Source: Cocleimonas flava (GTDB taxonomy: Bacteria > Pseudomonadota > Gammaproteobacteria > Thiotrichales > Thiotrichaceae). From it: a stretch of 64,000 nucleotides of DNA. The stretch spans positions 620,001-684,000 of the forward strand of contig NZ_SMFQ01000003.1 of assembly GCF_004339015.1 (NCBI RefSeq), in the 5' to 3' direction. The position numbers were made by a program, and so were the translations under genes. Shown one piece after another: positions 1 through 64,000 of this stretch. How positions within the stretch are numbered: the stretch's first letter is position 1; each line of letters starts with the position of its first letter. The notes beneath the pieces were generated by a model. It searched no databases. It was given only the letters and a program-made list of their open reading frames with translations, and was not told the origin of the DNA.

Positions 1-21
1 GGTTTCGGTTAGTGCTTTCAT
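1..21 (-). CDS. 5' end of a gene running off the window (partial)
   Basis: An ATG on the minus strand at 21-19 opens a frame reading M-K-A-L-T-E-T to the window edge. It lies 53 bases downstream of the DUF883 gene on the same strand. In enterobacteria the DUF883 gene yqjD is followed by yqjE, a small membrane protein, so a similar partner is possible. Seven codons are too few to identify it. Confidence 0.3.
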
Positions 22-74
22 GGAGTTAACCTGCTAGTTACGTTAGTTGCTTGTAATAAAATATTAAGTAAAGA

Positions 75-389
75 TTATTTATTTGAAGACACTTTCGACA
101 ATACATAACCCACACCAAATGCAACCAGAATGCTCGCAACCGGATTTTGCTTAATGCGGCCACTCACGGCTTCAACGCCCTCTGTGCCTTTCTCATACAC
201 TTCTTTCAAACCTTCTTCAGTCGTGTTTTGCAGACCTTCGAGCTTGCTTGCCATTTCGCTTTTAATATCGTCCTTTTTCTCTGAACCCTTCGCTTTTAAC
301 AATTCAACAAGATCGTTGTATTTATCCTGAAGTTCTTTTAACTCTTCGTTGATCTCTTTATTGCTAATTGCTTTTTTAGTCGCAGCCAT
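75..389 (-). CDS. DUF883 (YqjD/ElaB-type) membrane-anchored stress protein
   Basis: The 104-aa protein has a charged, coiled-coil-prone N-terminal part rich in Lys and Glu (about residues 5-75). It ends in a single C-terminal hydrophobic helix with the NPVASILVAFGVGYVLS pattern typical of DUF883. E. coli members (YqjD, ElaB) sit in the inner membrane by this C-terminal anchor and associate with ribosomes in stationary phase. The start is supported by AGGAGT upstream of the ATG. A palindrome of GacA-box type lies about 120 bases upstream (509-528), so it may belong to the same regulon as the small stress genes near 46-49 kb. Confidence 0.85.
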   Translation of the reverse strand: MAATKKAISNKEINEELKELQDKYNDLVELLKAKGSEKKDDIKSEMASKLEGLQNTTEEGLKEVYEKGTEGVEAVSGRIKQNPVASILVAFGVGYVLSKVSSNK

Positions 390-508
390 GACTTACTCCT
401 GTTATTAATGATTGAATGAAATTTTGATTAGGCTGACCGTTTAAGTAATCAGCAGAATCTAATTTACAGAAAACAGGAGCGGAATGAACTCGGACAAATC
501 CACAAATG

Positions 509-528
509 ATGTAAGGCTTGTCTTACAT
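509..528. promoter_or_regulatory. GacA-type response-regulator box upstream of the DUF883 gene
   Basis: The sequence A-TGTAAG-GCTTGT-CTTACA-T is a perfect palindrome apart from its six-base centre. It matches the TGTAAG-N6-CTTACA upstream element described for GacA-family regulators. It lies 120 bases before the DUF883 start and 118 before the + strand gene at 647. Very similar boxes occur at 47030-47047 and, with one paired change, at 43505-43522. Binding by the NarL-type regulator of this window is inference. Confidence 0.6.
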
Positions 529-570
529 TGAGTGATTCTTAGGTGATTTCGTTATAACATTTAGAATAAG

Positions 571-597
571 TCACCCCCCTACTTTCAGGCACTTTTT
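571..597 (+). repeat. Polar C6 repeat, copy 1
   Basis: CACCCCCCTACTT followed by TCAGGCACTTTTT. It lies between divergently transcribed genes, 50 bases ahead of the + strand gene at 647. An ordinary terminator has no obvious role there. The C-tract is on the + strand. Confidence 0.9.
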
Positions 598-646
598 ATC
601 TAGATGTTAGCTTTGAAGTATTGCTGATTAAACAATTGGACTATTT

Positions 647-1381
647 ATGATCTTAAGAATTTTAATTGCACTGATAATCAGCATTGTCGCTTATGTGACT
701 TATTACAATAACGCGATCAGTACCGATTACAACGAAGACATCGCTTGCTTTGATCTCAATGACAGCCACATCAACACATTAAGAAATAGCGCCGTGACTT
801 TTGATACTACGGAAGGTGGCGCGCCGATGCTGTCGTTTGAACTAAAGGATCTGCTCTTTCCGGGGAAGATCAGCGCGAATGAGTCTCTTGATACCACTAA
901 CAGAGCCATCATCAAGGGCATTGCTTTTCAAATTTTCCTTAATGCTGCGACCTTAAAGTCAGGAAACTATTCTTTCACCAATCCTTTATTTGATGATGAT
1001 AATCACAATAGCAGGATTTCATCGATTCCCAAGCTATTAGAGCTGTATGACAACAAAACAATAGGGTTTTATTTTAACGAGAATCACGCCACGCTTTTAA
1101 AGTCGAGTAAGGCGAGCTTCTCCTACGGTGTTATCGGAATAAACGCGAAAAGACCGTTCGGTGATTCGACCGCGTTTGAATACGATATCGCTGATATTGT
1201 CGGTGAAAAATACCCTGTGAATAACGACAACACAGGAAATATGTCAGCGGAGATGCTGGATAGAATAATGCGTCTGTATTACGAACTGGTCCCTGCGTTA
1301 CAGGTATTACTGATCAATGGAGAGATTGAAACGGGTAAGTATTGTAGAGAGAACTCTAACTCTGAATGGATAAAATTCTGA
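647..1381 (+). CDS. Hypothetical membrane-anchored protein, 244 aa
   Basis: I do not recognise this protein. Residues 2-20 form one hydrophobic helix (ILRILIALIISIVAYVTYY) with no obvious cleavage site, so the rest is probably a periplasmic domain tethered to the inner membrane. The remainder is mixed polar sequence without a catalytic motif I can name. No good ribosome-binding site precedes the ATG. The gene stands alone between a divergent DUF883 gene and a convergent transporter gene. Confidence 0.65.
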   Translation: MILRILIALIISIVAYVTYYNNAISTDYNEDIACFDLNDSHINTLRNSAVTFDTTEGGAPMLSFELKDLLFPGKISANESLDTTNRAIIKGIAFQIFLNAATLKSGNYSFTNPLFDDDNHNSRISSIPKLLELYDNKTIGFYFNENHATLLKSSKASFSYGVIGINAKRPFGDSTAFEYDIADIVGEKYPVNNDNTGNMSAEMLDRIMRLYYELVPALQVLLINGEIETGKYCRENSNSEWIKF

Positions 1382-1417
1382 TCAAAACAAGAGGTATCAT
1401 CTTTAAAAATAAAAATG

Positions 1418-1444
1418 ACACCCCCCTACTTATGGGCACTTTTT
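1418..1444 (+). repeat. Polar C6 repeat, copy 2
   Basis: ACACCCCCCTACTT followed by ATGGGCACTTTTT. It lies between convergent genes (647-1381 and 1469-2935), where it could end transcription of the + strand gene. The C-tract is on the + strand. Confidence 0.9.
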
Positions 1445-1468
1445 AGTAGAAGCTAATCATTTAAGAAT

Positions 1469-2935
1469 CTACCAGTAGCCAAGAAGTTTCCACCAAAGGC
1501 CGCCAACGACTCCCCATATAATCAAGTTAACAACACTCATAATCAGCCCCATGACCCACCAATTTTCCATTGAGACATAACCTGAACCAAATATGATGGG
1601 TGAAGTACCTGTCGCGTAATGCGTCAAAGACATCATTAATGAAGATGCGCCTGCAAGCAATAAGCCCAAGTACAACGGTGGCGCGCCTAGCGCTAAACCA
1701 GCCACATAAAACGCAGCGAACATCGCAGTAATATGCGCAGTGGTACTGGCGAAGAAGTAATGAGCATAGAAATAAATCACAACCAGGATAATGGTAGAGG
1801 CTATCCAGTCAAAACCAAGTTCTTTGATATTGCTTTCAACCACGGTAGAAAACCATGCAACCAAGCCTAATTTGTTGAGGAATGTCGCCATCATCACTAA
1901 CGCAGAGAACCAGATTACCGTATCCCACGCTTGTTTTTCTTTCAGCACATCTTCCCAGCTTAAAACACCGGTAATCAATAACACAGATAATCCCAGAAAG
2001 GCCACTGCGGTGGTATTCACTTTATAATCTGGGCCTAATATCATCGCGGGAACACCCGCCCACAGAATCAGTAAAAGGGCAAACACGCTGATCATGATTT
2101 TCTCACCGTAAGACATGACACCCATTTCGGTTAATTTAGACTTTGCGTAGGTTCTGGCGTCTGGGGTGCTTTTGATTTCTGGCGGATACACCGCATAAAC
2201 AATCAGCGGGACTAAGGCAATACAGACTAAACCCGGCAACAATGCAGCCAGTGCCCATGTTCCCCAGGTGATACTGATATCCGCACCTGTTGCATCTGCA
2301 ATCAGTTTCACAATTAACGGATTGGGCGCTGTTGCGGTGATAAACATCGCTGATGTAATCGGGTTTATATGGTAATTCACTAACGCCAGATAGTGACCAA
2401 TTTTTCGTGAAGTTCCCTCTTCTGGCGAAGACCCGAAACTGGTCGCAATGGATTTCATAATGGGATGAATAATTCCACCACCACGCGCAGTATTACTGGG
2501 CGTAACGGGTGCGATAATTAATTCGGACAATGCCAAGGCATAACCGATGCCAATCGTCTTGCGGCCAAATAAGGAGATGAAGTAATAGCCGATGCGATTC
2601 CCCAGACCTGTTTTAGCCAAACCACGAGAGATGATAATCGCAATACCGATCAACCAGATCAATGAGTTAGAAAAGCCACTTAATGCATCTTTGATCGCGC
2701 CAGATGGATTGTCATTGGTGACGCCGGTTATCGCAACCAGAGTAATGGCTAAAATGGCAATTGCGCCAATCGGCATAACCTTGCCAATAATCGCCACGAT
2801 AGTGCCGACAAACAATGCGAGTAAATGCCAGGCATTGTCAGAGACATTTTCTGGAGCAGGAACAACAAACCAAAGCAGTAGAATTATTGCGAGAGAAATC
2901 AATCCTGGAATAATTCGAAGATCAGTACTTTTCAT
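1469..2935 (-). CDS. DASS/SLC13-family anion:sodium symporter (CitT-like)
   Basis: The 488-aa polytopic inner-membrane protein has about 12 hydrophobic segments. It carries the divalent anion:sodium symporter signatures: the SNTARGGGIIHPIMKS region in the first half and a second THYATGTSPIIFGSGY segment near the C-terminus. Family members import or exchange di- and tricarboxylates such as malate, succinate, 2-oxoglutarate, citrate or tartrate. The exact substrate cannot be read from the sequence. It is monocistronic, with no dicarboxylate catabolic genes or sensor kinase beside it. Confidence 0.88.
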   Translation of the reverse strand: MKSTDLRIIPGLISLAIILLLWFVVPAPENVSDNAWHLLALFVGTIVAIIGKVMPIGAIAILAITLVAITGVTNDNPSGAIKDALSGFSNSLIWLIGIAIIISRGLAKTGLGNRIGYYFISLFGRKTIGIGYALALSELIIAPVTPSNTARGGGIIHPIMKSIATSFGSSPEEGTSRKIGHYLALVNYHINPITSAMFITATAPNPLIVKLIADATGADISITWGTWALAALLPGLVCIALVPLIVYAVYPPEIKSTPDARTYAKSKLTEMGVMSYGEKIMISVFALLLILWAGVPAMILGPDYKVNTTAVAFLGLSVLLITGVLSWEDVLKEKQAWDTVIWFSALVMMATFLNKLGLVAWFSTVVESNIKELGFDWIASTIILVVIYFYAHYFFASTTAHITAMFAAFYVAGLALGAPPLYLGLLLAGASSLMMSLTHYATGTSPIIFGSGYVSMENWWVMGLIMSVVNLIIWGVVGGLWWKLLGYW

Positions 2936-3141
2936 GTGAGTACCCTTTTTTATAGGAATTTTTGTTCTTCGAAAACCGAAGAATTTCTAAGCGAATCTTA
3001 CCCCACTTAAATAGGTGATCTCAGTGTCATTAGTTGATGAATATCATGTATTTGCGATTAAAAAGACATTGGCTGATGAAGCGCGGGTTTCAGTGATAAT
3101 TACGGTTTTAAATTAATGATTAATTCACTCAATACGCTTAA

Positions 3142-3170
3142 GCCACCCCCCTACTTATAAGCACTTTTTT
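3142..3170 (+). repeat. Polar C6 repeat, copy 3
   Basis: GCCACCCCCCTACTT followed by ATAAGCACTTTTTT. It lies in the 508-base gap between divergent genes. The C-tract is on the + strand. Apart from this copy and the tandem repeats at 3367-3411 I see no feature in the gap. Confidence 0.9.
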
Positions 3171-3366
3171 AAGTCGACTTTTTTTAGGGCGGCTTTATTT
3201 TGAGCTACTTTATTTAGAATTTAGAAAGCTACTATTACTTGATGCTGTGCTTTATGAATAATTCTCTTCTACTCGGTAAGAATTGTTCACTACAGATACA
3301 CTGCAAAAATATTGTACATTCACCCTATCAATCGATGCCTTGTTAAAGTTTACATAGAGAGGCTAG

Positions 3367-3411
3367 TTCTTTCTTGATAGCTTCTTTCTTGATAGGTTTT
3401 TTCTTGATAGG
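3367..3411. repeat. Three tandem copies of a 15-bp unit
   Basis: The unit TTCTTTCTTGATAGG occurs three times head to tail (3367-3381, 3382-3396, 3397-3411) with one or two changes. It ends about 30 bases before the acetyltransferase start, so it lies in that gene's leader or promoter. Confidence 0.85.
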
Positions 3412-3443
3412 CTGATGCATCATAAAAACATTCGGAGAAGTAC

Positions 3444-3926
3444 ATGTCGGCTATTGAAATTCGTGACGCAAGCATTGAGGATTCTGCATTGATACTGAGG
3501 TTTGTCACCGAACTCGCTATCTATGAAAAAGCAGAGCATGAAGTGATTGCCACACAGGATGATATTGAGGAATCTTTATTCGGTCCGGAAACAAAAACCA
3601 AAGCGGTTATCTGCCAGTTAAATGGCGAAGCTGTTGGTTTTGCCGTCTACTTTTTTAATTATTCTACCTGGCTGGGTAAACACGGTTTGTATCTGGAAGA
3701 TTTATACGTCTCTCCTGAAGCCAGAGGTTCAGGTGCGGGTAAGGCATTACTGAAGCACCTTGCAAAAATTGCGGTTTCTAAAAACTGCGAACGCGTTGAG
3801 TGGAGCGTACTCGACTGGAATGAGCCTGCCATTCAATTCTATCAATCGATTGGCGCACAGCCAAAAGATGAGTGGATTGGTTATCGATTGTCTGGCAAAA
3901 CGCTGGAAGAGTTTGCTAACGGTTAA
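3444..3926 (+). CDS. GNAT N-acetyltransferase, spermidine/thialysine acetyltransferase-like
   Basis: The 160-aa protein is a single GNAT domain. The acetyl-CoA-binding motif A is visible in YLEDLYVSPEARGSGAGKALL, with the R-x-x-G-x-G/A loop. The N-terminal IRDASIEDSALILRFVTELA and the WNEPAIQFYQSIGA segment closely resemble the spermidine/spermine N1-acetyltransferase and thialysine acetyltransferase branch. Substrate assignment to a polyamine or a small amine is inference. GGAG precedes the ATG. The ldhA gene follows 64 bases downstream and may be co-transcribed. Confidence 0.85.
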   Translation: MSAIEIRDASIEDSALILRFVTELAIYEKAEHEVIATQDDIEESLFGPETKTKAVICQLNGEAVGFAVYFFNYSTWLGKHGLYLEDLYVSPEARGSGAGKALLKHLAKIAVSKNCERVEWSVLDWNEPAIQFYQSIGAQPKDEWIGYRLSGKTLEEFANG

Positions 3927-3990
3927 GTATGGCGCGTTAAGCCTTTGGTGATAGCGAATAGAGTTACAAACTAACAATAAGGAATCAATC

Positions 3991-5013
3991 ATGACTAAAA
4001 AAATAGCTTTCTTCGATACCAAACCCTACGACAAGAAATCGTTCGACGAGGCAAATAAAGACTTCGGATTTGATATTACCTATTTTGATGCGCATCTGAA
4101 TGCTCACACGGCACCGTTAAGCGCAGAACATGATGCGGTGTGTGCCTTTGTTAATGACGTTATTGATAGTGATGTCATCGAAACTATCGCCAATAATAAA
4201 ATACAGATACTGGGAATGCGTTGTGCAGGCTATAACAACGTCGATTTTAAAGCGGCATACGAAAAACTGCATGTGGTTCGCGTGCCTGCCTATTCTCCCT
4301 ATGCGGTGGCTGAACACACTACAGCGCTAATTTTGTCGCTAAACCGCAAAACCTATAAAGCGTATCACCGCACTCGCGATGGTAATTTTTCTATCAACGG
4401 CCTACTTGGTTTTGATATGCACGGCAAAACAGCGGGAATTATCGGTTTGGGTCAAATCGGAAAATGTCTGGTATCGATATTAAAAGGCTTCGGCATGCAG
4501 GTGCTAGCGTATGATCTGTATCCCGATGAAGCTTACGCAAAAGAAGTGGGCATTGAATATGCCTCTTTAGAAGAAATCTATAAACGCTCCGATATTATCT
4601 CGCTGCATTGTCCCTTATCTAAAGAAACGGAACACATGATAGACGCGGATGCGATCGACATCATGAAAGACAATGTGATGATCATCAACACCAGTCGCGG
4701 TAAGCTCATCGACACTGAGGCGTTAGTCAGAGGTCTTAAAGCAGGGAAAATTGGTGCCGCGGGTCTTGATGTTTATGAAGAAGAAAACGAATACTTCTTT
4801 GAAGACAAATCACTGGATTTGATTAAAGACGACACCCTAGCCCGATTGCTGACTTTTCCTAATGTATTGATCACTTCTCATCAGGCGTTTTTCACCAAAG
4901 AAGCGCTGCATAATATTGCCCAAATAACCTTGAACAACTTTAAACAATTCTTTGAAAATGGCGATTTAAACAATGAGGTTTGTTACGACCACGAAACGAT
5001 CAAAGAAAAATAA
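3991..5013 (+). CDS. ldhA: D-lactate dehydrogenase (fermentative type)
   Basis: The 340-aa protein belongs to the D-isomer-specific 2-hydroxyacid dehydrogenases and reduces pyruvate to D-lactate with NADH. It shows the Rossmann motif GIIGLGQIGK and the catalytic Arg in INTSRGKLIDT. The Glu in LDVYEEENEYFF and the His in TSHQAFFTKEAL complete the active site. Length and the N-terminal KIAFFDTKPYDKKSF pattern match LdhA rather than glycerate or phosphoglycerate dehydrogenases. AAGGAATC precedes the ATG. Together with fnr and hemN in this window it suggests facultative oxygen-limited growth. Confidence 0.9.
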   Translation: MTKKIAFFDTKPYDKKSFDEANKDFGFDITYFDAHLNAHTAPLSAEHDAVCAFVNDVIDSDVIETIANNKIQILGMRCAGYNNVDFKAAYEKLHVVRVPAYSPYAVAEHTTALILSLNRKTYKAYHRTRDGNFSINGLLGFDMHGKTAGIIGLGQIGKCLVSILKGFGMQVLAYDLYPDEAYAKEVGIEYASLEEIYKRSDIISLHCPLSKETEHMIDADAIDIMKDNVMIINTSRGKLIDTEALVRGLKAGKIGAAGLDVYEEENEYFFEDKSLDLIKDDTLARLLTFPNVLITSHQAFFTKEALHNIAQITLNNFKQFFENGDLNNEVCYDHETIKEK

Positions 5014-5218
5014 CCAGAAGCGAATGAATAGCCGACAAATTTTGATAAGCCAAACATCTGGTAATAATCTACATTTAAAATAAAGTAAAATTCTTGATTC
5101 TGTTATTCGTAAATTTCAGTATTATCTGCGCCAGTACAGCACATTTTAAACAACACTTTGGGTTGGAATTAAACAATTCGATACCCAATAATTATTAGAT
5201 CACTGTTAGGAAAGCAAC

Positions 5219-5665
5219 ATGCAAACGATAAATATACTCGAAGAAGTTAAACAGGCATGGGGCTGGGTCGGCATTGATCCCATAGAGCTCGTCACCGAAA
5301 ATGAATTTGGTAATTTAATCATCAAGGACGCGAAAGATCAGTTCTGGAGATTATGCCCTGAAGATGTGTACTGCGAAATCGTGGCAAATTCAATCGCAGC
5401 TTATAATGAGCTCATTCAAGACGAAGAGTTTCTGGATGACTGGTTCATGACCACAATGGTCGAAGAAGCCAAAAAATCACTTGGGGAATTAAAACCTGAT
5501 CGTAAATATCATCTGGTGATTCCTGGAGTACTGGGTGGTGAATACACGGGTAAAAATATCAAAACAGTACCCTTTATTGAATTAATCCGCTTTTCTGGTG
5601 ACCTGGGAAAGCAAATAAAAGACTTACCCGATGGTGCAGAAATCGAATTGAAAACCACGCCGTAA
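5219..5665 (+). CDS. DUF1851/Tdi1-like T6SS immunity-type protein
   Basis: The 148-aa soluble protein has the layout of the GAD/DUF1851 family, in which Tdi1 neutralises a type VI effector. The C-terminal stretch with VIPGVLGGEYTGKNIKTV and then LPDGAEIEL matches the LGG-x-Y-x-x-x-N pattern before a conserved PDG. No effector, VgrG or Hcp gene is nearby, so a working immunity role here is doubtful; many family members are orphans. GTTAGGAAAG gives a ribosome-binding site before the ATG. Two small genes follow on the same strand. Confidence 0.6.
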   Translation: MQTINILEEVKQAWGWVGIDPIELVTENEFGNLIIKDAKDQFWRLCPEDVYCEIVANSIAAYNELIQDEEFLDDWFMTTMVEEAKKSLGELKPDRKYHLVIPGVLGGEYTGKNIKTVPFIELIRFSGDLGKQIKDLPDGAEIELKTTP

Positions 5666-5749
5666 GTCATTAGAACAAACGTAGCTTTGGATTGTTTAAT
5701 ATGACAATCAACTCAACATAATCAAATATAAAAGCGGACAAATAATAAT

Positions 5750-5920
5750 ATGACTAAAAAAGTAGTAAAGTTTGAATACGAGAAAGAAACCAAAAACAGC
5801 ATTCGTTACAAAGAGGTTCCTGAAGAAGGAACGCCTCCTATAGTGGGTTCTTTATATGTTCAGAAGTGGTTTGCTGGTAGTAGTAAAAATATTGAAATCA
5901 CCATCGATAAAAAAGACTAA
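5750..5920 (+). CDS. Small hypothetical protein, 56 aa
   Basis: A 57-codon frame starts at the ATG at 5750 and is rich in Lys and Glu. It contains GTPPIVGSLYVQKWF, which looks like a folded beta-rich core rather than chance translation. I recall similar short proteins in other bacteria but know of no function. It lies 84 bases after the Tdi1-like gene and 24 bases before the chagasin-like gene, probably in one transcript. The upstream bases are AT-rich with no strong ribosome-binding site. Confidence 0.65.
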   Translation: MTKKVVKFEYEKETKNSIRYKEVPEEGTPPIVGSLYVQKWFAGSSKNIEITIDKKD

Positions 5921-5944
5921 GTCTGGCAATTTGCCTTGAAAGCA

Positions 5945-6256
5945 ATGCTTGAACTCAACCTGCAAGAAACAAACCAGATATTCCTTGGTGAAAGAGTAAC
6001 GATTACGTTAAAAGAACATGGTTCTGTGGGCATTAAATCTAAAGCGATCACTAATGACGAATCTATCATTAGTTATGTAACGTCTAATTTTGAATATTCT
6101 AATGCTACGATTCCCATGCAACCCGGCGGTGACGGCGGGCATAGAACCTATGTATTTAAAGCAAATAAATCAGGGAACACCACGATTACAACACAACGAA
6201 TTTTTCGTGGCAGATTAGAGCATGAGCACAATATAGACATTATTGTGACTGCCTAA
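5945..6256 (+). CDS. Chagasin-like (inhibitor family I42) Ig-fold protein
   Basis: The protein has 103 aa from the ATG at 5945; a TTG at 5936 in the same frame is an alternative start. The C-terminal half, PGGDGGHRTYVFKANKSGNT followed by a beta strand and Arg-rich turn, resembles the GxGGxxxxxFxAxxxGxxxI block of chagasin-type cysteine-protease inhibitors. The usual NPTTGY loop is replaced by GSVGIK, so inhibitory function is uncertain. There is no signal peptide, unlike many bacterial I42 proteins, so the product would be cytosolic. It may be co-transcribed with the two genes before it. Confidence 0.5.
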   Translation: MLELNLQETNQIFLGERVTITLKEHGSVGIKSKAITNDESIISYVTSNFEYSNATIPMQPGGDGGHRTYVFKANKSGNTTITTQRIFRGRLEHEHNIDIIVTA

Positions 6257-6274
6257 ACTGATGTTTCTAGCTCT

Positions 6275-7033
6275 TTATTGAGCTAATAAAATTTTCTCAA
6301 CCGCTTTTAAATCGTCTTCGGTATCTACCCCATGTCCTGGCACTTGCTCAGCCACTTCGACATGAATACGAGCACCATGCCACATGGCACGTAACTGTTC
6401 TAATTTTTCCAGATTTTCTATCTGACAAGGTTCCATAGAGGCAAAGCTTTTGAGATAGCTGGCGCGATAGGCATAAATGCCGATATGACGTTGCGCAAAC
6501 TGGCTGATTTCTATGCCAGCATCGCGCTGCATCGGGATGGGCGAACGACTAAAATATAAAGCCAAACCTTGCTTATCTGTGACGACTTTAACGACATTAG
6601 GGTCATTGTATTCGGCTTCTGTATGAATCGGCGTAGACAGCGTTGCAATGGCTGATTCAGTATTGTTTGAGAGATTCGTCGCAACCTGCTTGAGACTGGT
6701 AATTGGCGTGAGTGGCTCGTCGCCTTGCAGATTTACCACGATAGTATCATCAGCCCATTGTTTCAGCGCAACCACTTCCGCCAAACGATCACTGCCTGTT
6801 TCGTGATCTTTTGATGTCATGCACACTTCTGCACCAAAACTTTCGCAAGCGTCTTTGATGCGCTCGTCATCCGTTGCGACGATAATCGCTTCAAATCCAA
6901 CTTCGGCAGCAGCCTCTTGCGCACGTTCGTAAACGTGTTGAATCATCGGCTTACCAGCTAAATCTCGAAGTGGCTTGCCGGGAAGACGAGTAGACGCATA
7001 ACGCGCTGGAATTACTAAAACTTTGGCTGTCAT
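6275..7033 (-). CDS. kdsB: 3-deoxy-manno-octulosonate cytidylyltransferase
   Basis: The 252-aa enzyme activates KDO as CMP-KDO for transfer to lipid A. The N-terminal VIPARYASTRLPGKPL nucleotide-binding signature, the VNLQGDEPL metal-binding motif and SRSPIPMQRD are all present. The C-terminal PGHGVDTEDDLKAVE is typical of KdsB. It is the last gene of lpxK - Trm112-like - kdsB on the minus strand, 14 bases after the Trm112-like gene. The gene tail is convergent with the chagasin-like gene, leaving only 18 bases. Confidence 0.95.
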   Translation of the reverse strand: MTAKVLVIPARYASTRLPGKPLRDLAGKPMIQHVYERAQEAAAEVGFEAIIVATDDERIKDACESFGAEVCMTSKDHETGSDRLAEVVALKQWADDTIVVNLQGDEPLTPITSLKQVATNLSNNTESAIATLSTPIHTEAEYNDPNVVKVVTDKQGLALYFSRSPIPMQRDAGIEISQFAQRHIGIYAYRASYLKSFASMEPCQIENLEKLEQLRAMWHGARIHVEVAEQVPGHGVDTEDDLKAVEKILLAQ

Positions 7034-7047
7034 TGGCTTTTGCTTCC

Positions 7048-7233
7048 TTATTTCCTTTCGACTTCTTCAGCGGTTAGCGCACGTGCTTCTTCTTCCAGCA
7101 TCACGGGAATTCCATCTTTAATCGGATAGGCCAGTCGCGCCGATCGTGAGATTAACTCGTTATTTTTCTTATCGTAAATCAGCGGACCTTTAGTCACTGG
7201 GCAAACGAGTATATCGAGTAATTTTTTATCCAT
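7048..7233 (-). CDS. Trm112/YcaR-family small protein
   Basis: The 61-aa protein begins [18 protein letters not shown] and has the [19 protein letters not shown] core of the UPF0434/Trm112-like family. These small proteins are very often encoded between lpxK and kdsB in gammaproteobacteria. Only the Cys of the LVCP motif is visible, so zinc binding as in eukaryotic Trm112 is not evident. Its role in this operon is not established. Confidence 0.9.
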
Positions 7234-7266
7234 TAGATTGTTCCATTTATTTAACTTAAATCAAAA

Positions 7267-7296
7267 GCCACCTCCCTACTTTGGAGGCTTTTTTTG
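7267..7296 (+). repeat. Polar C6 repeat, copy 4 (covarying hairpin variant)
   Basis: CACCTCCCTACTTT followed by GGAGGCTTTTTTT. The C-tract is interrupted by a T and the right block has the matching change, so CCTCC can pair with GGAGG. It is read in + orientation although both neighbours, lpxK and the Trm112-like gene, are on the minus strand and would normally share a transcript. On the minus strand the same stem is followed by TTTTGATTT, so it may act in both directions. Confidence 0.85.
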
Positions 7297-7338
7297 AGTT
7301 TCATATATTTTGTAAACACTTGACCGATAATAAAGCCC

Positions 7339-8400
7339 TTAGCTATTAACAAAACCTTTAGCCGACAAAAGCCCAAGTAACCTATCATCAAAATCTTGAG
7401 GCAATACCGCACTAATCGGTAGGTACCAATAATGCGTTTGATCACCTACTAGATTTTTGCATTTTACCGCATCTTTCTCGGTCATTATAACCTTGGAATC
7501 ATCAGCAAATAATAGATCATTTTTGGTAAATGCATGATGATCCGGAAAGCTATGCTGATTTACCACTAAACCTGCATTTTCGACTGTAGAGTAAAAACGC
7601 TGTGGATTACCAATGCCAGTCACGGCTTCTACTTTTAGCTGCGAAAACTCAGTTAAAGGTCGCTGTTCTGCAGTGGCTAGATTAACCAGTGTATTACCTG
7701 ATAATGACATCGTATAGGCTTGATTTAAAATTATATTCTGCGTTTTATTTTCGCCGTTTAACACCAGTAAATCACAGTTATCTAAGCGACTGAGCTTCTC
7801 CCTTAAAGGACCTGCCGGAATGCAATATTCGTTTCCAAAACCACGTTCACCATCAACCACAGCGATTTGGATATCGCGCGGCATTTTGTAATGTTGCATA
7901 CCGTCATCAGAAACAATGACATCACAATCTGAGTCTGCCTGTATACGCTGAATAGATTCCAGTCGATTGACACCTGCATAAACAGGAACTGATGTACGCG
8001 TTGCCATTAACACCGCCTCATCACCAACTAGTTCTGCATCGCTATCAGCTGTTACCTTTTGTGGCCAGCTCTGTGCTTTGCCGCCATAACCGCGGGTAAT
8101 GATCGCGGGTTTGTAACCAGCTTCTTTTAATAGCTGGACGATATGCACTGTGACGGGGGTTTTGCCAGTGCCGCCAACGGTGATATTGCCGACGACAATA
8201 ATCGGCAGTTTGATATCTGATGGATTCTGCTCAAGCGTTTTGAGCTGTTTTTTTCTTTGATAGGCATTGGCGGCGCAATACAAAGCGCTTAATGGCATCA
8301 ACAAAAACCGACCTTTGCCATTTTTGTACCAAACACGTTCTAACCATTGTTGTAATTTAGTGGTTTGGTTTTGTCTTGTGTCTGGGCTTTGCTGTGACAT
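7339..8400 (-). CDS. lpxK: Tetraacyldisaccharide 4'-kinase
   Basis: The 353-aa enzyme phosphorylates the 4' position of the lipid A disaccharide at the inner membrane. The P-loop is in GNITVGGTGKTPVT (about residues 72-85), and DDGMQHYKMPRD carries the conserved DDG-x-QH motif. The N-terminus is basic and amphipathic and extends further than in E. coli (MSQQSPDTRQNQTTKLQQW). It lies 30 bases downstream of msbA on the same strand, the standard msbA-lpxK arrangement. Confidence 0.94.
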   Translation of the reverse strand: MSQQSPDTRQNQTTKLQQWLERVWYKNGKGRFLLMPLSALYCAANAYQRKKQLKTLEQNPSDIKLPIIVVGNITVGGTGKTPVTVHIVQLLKEAGYKPAIITRGYGGKAQSWPQKVTADSDAELVGDEAVLMATRTSVPVYAGVNRLESIQRIQADSDCDVIVSDDGMQHYKMPRDIQIAVVDGERGFGNEYCIPAGPLREKLSRLDNCDLLVLNGENKTQNIILNQAYTMSLSGNTLVNLATAEQRPLTEFSQLKVEAVTGIGNPQRFYSTVENAGLVVNQHSFPDHHAFTKNDLLFADDSKVIMTEKDAVKCKNLVGDQTHYWYLPISAVLPQDFDDRLLGLLSAKGFVNS

Positions 8401-8430
8401 TGCTATACGTTTGTAAAATTCGTAATGCGT

Positions 8431-10209
8431 TTATTTCAAAAACTGCAGCTGATGCAAATTCGCGTAAGCACCCTTTTTCGCCAATAATTCATCATGCGTG
8501 CCCGTTTCGATGATTCTGCCTGATTCCATCATCATAATTTTATCGGCTTTTTCGATGGTCGATAAACGATGTGCAATCATAAAGGTAGTGCGATTTTCTA
8601 ACAGCGTTTCTAATGCCGCCTGAATATGACGCTCTGATTTAGTGTCTAAGGCTGAAGTTGCTTCATCGAGAATCAGTATCGGCGCATCGGATAAAATCGC
8701 TCTGGCAATCGCTACACGCTGTTTTTGACCGCCTGATAGCAAGGTGCCGTTTTCGCCTACTTCGGTGTCAAATCCAAGTGGCAGTTTTTCGATAAACTCT
8801 AATGCAAACGCTGCTTCTGCTGCCGCTCTGATTTGCTCATCGCTAGCGGTTCTCATGTGGCCATAGGCAATGTTATTGCGAATGGTATCGTTGAACATGG
8901 TGACGTCCTGCCCCACATACGCAAATTGGCTACGAAGATTTCTTAACTTGAAATCACTCAGCGCATGACCGTCTAAAGTGATCTTGCCTTGTTCTTCTTC
9001 AGGGAGGTCATAGAATCGTGGCAGTAAATTAACCAAGGTTGTTTTGCCGCTACCAGATTGGCCCACCAGCGCAATTTTATCACCAGGGTTTACTGAGAAC
9101 GTAATGTCCTTTAGGACCTGTTCAGAACCTTCGTTATACGAAAAATTTACGTGGCTGAATTCAAAATTACCTTCTGTTTTCTCTACATCCAAAGTACCTG
9201 AATCTTTCTCTGTGGTTTCATCAAGCAACGAGAAAATACTTTCGCCCGCTGCAATACCACCCTGTAATATCGCATTTACTTGCGTCAGTCTTTTAACAGG
9301 ATCAAACAGTGCGATCATTGCTGACAGGAATGCCATAAAGCGTCCCGGTGTAAATGACTCCAATAGATCCCCGTGAGTCGCTGTATAAAGTACAACTGCA
9401 AGCGCGATCGCCATAATAAATTGCACGATAGGCATGCTGGTTTTTTCAGTGACGATACGCTTCATGTATGAGCGATGATTACGCTCATTGACGGTTTCAA
9501 AACGTTTTGATTCGTATTCCTGCCCATCGTAAATGCGTATTTCACGATTCGCATTAATCACTTCATGACCGATTTGCGTGACTTCACTCACCTGCTCCTG
9601 AATTTGACCACTCAATCGTCTAAAACGCTTGGAGATATAAGCGATCAAAGCAGCAATGATTGGGCCAACAAAAAAGATGATTAAGGTTAGCTTCCAACTG
9701 TAATAGAGCATTACACCGATGGAGCCAATCACCACGACAGTATCCTGAACCAGTGTTGTTAAACCTTTGGTTGCAGCAATAGAGACTTGCTCAACATGAT
9801 AGATAAGTCGTGTAACTAATTGACCTGAATTGTTTTTATCGTAAAAAGAAACGGGTAAACGCAGCAATCTTGAAAATAATTCGGATCGGATTTCTTTAAC
9901 CACCGAACGTCCTATCCACTCCATCGAGTAGCTGGACATGAAACCAGAAATACCACGCAGTAGAAATATCAGGAGCAATGCAAACGGTGCCCATTCGATA
10001 ATTTCAGGATCTTTATCCATGAAGGTTCCATCTAACAGCGGTTGCATATACACCGCAAATAATGGAATGGTTAAACCACCGATGATCAATCCTACGATGG
10101 CTACAATCAAATATTTCCAGTGTTTTACCGCATAAATAGCAAGGCGCTTATAGATGGCATAACCGCTTTCTTCTGGGCTTAGTGGAGTTAATATGGATGT
10201 TTTAGACAA
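8431..10209 (-). CDS. msbA: Lipid A export ABC transporter, permease-ATPase
   Basis: The 592-aa half-transporter has six N-terminal membrane segments (about residues 25-315) and a C-terminal ATPase domain. Walker A is VGQSGSGKTTL, the signature is LSGGQKQRVAIARA and Walker B is ILILDEATSALD, followed by the switch His in MIAHRLST. It flips core-lipid A across the inner membrane as a homodimer. The position directly before lpxK supports MsbA rather than a drug exporter. The gene starts 210 bases from exbD, with an inverted pair of the C6 repeat between them. Confidence 0.95.
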   Translation of the reverse strand: MSKTSILTPLSPEESGYAIYKRLAIYAVKHWKYLIVAIVGLIIGGLTIPLFAVYMQPLLDGTFMDKDPEIIEWAPFALLLIFLLRGISGFMSSYSMEWIGRSVVKEIRSELFSRLLRLPVSFYDKNNSGQLVTRLIYHVEQVSIAATKGLTTLVQDTVVVIGSIGVMLYYSWKLTLIIFFVGPIIAALIAYISKRFRRLSGQIQEQVSEVTQIGHEVINANREIRIYDGQEYESKRFETVNERNHRSYMKRIVTEKTSMPIVQFIMAIALAVVLYTATHGDLLESFTPGRFMAFLSAMIALFDPVKRLTQVNAILQGGIAAGESIFSLLDETTEKDSGTLDVEKTEGNFEFSHVNFSYNEGSEQVLKDITFSVNPGDKIALVGQSGSGKTTLVNLLPRFYDLPEEEQGKITLDGHALSDFKLRNLRSQFAYVGQDVTMFNDTIRNNIAYGHMRTASDEQIRAAAEAAFALEFIEKLPLGFDTEVGENGTLLSGGQKQRVAIARAILSDAPILILDEATSALDTKSERHIQAALETLLENRTTFMIAHRLSTIEKADKIMMMESGRIIETGTHDELLAKKGAYANLHQLQFLK

Positions 10210-10328
10210 AGTACACCTAGAGGCTTAATAACAGCGTGGACTTTAACGCAGAATAGCTACTTGAACAATCTATAGCTGTTGTTAGTTATTGTTAAATGTT
10301 GTTTGATTTCAACTAGCCACAAACAATT

Positions 10329-10386
10329 ACACCCCCCTACTTATAAGCACTTTTTTCGGGAAAGTGCCTGTAAGTAGGGGGGTGTA
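10329..10386 (+). repeat. Polar C6 repeat, copy 5: complete inverted pair
   Basis: Here the repeat is present as two facing arms: ACACCCCCCTACTTA with AAGCACTTTTTT on the left, the loop CGGG, and then AAAGTGCCTG with TAAGTAGGGGGGTGT on the right. The 25-base arms differ at two positions and would form a very long hairpin. It lies between msbA and exbD, both on the minus strand. This locus shows what the complete two-armed element looks like. Confidence 0.92.
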
Positions 10387-10419
10387 TTTGTTTCTATTGA
10401 ATAATCAGTAAACGGTAAA

Positions 10420-10848
10420 TTATTTTTTTCGAGTTGATTTTGATGTTGCCATCGAGAAGTTAGTCATCCCCAGACGACCTGCAATATCCATTGCAGTCAC
10501 TACAGCCTGATAATTAGTACTGGCGTCAGCGCTGATAACCAATGGCGGTGTTTGTTCGCCACGTTCATTAAGTGCTTGTGTCATCGCTCTGAAAAGCGTT
10601 TCTGGTTTATTGTTTAGCACTTCTCTACCATCAACAAAAAACTTGCCATTGCCATCAATAATGACTTCCATGGGTTGTTTTTTAGGCGACGGAACTGCAT
10701 TGGTTGTAGTCGGCAGATTGATATTGATTTTTGCATCTTTATCAAAGGTTGTCGTCACCATAAAGAAGATCAGTAACAGGAACACCACATCGATTAATGG
10801 CGTTAAGTTTACCTCAACCTCATCACTCATGTTTTTGCGGAAATTCAT
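10420..10848 (-). CDS. exbD: ExbD/TolR biopolymer transport protein
   Basis: The 142-aa protein has a short cytoplasmic N-terminus and one membrane helix, VNLTPLIDVVFLLLIFFMV, with the conserved Asp that lies on the proton path. A periplasmic domain follows. It works with the ExbB-like protein encoded just before it to couple the proton gradient to an energised partner. Its start overlaps the exbB stop (ATGA), so the two are translationally coupled. No tonB lies nearby. In many gammaproteobacteria an exbBD pair lies just upstream of msbA/lpxK. Confidence 0.92.
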   Translation of the reverse strand: MNFRKNMSDEVEVNLTPLIDVVFLLLIFFMVTTTFDKDAKININLPTTTNAVPSPKKQPMEVIIDGNGKFFVDGREVLNNKPETLFRAMTQALNERGEQTPPLVISADASTNYQAVVTAMDIAGRLGMTNFSMATSKSTRKK

Positions 10849-11537
10849 GCTACCCTACCTGCACTAACAGCTTGTGCTGCTGGTCTTTGTCTTTTCGCTG
10901 CCGGTTTAGCTGACATATCCGTTGCACGTCTGTTAGGTATGCTGACAACTTCAAGTAGTTTAATTGCCTGTTGTTCCATTTCGATTGCGTAATCGTTTAT
11001 CTTTCCGCGGAAATAACGATGAAAAATCAATGCAGGAACCGCAATAGTGATACCAAATGCTGTTGTAACCAACGCTTGTGAGATACCACCCGCCAGGTCC
11101 GCAGGATTTCCTACACCACCTTGACGAAGCATTTCGTTGAACACCACAATCATACCAACAACGGTACCAAGTAATCCCAGTAAAGGAGCGATTGCAGCAA
11201 TAGTGCCCAGTGTTGTCATGTACTTATCCATTTTATGAATAGCGTGACGACCGGCTTCTTCTATATTCTCTTTCATCACATGTCTTGGCTGACCAAGGCT
11301 TTGTAAACCTGTTGCCAACACGCGACCCAGTAATGAACCATGTTCGATTTGATCAATATGACCTTGTGTCATCTTTCCTGATTTAGCAAGTTTCTGTGCT
11401 TTCTCAGCAAGACCGTCCGGAATCACTTTGTCCTTTTTAAGTGTCATGAATAGAGCGAGTATGACGGCGATAGCCACTAATGAACTCAGAACAAGAGGAA
11501 TCATTAACCACCCCCCTGCTTGTACAAATGTATCCAT
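10845..11537 (-). CDS. exbB: ExbB/TolQ/MotA-family proton channel protein
   Basis: The 230-aa protein has three membrane segments. The first follows the N-terminal FVQAGGWLMIPLVLSSLVA. The second and third frame the signature GTIAAIAPLLGLLGTVVGM and ISQALVTTAFGITIAVPALI. The C-terminus is basic and Ala-rich. It forms the channel complex with ExbD. The GGGGGG in the codons for Gln-Ala-Gly-Gly-Trp resembles the C6 repeat core, but those residues are conserved in the family. The next gene in the opposite direction is 190 bases away, so the promoter should lie in 11538-11730. Confidence 0.92.
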   Translation of the reverse strand: MDTFVQAGGWLMIPLVLSSLVAIAVILALFMTLKKDKVIPDGLAEKAQKLAKSGKMTQGHIDQIEHGSLLGRVLATGLQSLGQPRHVMKENIEEAGRHAIHKMDKYMTTLGTIAAIAPLLGLLGTVVGMIVVFNEMLRQGGVGNPADLAGGISQALVTTAFGITIAVPALIFHRYFRGKINDYAIEMEQQAIKLLEVVSIPNRRATDMSAKPAAKRQRPAAQAVSAGRVA

Positions 11538-11731
11538 GTTAAATATTCCCCTTAACGATTAAATTTTGTTTTTGTTAGTTTTTCTGATTTAAACACACAG
11601 GGACAATAACTGACATAACCTAAACTGAAGCTTAACAAAATACGAATTCATGACTTAGGTCATTACTTTAAATAGATAAAATTAATAATATAGTGTCATT
11701 CAAAACACACACACATTGAGGAGTGCTTGAA

Positions 11732-11848
11732 ATGAAAGAATTATTATTTAGCCCAATGGGATTTTGGACGGTTTTCACACTTGCGTTTATTATTATTTTA
11801 ATGAGCTACTTTGTTTATAAAGTGATGCGTTTATCTGAGAAGAAATAG
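11732..11848 (+). CDS. DUF3149-type small membrane protein, 38 aa
   Basis: A 39-codon frame starts at the ATG at 11732 with a clear GAGGAG site eight bases upstream. The product begins MKELLFSPMGFWTVF, is followed by a single hydrophobic helix and ends KVMRLSEKK. This matches the short single-pass DUF3149 proteins of gammaproteobacteria, whose function is unknown. It is transcribed away from exbB and towards fnr. Confidence 0.75.
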   Translation: MKELLFSPMGFWTVFTLAFIIILMSYFVYKVMRLSEKK

Positions 11849-11875
11849 CAGAAATTTAAACTGCCGAGATGAATC

Positions 11876-11900
11876 GACTCAGTGATAACAACACTGAGTC
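11876..11900. terminator. Hairpin between the DUF3149 and fnr gene ends
   Basis: GACTCAGTG, seven loop bases, then CACTGAGTC form a perfect nine-base stem between two convergent genes. A T-rich tract does not follow directly, so it would be a weak intrinsic terminator or a Rho-assisted 3' end. Confidence 0.45.
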
Positions 11901-11920
11901 TGAGGTTTCATAAAAGCTGC

Positions 11921-12667
11921 TTAAGAAAGATGATCAGAACTACACGTTACATGCGCGATCTTTTCTAATTCAGCGAGATTCTTGATGGTTATCATACGGC
12001 GATTGGTTTCTAAAATACCGCTTTCGGACATGCGCGTAATAATTCTGCTAAGCGTTTCTACTGCCATACCAAGGTAGTTAGATAAATCCTGTCGTGGCAT
12101 CGGCAAGGTAAATTCTTTGCTTGAGAAACCACGTGACTGATAGTGAGCCGCTACTTTTAATAGGAAAACGGCGAAACGTTCATCCGTTTGTTGCTGCCCT
12201 AGTGACAATAGCAGGTTCTGGTTGTGAGTAATTTCTTTACCCACTTGATGAAACATCACCTTGCGCATCCCGGGAAGACGATCACACAAGCCATCAAACT
12301 CTTCCAGACTGATTCTGCACAGCAATGTATCTTCTAATGCTGTTGCATTACATTTATGTTCGCCAGTATCAAAAGCATCGAAACCAAGCAAATCGCCGGG
12401 TAAGTGAAATTCGACAACTTGTTCTAATCCGTCTTTATTCGCAATTGAGGTTTTAACCGCACCCGATTTGACTGCGTAAATGCCATTTGCTTTGTCATTG
12501 GATCTAAAAACCAAACTTTTCTTTTTGATTTTTACTGACTTATCAATCGAAGTTTCTAATTCTTCAATTTCCGAGTCGCTTAATCCATTCGGTATACATA
12601 TTTGACTTAAGCTGCACGCTTCGCACTTAATCGTCTTTTCGGCGATAATATTTATAGGTGGTTTCAT
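11921..12667 (-). CDS. fnr: FNR-type oxygen-sensing transcription regulator
   Basis: From the ATG at 12667 the protein has 248 aa; a TTG 36 bases further up is in frame but less likely. The N-terminus has Cys15, Cys18 and Cys24 (C-x2-C-x5-C), and Cys106 follows in the cNMP-fold domain. This is the four-Cys set that binds the oxygen-labile 4Fe-4S cluster in FNR. The C-terminal HTH has VETLSRIITR, giving the E-x-x-S-R contacts for TTGAT-N4-ATCAA sites. It lies downstream of hemN on the same strand. A strong hairpin (12691-12723) lies in its leader. Confidence 0.92.
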   Translation of the reverse strand: MKPPINIIAEKTIKCEACSLSQICIPNGLSDSEIEELETSIDKSVKIKKKSLVFRSNDKANGIYAVKSGAVKTSIANKDGLEQVVEFHLPGDLLGFDAFDTGEHKCNATALEDTLLCRISLEEFDGLCDRLPGMRKVMFHQVGKEITHNQNLLLSLGQQQTDERFAVFLLKVAAHYQSRGFSSKEFTLPMPRQDLSNYLGMAVETLSRIITRMSESGILETNRRMITIKNLAELEKIAHVTCSSDHLS

Positions 12668-12690
12668 AGCAGAAAGATTATGAGTTTTTT

Positions 12691-12723
12691 GACTTTTTAG
12701 CAAGATTTACCTGCTAAAAAGTC
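12691..12723. other. Perfect 12-bp hairpin in the fnr leader
   Basis: GACTTTTTAGCA and TGCTAAAAAGTC are separated by nine bases. On the minus strand the structure lies 24 bases before the fnr ATG and after the hemN stop. There is no T-run on either side, so it is not a standard terminator. It could mask translation, protect an mRNA end or be an operator. Confidence 0.6.
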
Positions 12724-12786
12724 TTAAGCATTCTCATTAAAAACGCCTAATTAGCGGCTTCTAACAAGAACTATGGGTAAAAACCG

Positions 12787-14172
12787 TTAGATAACTTTAG
12801 AAAAACGTTGCTGCTTAATTTGTTCTTTCAAGTAAACATCAAACACCATACAAATATTACGGATCAAAAGTCGTCCACGTGGTGTCACATCAACTCTACG
12901 GGCATCCATAGTGATTAAATCATCGGCTTCAAACTTGATTAACTCTTCTAATTCTGCGGCAAAGTAATCATTAAAGACAATATCAAATTGTTCTTCTATT
13001 TGTTTGAAATCTAATGAAAAATGACAACTTAACTGTTGGATGACACGGTGTCTGATAATGTCGTCGTCATTCATACTCAAGCCACGAATAATAGGTAACT
13101 CATTTTTATCGATACGTTGGTAATATTTTTCCAGCGCTTTTTCATTCTGGCTATAACTATAGTAAACGCTACTGATTGCACTTACGCCCATTGCAACTAA
13201 ATCACATTCAGCATGGGTGGTATAACCCTGAAAGTTTCTGTGTAACTGCCCTTGTTCCTGGGCAATTGATAACTCATCTTCAGGTTTTGCAAAGTGATCC
13301 ATACCTATATAGTTATAACCATCGTTAACCAATGTTTCGATGCTATGTTGTAGTATTTCCAGTTTATCTTCGGCTTTTGGCAGTTGTGCTTCATTTATAC
13401 GACGCTGGGGTTTAAACAAATGCGGCATGTGTGCATAGTTAAATAATGAAATCCTGTCTGGAGAAACCTCGATAATATGTTTTAAGGTATTGGCAAATCC
13501 TTCAACCGTTTGTAATGGCAAACCGTAAATCAAATCAATACTGATCGATTTGGCGTTATTTGCCCTACATGCATCGATGATTCCTTTGGTTTGATGAAAT
13601 GGCTGGATTCTATTAACGGCCTTTTGTACTTCATCATCTATGTCTTGAACACCTAAACTAAAACGATTGAAACCAACTTCACGTAATACTTTAATAGTTT
13701 CTGCACTGACACTGCGCGGATCTATCTCAATAGAATAATCGCCCGAATCGTCATCCAGTAAATTGAAAGACTTACGGGTATAAGCCATTAAGTCCTTTAT
13801 TTGTTGATGATTCAAAAATGTAGGCGTACCACCGCCCCAGTGAAGTTGCTCAACAATGCGATCGGTATCATATAGCTTTGCTTGCATATCGATTTCTCGA
13901 TACAAATACTCAAGATAGGTATCCGCTTTAGAGTAATCTTTCGTGGCTATCTTGTTACAGGCACAATAAAAGCAAATCGTGTCACAGAAAGGGATATGAA
14001 AATACAACGACAGCGGCGCATTATCCTGTTTGTTGTTACTCAGATCAGCATGCACTCTAAAATCATCTTCAGTAAATGAAGGTGTAAAGGCTACCGCAGT
14101 TGGATATGACGTATAACGTGGACCTGCCGTGTCATAATTTTTAATTTTCTCAATATCAAATTCGATTTTCAT
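12787..14172 (-). CDS. hemN: Oxygen-independent coproporphyrinogen III dehydrogenase
   Basis: The 461-aa radical SAM enzyme makes protoporphyrinogen IX without oxygen. The cluster motif is C63-x3-C67-x2-C70 followed by Cys72 (FCDTICFYCAC), the HemN-specific C-x3-C-x2-C-x-C form. The N-terminal YDTAGPRYTSYPTA and the C-terminal RLLIRNICMVFD segment are diagnostic of HemN rather than HemW. A candidate Fnr box lies 67 bases upstream of the start, and fnr itself follows downstream. The start has only a weak ribosome-binding site. Confidence 0.95.
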   Translation of the reverse strand: MKIEFDIEKIKNYDTAGPRYTSYPTAVAFTPSFTEDDFRVHADLSNNKQDNAPLSLYFHIPFCDTICFYCACNKIATKDYSKADTYLEYLYREIDMQAKLYDTDRIVEQLHWGGGTPTFLNHQQIKDLMAYTRKSFNLLDDDSGDYSIEIDPRSVSAETIKVLREVGFNRFSLGVQDIDDEVQKAVNRIQPFHQTKGIIDACRANNAKSISIDLIYGLPLQTVEGFANTLKHIIEVSPDRISLFNYAHMPHLFKPQRRINEAQLPKAEDKLEILQHSIETLVNDGYNYIGMDHFAKPEDELSIAQEQGQLHRNFQGYTTHAECDLVAMGVSAISSVYYSYSQNEKALEKYYQRIDKNELPIIRGLSMNDDDIIRHRVIQQLSCHFSLDFKQIEEQFDIVFNDYFAAELEELIKFEADDLITMDARRVDVTPRGRLLIRNICMVFDVYLKEQIKQQRFSKVI

Positions 14173-14238
14173 AAAGGTTACTCTAAGTGGTCTTTTACAA
14201 TATGCGCAAAATAATAACGTGAATCATTCTTATTCGAA

Positions 14239-14252
14239 TTGATTTGCATCAT
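14239..14252. promoter_or_regulatory. Candidate Fnr box for hemN
   Basis: TTGAT-TTGC-ATCAT matches the TTGAT-N4-ATCAA consensus at nine of ten positions. It lies 67 bases before the hemN start, a distance that allows activation from near -41 if the leader is short. The adjacent Fnr carries the HTH residues that read this sequence. Confidence 0.65.
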
Positions 14253-14327
14253 GTTTAAGTAAACAACGCATTAGCCGTTAAATTGTCGATAAAGCGACAA
14301 AAATAAAACCTAAGAGCTTCACAATGA

Positions 14328-14666
14328 TTAACTTACTTTTAGCTTTTTATCAGCCTGCTTTAAGGTCACAAGACTCATGTAGTTTTTAGCGGTTAATACG
14401 ATACAAGCACCCACGACAAATAATCCCCCGATCACTAAACTAGCGGATTCATCATTTTGCAATTTAGTAAACAATACTGACCCCAAACCAACCGTTATAA
14501 GCATTAAGCCTACTGACATTAAACCTTTTACGATTAATTCTATATCGCACTCTGTGTCGCCTTTTTTTACATCGTGTTTTTCGTTGTGTTTGTCGTTATC
14601 TTTGCTGATATTTTTGTTGCTATCTATCTTGCTATCAATGTTGCTATAAATGTTGCGTTGTTTCAT
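14328..14666 (-). CDS. Hypothetical two-helix membrane protein, 112 aa
   Basis: I do not recognise this protein. The first 45 residues are Asn/Asp/Lys-rich and repetitive (NIYSNIDSKIDSNKN, DNDKHNEKH), probably disordered. Two hydrophobic segments follow (about 47-68 and 75-95). The codons behind the low-complexity part contain repeats such as TTGCTAT. The gene lies upstream of hemN on the same strand with 155 bases between them. A start further inside the frame is possible. Confidence 0.55.
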   Translation of the reverse strand: MKQRNIYSNIDSKIDSNKNISKDNDKHNEKHDVKKGDTECDIELIVKGLMSVGLMLITVGLGSVLFTKLQNDESASLVIGGLFVVGACIVLTAKNYMSLVTLKQADKKLKVS

Positions 14667-14934
14667 TTTAATAGTTTGCTCAAAACCTATTCATCATTAA
14701 AGAATGATACTAAGGCTGTGCTATATATCTCTTGATCTAGCTCATGCCACGCAAAATATTAATCTGTAAATAAGCACTAATCTGACAATAGGATTAAAAA
14801 AATTAACCTAACGTCACAGTTTTCGATACTTTTATTGCAGAAGTTATTACACTGGTATTAACAACACTTTGTCATGCTAAACTCGTTTGCATAATTATAA
14901 ATATCACAATAAAAATCTAAAACAGGAAAACAGT

Positions 14935-14958
14935 ATGTCCCTAGGAACTAAAGCATGA
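14935..14958 (+). CDS. Seven-codon upstream ORF overlapping the Aas start
   Basis: ATG TCC CTA GGA ACT AAA GCA TGA is preceded by CAGGAAAACAGT, a better-placed ribosome-binding site than the one for the large gene. Its stop overlaps the large gene's ATG as ATGA, the usual layout for translational coupling. Whether it is translated is not known. Confidence 0.4.
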   Translation: MSLGTKA

Positions 14959-17900
14959 AAAATGCCCTGAAAGTTACCGGATTATTTACCTTTTTAGCGG
15001 TTGCCTTTTTAAATGCCTTTGTCGATTTAGGGCACAAAATAATTATTCAAAATACCATTTTCAAAAACTATGATGGTTCTGAATTAATTGTTTTAACATC
15101 TATTGTTAATGCGCTGATTTTATTGCCATTTATCCTGTTATTTACTCCCACAGGTTACATCTCAGACAAGTACGCGAAAAACAGTGTAATGCGTGTTAGC
15201 GCCTGGGTTGCGCTAGGAATAACATTACTTATTACCTTTAGTTATTATCAAGGCTGGTTTTGGGTGGCATTTGCCATGACATTTTTGCTCGCCATGCAAA
15301 GTGCGTTTTACTCGCCATCTAAATACGGCTATGTAAAAGGATTAGTCGGCGACCGACGTCTGGCGCAAGCGAATGGACTGCTTCAGGCTGTCACAACCAC
15401 AGGGATTTTATTAGGAACATTTTTCTTCTCCATTTTATTCGAAAAAATTATCGTCGGTTTCGAAATAACGGATAAAGATTCGCTAATTGCCATGATGGCA
15501 CCACTGGGCTGGGTATTAGTGGGATTAACTACCATTGAATTAGTCTTAGCTTATCGCTTGCCGCAAACCAATAAAACCAATCATAAAATGAAGTTTCGCT
15601 GGGATGATTATATCCGCGGTAGAACTCAGGTAAGGAATATTCGCCTTGTTAGACGTCAACCTTATATCTGGTTATCGATTCTTGGGCTTTCAATTTTCTG
15701 GGCAATTTCACAAGTTGTTTTAGCCACTTACCCGGCATACGCGAAAGAATTTTTAGGTATTACCAATACCGCCATGGTGCAAGGACTCATGGCATTTGCT
15801 GGTATTGGCGTGATGATTGGTTCATTGATTGCTGGCAGAGTCTCACGTGATCATATAGAAACCGGTTTAGTGCCTGTTGGCGCGATTGGAATCACGATTT
15901 CTCTGATACTGGTTAGAGCCTTTGACTCCAGCTTGCTGCAAGCCCTGAATTTTATGTTCCTTGGGGTAATGGGTGGTTTTATCGTTGTACCACTAAACGC
16001 ACTACTTCAATATCACGCGCAAAATAATCAGTTAGGCAGAGTTTTAGCGACGAATAACCTTATCCAGTTTAGTGTGATGCTGTTATTCCTTGCGATAACA
16101 ACGGTGCTTAGTTATTACAAGTTTGGCAGTACCGGCATACTTTGGGGATTAGCGCTGATTGCATTTATTGGTACGTTATATGCTGTCTTTAAAATACCTG
16201 AATCCCTACTGCGCTTTATTGTTGCCAGAATATTTGCTGCCCGTTACCGTATGAAAGTCTTGGGCTTTGAAAATCTGCCTCACTCTGGTGGTATGTTGCT
16301 ACTCGGTAATCACATTAGTTTTGTCGATTGGGCATTGGTGCAAATCGCCAGCCCGCGCCAACTGAAATTTGTCATTGAACGCGGATATTATGAACGCTGG
16401 TATTTAAATGGCGTGCTTAAGATGTTCGGTGCAATCCCGATTAACAGTGGCGATAGCGCAGAATCGCTGGATATGATCAATAAATTACTTAAAGACGGGA
16501 AATCAGTTTGTCTATTCCCTGAAGGAACCATAAGTCGTACTGGACAACTTTCCGAATTCAAACGTGGCTATCAACGCGCTATAGAAGGAACTAACGCAAA
16601 AATTGTACCGTTCTATCTGCATGGATTATGGGGCAGCCGCTTTTCACGTTCTAGTGGATTTTTAAAAGACTCACGCCAGTCAGGCTTTAAACGTGATGTG
16701 ATCGTCGCATTTGGCAAACCATTGCCGGCAGAAACAACACCTGACCAGTTAAAGCGTCGTGTCTTCGATTTATCATTCGCATCTTGGCAAAAGTATTCAA
16801 AAACACTCGACCCTATTCCGGTGTCATGGTTGAAAACCGCCAAGCGTATGAGTTTTCAAATGGCTGCAACCGACATCACCGGAGAGCCGGTCAGCCATCA
16901 TAAATTCATTACTGGTGTGTTTGCCTTCTCTAGTCTTATCAAAAAGAACAGCCCAGAGAAAAACATAGGTATTCTGGTACCAGCCAGCGTCGGCGGAGCC
17001 ATTACCAATATGGCGGTTATGGCAGCAGGAAAAACAGCGGTTAACCTCAACTTCACTTCGAGCCCTGAAGCGATTCAGGGATCAATAAAAAGTGCGGATA
17101 TTAAAACCGTTTACACATCGAAGAAATTCATTCTAAAACTAGAGCAACGTGGCATAAAAATCAAAGAGATACTGCCAGAAACGAAACTGATCTATTTAGA
17201 AGAATTCAAAGAAAAGCTATCAAAAGCGCGAATGTTATTTACTTTGCTTTCGGTGATGTTATTACCCACTCGAATACTGCAATGGGTGTTTATCAAACCA
17301 ATCAAGCTTGAAGACACTGCGGCGATCTTGTTTTCTAGCGGCAGTGAAGGCAACCCTAAAGGCGTTGAGCTTAGCCACTTGAATCTAGCCGCTAACTCAC
17401 GTCAAATCGCCGATACGCTGAATACACGTGAAGACGATGTCGTTATGTCAACGCTGCCCACATTCCACGCCTTTGGCTTGTTAGCCACAACCTTTATGCC
17501 CTTATCCGAGGGCATACCGATTATATGTCACCCTGATCCCACGGATGTTGTCACGATTGCGAAAGGTGTCGCCAGACATCAGGCAACCGTGTTGTTTGGT
17601 ACGTCGACATTTTTACGCTTGTACACGATGAATAAAAAGGTGCATCCGCTGATGCTTAGATCATTACGCTTAGTGATTGCTGGCGCTGAACGTTTGAACC
17701 CAGACACCCGCGATGCCTTTACCCTTAAATTCAATAAGCAATTATTGGAAGGTTACGGCACCACTGAAACATCGCCCGTTGCTGCGGTTAATATTCCTGA
17801 TGAACTGGATACCAATTACTGGAAGCCTCAACTGGGCAACAAACTAGGTACGGTTGGAATGCCATTACCAGGAACAAGTTTGCGCATCGTTGACCCGCAT

Positions 17901-18404
17901 ACGCTGGAAGAACTGGCTACCGGCGAGGATGGTTTAATCCTGATTGGTGGTCCGCAAGTGATGAAAGGCTATCTCAACCAACCCGACAAAACCGCTGAAG
18001 TTATCGTCGAAATGGACAAGTATCGCTGGTACAAAAGTGGAGATAAGGGCCATTTGGATTCTGATGGCTTCTTGACCATTGTCGATCGTTATTCCAGGTT
18101 TGCAAAACTAGGTGGAGAGATGGTCAGCCTTTCTGCCGTAGAAGAAAAAATCAGAGGTGCTCTGGGCGATCCAGAACTTGAATTAGTCGCGGTGAATTTA
18201 CCCGATGATAAAAAAGGGGAAAAAGTAACGCTATTAATCGTCAATGAAATGTCCGCCAGAGAGATCAAGAAAGCGTTGATTGATGCCGAGATGAATCCGC
18301 TGATGATTCCTTCTGCTTTTATCAATGTGAATGCGGTTCCGACTCTGGGTAGCGGCAAAACTGATTTCGCAACCTCCAAAAAAGTGGCTTTGGGAGAGTT
18401 ATAA
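14955..18404 (+). CDS. aas: Three-domain LplT-Aas fusion: lysophospholipid flippase, acyltransferase and acyl-ACP synthetase
   Basis: The 1149-aa protein joins three activities. Residues 1 to about 415 are an MFS transporter like LplT. Next comes a PlsC acyltransferase with NHISFVDW (about 450, H-x4-D) and FPEGT (about 521). An AMP-binding acyl ligase follows, with LFSSGSEGNPKGVELS (about 792) and YGTTET (about 933). Such fusions import 2-acyl-lysophosphatidylethanolamine across the inner membrane and re-acylate it. In E. coli the functions are two genes, lplT and aas; the fused form is common in other proteobacteria. The ATG overlaps the stop of a seven-codon ORF. Confidence 0.9.
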   Translation: MKNALKVTGLFTFLAVAFLNAFVDLGHKIIIQNTIFKNYDGSELIVLTSIVNALILLPFILLFTPTGYISDKYAKNSVMRVSAWVALGITLLITFSYYQGWFWVAFAMTFLLAMQSAFYSPSKYGYVKGLVGDRRLAQANGLLQAVTTTGILLGTFFFSILFEKIIVGFEITDKDSLIAMMAPLGWVLVGLTTIELVLAYRLPQTNKTNHKMKFRWDDYIRGRTQVRNIRLVRRQPYIWLSILGLSIFWAISQVVLATYPAYAKEFLGITNTAMVQGLMAFAGIGVMIGSLIAGRVSRDHIETGLVPVGAIGITISLILVRAFDSSLLQALNFMFLGVMGGFIVVPLNALLQYHAQNNQLGRVLATNNLIQFSVMLLFLAITTVLSYYKFGSTGILWGLALIAFIGTLYAVFKIPESLLRFIVARIFAARYRMKVLGFENLPHSGGMLLLGNHISFVDWALVQIASPRQLKFVIERGYYERWYLNGVLKMFGAIPINSGDSAESLDMINKLLKDGKSVCLFPEGTISRTGQLSEFKRGYQRAIEGTNAKIVPFYLHGLWGSRFSRSSGFLKDSRQSGFKRDVIVAFGKPLPAETTPDQLKRRVFDLSFASWQKYSKTLDPIPVSWLKTAKRMSFQMAATDITGEPVSHHKFITGVFAFSSLIKKNSPEKNIGILVPASVGGAITNMAVMAAGKTAVNLNFTSSPEAIQGSIKSADIKTVYTSKKFILKLEQRGIKIKEILPETKLIYLEEFKEKLSKARMLFTLLSVMLLPTRILQWVFIKPIKLEDTAAILFSSGSEGNPKGVELSHLNLAANSRQIADTLNTREDDVVMSTLPTFHAFGLLATTFMPLSEGIPIICHPDPTDVVTIAKGVARHQATVLFGTSTFLRLYTMNKKVHPLMLRSLRLVIAGAERLNPDTRDAFTLKFNKQLLEGYGTTETSPVAAVNIPDELDTNYWKPQLGNKLGTVGMPLPGTSLRIVDPHTLEELATGEDGLILIGGPQVMKGYLNQPDKTAEVIVEMDKYRWYKSGDKGHLDSDGFLTIVDRYSRFAKLGGEMVSLSAVEEKIRGALGDPELELVAVNLPDDKKGEKVTLLIVNEMSAREIKKALIDAEMNPLMIPSAFINVNAVPTLGSGKTDFATSKKVALGEL

Positions 18405-18466
18405 CAACAAGGAGTGCAATCAAACAAGCAAATAGCATGATTCAATATTGTTTTGATAATTGATTG

Positions 18467-18505
18467 TCACCCCCCTACTTACAGGCACTTTTTTAGAAAG
18501 TGCCT
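18467..18505 (+). repeat. Polar C6 repeat, copy 6, with partial second arm
   Basis: CACCCCCCTACTT, then ACAGGCACTTTTTT, followed after AG by AAAGTGCCT. The right part forms AGGCACTTT/AAAGTGCCT, so a short remnant of the second arm is present. It lies between two + strand genes. Confidence 0.88.
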
Positions 18506-18593
18506 AAATTTTAACCATTTTTAATAACATACAAGAATATGGTGTAAAAGATTGCTAGGCTTAAAGTGAATTTTTCAACAACAAGGATGATGT

Positions 18594-19589
18594 ATGGAAA
18601 AAATCAGCACGATGCTAGCAAACATGCGCAACTTAAAATCAGCAACGATGTCCGCTCACGAATCACGAGACATTTACTTTAAAACATTATTTGCTGATCC
18701 TTACGGCTTAAAAAATAAAAAATATGATTGGGGCGGTGAAAACACTTTTGTTTACTTTTCCTTACTAGTTTACGGAATTGGTATTGCCACACTTCTGGCA
18801 CTGGAAGCCAATGGAGTTCTCCCCGAAATAAACCCTAATATTTATTTCGCGTTTATATTTGCAGTATTCATCGAATTATTGGGGAAAGTGGTTTTTTCAT
18901 GGAGCATCCATCGCTTCAAAATAAAAATTAACTACATTAGAAAGCTGGCGATAAGGCCCTGGCGTAAATTAAAGATATATGTCATTACCCTGTTCTTTGT
19001 TATTGAGGGTAAAGACGCTGTCCATATTATTTGTATGTTGTTTTTTATGGACCAACTGAAAACCATCTTTACAGAATGGAATGTCATCAGACGAAGAGTT
19101 CCCATATTAGCGTATGCATTTGTAGCATGGGACCGTATTGAAGACAGGCCCTATACACTTCGCTATGACATGCTTGAAGATATTCTGAGATTCATTGTTT
19201 ACTTACCCTTCATCATTATCTTTGGTAAGGCATCAATCATCATTATGATTCCGAACTTGATTAACGAGTTTGGCGATGGATTGGCAGAACCTGTGGGGAT
19301 TCGCTTTGGTCGTCATAAATACCGCACGCGATCATTGTGGTACAACGGTAAATTCTGGAATGGCGATTTCCAACGCAGCCTTGAAGGCAGTGCCATGGTG
19401 TACATAATTTCAGTGGTGGTATTGCTGATGTATAGCGACCTATTCACCAGCACCCAGTTGATTATTTCGTTGATATTCTTACCGATTATTATGACGGTAG
19501 CAGAAGCCTTTAGTCCGCATACCAATGATGGACCAATGCTGGCATTAACCGGATGTTCCTTCCTCTGGGTGACGATGAATTTCACCTAG
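18594..19589 (+). CDS. Phytol/dolichol-kinase-like membrane protein
   Basis: The 331-aa protein has about eight hydrophobic segments. The C-terminal third carries GDGLAEPVGIRFGRH (about residue 226), RSLEGSAMVYI (about 260) and EAFSPHTNDGPML (about 303). These match the GDG-x-A-x-x-x-G-x-x-x-G, K/R-S-x-E-G-S and E-x-x-S/T-P blocks of the CTP-dependent SEC59/DGK1/VTE5 lipid kinases. Such enzymes phosphorylate phytol, dolichol or diacylglycerol; the substrate here is unknown. The N-terminal half is longer than in typical phytol kinases. AAGGATG precedes the ATG. It follows the Aas fusion on the same strand, which suggests a lipid role. Confidence 0.65.
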   Translation: MEKISTMLANMRNLKSATMSAHESRDIYFKTLFADPYGLKNKKYDWGGENTFVYFSLLVYGIGIATLLALEANGVLPEINPNIYFAFIFAVFIELLGKVVFSWSIHRFKIKINYIRKLAIRPWRKLKIYVITLFFVIEGKDAVHIICMLFFMDQLKTIFTEWNVIRRRVPILAYAFVAWDRIEDRPYTLRYDMLEDILRFIVYLPFIIIFGKASIIIMIPNLINEFGDGLAEPVGIRFGRHKYRTRSLWYNGKFWNGDFQRSLEGSAMVYIISVVVLLMYSDLFTSTQLIISLIFLPIIMTVAEAFSPHTNDGPMLALTGCSFLWVTMNFT

Positions 19590-19622
19590 GTCATATAAAA
19601 GTATTGTTTAAGTTTTGCTTAA

Positions 19623-19669
19623 GCCACCCCCCTACTTTAAGGCATATTTTTTTAAATTAGAGGGGTGAC
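19623..19669 (+). repeat. Polar C6 repeat, copy 7, with degenerate second arm
   Basis: GCCACCCCCCTACTTTAA with AGGCATATTTTTTT, then TTAAATTAGAGGGGTGAC as a diverged inverted arm. The arms pair over 18 positions with three mismatches. It lies between two convergent genes, so it may serve as a two-way terminator. Confidence 0.88.
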
Positions 19670-19675
19670 TTACTT

Positions 19676-19724
19676 AGCTATATAGAAAAAATAGTTAAAT
19701 AGAAAAATAGCTAATTAGAAAAAT
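19676..19724. repeat. Three tandem copies of a 16-17-bp unit
   Basis: Units AGCTATATAGAAAAAAT, AGTTAAATAGAAAAAT and AGCTAATTAGAAAAAT follow one another directly and end seven bases before the comEC stop codon on the opposite strand. Confidence 0.75.
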
Positions 19725-19730
19725 TAACCC

Positions 19731-22160
19731 CTATCGGCTCCAAAAACCTCGGTTAGTGAGTCGATAGGAATTTGTCTTGATCTCACCCTCATTCGCAGGG
19801 AAGCTAATTAGAATTGCGCCATGATCGACTGTATTCATTAAAGTCACCCCCCTACTTTGGTAACGTTTTTCTATCTCGGCTTTAGGATGTCCAAAGCGAC
19901 TTCGATACCCTGCCGTAATCAAAGCAATATCAGGTGATACCGCTTCAATAAAGGCAATCGAAGATGATGTTTTACTACCATGGTGCGGCACTGTCATAAC
20001 ATCTGCATGCAGTTTTTGCGGAGCAGTTTCGAGTAAATTATTTTCAGCTAACTGTTGGATATCACCCGTTATCAGCAATGTATGATAAGCATTCGACACT
20101 CTTAATACACAGGATCGGTTATTGTCATTCTCTGGGTACACAGCCGGTGGCGAGAGTATCTCAAAGTCGACATTATCCCATCTCCATTTCTTGCCCATTT
20201 CACAGGCATCTATCTTTACCTTATCCAAAACCGTGGGATCACTACTCACGACAGAGCTAACGGGTATATTGTCATAGATGTATTTAGCACCACCTCGGTG
20301 ATCGATATCCTCATGAGATATCAATAAGGTATCAACCTTTGTAATACCTTTAGCCCGTAAATAAGGAATAACCACCAGCTTGCCTATATCAAAGTTGTTA
20401 CTCGCACGAGCACCCGTATCGTAAACCAGCGTATGTGATTTTGTTTGAATGACTGAAGCCATGCCTTGCCCCACATCGAGCATTGTATAACTGAACTCAC
20501 CATCGCTTGTTTTTGCCGGGGAGAATAAAACAGCAGGAATGATTAATACCGCACCCAACCAACGCGCGGGGAAACCTTTGGGTAGAAAGATAAAGAGAAG
20601 CCCCATGAATGATAAAGTCAAATAAACAGTGGGAATTTCAGAAGGATGGAAATTTGAGAGGATTGTGCCATCGACTAGCTCCAATCCCTTAAACAGGTAA
20701 TCGATCGCTACGGCAGCTATTTTGAATAGAGTATCGGACAAGACCCCAGATATTGGCATTAATATCAGAGCAACCAGACTTAAAGGCACAACCACCAAAG
20801 ACACCCACGGAATAGCAAATAAATTCGCAACCGGAGAGGTTAAAGAAGCGGTACCGAAAAACAAAATGGTTAACGGCAGCATGGCTAACGAAATCAACAA
20901 CTGTAATTTCACCATCATCCAGCGAGGCTTTTGCTGCTGGCGTTTGATGAAAAACAGAATAATTGCCACCGCCATAAAAGATAGCCAGAAACTAATCGTC
21001 ATCGCCGCCAGTGGATCCAGCAATAACACCAAAATCAATGCAACCGCTAATACAGTCGAGGAATCGTAATTCTTCCGACTATTTAAACCCCACACACCTA
21101 TCACGACCATCAATAAGGCACGCTGAGTAGGCAATGTAAAACCAGCTAACATCGCATATATCAACGCAAACACCACACCAACAATTGAGCCAGCTATGCG
21201 CACAGGGACCCACTCATTCAAACGTGGAAATAATCTCCACAGCAACATAATCGGTAAAAAGGCAAAGCTCGCGAGTAAAGCGATATGCAAACCTGAGATG
21301 GCAATCAAATGACTGGTGCCAGATTGTTGCAATAATTCCCACTGTCTATCATCCAGCTTGGTTCTGACTGCAACTGTGAGAGCACTCAGCACAGCCGCAG
21401 AGGTTTTGTTTTCGACATTGCTTTGAATCGTTTCATGGATATTTTGGCGCAAGCGATTAATCGAATACCAGGCAGATGGAGCGATTCGTTTATTGAGTGT
21501 TAGTGATTTACGTACATAACCTGTGGCTCTGATCCGTTCGGTGAATAACCACTTCTCATAATCAAAACCACCGGGATTGAGAAAGCCGTTTGGCTGTTTT
21601 AAGCGAACAACAAATTGCCACTTTTCACCCGCATTTAGTAATTGATGATGCCTAAACCAGCCTAGTCTGACATTTCCTTTAAAATCTAACGGCGTATTGA
21701 TATTTTTTTGAACGATAGTCTGCGATGTTGCTTCTGAATCATTGAGCCGTGTTGTGTTATTGATCAGTTCTGCGTTTTCTACCTTGAAAATAAATCGTAC
21801 ACCTTCATCCGTAGAATTCGGAATATCGTGAATTTTACCCTCGAGTAAAATCTCCTGACCTTGCAGTTGGCTGGGTAAACGATTATTGATTTGAGTGTGT
21901 GCTGCATAAGCAGCGATGCTGAAACCAAACAGGAAAACGATGACCGATTTCAGGGCAGTTATCAAAGAATGTGTATATTTATTCTGATTAAATGATTTAT
22001 AACCCTTGAAGTACGGTAATAAAAGTACAATGATTAGAGCTAAGCTCATAGGTAACAATACATATAAAAATGTAGATATAGAAACAAGACTATTTGGTAT
22101 GGTCTGAAAGAACTGGAGCGTTACCGTGCCCAGTAAAAATAGAATTGAATAAATCCGCAT
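19731..22160 (-). CDS. comEC: ComEC/Rec2 DNA uptake channel
   Basis: The 809-aa inner-membrane protein has the three ComEC parts. There is an N-terminal DUF4131/OB-like region after two or three helices. A central polytopic competence domain follows, with HLIAISGLHIALLAS. The C-terminal metallo-beta-lactamase-like domain has SHEDIDHRGG, the H-x-D-x-D-H metal motif, and VPHHGSKTS. It transports one strand of transforming DNA into the cytoplasm. A copy of the C6 repeat lies in frame near the C-terminus (19843-19870) as YQSRGVT. A DUF2062 gene diverges 70 bases upstream. Confidence 0.93.
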   Translation of the reverse strand: MRIYSILFLLGTVTLQFFQTIPNSLVSISTFLYVLLPMSLALIIVLLLPYFKGYKSFNQNKYTHSLITALKSVIVFLFGFSIAAYAAHTQINNRLPSQLQGQEILLEGKIHDIPNSTDEGVRFIFKVENAELINNTTRLNDSEATSQTIVQKNINTPLDFKGNVRLGWFRHHQLLNAGEKWQFVVRLKQPNGFLNPGGFDYEKWLFTERIRATGYVRKSLTLNKRIAPSAWYSINRLRQNIHETIQSNVENKTSAAVLSALTVAVRTKLDDRQWELLQQSGTSHLIAISGLHIALLASFAFLPIMLLWRLFPRLNEWVPVRIAGSIVGVVFALIYAMLAGFTLPTQRALLMVVIGVWGLNSRKNYDSSTVLAVALILVLLLDPLAAMTISFWLSFMAVAIILFFIKRQQQKPRWMMVKLQLLISLAMLPLTILFFGTASLTSPVANLFAIPWVSLVVVPLSLVALILMPISGVLSDTLFKIAAVAIDYLFKGLELVDGTILSNFHPSEIPTVYLTLSFMGLLFIFLPKGFPARWLGAVLIIPAVLFSPAKTSDGEFSYTMLDVGQGMASVIQTKSHTLVYDTGARASNNFDIGKLVVIPYLRAKGITKVDTLLISHEDIDHRGGAKYIYDNIPVSSVVSSDPTVLDKVKIDACEMGKKWRWDNVDFEILSPPAVYPENDNNRSCVLRVSNAYHTLLITGDIQQLAENNLLETAPQKLHADVMTVPHHGSKTSSSIAFIEAVSPDIALITAGYRSRFGHPKAEIEKRYQSRGVTLMNTVDHGAILISFPANEGEIKTNSYRLTNRGFWSR
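19843..19870 (+). repeat. Polar C6 repeat, copy 8, inside comEC
   Basis: GTCACCCCCCTACTTT matches the intergenic core exactly and is followed by GGTAACGTTTTT. On the coding strand it is read AGT AGG GGG GTG ACT, using the AGG and GGG codons that are rare in AT-rich gammaproteobacteria. That makes a chance match from protein conservation less likely. Confidence 0.75.
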
Positions 22161-22230
22161 GAAAGTCTTATTTGTATTATTCGTCTGATTATTATGATTT
22201 AGATTTCGTATTTAGATAAAATATTAACAT

Positions 22231-22803
22231 ATGCCACGTAAGTTCCTGAAACGCTATTCTCCTAGCCCGAAAACAATTCGGGATAATAAGGCATTATCTT
22301 ATTTAGGTGAGGATATTCATCGCCCTAGTTTGTGGCATATGAACCGAAACTCGGTATCGAAAGCATTTGCCATCGGTTTATTCTGTACCTGGATACCCTT
22401 TCCCCTACAAACCATTATCGCTGCATTGCTTGCCATTTTCTATCGTGCGCATTTACCGATATCCGTGGCATTAGTCTTTATAACCAATCCAATTACAATT
22501 CCGCCGATGTTCTACTTCGCCTATAAATTAGGTAGCGTCATGCTGGGCGTAGAACTAGAATCAGTCCCCATGGACTTGAGCTGGGAATGGTTTTCATCGA
22601 CATTACATCAAATCTGGCAACCTTTATTATTTGGCTGTTTGATCTTGGCCATCGTTTCATCGGCAGTGGGATATTTTACAATCAACACTATTTGGCGCAA
22701 AAATATTAAACACCGCTGGAAATGTCGTGTAGACGAACGCGAAGCAGCGCGCGCCAAACAATCAATGCTGAGCGAAATCAAAAAAGCGATGAAAGATAGC
22801 TAG
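22231..22803 (+). CDS. DUF2062 membrane protein
   Basis: The 190-aa protein has three hydrophobic segments and the DUF2062 hallmarks AIGLFCTWIPFPLQTIIAAL and FITNPITIPPMFYFAYKLG. The N-terminus (MPRKFLKRYSPSP) is basic and the C-terminus is a basic helix. Family members are inner-membrane proteins of unknown function and are often encoded beside comEC in gammaproteobacteria, as here in divergent orientation. The intergenic 70 bases must hold both promoters. Confidence 0.88.
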   Translation: MPRKFLKRYSPSPKTIRDNKALSYLGEDIHRPSLWHMNRNSVSKAFAIGLFCTWIPFPLQTIIAALLAIFYRAHLPISVALVFITNPITIPPMFYFAYKLGSVMLGVELESVPMDLSWEWFSSTLHQIWQPLLFGCLILAIVSSAVGYFTINTIWRKNIKHRWKCRVDEREAARAKQSMLSEIKKAMKDS

Positions 22804-22826
22804 TGGCTATTAACGCTAGCGAACTA

Positions 22827-23420
22827 TTATCTCAGTAATATCCGCAAGCCTTTTCGGTCGTTTATGACTCTCAACATCCCTGCAAAAGGCATATCAATCA
22901 ACTGCTGACTGGCTAATGGCATGCCTAGAATAATACCCAAAATGGCACGGGTTACGCCCAAATGCGTCACCAATAAAACATGTTCGCCTTCATAGGCTGT
23001 CAGGATTTTCCCGAATGCGTCGTTTACCCGAGGTGTAAAAAACTCCAATAACTCTGCATTTTCTGGGCGGTTATTGACCGGATCGTCGAAGAAATTCCAA
23101 TAATCCTCTTCTGATTCATGGAATATTTCAGTCGCGGTTCGTCCTTCCCATTTTCCGTAACCAGCTTCTCTAAAATTCTCTACCACTTCAACAGGGATTT
23201 TTTTACTTGTACCTAATTGTTGTGCAAATTCATAACAACGTAACATGGGGGAGCTTATTATCGCAGACCAGTCCGCTGGATTAGCCTCGACACTGTGTTG
23301 CATCTGTTGCCAACCTGTTTTACTTAAATGATGGTCTGTGCCACCGCCGCGATACATTGTCCCGCCTTCAGGTTCACCATGTCGGAGGATGTCAATTATG
23401 GTTGTGGTTTGATTAGTCAT
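22827..23420 (-). CDS. Histidine phosphatase family protein
   Basis: The 197-aa protein has the phosphoglycerate-mutase-like RHG motif in IDILRHGEPEGG and a second His in LLVTHLGVTRAIL, the two catalytic His residues. The arrangement resembles alpha-ribazole phosphatase (CobC) and related small-molecule phosphatases. No cobalamin genes are nearby, so the substrate is left open. It follows ampD by 17 bases and is probably co-transcribed. Confidence 0.85.
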   Translation of the reverse strand: MTNQTTTIIDILRHGEPEGGTMYRGGGTDHHLSKTGWQQMQHSVEANPADWSAIISSPMLRCYEFAQQLGTSKKIPVEVVENFREAGYGKWEGRTATEIFHESEEDYWNFFDDPVNNRPENAELLEFFTPRVNDAFGKILTAYEGEHVLLVTHLGVTRAILGIILGMPLASQQLIDMPFAGMLRVINDRKGLRILLR

Positions 23421-23437
23421 TGTACGTTTATCTCTAT

Positions 23438-24079
23438 TTATCTCTGTCCATCGTTATCTATTTCAGTATCTGTCTCAAGTTTTGCATTAGCGGGGAGCTG
23501 CACATCAAGCGCGTCACTTAAAGAATCCCATCTAAAATAAGGCCCTGGATCGGTTTTACGACCCGGTGCAATATGTTCGTGACCAGTGATATTTTCTTTG
23601 GATAATGACGGATAGCGTTTCAGCAAAGCAGTTAGCGTTTGTTCCAGTGTCTGATATTGAACCTCGGTAAATGGTTCAAAATCCGTACCTTCCATCTCAA
23701 TACCAATCGAGAAATCATTACACACACTTCGACCTAAATAGCTGGATTCTCCCGCATGCCAGGCACGTTTTTCAAAAGGTACGTATTGAACAACTTCGCC
23801 TTCACGTCTAATCAATAGATGACTAGAAACCCGTAAATGGTCGATTTCTTTATAGAAGGGATGCTCATCCCTATCGAGTGTATTGGTGAATAGCTGATCG
23901 ATTCCGTCACCACCAAATTCATTGGGAGGAAGGCTGATATTGTGAATAACGATTAAAGAAATATCATCAATGTCTGGACGCTCATCGTGATTTGGCGACG
24001 GGCATACCCTCGCACTTTCTAAAAAACCTTTATTAATCGTGCTGTTTGGTTCTGGGCGTTTTGTTTCAATTTTTGGCAT
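23438..24079 (-). CDS. ampD: 1,6-anhydro-N-acetylmuramyl-L-alanine amidase
   Basis: The 213-aa cytoplasmic zinc amidase cleaves the stem peptide from recycled anhydro-muropeptides. IVIHNISLPP gives the first zinc His and VSSHLLI a conserved second. GHEHIAPGRKTDPG gives the third His and the K-T-D-P-G active-site loop. SARVCPSPNHDERP matches the usual AmpD N-terminus. The ATG at 24079 is preferred over an upstream TTG at 24100 because it fits the family length better. AmpD loss in other species raises AmpC beta-lactamase, but no ampC or ampR is seen here. Confidence 0.92.
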   Translation of the reverse strand: MPKIETKRPEPNSTINKGFLESARVCPSPNHDERPDIDDISLIVIHNISLPPNEFGGDGIDQLFTNTLDRDEHPFYKEIDHLRVSSHLLIRREGEVVQYVPFEKRAWHAGESSYLGRSVCNDFSIGIEMEGTDFEPFTEVQYQTLEQTLTALLKRYPSLSKENITGHEHIAPGRKTDPGPYFRWDSLSDALDVQLPANAKLETDTEIDNDGQR

Positions 24080-24118
24080 ATTGGTATTATGCCAGAACAA
24101 AGCGGATACGGTAAAAGG

Positions 24119-24145
24119 TCACCCCCCTACTTTAAGGCACTTTTT
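24119..24145 (+). repeat. Polar C6 repeat, copy 9
   Basis: TCACCCCCCTACTTT followed by AAGGCACTTTTT. Both neighbours (ampD and the CPA2 antiporter) are on the minus strand, so for their transcripts the A-run comes before the G-run. An intrinsic terminator would be the other way round. Confidence 0.9.
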
Positions 24146-24183
24146 CTTTATATTTAGGTTAACTGATTCGTACGAAATTAAAT

Positions 24184-25590
24184 CTAAACCTTTTTAACCA
24201 TAGTTCTATCAATAGACCATTTCAGAACAATCGGTGAGATCAGTGTCGTTATTATCACCATAATGACAACAGCACTAAAAACATCATCACCAATAACACC
24301 CAGCCCTTTTCCGATACTGGCAAATATCAAACCTACTTCGCCACGTGGAATCATACCGATACCAATCACAAATCGATTCACACCTTTACCAGCAGCTAGA
24401 CCAGATAGGAGCTTTCCAATGATTGCTACGACTGTAAACATAACGGCCAGCCAGATTGTTTGCGTTTCGAGAAAGGTTTTTAGATTAACCTGCATTCCCA
24501 TCAAAACAAAAAACACAGGAGCAAACAGACTTTCAATCGGATTAATCAGTTCCTGAGTGGTCGGCGAATAATCAAAATTTCCATTTTCATCACAATGTTG
24601 ACTTCTTTTTTTACTATCACCAAAGTGTTCATCATTTACAATTAAGCCAGCTGCAAACGCACCTACAATTGATGCCAAACCAATAAAGCTAGTAAACGCT
24701 GCCATTAGAAAAGCAAGGGCTAGTGGGAATAACAGTTTTACCTGAAATTTACTGAATACCTGATAAAACTTACTCACCAGCCACCCAACAGTTTTTTCAC
24801 CAAAGAGTAATACCAAGGCGATGAAACCAATCGATAATAAGAGAATTTGTGAGACATCGGCTATTTGAACACTACCGGTAGAGACAATTCCGATGACTAT
24901 TGCGAGGATAATCAGACCTAAAATATCATCGATTACCGCGGCACCTAAAATGACACGAGCTTCTTTGCTTTTAAATCTGTCTAAATCTTTTAAAACACGC
25001 GCGGTAATACCGACACTGGTTGCGCTTAATGTAGCCCCGATAAATAAATGGGTGGGTGTTGATACTTCTGGCAGAAACCAGCTACTGGCAATATACCCCA
25101 GTGAAAATGGTGCGACCACACCAATAATGGAAACAAACAAAGAGCGTTTGCCGACCTTGATCATATCGGTGACTGAGTTCTCTAAGCCAATCATAAACAG
25201 TAGCATAATTACACCAAGGTTGGAGAACAACCAAAGCGTCATGGTCATCAGCAATGTATCCATTGCATGAGGACCTACAATAAAGGAAATTAATTCTTGA
25301 GAGATTCCGCCTTCGGCTAATTCATTGGCGTTAAAGACATGCATTGCGGCATCATTGATACTGGAACCCGTTCGCCACACTTCTTCTAGCAATCTCTGCG
25401 CATCATCAAGATGCATAATCACAGTCGCTAATGGGTTACCTAACCAATAGGCAATATTACCCAGCAACACCCCGATCAATAATTCACCAAGCACTGAAGC
25501 CTGATTGAAACGCAATGCAAGACCACGACCAATAGAAGCCATGCCGATAATAACGGCGAGCTCTAGCAATATAAATGAGAAGGGTTCCAT
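24184..25590 (-). CDS. CPA2-family cation:proton antiporter
   Basis: The 468-aa protein has about 12 membrane segments and no C-terminal TrkA domain. The VLGAAVIDDILGLIIL motif carries the paired Asp residues of the CPA2 ion site, and FASIVGAFAAGL-like helices are present. It most likely exchanges Na+ or K+ for protons. The segment between helices near residue 40-90 (about 45 residues including AQRLLEEVWRTG) is longer than usual. It is the second antiporter of the window besides NhaA. Confidence 0.87.
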   Translation of the reverse strand: MEPFSFILLELAVIIGMASIGRGLALRFNQASVLGELLIGVLLGNIAYWLGNPLATVIMHLDDAQRLLEEVWRTGSSINDAAMHVFNANELAEGGISQELISFIVGPHAMDTLLMTMTLWLFSNLGVIMLLFMIGLENSVTDMIKVGKRSLFVSIIGVVAPFSLGYIASSWFLPEVSTPTHLFIGATLSATSVGITARVLKDLDRFKSKEARVILGAAVIDDILGLIILAIVIGIVSTGSVQIADVSQILLLSIGFIALVLLFGEKTVGWLVSKFYQVFSKFQVKLLFPLALAFLMAAFTSFIGLASIVGAFAAGLIVNDEHFGDSKKRSQHCDENGNFDYSPTTQELINPIESLFAPVFFVLMGMQVNLKTFLETQTIWLAVMFTVVAIIGKLLSGLAAGKGVNRFVIGIGMIPRGEVGLIFASIGKGLGVIGDDVFSAVVIMVIITTLISPIVLKWSIDRTMVKKV

Positions 25591-25692
25591 ACTCTCATTA
25601 TCAACTAATACAGATTATTTATAGTTGATATTAATCAGACTCGATATTGATAGTTACATTCAATTTAGCCCTGCTTTTACTCTATTTTAATA

Positions 25693-28600
25693 TTAGCTTT
25701 TATATTTAACACCATAAAACAAAGCGTATAACACAGGTACTAAAATCAAAGTCAGCACCGTCGCAAAACTTAAACCGAACATAATGGTTACCGCCATTGG
25801 CTGAAAGAACACATCAGAAAGCAACGGTATCATTCCCAATACGGTGGTAATCATCGCCATCGTTACAGGTCGTAAACGACTCACAGATGCATTGGATATG
25901 GCATGCAGCATTTCATCGCCTTCTTCTTCATTGAGGCGTTTGATTTCTTCTACCAACACTATCCCGTTTTTAATCAGCATCCCGGTCAAACTCAAAATTG
26001 CCAGTAACGCCATAAAGCTGAATGGTGCGCCAGTCACCAGTAAACCCCAGGTCACCCCAATCATCGCCAACGGCACAGTTATCCACACCGCCAATGTTTG
26101 CTTAATCGAGTTAAACATAAAGATCGTGATAACCAGCATCACTAAAGCACCCAAGGGAACAAATGCAAATACCGCTTTGTTGGCTTTTTGCTGGGCTTCA
26201 AACTCACCCCCCCACTTTAAGCTGTATCCTACCGGCAATTCTATTTCTTCAACCAGAGGGCGTAGTTTTGCCAATAACGGCACAGGCATACTGCCCGTAG
26301 CGGGGTTAGGATCTGCCAGTACGGTTAAGGTACGTTTTCTATCACGACGTTTAATTAAGGGGTCTTCCCATACTACATCGATACCGTTGATAGTTTGCTC
26401 GATATTGACATAAGCCTGCTTTGCAGGACTGAATATCTCTATATTTTTTAACTCATCAAAACTACTGCGTTCTGATTCTGGCGGACGTAACTTAATCGGC
26501 AATATCTCAGAGCCATCCCTAAAAACACCAATCGTAGTGCCAGACACATTCAGCGCAATAGCATCATCGAGGTCTTTTTTACTAATGCCTAAACGCCTTG
26601 CTGCATTGTCATTAAATATCGGGCGAACCAGCTTAGTACGTTCTCTCCAGTCCTGCTTTACATTGATCGCATCTTCCTCAGCGAGAAATATTTTCTCTGC
26701 CTCAGCTCCCAGTTTTCTTAGGATTTTTGGGTCTGGGCCAATAAAGCGCGCTTCAATTTTTGCTTTGGTACTAGGCCCAATAGCCATACGATCGTATTTA
26801 GTGAACGCTTGCGGATAGTTAGCATCGGTGTAGGTTTTAATTTCACTCATTAATGTTCCAACCCGCTCGAAACTGTCCGCACGCACTAATAATTGAGCAT
26901 AACTTGGGTAATTAAATTCTGGGCTGTATGTCAGCATAAAACGATCTGCACCGCGCCCGATAGTCGCTGTTACTTGCTCAACACCCTGTTGTTTCTTGAT
27001 ATAGTTTTCTAAACCACGGATGTCTTTTTCAGTCGCGCGAATATCACTCCCTTCCGGCAACCAGTAATCCAGTATGAAGACAGGCAAAGAGCTCGCAGGG
27101 AAAAATGCCTGCTTCACGTTGCCGAAATTCATCATCGAAAAGACAAACAAGCCGATAATTCCAAACAAAGTTAACCAGCGAAAACGCAAGAAAACATGCA
27201 ATAACCAGCGATAGGTTCCGTAGAAAACACCTTTATAAGGGTCTGCCGCCATATTATGTTGTTCAACAATCTCTTCTTTGAACATCAAATAACACAGGAA
27301 AGGGGTAATCGTGATAGCCATTATCCAACTCAAAAACAGCGAGATAAACAGTACCCAGAATAAACTGCCAGTAAACTCACCACTGGCATCCGGTGACAAC
27401 CCGATCGGCGCGAAAGCAGCAATCGCTATGATTGTTGCGCCCAATAACGGCCAGACAGTATTTTTAACGATACGATTAGCCGCTTCAATTCGCGTTAATC
27501 CACGTTTTAAACCGATCATGATTCCTTCGGTAATGACGATGGCATTATCTACCAACATTCCCAGTGCAATGATCAAAGCTCCTAAAGAAATACGATGCAG
27601 CTCTATGCCTTGAATTTTCATGATGATAAAGGTGCCGAGAATCGTCAGTAACAACACAATACTCATCAAAATACCTGGGCGTAGTCCCATTGCCACAAGC
27701 AGTACCGCTATTACAATGCCTATTGCTTGTGCCAAACTCACCACAAAATTTTGTACCGAAGCATCAACCTGACCCGGCTGATCGTAAATAACGCCAATCT
27801 CTATACCTATCGGCCGTGCAAATTCTAATTCTTTTAGTCGTTCTTTTATCGCCTTGCCCACTTCGACTACGTTAACGCCTGATGCGAATGAAACCGCCAG
27901 CGTTAAGGCATTTTCTCCATTGAAGTGATAAATATGACTGGCAGGATCGATAAACTGTTTACTGATGGTGGCGATATCAGACAGATATACCAATTGATCA
28001 CCATTGCGCCCTACGGTTAGGTTTTTCAATGCCTCTATGGATGAGACCGTACCGGTCGAGCTGATGCGCACATATTCTGTGCCGATTTTTATTTTTCCGG
28101 CATTACTCACAAGATTCTGCGTTTGCAACAAACCTTGTAAGGAGCTGACATTTAGCCCTAATGCAGTCATGCGCGAACGATTAATCTCGATAACCAGTTC
28201 TTCACTTCTGGTACCACCGACTTGCACTTTACCGACACCATCGACCACCACTAATTCTCGTTTCAGGTAATCGACATAGTCTTTTAAATCACTGTAGTCA
28301 TAGTCTTTACCGGTGATAGCCATGAAATAGCCAAACACGTCACCGAATTCTGTATTCACTATAGGCGTAGCAGAACCCACGGGTAAGCCTGCCTGCATAT
28401 CTGAAATTTTACTGCGCATTTCATCCCAGATCTGGGCGAGGTCGTCCTTACGGTAGGTACTTTTCATTTCCACCATAATTTGCGACATGCCATTGCTTGA
28501 TGTCGATGTCACATTATCCAGATAAGACAAGGTTTGCAGTGTCGTTTCCAGTGGTAAGGTGATTTCTTCTTCAACTTCTGTGGCTGAAGCACCCGGATAA

Positions 28601-28749
28601 TAGGTGACTATCATCGCCTGTTTGATGGTGAAGTTAGGGTCTTCCAGACGCCCTAAACCCTGAAATGAGATAATGCCGCCGGCAACCAGCAACACGATAA
28701 TCATCCAGCTGACTGTTTTTTGGCGTATAGAACGTTCCGCGATATTCAT
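25693..28749 (-). CDS. RND efflux pump, inner-membrane permease
   Basis: The 1018-aa protein has the 12-helix, two-large-loop plan of the AcrB/MexF superfamily. GALIIALGMLVDNAIVITE carries the proton-relay Asp of helix 4, and LSLTGMLIKNGIVLVEEI is the matching helix 10-11 block. It exports drugs or toxic compounds together with the adaptor encoded 24 bases upstream. No TolC-like gene is in the window, so an unlinked outer-membrane channel must be used. The YSLKWGGEFE segment creates a C6-repeat-like string by protein conservation. Confidence 0.92.
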   Translation of the reverse strand: MNIAERSIRQKTVSWMIIVLLVAGGIISFQGLGRLEDPNFTIKQAMIVTYYPGASATEVEEEITLPLETTLQTLSYLDNVTSTSSNGMSQIMVEMKSTYRKDDLAQIWDEMRSKISDMQAGLPVGSATPIVNTEFGDVFGYFMAITGKDYDYSDLKDYVDYLKRELVVVDGVGKVQVGGTRSEELVIEINRSRMTALGLNVSSLQGLLQTQNLVSNAGKIKIGTEYVRISSTGTVSSIEALKNLTVGRNGDQLVYLSDIATISKQFIDPASHIYHFNGENALTLAVSFASGVNVVEVGKAIKERLKELEFARPIGIEIGVIYDQPGQVDASVQNFVVSLAQAIGIVIAVLLVAMGLRPGILMSIVLLLTILGTFIIMKIQGIELHRISLGALIIALGMLVDNAIVITEGIMIGLKRGLTRIEAANRIVKNTVWPLLGATIIAIAAFAPIGLSPDASGEFTGSLFWVLFISLFLSWIMAITITPFLCYLMFKEEIVEQHNMAADPYKGVFYGTYRWLLHVFLRFRWLTLFGIIGLFVFSMMNFGNVKQAFFPASSLPVFILDYWLPEGSDIRATEKDIRGLENYIKKQQGVEQVTATIGRGADRFMLTYSPEFNYPSYAQLLVRADSFERVGTLMSEIKTYTDANYPQAFTKYDRMAIGPSTKAKIEARFIGPDPKILRKLGAEAEKIFLAEEDAINVKQDWRERTKLVRPIFNDNAARRLGISKKDLDDAIALNVSGTTIGVFRDGSEILPIKLRPPESERSSFDELKNIEIFSPAKQAYVNIEQTINGIDVVWEDPLIKRRDRKRTLTVLADPNPATGSMPVPLLAKLRPLVEEIELPVGYSLKWGGEFEAQQKANKAVFAFVPLGALVMLVITIFMFNSIKQTLAVWITVPLAMIGVTWGLLVTGAPFSFMALLAILSLTGMLIKNGIVLVEEIKRLNEEEGDEMLHAISNASVSRLRPVTMAMITTVLGMIPLLSDVFFQPMAVTIMFGLSFATVLTLILVPVLYALFYGVKYKS

Positions 28750-28773
28750 AACTTTGTATCCTGATAGTCCGTT

Positions 28774-29925
28774 CTATAAACCGCGTTCTTTAGTTAAAGG
28801 ACGAATCTTCTGACCCTCTGCAAGATAACTCACACCGGCAGCCACCACTTTATCCCCAGCGCTTAACCCATCTATGATACGGATATTATCTTTAACGATA
28901 CCCTTCACTGTCACATTGGTTTTAGTAACTCGCATATCTTCAGTGACTTTCCATACCCACTGCTTGTCATTTTCATCGAACACCGCTTCAACAGGAATTA
29001 ATAGACCTTTGTTATCTGTGGCTAACTCTAGTTCGGCGAAATCCAATTCGATATCAACACTCATTCCGGGAAGTACATTGTAGTTTTCAGGATTTTTTAG
29101 ACTGAATAAAACGGGATAAGAACGCGTCGCCTGATCTGGGACAGAATCATGTTCTTTGTAGCACGCTTTGATCTCATTATTATTATCAGAGGCTAGTTTT
29201 ACTTTGCCGCACATAGACTTGTATTTATCAGATTTTCTTAAGCTTTTAATCAAAGTCTCCGGAATATCAAACTGTACATCCAGTTGAGTGGTGTTTTGCA
29301 GTTGAACAATCGTTTGCTGTGGCTGAATAAACTGAAAGTTTTCAATATCGACATGAGAGATCGCACCAGTAAACGGGGCGCGTAATTTGGTATAGGTTAA
29401 ATCCGTCTTGGCTTGCTTAACCGCGACTTCTGCGGCTTTTAGTTCTGCGGTAACGGCATCCACTTCTGCCTGAGAGGCATAACGCTTCTTGAATAATGTG
29501 GTGGTCTGTTTGTACTTGGTTTTCGCCAGATTCAATTTGGCAATACGATCATCATAAGCATTCTGATAATCAGTACTGTCTATTTGCGCTAGAAGTTGGC
29601 CTTTTTTGACTTGAGAGCCAGACTTCACCATGACTTTCTCTAATTGACCGGGCACTCTAAATGCCAGATCAGATTTTTTATTTGCTTCTATTAACGCCGG
29701 GAACGAACGCAGACTTGTGCCCTGCAAACCCATTACTTCGCTGATTATGGCTGGTCGGACAATTTCCTCTTTAGCCATTTTCTCTGAGTTCTCGGTGCTT
29801 TCAGTGCCTCCTGAAGCTTCATCAGCCATTGCATTTCCTGCACCTTTGCAGGCAGTTAATGTACTCAATAACAGCAAGATAAAGAGAAGCGCAGAAGACT
29901 TCCCTGAATTAGCAGTGATGTTCAT
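28774..29925 (-). CDS. RND efflux periplasmic adaptor lipoprotein
   Basis: The 383-aa protein starts at the ATG at 29925; 16 upstream codons are in frame but precede the signal sequence. A type II signal ends in the lipobox LSTLTAC, so the mature protein is lipid-anchored. The hairpin and lipoyl parts (QLEKVMVKSGSQVKKGQLLAQID) and the beta-barrel domain of the HlyD/AcrA adaptor family are present. It shares a transcript with the permease gene. The promoter region facing the TetR gene carries a perfect palindromic operator at 29963-29986. Confidence 0.9.
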   Translation of the reverse strand: MNITANSGKSSALLFILLLLSTLTACKGAGNAMADEASGGTESTENSEKMAKEEIVRPAIISEVMGLQGTSLRSFPALIEANKKSDLAFRVPGQLEKVMVKSGSQVKKGQLLAQIDSTDYQNAYDDRIAKLNLAKTKYKQTTTLFKKRYASQAEVDAVTAELKAAEVAVKQAKTDLTYTKLRAPFTGAISHVDIENFQFIQPQQTIVQLQNTTQLDVQFDIPETLIKSLRKSDKYKSMCGKVKLASDNNNEIKACYKEHDSVPDQATRSYPVLFSLKNPENYNVLPGMSVDIELDFAELELATDNKGLLIPVEAVFDENDKQWVWKVTEDMRVTKTNVTVKGIVKDNIRIIDGLSAGDKVVAAGVSYLAEGQKIRPLTKERGL

Positions 29926-29962
29926 TACATAGTTCTCGGATATAGATAGTGGGGACGTATTA

Positions 29963-29986
29963 TATACATACATTCTTGTATGTATA
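29963..29986. promoter_or_regulatory. TetR/AcrR-type operator between the efflux and regulator genes
   Basis: TATACATACA and TGTATGTATA are perfect inverted 10-base arms around TTCT. E. coli AcrR binds a related TACATACA/TGTATGTA palindrome. It lies 38 bases before the adaptor start and 68 bases before the TetR start, so one site can control both genes. Confidence 0.8.
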
Positions 29987-30053
29987 GTTTATTTCTGATA
30001 AACTGCGAAAAATTTTTAGGGCTCTGTGATTAATAATCTGTGAATAATAAATA

Positions 30054-30677
30054 ATGGCTAGAAAAACCAAAGAAGACGCGCAAAAAACCTTTCAGGCTTT
30101 GCTTGAAGCAGCACAGCGCCTTTTTATAAAACAAGGTATCGCCAACACCACACTGAATCAGATAGCCAAAGAAGCCGGTATGACTCGTGGGGCTTTGTAT
30201 TGGCATTTTGAAAATAAAGATGCGTTGATAATGGCTTTGTGGGAAGAAGGCGCAGGTAGCTTTAACCATGAAACCACCCATGCTTTAGAAAACCTCAGTG
30301 AAAATGAAAACCCTGCCGATACATTCAGGCTGTTAATGCATGGCGTTATCGGTGCTGTGCTGACTGATCCAAAGCTCAGTCAATCGCTAAAAATAATCAT
30401 GAACTGTGTTGAAATCACTGATGAAGAAACGCCATTGCGCGCCTACTTACAAGAAAAATATACATCGTATTTCACCAGCATGGCGATAGCGATTGACCAC
30501 CTTAAAAGTCAATCCATGCTAAAAGTAGAATTGTCTGCGAATACCATTGCCGCAGGCTTACTCTCGTATTTATATGGGATGGTCAATTCTCACCTGCAAC
30601 CTTCCAGACTGATCAATCTTGAAAACGATGGTATTGCCTTGATTGATCTCTATTTAAATAGTTTTATCAAAGACTAG
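30054..30677 (+). CDS. TetR-family repressor of the efflux operon (AcrR-like)
   Basis: The 207-aa protein has the N-terminal TetR HTH: QALLEAAQRLFIKQGIANTT, then LNQIAKEAGMTRGALYWHF, ending in ENKDAL. The Ile-Ala-x-x-Ala-Gly-x-x-x-Gly-x-x-Tyr-x-x-Phe pattern is complete. The C-terminal ligand domain resembles AcrR/TtgR in length and the family's WHFENKDALIMALWE start. It is divergent from the adaptor-permease operon with a shared palindromic operator, so it should repress both and itself, with release by pump substrates. Confidence 0.9.
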   Translation: MARKTKEDAQKTFQALLEAAQRLFIKQGIANTTLNQIAKEAGMTRGALYWHFENKDALIMALWEEGAGSFNHETTHALENLSENENPADTFRLLMHGVIGAVLTDPKLSQSLKIIMNCVEITDEETPLRAYLQEKYTSYFTSMAIAIDHLKSQSMLKVELSANTIAAGLLSYLYGMVNSHLQPSRLINLENDGIALIDLYLNSFIKD

Positions 30678-30726
30678 CGCTTCAGGATTTCTAATTAATT
30701 ATTCTCTTCAAAATTAAGCAATGTTC

Positions 30727-30785
30727 TAACAACGGCGCTCTAATAACCGCGCTTTAACAACGATGCTTTAACAATAATGCATTAA
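30727..30785. repeat. Degenerate tandem repeats of 14-15 bp
   Basis: Four imperfect copies of a TAACAACG-x-x-GCTTT unit follow one another (TAACAACGGCGCTC, TAATAACCGCGCTTT, AACAACGATGCTTT, AACAATAATGCATT). They occupy the gap after the TetR gene. The rest of this 344-base gap holds only repeat copy 10 and presumably the avtA promoter. Confidence 0.65.
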
Positions 30786-30815
30786 ATAAGCATCAATAAC
30801 ACGATAACAACAAAC

Positions 30816-30844
30816 CCACCCCCCTACTTATAAGCACTTTTTTT
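30816..30844 (+). repeat. Polar C6 repeat, copy 10
   Basis: CCCACCCCCCTACTT followed by ATAAGCACTTTTTTT, lying between two + strand genes 140-180 bases from either. Confidence 0.9.
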
Positions 30845-31021
30845 ATTTAGATAAATTTTTTATTCAATCAAAAAAAATTAACCTCATAGCTATTCAACAA
30901 GGTTTATACTTAATCTTTACGTATACGTAAAAGGGACACTCTAAACGGTGACTTATACATTTTATCTGAGCTGATCTTTACCCATCTCTCATATCATTAA
31001 CAAACCCAAACTAATACTGTG

Positions 31022-32311
31022 ATGAACTTATCTAAATTCGGCAAAAAATTTACCCAACCTACTGGCATTACCCAGTTAATGGAAGACCTTGGCAACGCCA
31101 ACAATAGCGGCAATCCGGATATTGTTATGCTGGGTGGTGGCAACCCTGCATTGATACCAGAATCCAATGATCTGTTTGTGAAAGAACTGCAGGCACTCAT
31201 CTCCAGCTCGAAAGTCGATTCAATGCTGGGTTTATACGATGGACCACTGGGTTTTGATGAATTTAGAGAAGCCTTGGCAGATATGCTTAATGACCATTAT
31301 GGCTGGGGTCTCGATGCGAACAATATTGCCTTGAGCAATGGCAGTCAGAGTAACTTTTTCAGCCTGTTTAATTTACTTGCTGGTGAAATGACTGACGGCA
31401 GTAACAATAAGATTCTGTTTCCGTTAGCTCCCGAATATGTAGGCTATGCCGATCAGGGTTTAAGCGATGATATGTTCGTTTCGATAAAGCCTAAAATCAA
31501 TATTCTTGAAAATGATTCGGCAAGTGATGCCAGCCACAGCAAGCAAAAACAGTTTAAATACGAAATCGATTTTGATGTTCTGGAAGAAACGCTAGCTGAA
31601 ACGCATCGAAATATTGGTGCTATATGTGTGTCCCGGCCGACAAATCCTACTGGTAATGTGATTACCAATGACGAGCTTTCCAGACTCGACGCACTTGCAC
31701 AACAATATCAAATTCCATTGATCATTGATAATGCTTACGGGCATCCATTCCCCGGGGCGATATACATCGATGCAAAACTCACCTGGAACCCGAATACGAT
31801 TCTGTGTATGTCATTATCTAAACTTGGATTACCGGGTTTAAGAACAGGCATAGTGATTGCCAATCATGACATTATCAACGCGCTTAGCCGCATCAACGGC
31901 GTTATGATTCTTGCGCCAAACAGCGTTGGCCCAACGTTAATGACCCGCATGATTAAAGACAAAGAGTTGTTAAACCTTTGTCGCAATGTGATCAAGCCTT
32001 TTTATGAAGACAAAGCCGCAACAGCGGTTCGTGTATTCGATGAAGTGTTTGCAGATCAGCCTGTATATCTGCATAAACTCGAAGGTGCATTTTTCATGTG
32101 GCTTTGGTTTAAAGATATGGATATCACCGGACAGGAACTCTACACACGCTTGAAACGCGAAGACGTTTACATCATTCCCGGGCATAACTTCTTCATCGGC
32201 ATTGAAGATGACTGGGAGCATAAACATCAATGTATTCGAATCAATTACGCCAAAGATGAAGCAACTTTGAGAAAAGGTCTGGAAGCAATCCATCGCATCA
32301 TCACCTCGTAA
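31022..32311 (+). CDS. avtA: Valine-pyruvate aminotransferase
   Basis: The 429-aa PLP enzyme interconverts valine and alanine with their 2-oxo acids. The N-terminus KFGKKFTQPTGITQLMEDL and VMLGGGNPALIPE is specific for AvtA. The PLP-binding Lys lies in SLSKLGLPGLRTG, and SNGSQSNFF and SRPTNPTGN are the usual fold-type I blocks. The ATG at 31022 is chosen; a GTG directly before it (31019) is in frame. The gene is alone, flanked on both sides by copies of the C6 repeat. Confidence 0.92.
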   Translation: MNLSKFGKKFTQPTGITQLMEDLGNANNSGNPDIVMLGGGNPALIPESNDLFVKELQALISSSKVDSMLGLYDGPLGFDEFREALADMLNDHYGWGLDANNIALSNGSQSNFFSLFNLLAGEMTDGSNNKILFPLAPEYVGYADQGLSDDMFVSIKPKINILENDSASDASHSKQKQFKYEIDFDVLEETLAETHRNIGAICVSRPTNPTGNVITNDELSRLDALAQQYQIPLIIDNAYGHPFPGAIYIDAKLTWNPNTILCMSLSKLGLPGLRTGIVIANHDIINALSRINGVMILAPNSVGPTLMTRMIKDKELLNLCRNVIKPFYEDKAATAVRVFDEVFADQPVYLHKLEGAFFMWLWFKDMDITGQELYTRLKREDVYIIPGHNFFIGIEDDWEHKHQCIRINYAKDEATLRKGLEAIHRIITS

Positions 32312-32357
32312 TAGCCGGAGGTGATCCTATAAAGAAGGTCTTGGATCACCTCTAAAG

Positions 32358-32385
32358 TCACCCCCCCACTTATAAGGCATTTTTT
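32358..32385 (+). repeat. Polar C6 repeat, copy 11 (C7 variant)
   Basis: TCACCCCCCCACTT followed by ATAAGGCATTTTTT. The usual CTAC is CCAC here. It lies 47 bases after the avtA stop, between two + strand genes. Confidence 0.85.
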
Positions 32386-32542
32386 GAACAGTATTCATAA
32401 TGGTGTAATATTGTTCACTTACACTGCTTCGTCTAAATTTGTATCTAGGACGTTTTAAATAACAAAAAAATCAAGGGCACAATAGAATCACCAATCCACT
32501 CTAGTTGTAACCTTAGAATAAATCTATTGGAATCATACATAC

Positions 32543-33916
32543 ATGTCAGAACAGTTAGTTAGCGCGCGAATTACACCAACACAACATCTTAATATATTAT
32601 CTCAGCTGGAAGTTTCCCGATTACTGGATGCATCGAATACCGGTATTTACCGCTTGTTTCGCCAATGTGCATTGGCGGTATTAACGCATGGAAATTACAC
32701 CGACGATGCAAAAGAACTGCTGGAACGCCACAAAGCCTTCGAGATTCGCATCATTCAGCAAGACCGAGGCATCAAGCTTGAAGTAAAGGGAGCGCCCGCC
32801 GAAGCCTTTGTTGATGGCAGAATGATTCAGGGCATCAATGAACACCTGTTCGCGGTGATGCGCGATATTCTCTACACGCATGACGAAATACTCGATAATC
32901 CGAAATTTGATCTGGAAGACAGTGATGGCATTACCAATGCGGTATTCCATATTATGCGCAACTCAGGCAACCTTCGCCCACGTTCCAGACCGCAACTTGT
33001 GGTGTGCTGGGGTGGACATTCGATCTCTCGGATGGAATATGATTACACCAAGGAAATCGGTTACCAGTTAGGTTTACGTGGCATGGACATTTGTACTGGT
33101 TGTGGACCCGGTGCAATGAAAGGTCCCATGAAAGGGGCGGCTTACGGTCATGCCAAACAACGTATCAAAGACGGCCAATACCTCGGTATTACTGAGCCCG
33201 GTATTATCGCTGCTGAATCACCTAACCCGATTGTTAATGATTTGGTTATTCTGCCTGATATCGAAAAGCGCCTTGAAGCGTTTGTACGCACTGGGCATGC
33301 GATTGTGGTATTCCCTGGCGGCGCAGGAACTACCGAAGAAATTCTCTATATTCTTGGTATTTTATTGCATCCCGATAATGAAACCATGCCTTTCCCATTA
33401 ATCTTTTCAGCGCCCGAAGGCTCTCGTGATTACTTCCAGAAAATAGATGATTTTATTGGTGCCACGCTGGGTAAAAAAGCTCAGGAACAATATGAAATTA
33501 TTATTGATAACCCTGAAAAAGTCGCAAAGAAAATCAAGAAAGGGACGAAAAGAGTTCGAGATTTCCGTCGTCAACATAGCGATGCGTATTACTATAACTG
33601 GCGTTTAAAAATTGACACCGAATTCCAGCAGACGTTTATTCCAACGCATGAAAATATGGCGAATCTTGAATTAAGCAAAGACCTGGAAACTCATGTACTC
33701 GCGGCTAATTTACGCCGAGCTTTTTCCGGGATCGTAGCAGGTAATGTAAAAGATGAAGGCATACGTGCCATTGAAAAACACGGTCTATTCCAGTTGAGTG
33801 GAGATCCTGAGATCATGCAAAAAATGGATGATTTACTGAAATCATTTATCAAAAATGATCGAATGAAATTACCAAGTGATGTGGCTTATACGCCGTGTTA
33901 TCAGATTGTAAAGTAA
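32543..33916 (+). CDS. ppnN: Nucleotide 5'-monophosphate nucleosidase (YgdH/PpnN, LOG family)
   Basis: The 457-aa protein has the N-terminal extension, the central LOG domain and a C-terminal extension found in PpnN. The LOG motif PGGAGTTEEILYILGIL and GCGPGAMKGPMKGA are complete. PpnN hydrolyses purine and pyrimidine monophosphates to ribose 5-phosphate and base; in E. coli it binds (p)ppGpp and helps balance growth and stress tolerance. Length and both flanking domains agree with E. coli YgdH. It is a single gene, ended by a strong two-armed repeat hairpin at 33935-33982. Confidence 0.93.
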   Translation: MSEQLVSARITPTQHLNILSQLEVSRLLDASNTGIYRLFRQCALAVLTHGNYTDDAKELLERHKAFEIRIIQQDRGIKLEVKGAPAEAFVDGRMIQGINEHLFAVMRDILYTHDEILDNPKFDLEDSDGITNAVFHIMRNSGNLRPRSRPQLVVCWGGHSISRMEYDYTKEIGYQLGLRGMDICTGCGPGAMKGPMKGAAYGHAKQRIKDGQYLGITEPGIIAAESPNPIVNDLVILPDIEKRLEAFVRTGHAIVVFPGGAGTTEEILYILGILLHPDNETMPFPLIFSAPEGSRDYFQKIDDFIGATLGKKAQEQYEIIIDNPEKVAKKIKKGTKRVRDFRRQHSDAYYYNWRLKIDTEFQQTFIPTHENMANLELSKDLETHVLAANLRRAFSGIVAGNVKDEGIRAIEKHGLFQLSGDPEIMQKMDDLLKSFIKNDRMKLPSDVAYTPCYQIVK

Positions 33917-33934
33917 GGCAATATTAATTGATTA

Positions 33935-33982
33935 TAAAGTAGGAGGGTGTAAGCCACCCCCCTACTTTAGTCGACTTTTTTG
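33935..33982 (+). terminator. Polar C6 repeat, copy 12: inverted pair acting as a hairpin terminator
   Basis: AAAGTAGGAGGGTG, a five-base loop, then CACCCCCCTACTTT form a 14-base stem with one mismatch. AGTCGACTTTTTT follows. The arms are arranged G-rich first, unlike the pair at 10329. It lies between convergent ppnN and the secreted protein gene, so a bidirectional terminator role is reasonable here. Confidence 0.8.
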
Positions 33983-34020
33983 TCGTGTTTTTCGTTTAAT
34001 GTCTTCAGCGACTTTCTATA

Positions 34021-34527
34021 TCAATGAACGTCTACTGGTTCACCGTCACCAATCACATCACCAATATTAATAAATGAATACGCAGAAATAGTTGCGTAAC
34101 CACCCCAACCTACAGTGCCACTGTTACTTGGTGACGTATATGCACCTACATCGTATGAACTATTATTAGCACCATTTACCACTTTTAAAACTAAACGAGC
34201 AGTGATACGTCCAGTCTCAGGATCATAAGTCATCTTGGTTCTACCCGTTGCAACTTTCCCTTCAATCACTTCAGTTTGGTCAGCATTAATTGTTGCCGTA
34301 CCACCAAAAAGTAAACCTTCATATTGATAGACACTAAAATCTACACTAAAACTCCCATCAGTCAGAATATCAGTATCTTCAAATTGTGCTATGGCAATCA
34401 CTCTAGCTTGGTCATCGGGGAGTCCTATGGTTCTAACTTTTGCAGTAAAGTTGCCTTCCAATGCTGAAGCCGTAAAGCATAACGATAAGGCGATAACAGA
34501 ACTCATGAGCATGATAAATTTTTTCAT
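34021..34527 (-). CDS. Secreted hypothetical protein, 168 aa
   Basis: I do not recognise this protein. A clear Sec signal peptide (MKKFIMLMSSVIALSLCFTASA) ends near residue 22. The mature part is rich in Thr, Gly, Val and Asp with alternating patterns that suggest beta strands. No Cys pairs or catalytic motif stand out. GGAAAATTA precedes the ATG. It is convergent with ppnN and monocistronic. Confidence 0.7.
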   Translation of the reverse strand: MKKFIMLMSSVIALSLCFTASALEGNFTAKVRTIGLPDDQARVIAIAQFEDTDILTDGSFSVDFSVYQYEGLLFGGTATINADQTEVIEGKVATGRTKMTYDPETGRITARLVLKVVNGANNSSYDVGAYTSPSNSGTVGWGGYATISAYSFINIGDVIGDGEPVDVH

Positions 34528-34729
34528 TAATTTTCCTTTGATGGTTTGTTTATAAAAATTATAATAATGGCTTACAAAATAAGAGCTTAGTAACTGCTTT
34601 TATTAAAACCATCCACAACCCATCACATTAATTAATAAAACACATTACCATTTTTTAGGCTTTCTCTGGTTTTAGCTACATAATGAACAAAACTGACGAA
34701 AGACGGCGAGTGCCCCTAAATGAATATGG

Positions 34730-34806
34730 GTGATGATGAATGATGAATGATGATGACGATGACAATGACGATGAGTAAATATGCGCGACGACGATTGATG
34801 ACGAGC
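34730..34806. repeat. GAT/GAC-rich simple-sequence tract
   Basis: About 75 bases consist almost only of GATGA, GACGA and GATGAAT units. They lie in the 404-base gap between the secreted protein gene and the His-rich gene. There is no open frame with a ribosome-binding site across it. Slippage during replication is the simplest origin. Confidence 0.7.
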
Positions 34807-34931
34807 ACAGTATTTTGCGTATGAATCTTCATTTAACCGCTAGCTTCATGGTTAAGATCGGTTTAATTGCTTATAATCATCGCTTGTAGAGTAGCTCACA
34901 CTTTTGCAATGATAAATCTATGGAAAGGATT

Positions 34932-36029
34932 ATGCGGTTAGCAGTTGTTATATCACTTATATTATTAGCAACGCTATTTACTACGCTACCCCGTTCTGTT
35001 CTATCTGCCCCCGAAGCCACCGTAACAAAGCATTCTCATAACGGTCGCGTCCATAGCCATATACTGCCTAAAACCGGGCTAAAACATTTTCACCGCCATT
35101 CGCATAATGGACGCAGTCATATTCACCCTTATTCTGCTGAAATTGGTTTTAAACATACGCACAACAGTCCACAAACGAAACCTGACCCTAACAGTGTAAA
35201 ACATCAACACGGCAATAGATGGCACAGCCACCCTTTGCCAAGTTCTGGGTTAAACCATCCACATCGACACAAACATGGAGGTAGAACGCATTCTCATCCT
35301 CTACCTGCCACTGGGATTGATCATTATCATCGCGTAAGTCCTTCTAATATTACCACTGCTTCGTCATCTCCTTTATTTGCGCCTGTGACAACACCTTTTG
35401 AACAAGGCGATGATTATTCAGATAGTTCGGCTTTTAAACCCACTCAGAAACCTGAGATCAATATAAAGGAAATAGTTGAACAGCTATCTATAAGCAAAAA
35501 AAACAATTCAGTTAAAAAAATCACTAAAGCAAAAGCTAAAACCAGCCCTAAAAGACAAGTAAAGAAAAAAACCAAGAGAAAAGCCAAGAAACAGGCCAAA
35601 ACCAAGCAACGCATCAAACAATCGACTAAACAGAAAAAGAGCCCCTCTAAAGCTGTATCCAGCTATAAAGCTAAACAAGTAGACGAAGAAGACAAAGAAG
35701 AAGTCAAAGAAGAAGCACAGCAGATGATTGAAATACCTGCAATACCTGCTGCAATAGAAGAAGAAAAAATGATTGAAACGCCCACCGAAGATCAACAATT
35801 GAGTGCAACAAGACAGTTTGAAATTGGCTTACGCTATGAACATGGAACAGGCATAGAAAAAAACCTGAAACAGGCGGTAAAATGGTATCGCAGAGCCGCT
35901 GAACAAGGGCATGCCAAGGCGCAATTTAATTTAGCATCAATGTATGAAAGTGGCGAGGGTGTAGAAAAAGACTTAAAGCTCGCTCTCAAATGGTATAAGA
36001 AGGCTGCTGAACAAGGCAAAAATAAGTAA
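34932..36029 (+). CDS. Secreted His-rich repeat protein with Sel1 repeats
   Basis: The protein has 365 aa from the ATG at 34932, preceded by GGAAAGG; the in-frame ATG at 34920 has no such site. After a signal sequence (MRLAVVISLILLA) come four His-rich repeats of about 22 residues (residues 33-134). Their pattern is H-x-H-x-G/N-R-x-H-x-H-P-x-P-x-x-G-L-x-H-x-H-R. A very basic Lys-rich stretch follows (about 185-240), then an acidic stretch. Two Sel1-like repeats end the protein (about 294-363: YEHGTGIEKNLKQAVKWYRR and YESGEGVEKDLKLALKWYKK). About 30 His residues suggest zinc, nickel or copper binding. No known function. Confidence 0.75.
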   Translation: MRLAVVISLILLATLFTTLPRSVLSAPEATVTKHSHNGRVHSHILPKTGLKHFHRHSHNGRSHIHPYSAEIGFKHTHNSPQTKPDPNSVKHQHGNRWHSHPLPSSGLNHPHRHKHGGRTHSHPLPATGIDHYHRVSPSNITTASSSPLFAPVTTPFEQGDDYSDSSAFKPTQKPEINIKEIVEQLSISKKNNSVKKITKAKAKTSPKRQVKKKTKRKAKKQAKTKQRIKQSTKQKKSPSKAVSSYKAKQVDEEDKEEVKEEAQQMIEIPAIPAAIEEEKMIETPTEDQQLSATRQFEIGLRYEHGTGIEKNLKQAVKWYRRAAEQGHAKAQFNLASMYESGEGVEKDLKLALKWYKKAAEQGKNK

Positions 36030-36113
36030 CATAAGAAAATCACGATTACGCTTCAAAACAAGACTACTTATCACTACTTTTTAAACGATAAAAACTATCT
36101 AACAGGATTCACC

Positions 36114-36566
36114 ATGAAATCATTTTTACTCGCTGTTTGTTTGAGCTGTTCTTCATTACTGCTATTTAGCTCAACGGCTATAGCAAGCACAGAAGAGAAT
36201 GCCAATACTGAAATCACTAAATTATTAGAACAAGCCATACATGAAAATGTTAAGCAGATGAAAGCTGAAAACATCGAAGGCACAATGGCAACTATTCACA
36301 CAAAATCCAATCTGTATGCGAGTAGCAAAAGTCTGATTTCTCGCCTATTCGATATCTATGAACTCGATTATGAAATCATTGATATCAAATTCATTGCCCA
36401 TCAGGATGAACTGGCTTATGTTCGAGTAAAACAACTTACCAAAAAAGTAACAGGACCTGCATTCAAGAATAATGAACTCGACATGGTGCAAATATTCAAA
36501 CAGGAAGACGGTAAATGGAAAATCTGGTCTCAAGCGAATATGAGTGTCGTGTTTCTAGACCAATAA
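36114..36566 (+). CDS. Secreted NTF2-like protein, 150 aa
   Basis: A signal peptide (MKSFLLAVCLSCSSLLLFSSTAIA) precedes a domain of about 125 residues. It starts with a long helix (ITKLLEQAIHENVKQMKAENIEGTMATIH). It ends with two strands around LDMVQIFKQEDGKWKIWSQ, a layout typical of NTF2/SnoaL-like cone-fold proteins. No active-site residues can be named. CAGGATT precedes the ATG. It follows the His-rich gene by 84 bases and may be co-transcribed with it. Confidence 0.55.
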   Translation: MKSFLLAVCLSCSSLLLFSSTAIASTEENANTEITKLLEQAIHENVKQMKAENIEGTMATIHTKSNLYASSKSLISRLFDIYELDYEIIDIKFIAHQDELAYVRVKQLTKKVTGPAFKNNELDMVQIFKQEDGKWKIWSQANMSVVFLDQ

Positions 36567-36601
36567 CTGACGAATAAAGAATTATTAAAAGATAAACTAA
36601 C

Positions 36602-36650
36602 GTCACCCCCCTACTTTGAGGCGTTTTTTTCGCGCTCAAAGTAGGAAGTT
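36602..36650 (+). repeat. Polar C6 repeat, copy 13, with partial second arm
   Basis: GTCACCCCCCTACTTTGAG with GCGTTTTTTT, then CGCGCTCAAAGTAGGAAG. CCTACTTTGAG pairs with CTCAAAGTAGG. The C-rich end of the second arm has decayed. It lies between convergent genes and reaches to nine bases from the minus strand gene's stop codon. Confidence 0.88.
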
Positions 36651-36658
36651 AGATCACA

Positions 36659-36937
36659 CTATCCTTTGGCTTTTTCCAAATACAAAGGGTGCGTCGCGAT
36701 GAAATGCTTTAACACTTCTTTAAGTTTAGCCGCTTGCTCATCATGGCCTTTACGTTTTGCTTCTTCGATATCATCTTTAATAATTCTTCGAAGCTTAGGA
36801 ATGCCGTCTTTCCCATGAATAATATAATCAGCAAGCTCAGAGGCGACCGCGTCTGGCACATGTTCGTGCATGGCAACCGCTGCAATTTCTTCCTCAGTAC
36901 AATCACACATACCGATAATATCTTGTAGATTTAGCAT
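36659..36937 (-). CDS. Conserved hypothetical protein, 92 aa
   Basis: A small soluble helical protein begins MLNLQDIIGMCDCTEEEIAAV and contains HEHVPDAVASELADYI and LKHFIATHPLYLEKA. The even spacing of acidic and hydrophobic residues and the complete absence of membrane segments suggest a helical bundle. I recall close relatives in other proteobacteria without an assigned function. GGGAGAG precedes the ATG. Cys11 and Cys13 form a C-x-C near the N-terminus that could bind metal. Confidence 0.7.
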   Translation of the reverse strand: MLNLQDIIGMCDCTEEEIAAVAMHEHVPDAVASELADYIIHGKDGIPKLRRIIKDDIEEAKRKGHDEQAAKLKEVLKHFIATHPLYLEKAKG

Positions 36938-37076
36938 CTTTAACTCTCCCTGGTTATTTCGTTTGCTTATGTATTTACTGAATCATTTATTCATAATAAT
37001 TAAACAAATCACCTAAATTACGTTCGCTAACATTTCTTCTCCTTATTAAACAATACTCCTTTCTACGGAGTGTTAT

Positions 37077-37772
37077 GTGAGAATTGAAAACAAACAACGA
37101 AAAATCAAAGTAACTATTGATACAGATCAATCAAATTTCCGAACACTAAACAATAAAGATGAACCTATACTCAGAATAGTAAAAATAAACCATGGCAATT
37201 CAATCAATGAAAACCACTCAATGAAAACAACACAATCCGCTGATCAAATTATCTATTTCTTGAAGCAATGCGCTGATGCAATAAAAATTCAGACGAATAA
37301 CCCAACCGTACTTAAAGGCGCTGAAATCTTTAGTCAGCGAATAAAATCCCCCACAGAAAAGCAGTTTAACCCTCATTTATTGCCCGTTATAGCTCAGATC
37401 GAACACCTATCATCGACACCTTTTACCTTTAACTTTCAGCAAATTGTCACAGACATGGTCTGGAGGCCCTCTCCCCGTACCGATGAAAAAGGGGAACAAA
37501 TGGCACTGGGTATTTTCAATGAAGTGTTAGATTTAGGTGATATCGTTGTTGGTTTATTAGTGGTGGATAAACATCAGAGTTATCCGCTGCACCAACATCG
37601 ACCACAGGAATTGTATCTGGTGTTATCAGGAACTGGCGATTGGCGATACGGTGGTTCAGAGGAATTCAACACCTTAGTACCGGGTGATGTGATATATAAC
37701 CACCCCAATGATCTGCATGGGGTAAACGCTTTAGATGAACCCATTTTGGCTTTATATGTATTATGGAAATAG
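37077..37772 (+). CDS. Cupin of the DMSP-lyase family (DddL/DddQ-like)
   Basis: The frame opens with GTG at 37077 after a GGAG site (231 aa). An internal ATG at 37221 would give 183 aa. The last 70 residues are the cupin: YPLHQHRPQELYLVLSG with His172, His174, Glu178 and Tyr180, then DVIYNHPNDLHGV with His214, ending LALYVLW. This arrangement matches the metal-binding residues of cupin DMSP lyases, which split dimethylsulfoniopropionate into dimethyl sulfide and acrylate. Not all relatives have that activity, and no acrylate-use genes are adjacent. An ATG directly before the GTG (37075) runs into TGA at once. Confidence 0.6.
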   Translation: MRIENKQRKIKVTIDTDQSNFRTLNNKDEPILRIVKINHGNSINENHSMKTTQSADQIIYFLKQCADAIKIQTNNPTVLKGAEIFSQRIKSPTEKQFNPHLLPVIAQIEHLSSTPFTFNFQQIVTDMVWRPSPRTDEKGEQMALGIFNEVLDLGDIVVGLLVVDKHQSYPLHQHRPQELYLVLSGTGDWRYGGSEEFNTLVPGDVIYNHPNDLHGVNALDEPILALYVLWK

Positions 37773-38011
37773 CCACAAGGTTTTAGCATTCAAACCTTGA
37801 AGATAAAGCACGTCGTTTCTTGCATTGTTTCTTGCATTGCTTGTTGTCATACGTCTTATTTGGACTCTACACATTTAACAATATGAACAGTGTGTTAGTT
37901 TGTGTTTGGGCTGTATTTCTCTTAGGGTCTTATTTGAAAATAAACATATAAACCTCACCATGCTTAATCAACAATAAATCAACATTTATACAATACAGGG
38001 AGTATTAAATA

Positions 38012-39373
38012 ATGAGCGCTAAGCAGCCAAAAGCTGACCTTGCCAAACCCATAGAAAAACAATTTGAAAAACTCACAGAACCGTTTAACCGGTTTGTAAA
38101 TAACCAGATTTCTGGGGCGCTCTTACTTATTCTAGCGACACTCTCCGCACTGATAGTGGTCAATAGCCCATGGCATGATTACTACTTCGCGCTGGAAAAC
38201 ATTGAATTTGGTGTCGTGTTTAACGACTACGAAATTCGAAAATCATTACACCACTGGGTCAATGACGGTTTGATGGTGTTATTTTTCTTCTTGCTGGGTT
38301 TGGAAATCAAACGAGAATTTCTGGCCGGTGAGCTACAATCTTTTACCCAATCAAGCACTGTTATTATGGCGGCATTGGGTGGCATGATTTTTCCCGCGTT
38401 AATTTTTGCGGCGTTTAATTATGACACTGAAAGTGCCGCGGGCTGGGGAATCCCGATGGCGACAGACGCGGCCTTTGCACTGGGTGCTTTGGTGTTGCTA
38501 GGGTCACGCATTCCTAGTGGCTTGAAGGTGTTTTTAGTCGCTCTAGCGATTGTTGATGATATAGGAGCAATCATTGTGATTGCGGTGTTCTATACCGATC
38601 AGCTTAATTTACAGATGCTAATGATCGCTGCGGGTTTGTTTGCTCTATTGCTGGTGATGAACCGCTTAGGGATACGCAAACCTTTGCCTTATTTGCTGAT
38701 CAGTATTCTACTGTGGTATGTAACCTTGCTATCTGGAGTACATGCAACGGTTGCTGGGGTACTCGCGGCATTTGCCATACCTGCACGTCCACGACGTCAT
38801 CCGCGTAACTTAGCGAAGAAACTACGAACCGCGGCTAAGCAAATGGATCAGATTGAAGAAAATCCTGAAACAGAGATGCTTGCCGAAGCCAGCAATCACA
38901 AAATTGTTGAAGACGTTGAAGAACGAGCCAAAGAAACGAAAACACCCCTAAGAAGCTGGGAAACAACCCTAGAAAGACCGGTAAGCTTGTTCGTGATTCC
39001 GATATTCGCATTTCTAAATGCGGGCATCGTTATTTCCTTAGATACCATCAATGCCATTATCCCTGCGACTATCAGCTGGGGCATTATTGCTGGCCTGGTA
39101 CTCGGTAAACCCATCGGCATCGTTTTAATGAGTTGGATTGTGTTAAAACTGAAATGGGGAGAATTACCCGAAAATGTAACACTTAAACACATTATTGGTG
39201 TCGGATTACTTGCCGGCATGGGCTTCACGATGTCGATTTTTATCGCGTCTCTGAGTTTCCCTGGTCACCCTGAAATGCTCACCCAAGCGAAACTGAGCAT
39301 AATGCTGGCGACGGCTTTAGCTGGCTTACTGGGCGTAATCTGGCTATGGGTTTTGTCATCCAGAGAAAAGTAG
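38012..39373 (+). CDS. nhaA: Na+/H+ antiporter NhaA
   Basis: The 453-aa protein has 11-12 helices. It shows the NhaA signatures GIPMATDAAFALGAL and VALAIVDDIGAIIVIA, with the paired Asp residues that exchange sodium for protons. A cytoplasmic loop of about 80 residues (roughly 263-340, RPRRHPRNLAKKLR to LRSWETTLERPV) is longer than in E. coli NhaA and highly charged. It suits a saline habitat. GGGAGT precedes the ATG. A typical terminator follows at 39421. Confidence 0.93.
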   Translation: MSAKQPKADLAKPIEKQFEKLTEPFNRFVNNQISGALLLILATLSALIVVNSPWHDYYFALENIEFGVVFNDYEIRKSLHHWVNDGLMVLFFFLLGLEIKREFLAGELQSFTQSSTVIMAALGGMIFPALIFAAFNYDTESAAGWGIPMATDAAFALGALVLLGSRIPSGLKVFLVALAIVDDIGAIIVIAVFYTDQLNLQMLMIAAGLFALLLVMNRLGIRKPLPYLLISILLWYVTLLSGVHATVAGVLAAFAIPARPRRHPRNLAKKLRTAAKQMDQIEENPETEMLAEASNHKIVEDVEERAKETKTPLRSWETTLERPVSLFVIPIFAFLNAGIVISLDTINAIIPATISWGIIAGLVLGKPIGIVLMSWIVLKLKWGELPENVTLKHIIGVGLLAGMGFTMSIFIASLSFPGHPEMLTQAKLSIMLATALAGLLGVIWLWVLSSREK

Positions 39374-39420
39374 CGGCTGATTAGCTACTTATAGGCTAGC
39401 ATTATTAGATCGAATAAAAA

Positions 39421-39470
39421 AGCCGGCATTGATTGAAATTTAGATAATCCAATCAATACCGGCTGTTATT
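39421..39470 (+). terminator. Intrinsic terminator after nhaA
   Basis: AGCCGGCATTGATTG and CAATCAATACCGGCT form a 15-base stem with one mismatch, followed by GTTATTTTAG and preceded by an A-run. It is unrelated in sequence to the C6 repeat found 100 bases further on. Confidence 0.8.
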
Positions 39471-39567
39471 TTAGTTAACCATTTTCTATCTTCTAACTAA
39501 CTTTATTCACGCTACTTCTTTGACAAAGTCATGACGTATTAACCAGGAATCATTAGAAAATAATGAT

Positions 39568-39600
39568 TGCCACCCCCCTACTTTGGGGCAGTTTTTTTGG
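39568..39600 (+). repeat. Polar C6 repeat, copy 14 (hairpin-forming)
   Basis: GCCACCCCCCTACTTT followed by GGGGCAGTTTTTTT. CCCC can pair with GGGG around TACTTT, giving a short intrinsic-terminator shape in + direction, although nhaA already has its own terminator upstream. Confidence 0.9.
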
Positions 39601-39607
39601 CTTATCT

Positions 39608-39666
39608 ATTTCACTGCAATCAATTTCACTGCAATCAATTTCAGTGCAATCAATTTAGTGCAATCA
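39608..39666. repeat. Four tandem copies of a 15-bp unit
   Basis: ATTTCACTGCAATCA is repeated at 39608, 39623 and 39638, and in a 14-base form at 39653. The array ends 11 bases before the stop codon of the minus strand dioxygenase gene, so it lies in that gene's 3' untranslated region. Confidence 0.9.
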
Positions 39667-39677
39667 ACGCACTGTCG

Positions 39678-40469
39678 TTAACCTTGATCACCCGCACGTA
39701 CCGCTCGTATTAACTCTTGCGGCAAATCAACAACGTCACAAGGGCCACGGAATTCTTCAGGTACATCACCCGGGCATTCACCACAGGCTTCATTACCCGG
39801 CACGGCGAAATCAATTTTGCGCGGATATGGTAAATCAAGATTATTCATAATAGCGACAAATTCATCCTGAGTTTTATTATTACCCAGACGTGGATTACGA
39901 TTCTTTTCCTGGCCGATGGTGGTTATCTGTCGTCCTTCATAATCATGCGCAGGATAAACAAGGGTCTCGTCTGGCAAAGTAAAAAACTTCTGCGTAATGC
40001 TTTCATATAATTTAACGGGGTCACCCGATTGGAAATCCGTTCTACCGCAGGCTTCAATTAACAAAGCATCACCGGTAAACACTACTTTCTGCATACCATT
40101 ATCTAATAAATAGGCGTGATGCTTTCCCGTGTGACCGGGTGTAAATAAGGGCTCTAATTTAATATTACCCACCATAAATGGTGTGCCTTCAGATACGCCT
40201 AAATCGGCACAGGGTAATTGCTCCATAGCGGGAACTACAATCTGACTGCCAGCAAATTCCTTTAATTTTTTCGCACCAGTAAGGTGGTCTGCATGAACAT
40301 GGGTTTCCAAAGTATAGGTTAGACCTAAACCCAGTTCTTTTAGGGCTAGTAGATCACGTTCCACAGTATCAATCACGGGATCTATTAATACCGATTGCCC
40401 CGTTTCTTCACAGGCGATTAGGTAGGTATAAGTACTAGAGTCTTTTTCATAAAGCTGTTTAAAAATCAT
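39678..40469 (-). CDS. Persulfide (sulfur) dioxygenase, ETHE1-like
   Basis: The 263-aa metallo-beta-lactamase-fold protein has THVHADHLTGAKKL, PGHTGKHHAYLL and FTGDALLIEACGRTDFQSG. The last combination with VYPAHDYEGR is the ETHE1 signature, distinct from glyoxalase II. It oxidises glutathione persulfide to sulfite with a mononuclear iron. The C-terminal extension with ACGECPGDVPEEFRGPC is unusual for ETHE1 and carries three Cys. No sulfide:quinone reductase or rhodanese gene is adjacent. GAGGTG precedes the ATG. Confidence 0.88.
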   Translation of the reverse strand: MIFKQLYEKDSSTYTYLIACEETGQSVLIDPVIDTVERDLLALKELGLGLTYTLETHVHADHLTGAKKLKEFAGSQIVVPAMEQLPCADLGVSEGTPFMVGNIKLEPLFTPGHTGKHHAYLLDNGMQKVVFTGDALLIEACGRTDFQSGDPVKLYESITQKFFTLPDETLVYPAHDYEGRQITTIGQEKNRNPRLGNNKTQDEFVAIMNNLDLPYPRKIDFAVPGNEACGECPGDVPEEFRGPCDVVDLPQELIRAVRAGDQG

Positions 40470-40576
40470 GGTTCACCTCTTACTGTTTGTTTCATTTGAT
40501 CAGCATAGCTTTTTATCAGCAAAATTAATTCCACTGCAATCTGATCTAATCACATTTCAGATAAAAATTAGATGAC

Positions 40577-41917
40577 TTATATCTTCTCATTCAAAATTAA
40601 ATCCAGCTCTTTTTTCCAGTGTTTAATATCTTCAATATCATAGTCAGAAAGCCCCATTGCTTTTTGCTCTGAAACGATGGCTTTAGCCTGTTTATCGATA
40701 GCTTCGGTCTGTTCGGATGTTTTAGCGATTAGGGCTAATTTATGCAGTGTTTGTAATAAATGAATGGTTACTGCCAGATCCCTCTTACCGTGATGACGTA
40801 TCTGGTTAAACGATGCTTCAACAATGCCATTAAAGGTAAATGGTTTTAATTGCATGAGTAGATGCCCACTGTCATCAACATATTGCTCATTGGGAAATTG
40901 TCTCCCCATTAACAAGCCAATATTACTGCCCAATCTATCGATACAGCTAATAGCAGTAAAGGGATCATTAATACCCGGCGACAATGCCCTAAGTGCAACT
41001 TCAACCAATTGCCTAATAGCAAATTCAGGGTCTTGTTCGGGCGTTGCTTTATCCCCAATAATCAATTGTGCATTAATCTGTTTCGTTATGTCATTCTCAT
41101 CAGGCTTTTCCTCTTTATGAAGAAAGTAAGCAATTAACGATGCTTCTATAATAAATTCACCCGGCTTTATCAAAAAATGCACAGCCACGTTATTATCGCG
41201 ACAGCATTCCAGTAACGCATTGACATCAAACGCCTGAAGATAACCCGACTTTTGCGCATACACTGGATTTCCTTGCTGTTCAAAGTGTTGCTGAATATTT
41301 GAGGGCTTTTTTAATTTAAGCGGTTGTTGGTCTGGCTCTGTTTCATCAGGAAACAGCGTTTTGAGTTGTGCCACCAGTTCTTTATCAACATCGCCAATGA
41401 CACTATCCGCCTGAATGGATACCGCTATGTGATGAATAAAGAAAACCAGCAAAAGCAGATTGATGAATATCAGCACCAGCAACACGATCATCGAAATAAA
41501 TGGGGTGGTTTTTTCCAGATCCATCGAACTAGTAAATTGCAATTGTAAAATACAATATAAAAAAGTTCCGATGAAACAGCCCAACACCAACTGGTTGAAC
41601 CTATCCAACATAAAGTTGCGGAGTAAACGGGGACCGAATTGCTGTGAAGCGAGCGTTAGCGATGCAATGGTAATGGAGAAAGAAACGCCTGCGACACCTA
41701 GGATGGAAGTTGCAGAAACACTCAAAAGTGAACGTATATTTTGTGAGTTGTTGAAGAACAGAAAGAGATCAGGGTATTCAATATGACGCGCTAACAGGGT
41801 TTTATCGAGATAAAAATTAAGAAAGGCCAAACCTGCACCTAACAACAGCGAACACAGTGGAATCATCCAAAAATTAGCGCTGATGATTCCCAGAAAATGC
41901 AGTATTCGTGTTTTCAT
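40577..41917 (-). CDS. DUF2254 membrane protein
   Basis: The 446-aa protein has four hydrophobic segments in the first 170 residues and a large soluble part. SATSILGVAGVSFSITIASLTLASQQFGPRLLR and ALSPGINDPFTAISCIDRLG are the marks of DUF2254, a predicted inner-membrane family of unknown function. The second part resembles repeated beta structures with a central PGI-N-D-P loop. It lies downstream of the outer-membrane protein gene on the same strand, separated by a structured 178-base region. Confidence 0.85.
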   Translation of the reverse strand: MKTRILHFLGIISANFWMIPLCSLLLGAGLAFLNFYLDKTLLARHIEYPDLFLFFNNSQNIRSLLSVSATSILGVAGVSFSITIASLTLASQQFGPRLLRNFMLDRFNQLVLGCFIGTFLYCILQLQFTSSMDLEKTTPFISMIVLLVLIFINLLLLVFFIHHIAVSIQADSVIGDVDKELVAQLKTLFPDETEPDQQPLKLKKPSNIQQHFEQQGNPVYAQKSGYLQAFDVNALLECCRDNNVAVHFLIKPGEFIIEASLIAYFLHKEEKPDENDITKQINAQLIIGDKATPEQDPEFAIRQLVEVALRALSPGINDPFTAISCIDRLGSNIGLLMGRQFPNEQYVDDSGHLLMQLKPFTFNGIVEASFNQIRHHGKRDLAVTIHLLQTLHKLALIAKTSEQTEAIDKQAKAIVSEQKAMGLSDYDIEDIKHWKKELDLILNEKI

Positions 41918-41981
41918 AGATTCAGTTATTGTATAACAACCTCAGAATGGTTTTTCTAACTTAATACTACGTTAAATAAAC

Positions 41982-42012
41982 GATATGAGCCTGATTAAAA
42001 CAGGCCCATATC
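41982..42012 (-). terminator. Hairpin after the outer-membrane protein gene
   Basis: Read on the minus strand, GATATGGGCCTG and CAGGCTCATATC pair over 12 bases with one mismatch. GTTTATTT follows, so it is a plausible intrinsic terminator for the gene at 42096-43286. Confidence 0.6.
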
Positions 42013-42023
42013 ACAGTATAATT

Positions 42024-42085
42024 TACATCTTGTTCAATGAATGACTCATCATTGTTTCGCTAACTTTTTTAGCTAACAAGATGTA
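42024..42085 (-). ncRNA. Possible three-way-junction RNA structure in a 3' region
   Basis: An outer 11-base perfect stem (TACATCTTGTT with AACAAGATGTA) encloses two smaller hairpins. On the minus strand these are GCTAA/TTAGC and CAATGA/TCATTG. All three stems are perfect and together use nearly all 62 bases. It begins 10 bases after the outer-membrane gene stop. Function is unknown; an mRNA-protecting 3' end or a separate small RNA are possible. Confidence 0.45.
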
Positions 42086-42095
42086 GATTCACCAC

Positions 42096-43286
42096 TTATT
42101 TTAGACGGTATCTAACACCCATTGTAAGGCTCTTATCTAGATCATCATTGCCGTTATCAGCAATTCTGTCGTCCGTATCGGTTAATTTTGCTTCAACACT
42201 AAAGTCTAACTTATTGGTCAAACTATAAAGGAAAGTAGAACCGATTGTGTTGGTCGTCAGTTCTGGTCCTATATCAGACTCATTGTGGTCCAGGGTCCAT
42301 TTGTTTTCCCAATCAATTTTATCAGTTAGCTCATGTGTGAGTGACATCGCGTTATTGAAGTTAAAGCTATCATCGCCATCTTTAAGTGTTGCTGTTGCAA
42401 TAGCTTCGTTTGAAAACTGAGTGCGATTGCTTAGCGGTTTGTGGTACTCAGCACCTATTTCAAGCGCAGGCTTGCCATCTTCTCCGTCATAATCAGAAAG
42501 AACAGCACCGACACCTGCTCGAACTAACCAACCACTCTTACGGGTTGAAATACGCTCGTTCACAAGCACATCATAAGATTTTAAGATAGCTCTGGCGTTT
42601 AAACCTGTAGCGCCATTTGTCATCCCACTCGCTTTAAGAGCCGTTTCTATATCCTGTACCCAGTATTGCTCGTAATCTTCAAAGCCGTATTTAGAACGAT
42701 ATTCCGCTTCACGTTCGATAATTTGTGCTACTTGTTGATAGGTTGCATTGGTTGGATCGGCTTTAATAAAGCCATTTTCTTTTAATTCCTGAATGATACG
42801 AATTGATCGTGCCATTGGCGTCACATTGATAACGCGTCCGTAACCCACACCAGCTGTCGCTTTAGTAAATGGGTCTTCCTGACCTTTCTTTAAGCCGACC
42901 TCACCTTTACCGTACCAGAATGCTTCACTTTTATCGGGGTTGAAGTAATTATCAACGGTTACTGACCCAAGCGCCTGATAGGTACTTTCTCTATCATCAC
43001 CATCGCTTGATCCGCGAGAAACTGTACCTGTTCCTAAAAAGTCTAGTTTGGTATTTCTGTTTTTTGAACTGAAAACTTTTTCGTAATCGATCGATAAGTC
43101 CAGATCGTAACTGGTTTGATCCTGGTTACCACTATCCAGATTTAAATTACCTGAGAAATAAGCATCTTCATACGCTGAGGTTGCTTTTTCGTAATCTGTA
43201 ATAAGAGGTTCAGCCCACAAAGGTGTCGAACCTATTGATACGATTGCCGTTGAGATAGCGACTTTTAATAGTGATTGCTTTGTCAT
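42096..43286 (-). CDS. Outer-membrane beta-barrel protein, 396 aa
   Basis: A signal peptide (MTKQSLLKVAISTAIVSIGSTPLWA) leads into a protein with alternating strands (YDLDLSIDYEKVF, YGKGEVGLKKGQ, LTMGVRYRLK) that resembles DUF481/YdiY-like barrels. The middle (about 165-230) is helical, with QQVAQIIEREAEYRSKYGF. The protein ends in Lys rather than the usual aromatic residue. It is divergent from the response-regulator gene. The shared 424-base region carries a GacA-type box (43505-43522), so it may be regulated by that system. Confidence 0.65.
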   Translation of the reverse strand: MTKQSLLKVAISTAIVSIGSTPLWAEPLITDYEKATSAYEDAYFSGNLNLDSGNQDQTSYDLDLSIDYEKVFSSKNRNTKLDFLGTGTVSRGSSDGDDRESTYQALGSVTVDNYFNPDKSEAFWYGKGEVGLKKGQEDPFTKATAGVGYGRVINVTPMARSIRIIQELKENGFIKADPTNATYQQVAQIIEREAEYRSKYGFEDYEQYWVQDIETALKASGMTNGATGLNARAILKSYDVLVNERISTRKSGWLVRAGVGAVLSDYDGEDGKPALEIGAEYHKPLSNRTQFSNEAIATATLKDGDDSFNFNNAMSLTHELTDKIDWENKWTLDHNESDIGPELTTNTIGSTFLYSLTNKLDFSVEAKLTDTDDRIADNGNDDLDKSLTMGVRYRLK

Positions 43287-43504
43287 GTTATTTTCCTTTT
43301 ATTGATAATGAAAGATGATTAATTAAAACTTACTAATTTGTTGATTCAGTTATGATGGATTTGTCTCTAAGGAAACTTTACCCAGAGGAACAACGCTCAA
43401 ACTTCATCTTGCAATCTATCTTCTAAAAATTATCAATCGCTGACTGTCAGCAGAATCACATTTGCATGTAGTCTTTGACTGACAGAAAAGTAATAAGCAG
43501 CATT

Positions 43505-43522
43505 TGTAGGATACGTCCTACA
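43505..43522. promoter_or_regulatory. GacA-type box in the outer-membrane protein / response regulator intergenic region
   Basis: TGTAGG-ATACGT-CCTACA is a perfect palindrome. It matches the boxes at 509 and 47030 except for one paired change (A to G on the left, T to C on the right). It is enclosed in CATT and AATG flanks that extend the symmetry. It lies 219 bases before the outer-membrane gene start and 189 before the regulator start. Confidence 0.55.
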
Positions 43523-43583
43523 GCAAATGTTCAATTGTCCTATTGTGTATAATCACGAAACGGAATATCTTATGATTAGGGAA

Positions 43584-43612
43584 TACACCCCCCTACTTTG
43601 GGTCGTTTTTTT
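43584..43612 (+). repeat. Polar C6 repeat, copy 15
   Basis: ACACCCCCCTACTTT followed by GGGTCGTTTTTTT. CCC/GGG pairing is possible. It lies between divergent genes, 99 bases ahead of the response-regulator start, and would sit in that gene's leader if the promoter is at the GacA-type box. Confidence 0.88.
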
Positions 43613-43710
43613 AGAACGTTTATATAGCGTAGCTATGTTTAATTACTGAATTAAATCAACGAACTACAATATTATTACTTTTGATTAACCCTGAGGTGTA
43701 GGTATACAAC

Positions 43711-44358
43711 GTGGTAAAAATTGCAATCGTAGATGATCATGAAATCGTAAGACGTGGCTTCAATGAAATGTTACAAGATGAAGTAGACTTTAATGTGGTT
43801 TACGAAGCTTCTTCTGGCGAAGAAATTATCAATTATCTAAAAGATAATGACTGCGATGTTGTGTTACTGGATATCTCGCTTCCGAATAAAAGTGGTGTAG
43901 ATGTATTAAGACACCTACGTCAACGCTATGAGAAGTTAGGTGTTCTGATTCTCAGCGGACACCCTGAAGAGCAATACGCTTTACCCATGATCAAAAATGG
44001 CGCAAATGGTTATTTATGTAAGGACTGCGAACAGGAAGATTTAATCAAAGCAATAAGAACCGTTTCCCTGGGACGTCGTTATCTCTCTTCCAAAACAGCA
44101 GAATTACTTGCTGGAGAAGTCTTTAATGAAAACGACTCTGAACCACATAAAAACTTGTCAGAACGTGAACTACAGGTATTTATGCGGATCAGTGAAGGTG
44201 CGAGTGTCTCTGACATTGCTAATATTCTCGATCTGAGCGTTAAAACCGTCAGTACCTATCGTTCGCGTTTATTAGAAAAAATGGGCGTTAACAGTAATGC
44301 AGAATTAGCAATATATGCAGTTAACCACGGCTTAATTGAAAAAGAACTAGACCTATAA
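43711..44358 (+). CDS. NarL/GacA-family response regulator
   Basis: The 215-aa protein starts at a GTG after AGGTGTAGG. The receiver has the acidic pair Asp8-Asp9, phosphoacceptor Asp54 in VVLLDISLPN, Ser82 and Lys104. The C-terminal LuxR-type HTH (about 152-210) has LSERELQVFMRISEGASVSD and VKTVSTYRSRLLEKMG. Overall form and the GFNEMLQDE and GANGYLCKD segments resemble GacA/UvrY. A GacA-type palindrome lies upstream, so it may control itself. A receiver-only protein follows 35 bases later and a histidine kinase lies just beyond on the opposite strand. Confidence 0.9.
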   Translation: MVKIAIVDDHEIVRRGFNEMLQDEVDFNVVYEASSGEEIINYLKDNDCDVVLLDISLPNKSGVDVLRHLRQRYEKLGVLILSGHPEEQYALPMIKNGANGYLCKDCEQEDLIKAIRTVSLGRRYLSSKTAELLAGEVFNENDSEPHKNLSERELQVFMRISEGASVSDIANILDLSVKTVSTYRSRLLEKMGVNSNAELAIYAVNHGLIEKELDL

Positions 44359-44393
44359 TAATTAAAAAAACTCATGAATAAATTGGCAACACT

Positions 44394-44786
44394 ATGGCTT
44401 TAAACACAGAAAAATTATCCATTGTCCTTGTCGAGGACAATCCATTACTCAGAGATATTGTCTTGGAAAACCTGGACAGTATTGAACAGGTAAATGTAGT
44501 CGCAACAGCTGACCGGCAAATTCAGGCACTTAATGAGATTGAAGAACATAAACCCAATCTGGTTATTGCTGATCTTGAATTAAACGAAGGTAACGGACTT
44601 GGTGTATTAAATGAAATCAATCGTCACCCGGAACTTTATGGCACACCAGAAAAACTAGTTCTCACAAACCATACTTCCAAGCATTTAAAGAAAAAGTGTT
44701 TAGAACAGGATATTCAAGGTTTCTACGATAAATCCTATCAGTTATTTGAAATGATGGACTGGATAGAGGAAGCAGCTAAAAAGTAA
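44394..44786 (+). CDS. Receiver-only response regulator
   Basis: The 130-aa protein is a lone CheY-like receiver. The acidic pair Glu14-Asp15, phosphoacceptor Asp60 in LVIADLELNEGNG, Thr91 and Lys113 in FYDKSYQ are all present, so it should be phosphorylated. There is no output domain. It probably passes or buffers phosphate in the system formed by its neighbours. It ends one base before the stop codon of the convergent histidine kinase gene, so the two 3' ends touch with no terminator between them. Confidence 0.88.
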   Translation: MALNTEKLSIVLVEDNPLLRDIVLENLDSIEQVNVVATADRQIQALNEIEEHKPNLVIADLELNEGNGLGVLNEINRHPELYGTPEKLVLTNHTSKHLKKKCLEQDIQGFYDKSYQLFEMMDWIEEAAKK

Positions 44787-44787
44787 C

Positions 44788-46146
44788 TTAACTAACTGTT
44801 AATTTACTTTTAACGACAGTTCCTTCACCTGGCGATGACTCAATATGCATGGTTCCTTTAAACATCGCAGCACGTGCCCTTATACCAGCTAATCCATGAG
44901 TTCCTTTCTTGGTTTCAGCCTGATCAAAACCTTCGCCATTATCCTTGATGGTTAAATGGTAAAAATCACCTTCGACACTGAGTTCTATGAATACCTCGGT
45001 CGCTTTCGCGTATTTCCAGATATTATTTAATGATTCCTGACATATCCGATACAGAGCGAGTTCTCTGTCTTTATCGATCTCTGTCAGTGTGTCATCTATA
45101 TCGACATGGTATTCCGCTGGCGGATGATTAGGATCATTTTCTGTCATCGCTATAATAGCTTCTGTTAAGCCCATTTCCCGAAGCAAAGGAGGCACTAAAC
45201 TGGTAGTGATATGACGTTTGAGCGCAATACTTTTATCAATCGAATCAATCAATCGTTTAAATCGTGTATCGAATTTTTCTTTTTGATCTTCATTGATAGA
45301 ACGACTGATCCAGGTACTGTCCATTCTAGCAGCAGTCAACAAAGCACCTAATTCATCATGGAGTTCTCGGGCAAGACGTTGCTTTTCGTTTTCACTGGTT
45401 GTGGTCACATGTGATGCAAGATCAACCAGATCTGTAGTCCTCTGGTTAACTGTTTTTTCTAATTCTTTATTGCGCAGTGCGATGTCATCAGCATGACTTT
45501 TCAACATTTTCTGTTGCCGTTCGGTTAACGCAAAAGATAAAAACAACAAACCAAATGAAATTAAAATAAGCAGTATTAGTAGCCACTTTATTAGATTCAA
45601 GGAGTTCAAATTGTCTTCAGTATTCTTGGCATTACTCTCTTTTATTGTTTGTCTAATTTCAGAAATTCGGTCGCGTAAACTATCCATGAGTTTTTTAGTA
45701 ACATCGAATTCGGAAAGTCTGGTTTTCTGATCAAGTGCTTTTTGATTGACTAAATCAGATATCTGGATGATGGTTTGTTTAACTTCAGATTCTAAGGCGT
45801 CTATCTCTTGCGGACTTAGATAATCTGGCCAATGCTTTTCTACCGAATCAAAAGTATTGGACAGATTCTTGATACCTTCATTATAAGGCTCAAGAAATTC
45901 GAGGTCATCAGATAACAAATAGCCTCTTGCACCCGTTTGAATATTCAACATATTAATCAAAAGTCTGTCACTGTAATCCAGATGCAGTGCATTGAGCCGT
46001 GTCGAGTTTATTGAGGCTTTTGAGTCATATACAAACTTCAGAAAGAAAACGAATAGAATAATGATAATGGCACTAAAAATACTGAATAAAATATGCAGGC
46101 GATTACGACTAAGTTCTTGTAAAAAATTCTTTTTCATCTTATCCAT
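44788..46146 (-). CDS. CHASE3-domain sensor histidine kinase (HisKA_3 type)
   Basis: The 452-aa membrane kinase has one helix at about 15-38, then a periplasmic CHASE3 domain with IQTGARGYLLSDDLEFLEPY. A second helix lies near 190-210, followed by a coiled coil. The phosphoacceptor His is in RLARELHDELGALLTAARMD, the HisKA_3 form that pairs with NarL-type regulators. The ATPase part has NIWKYAKATEV and DNGEGFD with GTHGLAGIRARA. The kinase type matches the LuxR-type regulator 430 bases away. A second Met at residue 4 is an equal start candidate. Confidence 0.9.
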   Translation of the reverse strand: MDKMKKNFLQELSRNRLHILFSIFSAIIIILFVFFLKFVYDSKASINSTRLNALHLDYSDRLLINMLNIQTGARGYLLSDDLEFLEPYNEGIKNLSNTFDSVEKHWPDYLSPQEIDALESEVKQTIIQISDLVNQKALDQKTRLSEFDVTKKLMDSLRDRISEIRQTIKESNAKNTEDNLNSLNLIKWLLILLILISFGLLFLSFALTERQQKMLKSHADDIALRNKELEKTVNQRTTDLVDLASHVTTTSENEKQRLARELHDELGALLTAARMDSTWISRSINEDQKEKFDTRFKRLIDSIDKSIALKRHITTSLVPPLLREMGLTEAIIAMTENDPNHPPAEYHVDIDDTLTEIDKDRELALYRICQESLNNIWKYAKATEVFIELSVEGDFYHLTIKDNGEGFDQAETKKGTHGLAGIRARAAMFKGTMHIESSPGEGTVVKSKLTVS

Positions 46147-46349
46147 TTATAAAATTATTCTAGGAAATATATCTGTTTGCGGGATAAAGACTACAAACCC
46201 TTCTGATATAGCTGACATATTTTATCATTCGCAACCCTCATACTTAATCTCAAGCGTATCAGGAAATACGACTTAGTTTACACGTTGTTCGATTGTCAGT
46301 CTTTACGATGCTGTTGAACTTATCAGTTAACAAGATAAAGGAGTTAGTT

Positions 46350-46511
46350 ATGATTAATCTAGCCGTTATATTTTTAATAGTAGCAATTATCGCAGGTCTA
46401 CTTGGACTTAGTGGAATCGCAGGAACTGCGACAAACATTGCATGGATTCTTTTTGTAGTTGGTTTAATTGTGTCATTGATTATGTTTGTTACCGGTCGAA
46501 AACCACATTAA
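46350..46511 (+). CDS. DUF1328 small membrane protein, 53 aa
   Basis: AAGGAG lies seven bases before the ATG at 46350. The product begins MINLAVIFLIVAIIAGLLGL and continues through GIAGTATNIAWILFVVGLI, two helices joined by a Gly-rich turn. This is the DUF1328 (YtjA) pattern, common among stress-induced small proteins. The reading frame is open further upstream but without a ribosome-binding site. An intrinsic terminator follows at 46539. Confidence 0.88.
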   Translation: MINLAVIFLIVAIIAGLLGLSGIAGTATNIAWILFVVGLIVSLIMFVTGRKPH

Positions 46512-46538
46512 TCAACTCAATTAGAATAACCCCGAAAA

Positions 46539-46572
46539 AGAAAAAGCGACTTTTATAGTCGCTTTTTCTTTT
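46539..46572 (+). terminator. Intrinsic terminator after the DUF1328 gene
   Basis: AGAAAAAGCGACT and AGTCGCTTTTTCT pair around TTTAT, with further T-rich sequence downstream. The A-rich left side makes it bidirectional, which would also serve the convergent small gene at 46615. Confidence 0.85.
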
Positions 46573-46614
46573 GTTGATTTTTATTTTTTTATTAAAACAT
46601 TTCAAAATAAACGT

Positions 46615-46800
46615 TTATTTATCGGAATCATTTTTATCTGAGAAATAATGCTCCATGGCTAAACCGATAACTGCGATTATGGTAAAAATAATTCCCAGAG
46701 TTTTAAATATCGATTGCATGCTGCCACCTTCCAGAAAGAAGAATCCAAGCAACCCGAAAGCCACAGCAAGTACGGCGTATGTTATTGAATAATATTTCAT
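46615..46800 (-). CDS. Small two-helix membrane protein, 61 aa
   Basis: The product has two hydrophobic stretches, YAVLAVAFGLLGFFFL and FKTLGIIFTIIAVIGLA, followed by a charged tail ending SDKNDSDK. I do not recognise the family. It lies within the group of small stress-type genes and is divergent from the gene at 47331. The GacA-type box at 47030 is 230 bases upstream of its start. Confidence 0.6.
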   Translation of the reverse strand: MKYYSITYAVLAVAFGLLGFFFLEGGSMQSIFKTLGIIFTIIAVIGLAMEHYFSDKNDSDK

Positions 46801-46930
46801 AGTATTTGTAATTTGATTATCGTTAAATTCCCAGTCTGTCCTAGCATAGCTAAGTCATTGTTAATAAGGTGTTAAAAGCACTTACATTTTCTATTTAAAT
46901 GTTTGAATTCATTAACAAACATCTATATTT

Positions 46931-46978
46931 CCTGATGTAGTTCCTAATGTAATTCCTAATGAAAGTCCTAATGTATCT
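46931..46978. repeat. Four tandem copies of a 12-bp unit
   Basis: CCTGATGTAGTT, CCTAATGTAATT, CCTAATGAAAGT and CCTAATGTATCT follow each other exactly in register. They lie in the 530-base regulatory gap between two divergent small genes. Confidence 0.85.
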
Positions 46979-47029
46979 TCATAATAAAACTTCAATACAT
47001 CTTCAGTTATCAGCGCATGCGGTAAGAGA

Positions 47030-47047
47030 TGTAAGTCTTGTCTTACA
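47030..47047. promoter_or_regulatory. GacA-type box in the small stress-gene region
   Basis: TGTAAG-TCTTGT-CTTACA matches the box at 509 in both arms and in five of six centre bases. It lies 284 bases before the gene at 47331 and 230 before the divergent gene at 46615-46800. Confidence 0.6.
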
Positions 47048-47076
47048 CAATATGCCTAAGTGATAGACACACTGCT

Positions 47077-47091
47077 TGATGTCAGACATCA
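47077..47091. promoter_or_regulatory. Perfect 15-bp palindrome near the GacA-type box
   Basis: TGATGTC-A-GACATCA lies 30 bases downstream of the box. It could bind a second regulator or a dimer of the same one. No second copy was found in the window. Confidence 0.35.
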
Positions 47092-47330
47092 CTTACAAAT
47101 CCCCCATTAAAAACCCTACAGGGTTAACAGAGTTCACTGAATTCCTTAGTGCGTCTTCGGATGTAATATTTCACTCAACGTTGATTTTGTTATCGATTCA
47201 CTTATTGATTCAGATGCAAGTACAGAACACTATCAATGTTTTTAAAACATAAAGGACCTACTGAGTAAAGCCAATACATCTACCTCAGTTTTTCTAAATT
47301 TGAAATTATTAAACTAAAAGGAGTTTTGAT

Positions 47331-47597
47331 ATGGACACCAAACATGCATACATCAAAAAAATGAAAGCTCAACTGGATGAGCTTGAAGCGAATATTGGCA
47401 GATACCAAGCCAAGGCAGATCAGGCGTCAGCAGATGCGGAAATCGAATATAAAGCCAAGGTTGAAGAGTTAAAAGAGCAACGTACTGAAGCTAAAGAATG
47501 GCTTGATAAAGTCGCTGATGCCTCTGACGATGCATGGGACTCACTCAAAGATGGTTTTACTGATGCTTATGATCGTATGAAGAAAGTATTCTCTTAA
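47331..47597 (+). CDS. Sll1863-type coiled-coil stress protein, 88 aa
   Basis: AAGGAG precedes the ATG. The product is almost all helix: MDTKHAYIKKMKAQLDELEA opens a coiled coil that runs to about residue 65, followed by DDAWDSLKDGFTDAYDRM. This matches the Sll1863-type stress response proteins, soluble coiled-coil proteins of unclear function. It begins a run of small + strand genes (DUF1840, hemerythrin, PLDc_N type), each with its own ribosome-binding site. Confidence 0.75.
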   Translation: MDTKHAYIKKMKAQLDELEANIGRYQAKADQASADAEIEYKAKVEELKEQRTEAKEWLDKVADASDDAWDSLKDGFTDAYDRMKKVFS

Positions 47598-47707
47598 ACA
47601 TAACATCAAAAGCATAAAAGTAGTCATCTATACCCTGGCATTCATTCATGTCTGCCAAGGTATATCTAAATAAATAGTAGTGCATATATAACTAGAAGGT
47701 AAATACC

Positions 47708-48013
47708 ATGTTAGTAAATTTCAGTTACATCAATGGACAAAAAATATCCATGTTTGAAAAGGACGCTAAAGGCATGCTAGAAGTGATGGAAATGAGCGGG
47801 AAAATTCCAGGCGCAATGAACCCTGAAGATATTCCTACAGCTATCAAATTAATTGAAGAAGCTAGTAGCATTTCGCAGCAACAGCCTGAAACGGCCAATG
47901 ATGCAAAAGCCAAGGATGATTCGGTCTCTTTCAAAAACAGAGCTTTTCCACTGCTTGAACTACTCAATATGGCCGTGGAGAAGAATCAATCAATTATCTG
48001 GGAATATGAATAG
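47708..48013 (+). CDS. DUF1840 protein, 101 aa
   Basis: The product begins MLVNFSYINGQKISMFEKDA and contains MEMSGKIPGAMNPEDIPTAI. It ends with FKNRAFPLLELLNMAVEK and IIWEY. These are the three conserved blocks of DUF1840, a small cytoplasmic family of unknown function found in beta- and gammaproteobacteria. AGAAGG lies upstream of the ATG. It stands between the coiled-coil gene and the hemerythrin gene in the stress-type run. Confidence 0.85.
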   Translation: MLVNFSYINGQKISMFEKDAKGMLEVMEMSGKIPGAMNPEDIPTAIKLIEEASSISQQQPETANDAKAKDDSVSFKNRAFPLLELLNMAVEKNQSIIWEYE

Positions 48014-48110
48014 TTTACGTCCCTAACGTTATTTACCTTTTACTTTTTTTTATAACTTATACGTACCTTTTTAAACGTACTAACAAACTTCTTTTAAGGA
48101 GCAATTAAAA

Positions 48111-48556
48111 ATGAATATTTTTGAAGCGTTAAGAAAAGACCATGACGTACAACGAAAAATAGCTGATGCAATCATTGAAACGCACGGCGACACATCAAAA
48201 AGAGATGAGATTTTTCCGATTTGAAGACAGAACTTAAAGCTCATGCTGTCGCTGAAGAAAGGCACTTTTATATCCCGCTCATGGAACATGATTTAACACA
48301 AGAAAAGTCACGCCACAGCGTCGCAGAGCATCATGAGATTGATGAGATGATTGAGAAACTGGAAGAAACTGATTACAGCTCGTCTGCCTGGCTAGTAGAA
48401 GCCAAAAAGCTACAACATAGAATTCATCATCATTTAGATGAGGAAGAACAAGAAGTCTTTCAGATGGGTGGGAGAGTCCTCTCCGACAAAGAAAAAACGG
48501 ATTTAGCTTCTGAATATGATAAAGAAATGACGAATCAAAAGAAAAAAGACTGGTAA
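48111..48556 (+). pseudogene. Hemerythrin-domain protein gene interrupted by a one-base frameshift
   Basis: AAGGAG precedes the ATG at 48111. The first frame reads MNIFEALRKDHDVQRKIADA and stops at TGA 48222-48224. The second frame continues the family with LKTELKAHAVAEERHFYIPL and HHHLDEEEQEVFQMGG, including the HHE iron-binding His and Glu residues. One extra T in the T5 run at 48211-48215 would join the two as a 148-aa protein. A real deletion, a slippage-controlled switch or an assembly error are all possible. In related species such proteins bind oxygen or protect against nitric oxide. Confidence 0.75.
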
Positions 48557-48632
48557 CCACTTCTTTCTTCTAAAAAATTTAACGTATTTTAAGGTCAAAT
48601 CACTCATTTAATTAAATGATAAGGAGTAGAAA

Positions 48633-48812
48633 ATGGGAATCGAAGTAGGAGGAATATTTGGTTTAATCGTATTGATTTTAGATATTCTGGCAATAATAAA
48701 AGTGATGAATAGCGGAACCAGCACCGGTGGTAAATTACTATGGACGCTAATTATCGTATTTTTACCAGTGTTAGGACTGATTATCTGGTTCTTTGCAGGA
48801 CCAAAATCATAG
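48633..48812 (+). CDS. PLDc_N-type small membrane protein, 59 aa
   Basis: AAGGAG precedes the ATG at 48633. The product has two helices: VGGIFGLIVLILDILAIIKV, then LLWTLIIVFLPVLGLIIWFF ending AGPKS. The GKLLW and LPVLGLIIWFF blocks match the membrane domain known from the N-terminus of cardiolipin synthases (PLDc_N), here as a free-standing protein. Such proteins are frequent in stress gene groups. A perfect bidirectional terminator follows. Confidence 0.82.
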   Translation: MGIEVGGIFGLIVLILDILAIIKVMNSGTSTGGKLLWTLIIVFLPVLGLIIWFFAGPKS

Positions 48813-48839
48813 AAAACGGTAATACGATTAATTTAGACG

Positions 48840-48875
48840 AAAAAAAGATCAATTAATAATAATTGATCTTTTTTT
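48840..48875. terminator. Bidirectional intrinsic terminator
   Basis: AAAAAAAGATCAATT and AATTGATCTTTTTTT form a perfect 15-base stem around six bases, between the PLDc_N-type gene (+) and the tRNA gene (-). Confidence 0.9.
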
Positions 48876-48880
48876 ATAAT

Positions 48881-48957
48881 TGGTGGGCCCGGGAGGACTC
48901 GAACCTCCGACCAATAGATTATGAGTCTACTGCTCTAACCAACTGAGCTACAGGCCC
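48881..48957 (-). tRNA. tRNA with CAU anticodon, probably tRNA-Ile2
   Basis: The 77-base gene encodes its own CCA. It folds with a G1-C72 acceptor stem (GGGCCTG with CGGGCCC), a D arm with AGCTCAGTTGGTTAGAGC, loop CTCATAA with anticodon CAT, and T loop GTTCGAGTC. The TTGGTC variable region and the stem next to it resemble the lysidine-modified isoleucine tRNA more than elongator methionine tRNA. It lies directly downstream of rpoD on the same strand. Confidence 0.85.
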
Positions 48958-49059
48958 CAGTGGATTCAGGATTTTACTGATAACTTCTATAAAAATCTAT
49001 ATAAAAAATCAGTTTAAATGAATCCAATGAATAACAGGCTTTCACCTGCAAGATATAGC

Positions 49060-51030
49060 TTAAGATGCACCTATATCTTTATCCATTTCCAGGAAGCTGC
49101 GTAGCATATCTGATCGGCTAGGATGACGCAATTTTCTTAGTGCCTTAGCTTCAATTTGTCTAATACGTTCACGTGTCACATCGAACTGCTTGCCCACTTC
49201 TTCTAAGGTGTGGTCAGTATTCATATCGATACCGAAACGCATACGAAGTACTTTAGCTTCACGCGGTGTCAAACTACTGAGAACATCACGTGTACTCTCA
49301 CCTAAACCAGTCGATGTTGCAGACTCTATTGGAGATTGCACATTGCCATCTTCAATAAAATCACCTAATGATGAATCTTCATCATCACCGATAGGAGTTT
49401 CCATTGAAATAGGTTCTTTAGCTATTTTCATAACTTTACGAACTTTATCTTCTGGCATTTCCATCTCAACCGCTAATTCTTCAGGTGTACCTTCTCGGCC
49501 TTTTTCCTGTAGAAGTTTACGAGAGATACGGTTTAGTTTGTTGATAGTTTCTATCATGTGCACTGGTATACGGATCGTTCTAGCCTGATCCGCAATCGAA
49601 CGCGTAATAGCCTGACGTATCCACCATGTTGCATAAGTCGAGAATTTGTAACCGCGACGATATTCAAACTTGTCTACAGCTTTCATCAAACCGATATTTC
49701 CTTCCTGAATCAAATCGAGGAATTGTAAACCACGGTTGGTGTATTTTTTTGCGATAGAAATAACCAAACGCAAGTTAGCTTCGACCATTTCTTTCTTTGC
49801 ACGGCGAGCTTTCGCTTCACCTACTGACACAATGCGATTGATGTCTTTTATTTGTGTCACACTTAAGCGAGTTTCTTTCTCAATCTTTTGTAATTGTATT
49901 TGATTGAAAATAATATCTTCTTTAAATGGCTCTAGACTTTCCTGAAACTTAGGTTTGCTTTCAATATATTTATCAAGCCAATTAGTATCAGTTTCATTTT
50001 TAGGGAAGCTACTAATAAAGTCTTTCTTCGGCATTGCTGCTTTTTGCACACAAAGCTTCATTATCTGACGTTCATATCCACGAATTCGCTCGATAATCGC
50101 ATGCAGTTGGCTGCCAATTTCATCAATGACTGGCTGAGTTAATTTAAACTCAAGCATCTTACGCGCTTGTTCCTGACGAACTCTTTCGTACTCTTCGTAG
50201 TCATCGTTCTCACTTGCCTGACAAGCTTGTACATAAAGCTCATTTAACTCAGCGAATTTCACTTGAGCAATTTCAGGATCAGGACCTGTATCTTCTAATT
50301 CTACTTCTTCTTCATCCTCATCATCGACATCACCATCTTCTGCTGCCTCTGCAGCTTCAGCTGCTTTTTTCTCTGCAGCTTCTTTTGATTCTGGAGTGAC
50401 AATAGGTGCTGGCTCTGGAATAACGTGACGTTCTGCATCAGGGTCAACAAAATCTGAAATCAAATCAGTAAGACGCTTCTCTTCTGTTTCTACTTTGTTG
50501 TAGAAATTTAATAAGTATTCAGTTGAAGCCGGGAATTCAGATAAAGCCGTAAGTACTTCGTACAGACCTTCTTCTATACGAATCGCGATTTCAATTTCGC
50601 CTTCACGCGTTAATAGTTCTACGGTTCCCATCTCACGCATATACATACGTACAGGGTCAGTCGTTCTACCAAAGTCATTATCAACGTTTGTTAGTGCTGC
50701 AGCGGCTTCTTCAGCGGCATCATCATCAGCTTCAGTCGCTTCTTCGGTTAAAACAAGACTGTCTTCATCAGGAGCTTTTTCATAGACTTTGATACCCATG
50801 TCGCCGATTGTCGTTACAATCTCTTCGATTTGCTCTGGGTCTACTATCGAATCTGGAAGGTGATCATTTACTTCTGCATAAGTTAAGTAGCCCTGCTCTT
50901 TACCTTTAAGGATAAGCAGTTTCAAACCTGACTGACTTTGCACTGCTACCGACTGGCTTGTACTTGCCTCGTCAGTCTTTGTGCTACTATCAGCCGTCTG
51001 TTGTTCTTTATTAAGTTCTTCTTTACTCAT
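49060..51030 (-). CDS. rpoD: RNA polymerase sigma-70 factor
   Basis: The 656-aa housekeeping sigma factor has region 1.1 at the N-terminus and region 1.2 with [21 protein letters not shown]. Region 2 has [27 protein letters not shown] and region 4 has [24 protein letters not shown] with [17 protein letters not shown]. The non-conserved region contains an Ala/Glu/Asp-rich acidic stretch (about 220-255). It follows dnaG by 250 bases on the same strand, the usual dnaG-rpoD order. Confidence 0.97.
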
Positions 51031-51280
51031 ATATTTTTTATCGCGCCTTTAACGCTCTTCCTAATGTAACAATAAAAACATCTATGATGTTTATAATGCA
51101 GATACTGAACACTTTACATATAAAAAAATCAGTCAAACAGTATACCACAGTCTTACCACTCTACAATGTATCCATATTGAGAGAGTATTGATATTTATGA
51201 CAACTACTTGATATTCATCCACCAACTGATAATCATCTTAAATGAAATATTGTGACGAAAATCGAAAACTAAAGAGAGGC

Positions 51281-53053
51281 TTAGCTATTTTTCAGATAAA
51301 CAAGCAATGATTGCTTCTCTGACTCACTCAAACCCTCTGTGCGTTCTTTATGGAGCAAACTTTCAATTTTTCTCTCTTTGGCCCTTTTCCGAATTTGTAG
51401 CAAACAATCCTTAAATTCATCACTGAGTATAGCCATATCATCAGATTCAGGCTGCCATTTCATTAATTGAATTAGCGGGGCTTCAAATTCGGTATTTTTC
51501 CATCTATCCAGGAGTGCCACAGGCTTAATATCGGGACTCTCTTGAATTGCTTCAATGAGTGTAGTCAATAAATCTGATCCTGGCAGTTTTGATAATGCAA
51601 TTTCTTCAATATTTTCAATTAACTTGACTAATGTCGGCTCTGAAAGTAATAAACTAATCGCATATCTTATTGGCGTCTGACTAACGCTTCGGTTATTAAG
51701 ACGAGAGCGGCCAGACTTTGGTTCACCCATAGACTGATCTTTCGGTGAATTATTTGACGAGATTTCTCGCTGAAACAACACTTTTTTATCAACGTTTGTC
51801 ATATCGGATAAACGTTGCACTAATTGATCTTTAATTAATGTATCCGGCATTTTCGTTAAGAGTTTAGCCGCTTCTTTTAAAAAACGTGTTTTGCCTTCAT
51901 CCGAGGTAATATTAAAACGTGAATGCAAATTCTCAACGAAATAAGCGGTAAGTGAATCCGCTTGTTGATAATTTTCTTCAAATGCATCCTTACCAATTTT
52001 TCTGATTTGCGTATCAGGGTCTTCACCATCAGGTAAGAACAAAAATTTAATCTCTTTGCCATCTTGCATAACGGGCATCGCGTTTTCTAAGGCTCGCCAG
52101 GCTGCTTCTTTACCGGCGCGATCACCATCAAAGCAGAATATGATTTCTGGAACAGCTCTAAACAACTGTTTGATATGTTCTTCCGTAGTTGCTGTCCCTA
52201 ATGTAGCAACGGCATAAGAAACACCAAATTGTGCTAAGGCAATAACATCCATATAGCCTTCAACAACAATGATCCGATCCAGTTTTTGTGTATTAATTCT
52301 GGCTTCGTACAAGCCATATAACTCTCTACCTTTATGGAAAACGGTGGTTTCTGGTGAGTTTATATATTTAGGTAAATCATCACCTAACACTCGTCCACCG
52401 AACCCGATCACCTGACCTTTACGATTCCTGATAGGAAACATAATACGATCACGGTATCTATCGTAAATTTTTCCGTCATCTTTTTTGATGACTAAACCAG
52501 AGTCTACAAGCTGTTGTTCTGCATACGATCCTTTAAAGTGATTAAGCAGATGATCCCAACCACTTAAAGAGTAACCAATATTAAAACGCTTACTGATTTC
52601 ACCGCTTAGCTCTCTGCCTTTTAGATATTCAATAGCAGCGGGTGAGCCTTTAAGTTGTAACTGGTAATACTGATTAGCATCATCCAGAAGTGTGTACAGG
52701 TCTTTACTTCTCTGACGTTGGGCTTCACTTGGTGCTCCCTTCCCTCCTTTTTCTCGGGGTACTGTAACCCCCATAGAATCTGCTAACGACTCTATGGCTT
52801 CAACGAAATCTAAATGCTCATATTCCATCAAGAATGAAATCGCAGAGCCATGCACCCCACAACCAAAGCAGTGATAAAACTGCTTATTAGGGCTTACGGT
52901 AAAAGAAGGTGTTTTTTCATTATGAAAAGGACAACACGCAGTGAATTCGCGCCCCTTTTTTTTGAGTGGCACTCTCGCATTGATTACATCAACAATATCT
53001 GCCCGCGTCAGAAGATCGTCAATAAATTCACGAGGAATACGTCCAGATGCCAT
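51281..53053 (-). CDS. dnaG: DNA primase
   Basis: The 590-aa enzyme makes RNA primers at the replication fork. The N-terminal CHC2 zinc finger uses Cys41, His44, Cys62 and Cys65 (CPFH and CFGC). The TOPRIM part has IVVEGYMDVIALAQ with the catalytic Glu and CFDGDRAGKEAA with Asp residues. The C-terminal helicase-binding domain is present. Upstream in most gammaproteobacteria lies rpsU, but here gltD comes next with only 153 bases and a C6 repeat between. Confidence 0.96.
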   Translation of the reverse strand: MASGRIPREFIDDLLTRADIVDVINARVPLKKKGREFTACCPFHNEKTPSFTVSPNKQFYHCFGCGVHGSAISFLMEYEHLDFVEAIESLADSMGVTVPREKGGKGAPSEAQRQRSKDLYTLLDDANQYYQLQLKGSPAAIEYLKGRELSGEISKRFNIGYSLSGWDHLLNHFKGSYAEQQLVDSGLVIKKDDGKIYDRYRDRIMFPIRNRKGQVIGFGGRVLGDDLPKYINSPETTVFHKGRELYGLYEARINTQKLDRIIVVEGYMDVIALAQFGVSYAVATLGTATTEEHIKQLFRAVPEIIFCFDGDRAGKEAAWRALENAMPVMQDGKEIKFLFLPDGEDPDTQIRKIGKDAFEENYQQADSLTAYFVENLHSRFNITSDEGKTRFLKEAAKLLTKMPDTLIKDQLVQRLSDMTNVDKKVLFQREISSNNSPKDQSMGEPKSGRSRLNNRSVSQTPIRYAISLLLSEPTLVKLIENIEEIALSKLPGSDLLTTLIEAIQESPDIKPVALLDRWKNTEFEAPLIQLMKWQPESDDMAILSDEFKDCLLQIRKRAKERKIESLLHKERTEGLSESEKQSLLVYLKNS

Positions 53054-53105
53054 AATCAGGTTTCTTGATAACCTCCCACAACAAATCCGGGAAGTTGAAT
53101 ATTTA

Positions 53106-53137
53106 AGTCCCCCCCCTACTTATAGGGGGTTTTTTTA
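53106..53137 (+). repeat. Polar C6 repeat, copy 16 (strong hairpin variant)
   Basis: GTCCCCCCCCTACTTATAG with GGGGTTTTTTT. CCCCC pairs with GGGGG, giving a proper terminator shape in the + direction although both neighbours (dnaG, gltD) are on the minus strand. It lies 52 bases upstream of the dnaG start. Confidence 0.88.
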
Positions 53138-53206
53138 GGATACAGAATGAGTTTAGCCAAGTTTCTTATAAAAAAGCTAAAAATAAACAGTTAACAGGTA
53201 AAGGTC

Positions 53207-54670
53207 TTATCTAGATAAACTGGTATAGCCCATCAAGTATTCATCGATAGAGACCGCACACTGACGCCCTTCACGAATTGCCCAAACTACCAAAGACTGA
53301 CCACGACGCATATCACCAGCAGCAAACACTTTTTCTAGTGACGTATAATAAGCGTTCTCGCCTTCAGTTGTTCCTTTGACATTACCACGTGGGTCAAGCT
53401 CTAGCTCGAGCTCTTGCAACATTCCTTCATGCACAGGGTGAACAAAACCCATCGCTAAAGTAGCAACATCAGCTTTCAATTCAAACTCAGAACCAGCTAC
53501 TTCTGACATTAGCCAAGCACCGTTCTCGTCTTTATCCCACGATACTTTGACACATTTTATTGCTTTAAGATTTCCATCTTCATCACCAACAAATTCTTTT
53601 GTGGCAACCGAGAATAATCTTTCACAGCCTTCTTCTTGCGAAGATGATGTGCGCATTTTATTTGGCCAGTCTGGCCATACCAGACCCTTGTCTTCTTTTT
53701 CTGGCGGTTTCGGCATAATTTCTAATTGAGTTACAGATGCCGCATGATGGCGAATTGATGTTCCAATACAATCTGATCCTGTATCACCACCGCCAATAAC
53801 AACAACATGTTTGCCTTTTGAAGAGATTACCTGATCTTCTCCATGAACGCCCTGCACCCACTTAGTGTTTGCTTTAAGATAGTCCATTGCGAAATGAACA
53901 CCTTTTAAATCACGCCCGGGAATTGGAAGATCACGAGGCTTTTCTGAACCACCAGTGAGTGCTATCGCATCAAACTCAGCCAGTAATTTCTTTGCTGGAA
54001 TATCTACACCGATATTCGTATCGGTTTTGAATTCAACACCTTCGGCAGCCATCTGCTTCATGCGTCGATCAATGATTTTTTTATCAAGTTTGAAATCAGG
54101 TATACCAAAACGCATCAAACCACCAATGCGTGATTCCTTTTCAAACAAAACTACATCATGGCCAGCACGTGCTAATTGTTGCGCCGCAGCCATCCCAGCA
54201 GGGCCAGAACCGACGACAGCAACTTTCAGGCCTGTTTTATTTTTGGCAATTTCTGGAACAACCCAACCGTTTTCAAAGCCTTTATCGATAATGGCAGCTT
54301 CAATCGTTTTTATCGTAACCGAGTTATCATTGATGTTTAACGTACAGGATTCCTGACAAGGTGCCGGACAGATTTTACCGGTGATTTCCGGGAAGTTATT
54401 GGTAGAGTGCAATGTTTCAAGGGCATCTTTCCATTCTCCGTGATAGACCTGATCATTCCAGTCTGGAATCAGATTATTAACCGGGCAACCACCCTCTGGA
54501 CCATCGTGACAAAATGGTATGCCACAATCCATACAACGTGCACCCTGAGTTTGTAGCTCTTCATCATCTAGCGGAATAACAAACTCGTGAAAGTTAACAA
54601 TGCGTTCTTCTACGGGTTGATATGCTCTATCTTGACGATCAAACTCTTTAAATCCTGTGACTTTTCCCAT
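53207..54670 (-). CDS. gltD: Glutamate synthase (NADPH), small subunit
   Basis: The 487-aa flavoprotein feeds electrons from NADPH to GltB. Cys motifs for 4Fe-4S clusters are in [12 protein letters not shown] and [10 protein letters not shown]. The FAD-binding [14 protein letters not shown] and the NADPH-binding [12 protein letters not shown] follow. It lies 109 bases downstream of gltB on the same strand and forms the usual gltBD operon for ammonia assimilation. Confidence 0.95.
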
Positions 54671-54779
54671 TTTTTCAACTACCTATCTAACGTTATTTCT
54701 ACTATTTATCGAAATGAATTTTAAACAATAAGCAAAAATTCATTTCTCAATACCCACTCACAATAAGCTTTTTACCTTC

Positions 54780-57700
54780 TTAAGCTGCTACCTTCTTTGA
54801 TCTTTGACCTACAAGGGCTTTGCGATAATCAACGGGCATTACTTTGATAAATTTGGGTAAGTTTTCTTCCCAATTATCCAAAATACTTTGAGCCAGTTTA
54901 GAGCCTGTGTATTTTTGATGGTTTTCAACCATTTGCTTCAAGCGTGTTTCGTCTGCTTGTAATAAGTCTGCGATATCAACATTGCCGCTATCTGGGCTTA
55001 AGTTTTCTAGTTCCACCATTTCGGTGTTACATCTTCTAGAGAATTCATTCTTCTCATCAAAAACATAGGCAATACCACCAGACATACCCGCAGCGAAGTT
55101 ACGCCCTGTTTTGCCTAAACAAACCACAACGCCACCAGTCATGTATTCACAACCATGATCCCCGATACCTTCTACAACGGCCTGGGCACCTGAATTACGT
55201 ACACAGAAACGCTCTCCACCAGAACCATTAAAATAAGCCTCACCAGAAATAGCACCATAAAGTACGGTGTTACCAACAATGATATTGTCTTGATGATTGT
55301 CTATTTTGCAATCTGCCGGAGGGTAAATAATGATCTTTCCACCTGATAATCCCTTGCCAACATAATCATTACCTTCACCAGATAACTTAATGGTAACGCC
55401 TTTGGTTACCCAAGCGCCGAATGACTGCCCTGCTGTGCCCGACACATTAATGCTAATTGTGTCTTCAGGTAATCCCTCGTGACCATAATTTTCTGCGACA
55501 CGGCCTGACAACATTGTTCCGAATGTACGGTTATGGTTATGGATATCAATATCGATAACAACTTTTTCGCCATTTTCTAAAGCAGGTTTAGCTTGAGCAA
55601 TTAGCTCATTATCCAGTGCTTTTTCGATACCATGATCTTGACCCATCGTATGATGTTCATCTGCATGTGAATCAGCAACTGGCTTAGTGAGGATTTTGCT
55701 GTAATCCAGACCTTTAGCTTTCCAGTGATCAATAGCAGATTTCATGCGTAACTTATCAGATTGGCCGACCATTTCTGAGATTGTTCTGAAGCCTAGTTTC
55801 GCCATAAGCTGACGCATCTCTTCAGCAACAAAGAAGAAGTAGTTAATGACGTGCTCAGGCTTACCCGTAAACTTCTTACGTAATTCAGGATCTTGTGTTG
55901 CAACACCTACTGGACAAGTATTTAGATGACATTTGCGCATCATGATACAACCTTCAGCAATCAATGGAGCCGTTGCAAAACCAAACTCATCGGCACCTAA
56001 AAGTGCAGCGATAACAACATCTCGTCCTGTACGTAAACCACCATCAGCCTGCACACACACACGACTACGTAGTTTATTAAGTACCAAAGTTTGATGCGTT
56101 TCAGCTAAACCAATTTCCCAAGGTGATCCTGCATGACGCAGTGAAGTCAAAGGCGAAGCCCCTGTACCACCATCATATCCAGAAATTGTCACGTGATCGG
56201 CGTGAGACTTGGTAACACCAGCCGCAACCGTACCGACACCTACTTCAGATACTAGCTTTACAGAAATACGAGCTTTCGGATTCACATTTTTCAAATCGTG
56301 GATTAACTGAGCCAAATCTTCGATTGAGTAAATATCGTGATGTGGTGGTGGAGAGATCAAACCTACACCGGGTGTAGAGTGACGTACTCGACCTATTTGC
56401 TCATTTACTTTATGACCAGGCAGCTGCCCACCTTCACCAGGTTTCGCCCCCTGCGCCATTTTGATTTGCAAATCATCTGCGTTTACCAGATATTCAGTAG
56501 TTACACCAAAACGTCCAGATGCAATTTGTTTGATTGCTGAACGCTGAGGGTTCATCGATCCATCTTCTAATGGATTGAATCTCGATGCTTCTTCACCGCC
56601 TTCACCCGTATTTGATTTACCACCAATCTGATTCATGGCAACCGCTAAGGTTGAATGTGCCTCGTGAGAGATACTGCCGAAAGACATAGCGCCTGTAGCA
56701 AAGCGTTTAACAATCTCTTTAGCTGGCTCTACTTCATCTATTGATATTGGATTTTCCTCAAAATTGAAATCCATTAATCCTCGAAGCGTTAATAAGCCTT
56801 CAGATTGCTCATCAATCGTTTTTGAAAATTCCGCAAAACTCTTAGCGTCGTTACCACGCACAGCATGTTGTAACTTAGAGATAGTAACAGGCGTCCAGAT
56901 ATGTTTTTCACCACGCACTCGATAGGCATAGTCGCCACCGACGTCCAGATGTTTTTCATATAATTTCTTGTCGCCATAACCACGCGAATGACAACGTCTG
57001 GCTTCTCTTGAAATTTCTTTTAAACCAACACCTTCAACAGTGGTAGATGTACCCGTAAAGTATTCTTCAATAAACTCTGTTGATAATCCAACAGCATCGA
57101 ATATTTGAGCTCCACAATACGATTGATAAGTACAAATACCCATCTTCGACATAACTTTCTTTAAGCCTTTACCAACGGCTTTTATGTAGTTTTGTTGTGC
57201 AGTTACTTTATCCATGTTTGGATCAAACTTTCTGTAATTATCATCAACAGTTTGTAATGCAAGCCATGGATTAATCGCTTCTGCACCATAACCTGCTAGC
57301 GTTGCAAAGTGATGTATCTCTAATGCCGCACCGGTTTCAATAACAAGACCCGTATTTGTACGTAAACCATTCTTAATTAAATGATGATGCACGGCTGAGG
57401 TAGCTAGCAATGAAGGTATAGCCATTCTTTCAGCAGACATACTTCTGTCTGAAAGGATCAAAATATTGTAATGACCACCTTCAACAGCTTCTTTCGCTTG
57501 ATCACATAACGATTTAAGTGCTTCTCTCATGCCACCGCCTCTTAGCGCGGAGTCATAAGTCATATCCAGTGTTTTAGTACGGAAATCATCACCAGCATGA
57601 TCATTGATTTTACGTACAGTCGATAACTGTTCATTAGTCATGATTGGCTGATTAATTTCAAGGCGCATACTGGAGCCACGGTTATTGTGACCCAGTAAGT

Positions 57701-59441
57701 TTGGACGAGGACCAATCAGGCTCACCAAAGACATCACGATCTCTTCACGAATCGGATCAATCGGTGGATTGGTTACTTGAGCAAAATTCTGTTTGAAGTA
57801 ATTCGACAAGTGACGAGCGCGATGAGACAACACAGCAACAGGACTATCAACACCCATTGAACCCGTTGCTTCCATGCCGTCCTTCACCATTGGTTCCAAA
57901 AGGAATTTAATATATTCCTGCGTATAACCAAAAGCCTGTTGTTGCTTCAGCAACTCCCCAGGATCCAAGTCTTCAGGGATATCGTTATCGCCAAAAATCT
58001 CACAAACTTTAATCTGGTTTTCATCCAGCCATTGGCTGTAAGGATGAGAAGTTGCAAGATCTGTCTTTAACTCATCATCAGAAATAACTCTGCCCTGTTC
58101 CATATCAATCAGGAACATTTTGCCAGGCTCTAAACGCCACTTCTTAATGATTTTATTTTCAGGAATATCCAACACACCCATTTCAGATGCCATCACAACC
58201 AGATCATCATCTGTGATTAAATAACGAGCAGGACGTAATCCGTTACGATCAAGCATGGCGCCAATTTGACGACCATCACTAAATGCAACCGCAGCTGGGC
58301 CATCCCATGGTTCCATCAATGCAGCGTTGTATTCATAATAGGCAACGCGATCCTTATCCATGTGATCATTGCCGTTCCAAGCCTCAGGAATAAGCATAGT
58401 CATGGCTTCGGTTAATGAATACCCACCGGCAACCATCAGCTCTAACGCATTATCAAGACAGGCTGTATCTGATTGACCTTCTGGAATAACTGGCCAGATT
58501 TTTTCTAAATCATCACCCAATAATGTTGATTTCATTGAAGACTGACGTGCTGCCATCCAGTTTACATTACCGCGATTAGTATTGATTTCACCATTATGTG
58601 CAATCATTCTAAACGGATGAGCCAGGTTCCAGGTAGGGAATGTATTTGTTGAGAAACGTTGATGCACAAGGGCCATCGCAGATTTTACGCTAGGCTCAAC
58701 AAGGTCCTTATAATACTCACCGACTTGTTCTGCAAGTAACATACCTTTATATACGATGGTTCTTGATGACATGGAACAGATATAGAAGAATCGACTTCCA
58801 TCGACTTCGTCTGAATCCACTCTGGCAGTTAAAATTTTGTGGATGACAAACAGCTTACGCTCGAATTCATCCTGATCTTTAATATCGTCACCCCAGGCAA
58901 CAAACACCTGAAATACTGCTGGCTCAGTTGGCTTTACTGATTCGCCAAGACCACTAGAGTCAACCGGCACCTGACGCCAACCAATAAAACGTTGACCAAT
59001 TTCTTCTATAACACTTTGTACAAGACCTTTAAGCTCTGCACGTTGACGCCCGTCTTTAGGCATAAACAGCATACCAACACCGTACTTTCCAGACTCGGGT
59101 AAATTAAATTCTGTGGCATCGCCCTGAAAAAACTCATCAGGAATTTGCATTAATAACCCAGCACCATCACCTGCTTTTGAATCAGCACCAACAGCACCAC
59201 GATGAGTAACTCTTTCTAGAATGGTAAGACCTTGCTCGACGATACTATGGCTTTTTTCACCTTTAATATGTGCAACAAAACCTACACCACAAGCATCATG
59301 CTCATTGTTTGGGTCATACAAACCTTGTTTTCCGGGAAGGGTATTCATGCTTTCTTTTATTATTGGATTAGATAAAGCATCAGCCTTAAGGTCTGAGTTC
59401 GATTTCTTAGCTTTTGAAGCTGGTGTAGCAATAGTGCGCAT
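54780..59441 (-). CDS. gltB: Glutamate synthase (NADPH), large subunit
   Basis: The 1553-aa enzyme transfers the amide of glutamine to 2-oxoglutarate. The start at 59441 is chosen because GAGGAAATTT precedes it; seven further codons upstream are open but lack a site. A propeptide of about 50 residues precedes the catalytic Cys of EHDACGVGF, which should become the N-terminal amidotransferase residue. The FMN domain has [13 protein letters not shown], and the 3Fe-4S Cys set is in [12 protein letters not shown]-like [13 protein letters not shown]. The C-terminal glycine-rich beta-helix ([19 protein letters not shown]) is complete. Confidence 0.96.
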
Positions 59442-59724
59442 AAATTTCCTCGGCAGATCCATCTAGAAAAGTCTATTAATTCTGATAGCGTTTAATTAAT
59501 GACTCACCCAAATAAGCCCTTGAAATTAGGGATTTGGGTTAAAAAGGGGCAAGCAGTATACCAGCTTTTTGTAAGCTTCATATACCTTCAAAGGCATAAA
59601 ATCCTATTAGACATTTAATAGAGATTATTACGTTGCGGTTTGATTGTACTATTATGAAAGCAAATAATAAAAGTAATTTATTATATCTAACCTCAATAAC
59701 CATAGGGTAATTGCATGTTTCCTT

Positions 59725-60402
59725 CTAAACAGATTCAATCACTTTATGGTTCTTTCTTTTTAGTTTTTTGACCAAATCACGACCCACAATCGTTAAAAAC
59801 TTATTATAGATTTTTATATTTTTTTGCTCGAGTTTATACAAATCCTCATGGGTCCAATAGGCCACTATCACAGCATCTTTGGCAAACACATCTGCAGACG
59901 CTGTTTGCTTACTCATAAAACTCATTTCACCGATGAAGTCACCACTCGCAATAGAAGCAATCTCTTTATTAGAAGAAATCACAGAGGTATTGCCACTTAG
60001 CAACAAGAATAGCTCATTGGTATCCTGACCTTCAGACATTATTTTATCCCCTGCTTTATAGGCATGATAGGGATTGGTCATAATGATTTTTTTAAATTCG
60101 CGCGTAGTTAAGGTAGTAAACGCTTCTTTGTAAATGCCTTTAATCTCATCTGGTAACATCACAGTACTTTTATTGAATAAGATCATTCCAGCATGATATG
60201 AATTAATCAGGAAATAAGCCGCATTCCAGCCAGCCATAGAAGTTAGACCCAAACTTACTCCCGCCAGGATATATAGAAGAGCTGCGATGATTAAAAACAC
60301 CCTTAACCATAAAATATTACTAAACACATAGGCAGCAAAGCTAAATACAGCTGCAATACTGTATAGATACTCACCTGAATCAGGCGCAAAAAACAAATCC
60401 AT
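59725..60402 (-). CDS. Popeye-like protein: three helices plus cyclic-nucleotide-binding fold
   Basis: The 225-aa protein has three membrane segments (about 12-32, 34-52 and 60-76). A cNMP-type beta barrel follows with the YKAGDKIMSEGQDTNELFLL and LSGNTSVI blocks. This is the layout of the Popeye family. The phosphate-binding cassette is GDFIGEMSFMSKQTASADVF; Gly158 and Glu159 are kept, but the Arg that binds the cyclic phosphate is Ala168. Ligand binding therefore must differ from CRP, or be lost. The C-terminus is very basic (VKKLKRKNHK). The gene is monocistronic. Confidence 0.7.
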   Translation of the reverse strand: MDLFFAPDSGEYLYSIAAVFSFAAYVFSNILWLRVFLIIAALLYILAGVSLGLTSMAGWNAAYFLINSYHAGMILFNKSTVMLPDEIKGIYKEAFTTLTTREFKKIIMTNPYHAYKAGDKIMSEGQDTNELFLLLSGNTSVISSNKEIASIASGDFIGEMSFMSKQTASADVFAKDAVIVAYWTHEDLYKLEQKNIKIYNKFLTIVGRDLVKKLKRKNHKVIESV

Positions 60403-60479
60403 ATTTATAAGCCCATCTAATACTTCAAAATGTTATCTATTAATAGTAGAAAACCAATTAATAATCTTAATTATCTATA

Positions 60480-60508
60480 GCCACCCCCCACCTTTGAGGG
60501 CTTTTTTT
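60480..60508 (+). repeat. Polar C6 repeat, copy 17 (CACC variant)
   Basis: GCCACCCCCCACCTTT followed by GAGGGCTTTTTTT. CCC pairs with GGG around the middle. It ends only 23 bases before the endonuclease start codon, so it must lie in that gene's leader. Confidence 0.85.
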
Positions 60509-60531
60509 GTTTGTGTGACCGAGAAATTACT

Positions 60532-61191
60532 ATGTTAAAGTTAGCCCCAATGAATAGACCTCAAACACATTTAGGTAGCTACCAACAAGCCATTAGGCTT
60601 TTTTGGAAAGAGCTATACACAACTGGCGGCAAGACATTATATAGCCAACAACACTTTGGACCAACTAAACCAGACTGGATAAACATAGAACATGTTTTTC
60701 CCATGGCATGGGTCGTAAAAGCGTTGAAATGCAAAGACCGCAGAGACTGCCGTAGCAATTCTACCAAGTTTAATTACATTGAATCGGACATGCACAACCT
60801 GTTCCCCAGTCGACGGGATTTGAATATGCTCCGGGCAAGCCATCGCTTTGGCTCGATCAATCACACAAAACCAGCAAAAGCAGACAATATTGATCGCGCG
60901 ATTAAAGGCGAAATCAGGCTAATCGGCTCCTATGACTTCAAGATAGACAATAAGAAAAGAATGGTAGAGCCAGCACCCGCAAGCCAGGGGGAAATTGCCC
61001 GTGCGATGTTTCACATGTCAGCAACCTACAAACTGAAATTATTTTCCAAACAAGCTCAAACACTCGCTTACTGGAACAAGGTTGACCAACCCAGCAAGGA
61101 AGAAAAACGCCGCAATGATATTATTGAAAGCTTGCAGGGTACTCGAAACCATTTCATTGATTACCCAGGCGAAATTGAAGACCTGATATAA
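60532..61191 (+). CDS. Endonuclease I (EndA/Dns) family nuclease without signal peptide
   Basis: The protein has 219 aa from the ATG at 60532, after GAGAAA; an in-frame TTG lies at 60511. The endonuclease I core is present: [10 protein letters not shown] with the catalytic His, [17 protein letters not shown] with the Asn metal ligand and later EIARAMFHM. Known members are secreted or periplasmic and begin with a signal peptide; none is visible here, and a stop at 60478-60480 closes the frame upstream. Either it acts in the cytosol or the N-terminus has been lost. A link with DNA uptake via comEC is possible but not shown. Confidence 0.8.
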
Positions 61192-61218
61192 AGATGCTTA
61201 TCCGCGTAATATTGCATT

Positions 61219-61248
61219 CACACCCCCCTACTTTCAGGCACTTTTTTA
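61219..61248 (+). repeat. Polar C6 repeat, copy 18
   Basis: CACACCCCCCTACTTT followed by CAGGCACTTTTTT, 27 bases after the endonuclease stop and between two + strand genes. It could end the endonuclease transcript. Confidence 0.9.
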
Positions 61249-61405
61249 CTATTTAAAAACACATATCAATTTTTCATCTGACTTATTCGTAGTTTTATCT
61301 TCAAAGTTAGAAAAAACTGCAAGAGTTCGGTATTATGCGCAACAAATTTACTGGACCAATCAAGGTCAAATTAGGACCCAAGCAAGGTCGAACCAAGGTT
61401 ACATT

Positions 61406-62290
61406 ATGAGAAAAGGAATCATCCTAGCCGGAGGCAGCGGCACACGCCTTCACCCACTCACTCAAGTTGTCAGTAAACAGCTCATGCCTGTTTATGATAA
61501 GCCTATGATTTATTACCCGCTGACGGTATTAATGTTATCAGGTATCCGTGATATTTTAATAATCACAACGCCACACGACAGCGAACAATTCCAAAAGCAA
61601 TTGAGTGATGGTTCACAATGGGGTTTGAATATCCAGTATGCCGTTCAACCTGAGCCAGAAGGATTGGCACAAGCATTTATCATTGGTAAAGAGTTTGTTG
61701 GCAATGACCCTGTCACCTTAATCCTTGGTGATAATATTTATTACGGCGAAGGATTATCAGAAAGATTACTTACACTGGCAAAAAAAGATCAGGGAGCCAC
61801 CGTTTTCGGTTATTACGTCCGTGACCCTGAACGTTATGGCGTAGTTGATTTTGATAAAGATGGGCTGGCACTCAGCATTGAAGAAAAACCAGAAAAGCCG
61901 AAATCAAATTATGCGGTAACCGGTTTATATTTTTATGATAATGATGTCCTCGACATAGCAGCAAATATAAAGCCATCTCCACGCGGAGAACTTGAGATAA
62001 CAGACGTTAATCGCGTCTATCTTGAACAAGGCAGATTAACCGTGGAAATGCTTAAACGCGGCACAGCCTGGTTAGACACAGGCACTCATGCTTCTTTGTT
62101 AGATGCGGCAAATTACATTCGAGTGATTGAAGAACGTCAGGGGCTAAAAATTGCCTGCCCTGAAGAAGTTTCATGGTTTATGAACTATATCACCACAGAA
62201 GAGCTACTCAGCCTCGCTAAACCATTACAGAAAAGTGGATACGGCCAATATTTAATTGATATCGTGAATGCAGGTTTGCACCAGCAGTGA
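61406..62290 (+). CDS. rfbA: Glucose-1-phosphate thymidylyltransferase
   Basis: The 294-aa enzyme makes dTDP-glucose for rhamnose or related sugars. [20 protein letters not shown] is the nucleotide-binding signature, [10 protein letters not shown] the metal site, and [10 protein letters not shown] and [13 protein letters not shown] are RmlA blocks. Length matches RmlA. It is the first gene of a polysaccharide locus that continues beyond the window; rfbB, C and D are not adjacent in the visible part. Confidence 0.95.
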
Positions 62291-62319
62291 TACAAGCAGT
62301 GGAAAACAACGAGAAAAGT

Positions 62320-63327
62320 ATGAAAGACAGCAATCTATTGCAGTGCAGAATTTGTGACAATGATGATCACAATACTATCTATAAAGTTCGGGAAATGATG
62401 CTGGGTCTTCGAGACACTCACAATTACTTCGAATGCGCTGATTGCGGTTGTCTGCAGATAGTAGAAGTTCCTGAAAATATTCAAGATTACTACCCCAACG
62501 AAGACTATTACTCATACGACGAAGTCAAAGCCACTAGCGGCTTTAAAGGTAAACTTATTCGCAGTAGAGATCGATTTGCTGCAACTGGCAAAGGAATCTT
62601 GGGCAACATCATGCAGCAGTACCAGCCGCATGACAAACTACCTTCATTAAGACACGCGAATGTCACACTTGATTCAAAGATACTTGATGTAGGCTGTGGT
62701 GCTGGACACCTGCTACATTCAATGAAAGAAGCTGGTTTTAAAAACCTACTTGGCATCGACCCATTTAACAAAAAAGACATCCAATACGATAATGGTTTAA
62801 CAATTGCCAAGAACTCTATTCACGATCTTCCTGCCAGCAACGAAAGTGATAAAAAGTACGGCACTGAAAACGGTTGGGACCTAATCATGTTCAACCATTC
62901 CTACGAACATGTTTATGATCAGTTTGAAGTACTAGAAAAAACGTATGACTTACTCAAGCCAGGTGGAATATGCATGCTACGTATTCCTACCGTTACTTCA
63001 TGGGCATGGCGTCATTACGCGGAAGACTGGGTTCAACTGGACGCACCAAGACACTTATTCCTTCATTCACTTAGAAGCATCCATATCCTTGCAGAGAAAA
63101 CCGGCTTTGAACTGGATGAAGTCATTTACGACTCATTTGCTTTCCAGAGCTGGGGTAGTGAGCAATATAAAAAAGACATCGCATTGCACGATGAAAATTC
63201 CTATGCGATTAATCCCGAAAAATCCATTTTTAGCAAAGAAGATATAAAGGGATTCGAAGAACACAGCAAGGTTCTAAATCAATCAAAAGCGGGCGATCAG
63301 GCTGCTTTTTATCTGAAAAAGATATAA
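62320..63327 (+). CDS. SAM-dependent methyltransferase with N-terminal zinc ribbon
   Basis: The protein has 335 aa from the ATG at 62320 after GAGAAAAG. A GTG at 62287 that overlaps the rfbA stop would give 346 aa. Cys9-x2-Cys12 and Cys39-x2-Cys42 form a zinc ribbon as in C-methyltransferases of deoxysugar and surface polysaccharide pathways. The class I methyltransferase motif ILDVGCGAGHLL and the FNHSYEHVYD segment follow. The substrate may be a nucleotide sugar or a glycan. The position after rfbA supports a polysaccharide role. Confidence 0.82.
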   Translation: MKDSNLLQCRICDNDDHNTIYKVREMMLGLRDTHNYFECADCGCLQIVEVPENIQDYYPNEDYYSYDEVKATSGFKGKLIRSRDRFAATGKGILGNIMQQYQPHDKLPSLRHANVTLDSKILDVGCGAGHLLHSMKEAGFKNLLGIDPFNKKDIQYDNGLTIAKNSIHDLPASNESDKKYGTENGWDLIMFNHSYEHVYDQFEVLEKTYDLLKPGGICMLRIPTVTSWAWRHYAEDWVQLDAPRHLFLHSLRSIHILAEKTGFELDEVIYDSFAFQSWGSEQYKKDIALHDENSYAINPEKSIFSKEDIKGFEEHSKVLNQSKAGDQAAFYLKKI

Positions 63328-63330
63328 TTC

Positions 63331-63798
63331 GTGAGTAAAAACAAAAAGCCAAAAGTACTGGCGATCGCATCCCCCGGTGGGCACTGGATTCAGCTGAATA
63401 AAATCTGCAATCCGTTGGAGGATCGATTTGATTTAACCTATGTTACGCCCGGTTCTGAATACGCATCTGCAGTAAAAAACTCACGCAAAGTATTAAACGT
63501 GACCGATGCCAGCGCGGACAGTAAAATTAAATTAATCCCGCTTGCCTTCCAATTGCTCTGGATATTCATCAAGGAACGCCCTACTGCGATTATCTCTACA
63601 GGTGCAGCGCCCGGCGCGATTGCATTTTTACTCGCTAAATTTTTACCTATCAAAACCATTTGGGTCGATAGTATCGCCAATGTTAGTCAAATTTCGCGTT
63701 CTGGTCGTATGGTCATGAAACATGCTGACAAAGTGATTACCCAGTGGGAACCATTGAGTGATGGTGAAAAAGTCGTCTATAAAGGCTCAATACTATGA
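63331..63798 (+). CDS. Alg14/PssD-like glycosyltransferase subunit
   Basis: The 155-aa protein starts at a GTG three bases after the methyltransferase. VLAIASPGGHWIQLNKI at the start and IISTGAAPGAIAFLLAKFLP with IWVDSIANV are the marks of the Alg14 family. These are membrane-associated subunits that recruit the Alg13-like catalytic partner. Together the two act as one glycosyltransferase in exopolysaccharide synthesis (PssD/PssE, EpsE/EpsF types). The stop overlaps the next start (ATGA). Confidence 0.88.
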   Translation: MSKNKKPKVLAIASPGGHWIQLNKICNPLEDRFDLTYVTPGSEYASAVKNSRKVLNVTDASADSKIKLIPLAFQLLWIFIKERPTAIISTGAAPGAIAFLLAKFLPIKTIWVDSIANVSQISRSGRMVMKHADKVITQWEPLSDGEKVVYKGSIL

Positions 63799-64000
63799 TT
63801 TTTGTAGCTGTAGGCACTCAATTCTCATTCAATCGACTCATCGAATACATGGACGATTGGGCCGCAGAGCATGATGAAAGCGTCATTGCACAAATCAGTG
63901 ACGGAAGCTACACACCCAAAAATATGGAGTGGGAACGCTTTCTCAATGGTGAACAATACAATAAGAACATCAAAGAAGCCTCGGTGTTTGTTTCACACGC
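63795..64000 (+). CDS. Alg13/PssE-like glycosyltransferase subunit (partial at the window end)
   Basis: The frame opens with MIFVAVGTQFSFNRLIEYMD and runs to the window edge, ending in ASVFVSHA. This is the GT28 C-terminal-like domain of Alg13/PssE, which binds the UDP-sugar. Its ATG overlaps the stop of the Alg14-like gene by four bases, the usual coupled arrangement. The 3' part lies outside the window. Confidence 0.85.
   Translation, partial: MIFVAVGTQFSFNRLIEYMDDWAAEHDESVIAQISDGSYTPKNMEWERFLNGEQYNKNIKEASVFVSH

Follow-up and report, generated by a model that had tools for sequence, protein, structure and literature searches.

A divergent cupin of the DMSP lyase family in Cocleimonas flava

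Gene structure and start codon

The window, a 64,000-nucleotide stretch of the Cocleimonas flava genome, contains an open reading frame at 37077-37772 on the forward strand that would encode 231 amino acids from a GTG start. This frame is present as originally called, and its GTG does directly overlap an ATG-TGA at 37075-37080. A GGAG that would make a good Shine-Dalgarno sequence lies at 37067-37070 (+), 6 nt upstream of the GTG at 37077, which argues for translation from this codon. Against this, the unusual GTG start singled out in the initial annotation is probably not a start at all. The homolog in a sister Cocleimonas genome (G007, locus L007) is 74% identical outside the 5' leader, but it lacks the GGAG, has GCA at the GTG column, and carries several in-frame stops upstream of the cupin part.

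Substitutions between these two loci are spread evenly over the 3 codon positions across residues 1-48 (0.33/0.29/0.33 per position), with no codon pattern, versus a marked third-position excess across residues 49-231 (0.15/0.13/0.43). The close homologs at L003 and L004 also start near residue 49. Because of the missing start and the stops in L007, the substitution pattern, and the homolog starts, the ATG at 37221 is probably the true start, giving a likely coding sequence of 183 amino acids at 37221-37772 (+) that encloses the Pfam match described below. On the same sequence comparison, purifying selection acts on this 183-residue frame. The 48 in-frame codons from the GTG (37077-37220, +) would then be an untranslated leader. 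Since codon usage in the leader is not clearly noncoding (0.096, where 47-codon pieces taken from window genes have a mean of 0.29 and a standard deviation of 0.15), and since the GGAG is well placed for the GTG, we infer this start rather than treat it as settled. The region at 36950-37220 is fairly conserved relative to L007, yet has no coding signal, and G007 has about 70 additional bases there. An Rfam search of 36900-38050 for an RNA element in the leader returned no match.

Family membership and active-site residues

In Pfam the protein falls in DMSP_lyase (PF16867), whose cut-off of 27 bits it passes with 49.6 (E 4.7e-13). The match spans only residues 154-225 and positions 93-162 of the 162 in the profile. 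The generic Cupin_2 model scores 31.5 bits. An NCBIfam search of the protein gave no model above its cut-off. Comparison with hhalign of a profile built from the Cocleimonas branch (see below) against 15 other family members aligned columns 6-189 of 193 with a probability of 99.8% and an E-value of 9.9e-29, which extends the homology to the whole length, N-terminal part included. Against 4 DddL-group proteins, the profile-profile match was 95.9% (E 5.9e-9). The Pfam score and the full-length profile match together bear out the initial assignment to the DMSP lyase family. The match is not a chance one: PF16867 exceeds its cut-off in 9 of 369 Gammaproteobacteria genomes (this one counted) and has a match with an E-value of at most 0.001 in 26 of them; among 14 control genomes, 2 reach that E-value and none exceeds the cut-off.

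The active-site pattern that had been read from the sequence, H-x-H-x3-E-x-Y followed by a later histidine, is present as HQHRPQELY (H172, H174, E178, and Y180) and H214, and the C-terminus does end in LALYVLWK. Residue numbers here refer to the 231-residue frame; Tyr180, for example, is Tyr132 in the 183-residue protein. Cupin motif 1 (37581-37616, +) contains Y169, H172, H174, E178, and Y180, corresponding to Y120, H123, H125, E129, and Y131 of DddQ, while the third metal-binding histidine, H214 (37716-37718, +), corresponds to H163. The C-terminal tryptophan, W230 (W182 in the shorter numbering; 37764-37766, +), aligns with the VLW of DddQ (PDB 5cu1). Tyr120, His123, His125, Glu129, Tyr131, and His163 are given as essential in DddQ by PMC4437653, and the assignment of a 3-His-1-Glu site with 2 motif-1 tyrosines follows that source and PMC5395565. 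All 6 are present in the window protein, with the spacing from first to fifth that DddQ has, and all are invariant in the 4 members of the Cocleimonas branch. By sequence, then, the protein belongs to the family over its full length, and it has both tyrosines of motif 1 along with a metal site of 3 His and 1 Glu.

The same 6 residues are kept in 37 of 43 aligned family rows, rhizobial proteins included (the plasmid proteins of Sinorhizobium L079, Rhizobium L081, and Methylobacterium L083). We therefore read the signature as a mark of the family and not of the substrate, and reject it as proof of DMSP lyase activity. DMSP lyases are easily over-called from the Pfam name or from H-x-H-x3-E-x-Y, since rhizobial proteins of unrelated context share these residues. 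At the positions of DddK Phe108 and Trp110, the window protein has Leu and Val, L003 has Met and Phe, and L004 has Phe and Phe; with aromatic residues in the latter 2 proteins, these positions point neither way for the branch.

Sequence (2.1e-5) and profile searches of the PDB both rank 5cu1 first, an entry titled DddQ of Ruegeria pomeroyi. An AlphaFold model built from 3 sequences was poor (pLDDT 51.1, pTM 0.57). We attach little importance to its top Foldseek match, a DddQ (7.9e-7), because many other cupins come close behind it (410 matches with an E-value of at most 0.001).

Phylogenetic position

The window protein and its 3 relatives form a 4-row Cocleimonas branch with full support (100/100) and a long stem in both of the trees constructed. 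The first tree held 43 rows and the second 39, after 7 long-branch, partial, or poorly aligned rows were dropped (L070, the second gene of L081, L061, L067, L017, L053, and L012) and 3 DddQ chain pieces were added. Identity of the window protein to rows outside the branch ranges from 15.5 to 32.3%, the top value coming from only 96 columns. A segment that often reads GPxG is missing in all 4 branch members and filled in 37 of the 39 other rows; of the remaining 2, L067 lacks it and L017 has it shortened.

In the best tree, the branch lies beside a 10-row rhizobial-type group with a support of 93/78, which is not firm and is no proof of the placement. Grouping with the DddQ side was rejected (p-AU 2.53e-6, with DddQ rows that are chain pieces of 102-141 residues), while grouping with DddL was not (p-AU 0.193), although it is not the arrangement of the best tree. 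The groups tested were named only after inspection of the tree, and these p-AU values serve as a guide only.

The likeness to known enzymes is partial. DddQ (Ruegeria/Roseovarius type; PDB 5cu1, 4b29, and 4la2) shares with the window protein the HxHx3ExY spacing, the preceding tyrosine, the later histidine, and the VLW end, but it has the GPxG-bearing segment, and the DddQ-side rows (L014, L015, L045, L069, and L072) are 17-20% identical. DddL proteins belong to the same Pfam family and have the same 6 residues, with H-x-H-x4-E in all 4 rows versus the DddQ-like H-x-H-x3-E here; their identity to the window protein is 19-23% (19% for the DddL of the same genome). The initial wording, that the end and metal site closely resemble DddL/DddQ, is too strong for a protein with 17-23% identity to these 9 aligned rows. 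All aligned DddL rows fall under 40% identity, although the 40% threshold used in PMC6309047 was set against ratified DMSP lyases and not against these rows. DddK (PDB 6a53 and 5tfz) has the 3-His-1-Glu site with tyrosine and differs in its chains of 136-150 amino acids and at the Phe108/Trp110 positions.

The rhizobial-type group includes Sinorhizobium L079, Rhizobium L081, Methylobacterium L083, Paracoccus L082, marine Pseudosulfitobacter L080, and L009, and its rows L009 and L082 have the shortest paths to the branch of any outside it. Its 10 rows are 18-27% identical to the window protein, and 8 of them have a gap at the C-terminal tryptophan. In Rhizobium etli IE4771 the family cupin adjoins NADH:flavin oxidoreductase, ETF, and formaldehyde-oxidation genes. 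At this locus (L081:3914-7086, +), the cupin flanked by the oxidoreductase and ETF genes has an intact site; a second copy has FHQRFF as its site residues.

Searches with the branch profile covered 63 genomes of the order, 369 of the class, and 398 of the phylum, in overlapping sets. Close members appeared only in the 4 source Cocleimonas genomes, which scored at least 347 bits versus at most 68.2 bits elsewhere. One scan for viral relatives confirmed none. Within these sets the lineage is seen only in Cocleimonas. The family itself is a known one, to which the gene belongs as a divergent member.

Genomic context and a second family member

Downstream of the cupin lies an ordinary nhaA (38012-39373, +; PF06965, 1.7e-141), in a gene order that is the same in L007. 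Two genes downstream of the cupin, at 39678-40469 (-), is a metallo-beta-lactamase-fold protein (PF00753) that we take to resemble a persulfide dioxygenase. Among the 25 open reading frames of at least 80 amino acids at 29-46 kb, judged by eye with Pfam run on 7 of them, no ddd, DMSP transport, or acrylate gene was recognized. Over this interval the gene stands apart from any recognizable ddd cluster, as first noted. Among Gammaproteobacteria, DddL is already reported from Marinobacter (PMC9327192). Neighboring genes are conserved in L007 and, by eye, different in L003 and L008. No partner gene emerges from this comparison, and we rejected the neighborhood as a route to function.

The same genome contains a second PF16867 gene, at C3:838294-838764 (-) (L039:9217-9882, -), which scores 132.8 bits over profile positions 2-161 versus about 49 bits for the window protein. 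A third match, on contig C1, has 24.4 bits and is below the cut-off. Aligned over 98%, the C3 protein shares 45.9% identity with an annotated DddL on CP049030, and it is placed with the DddL rows in the tree. It is a full-length DddL and seems to be the genuine DMSP lyase of C. flava; our analysis points to it as a much better candidate for that activity than the window gene. For comparison, PMC6309047 reports activity for another DddL, one that is 47% identical to the DddL of Sulfitobacter EE-36. By eye, the C3 gene lies between solute-binding-protein-like genes and a Fur/Zur-like regulator. In the open-licence papers retrieved on Cocleimonas or Thiotrichales with DMSP or dddL, no DMSP lyase is reported from this genus of bacteria, Cocleimonas.

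A matching DddL gene is also found in G007 and G008. Of 12 Cocleimonas genomes, 3 have DddL and 4 (G000, G007, G008, and G011) have the window gene, which occurs in all 3 DddL-bearing genomes versus 1 of the 9 without DddL (Fisher p 0.018, a value that ignores relatedness, genome size, and incompleteness). Profile searches of the C. flava genome also recovered a YhdH/AcuI gene above its cut-off, one BCCT transporter, and PrpE-like synthetases that at 698.6 bits are below the strict cut-off of 827.4. The AcuI, BCCT, and best PrpE-like matches are on contigs other than that of the window. None of these genes is DMSP specific.

Possible function

We lean slightly toward a divergent, metal-dependent, lyase-like cupin of 183 amino acids and a single barrel, whose main substrate would more likely be something other than DMSP. 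The DMSP lyase cupin family is known to hold enzymes without an assigned function. A different small carboxylate seems the likelier substrate, given the DddL already in the genome, the distance of the branch from DddQ, and the presence of such unassigned enzymes in the family. By analogy with DddQ, DddW, and DddK, a divalent metal (Fe, Mn, Co, or Zn) held by the 3 histidines and the glutamate would bind the carboxylate of a small substrate. Tyr180 would then remove the alpha proton, the role proposed for Tyr131 of DddQ and Tyr64 of DddK, with beta-elimination of the leaving group. For those 3 enzymes, metal binding of the carboxylate, abstraction of the alpha proton by tyrosine, and beta-elimination are described in PMC10686828 and PMC4437653. 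The substrate may perhaps be another sulfonium or a quaternary-ammonium carboxylate.

Counting against a substrate other than DMSP, the DddL grouping was not rejected (p-AU 0.19), the known cupin DMSP lyases are very diverse in sequence, and co-presence with DddL in 3 of 3 Cocleimonas genomes could mean a shared role in DMSP metabolism. The main alternative, which we regard as possible but distinctly less probable, is that the cell has, next to DddL, a second and divergent lyase for DMSP or DMSOP. Such an enzyme would fit the retention of the 6 essential residues and the C-terminal tryptophan, the co-occurrence with DddL, and the BCCT, AcuI/YhdH, and PrpE-like genes, and the cloned cupin lyases DddY, DddL, DddQ, DddW, DddK, and DddU cleaved DMSOP as well, according to PMC10686828. 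These points are offset by a signature that does not discriminate (37 of 43 rows), the rejected DddQ grouping, the Leu/Val pair at the DddK Phe108/Trp110 positions (although L003 and L004 have Met/Phe and Phe/Phe), the lack of recognized DMSP genes at 29-46 kb, and a co-occurrence p value that takes no account of relatedness or genome size. A more specific proposal, about as probable as that alternative, is that the branch represents a Cocleimonas-specific class of lyase with a barrel remodelled by loss of the segment filled in 37 of the 39 other rows, which might cleave a non-DMSP sulfonium or betaine compound and complement DddL in the same marine bacterium.

It is rather improbable that the cupin is no longer a lyase and serves as a sensor, an isomerase, a dioxygenase-like protein, or another enzyme on the same metal site. 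Profile matches to other cupins, among which chains named phosphomannose isomerase outrank DddK and a second DddQ, would suit this reading, as would the close run of other cupins in Foldseek (with a low-confidence model) and the loss of the GPxG-type segment, but DMSP_lyase outscores Cupin_2, and both motif-1 tyrosines are invariant within the branch. A chance open reading frame or pseudogene, to which the unconserved 5' extension might point, is highly implausible and is refuted for residues 49-231 by 3 intact homologs besides the window gene and the third-position excess.

Other family cupins in Cocleimonas

Two further DMSP_lyase-family genes were seen in Cocleimonas genomes. The first, in G003 (L005:1111-1815, +; 76 bits), is a different cupin flanked, by eye, by an apparent AMP-dependent acyl-CoA ligase and an enoyl-CoA hydratase/3-hydroxyacyl-CoA dehydrogenase, and it has a close relative (L068) in a genome from a different class within the phylum. 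The second (L006:953-1615, -) brings the family genes of G008 to 3 in all; it lies by eye beside LysR-like genes, and its closest PDB match is 5cu1 at 1.5e-14, versus 2.1e-5 for the window protein.
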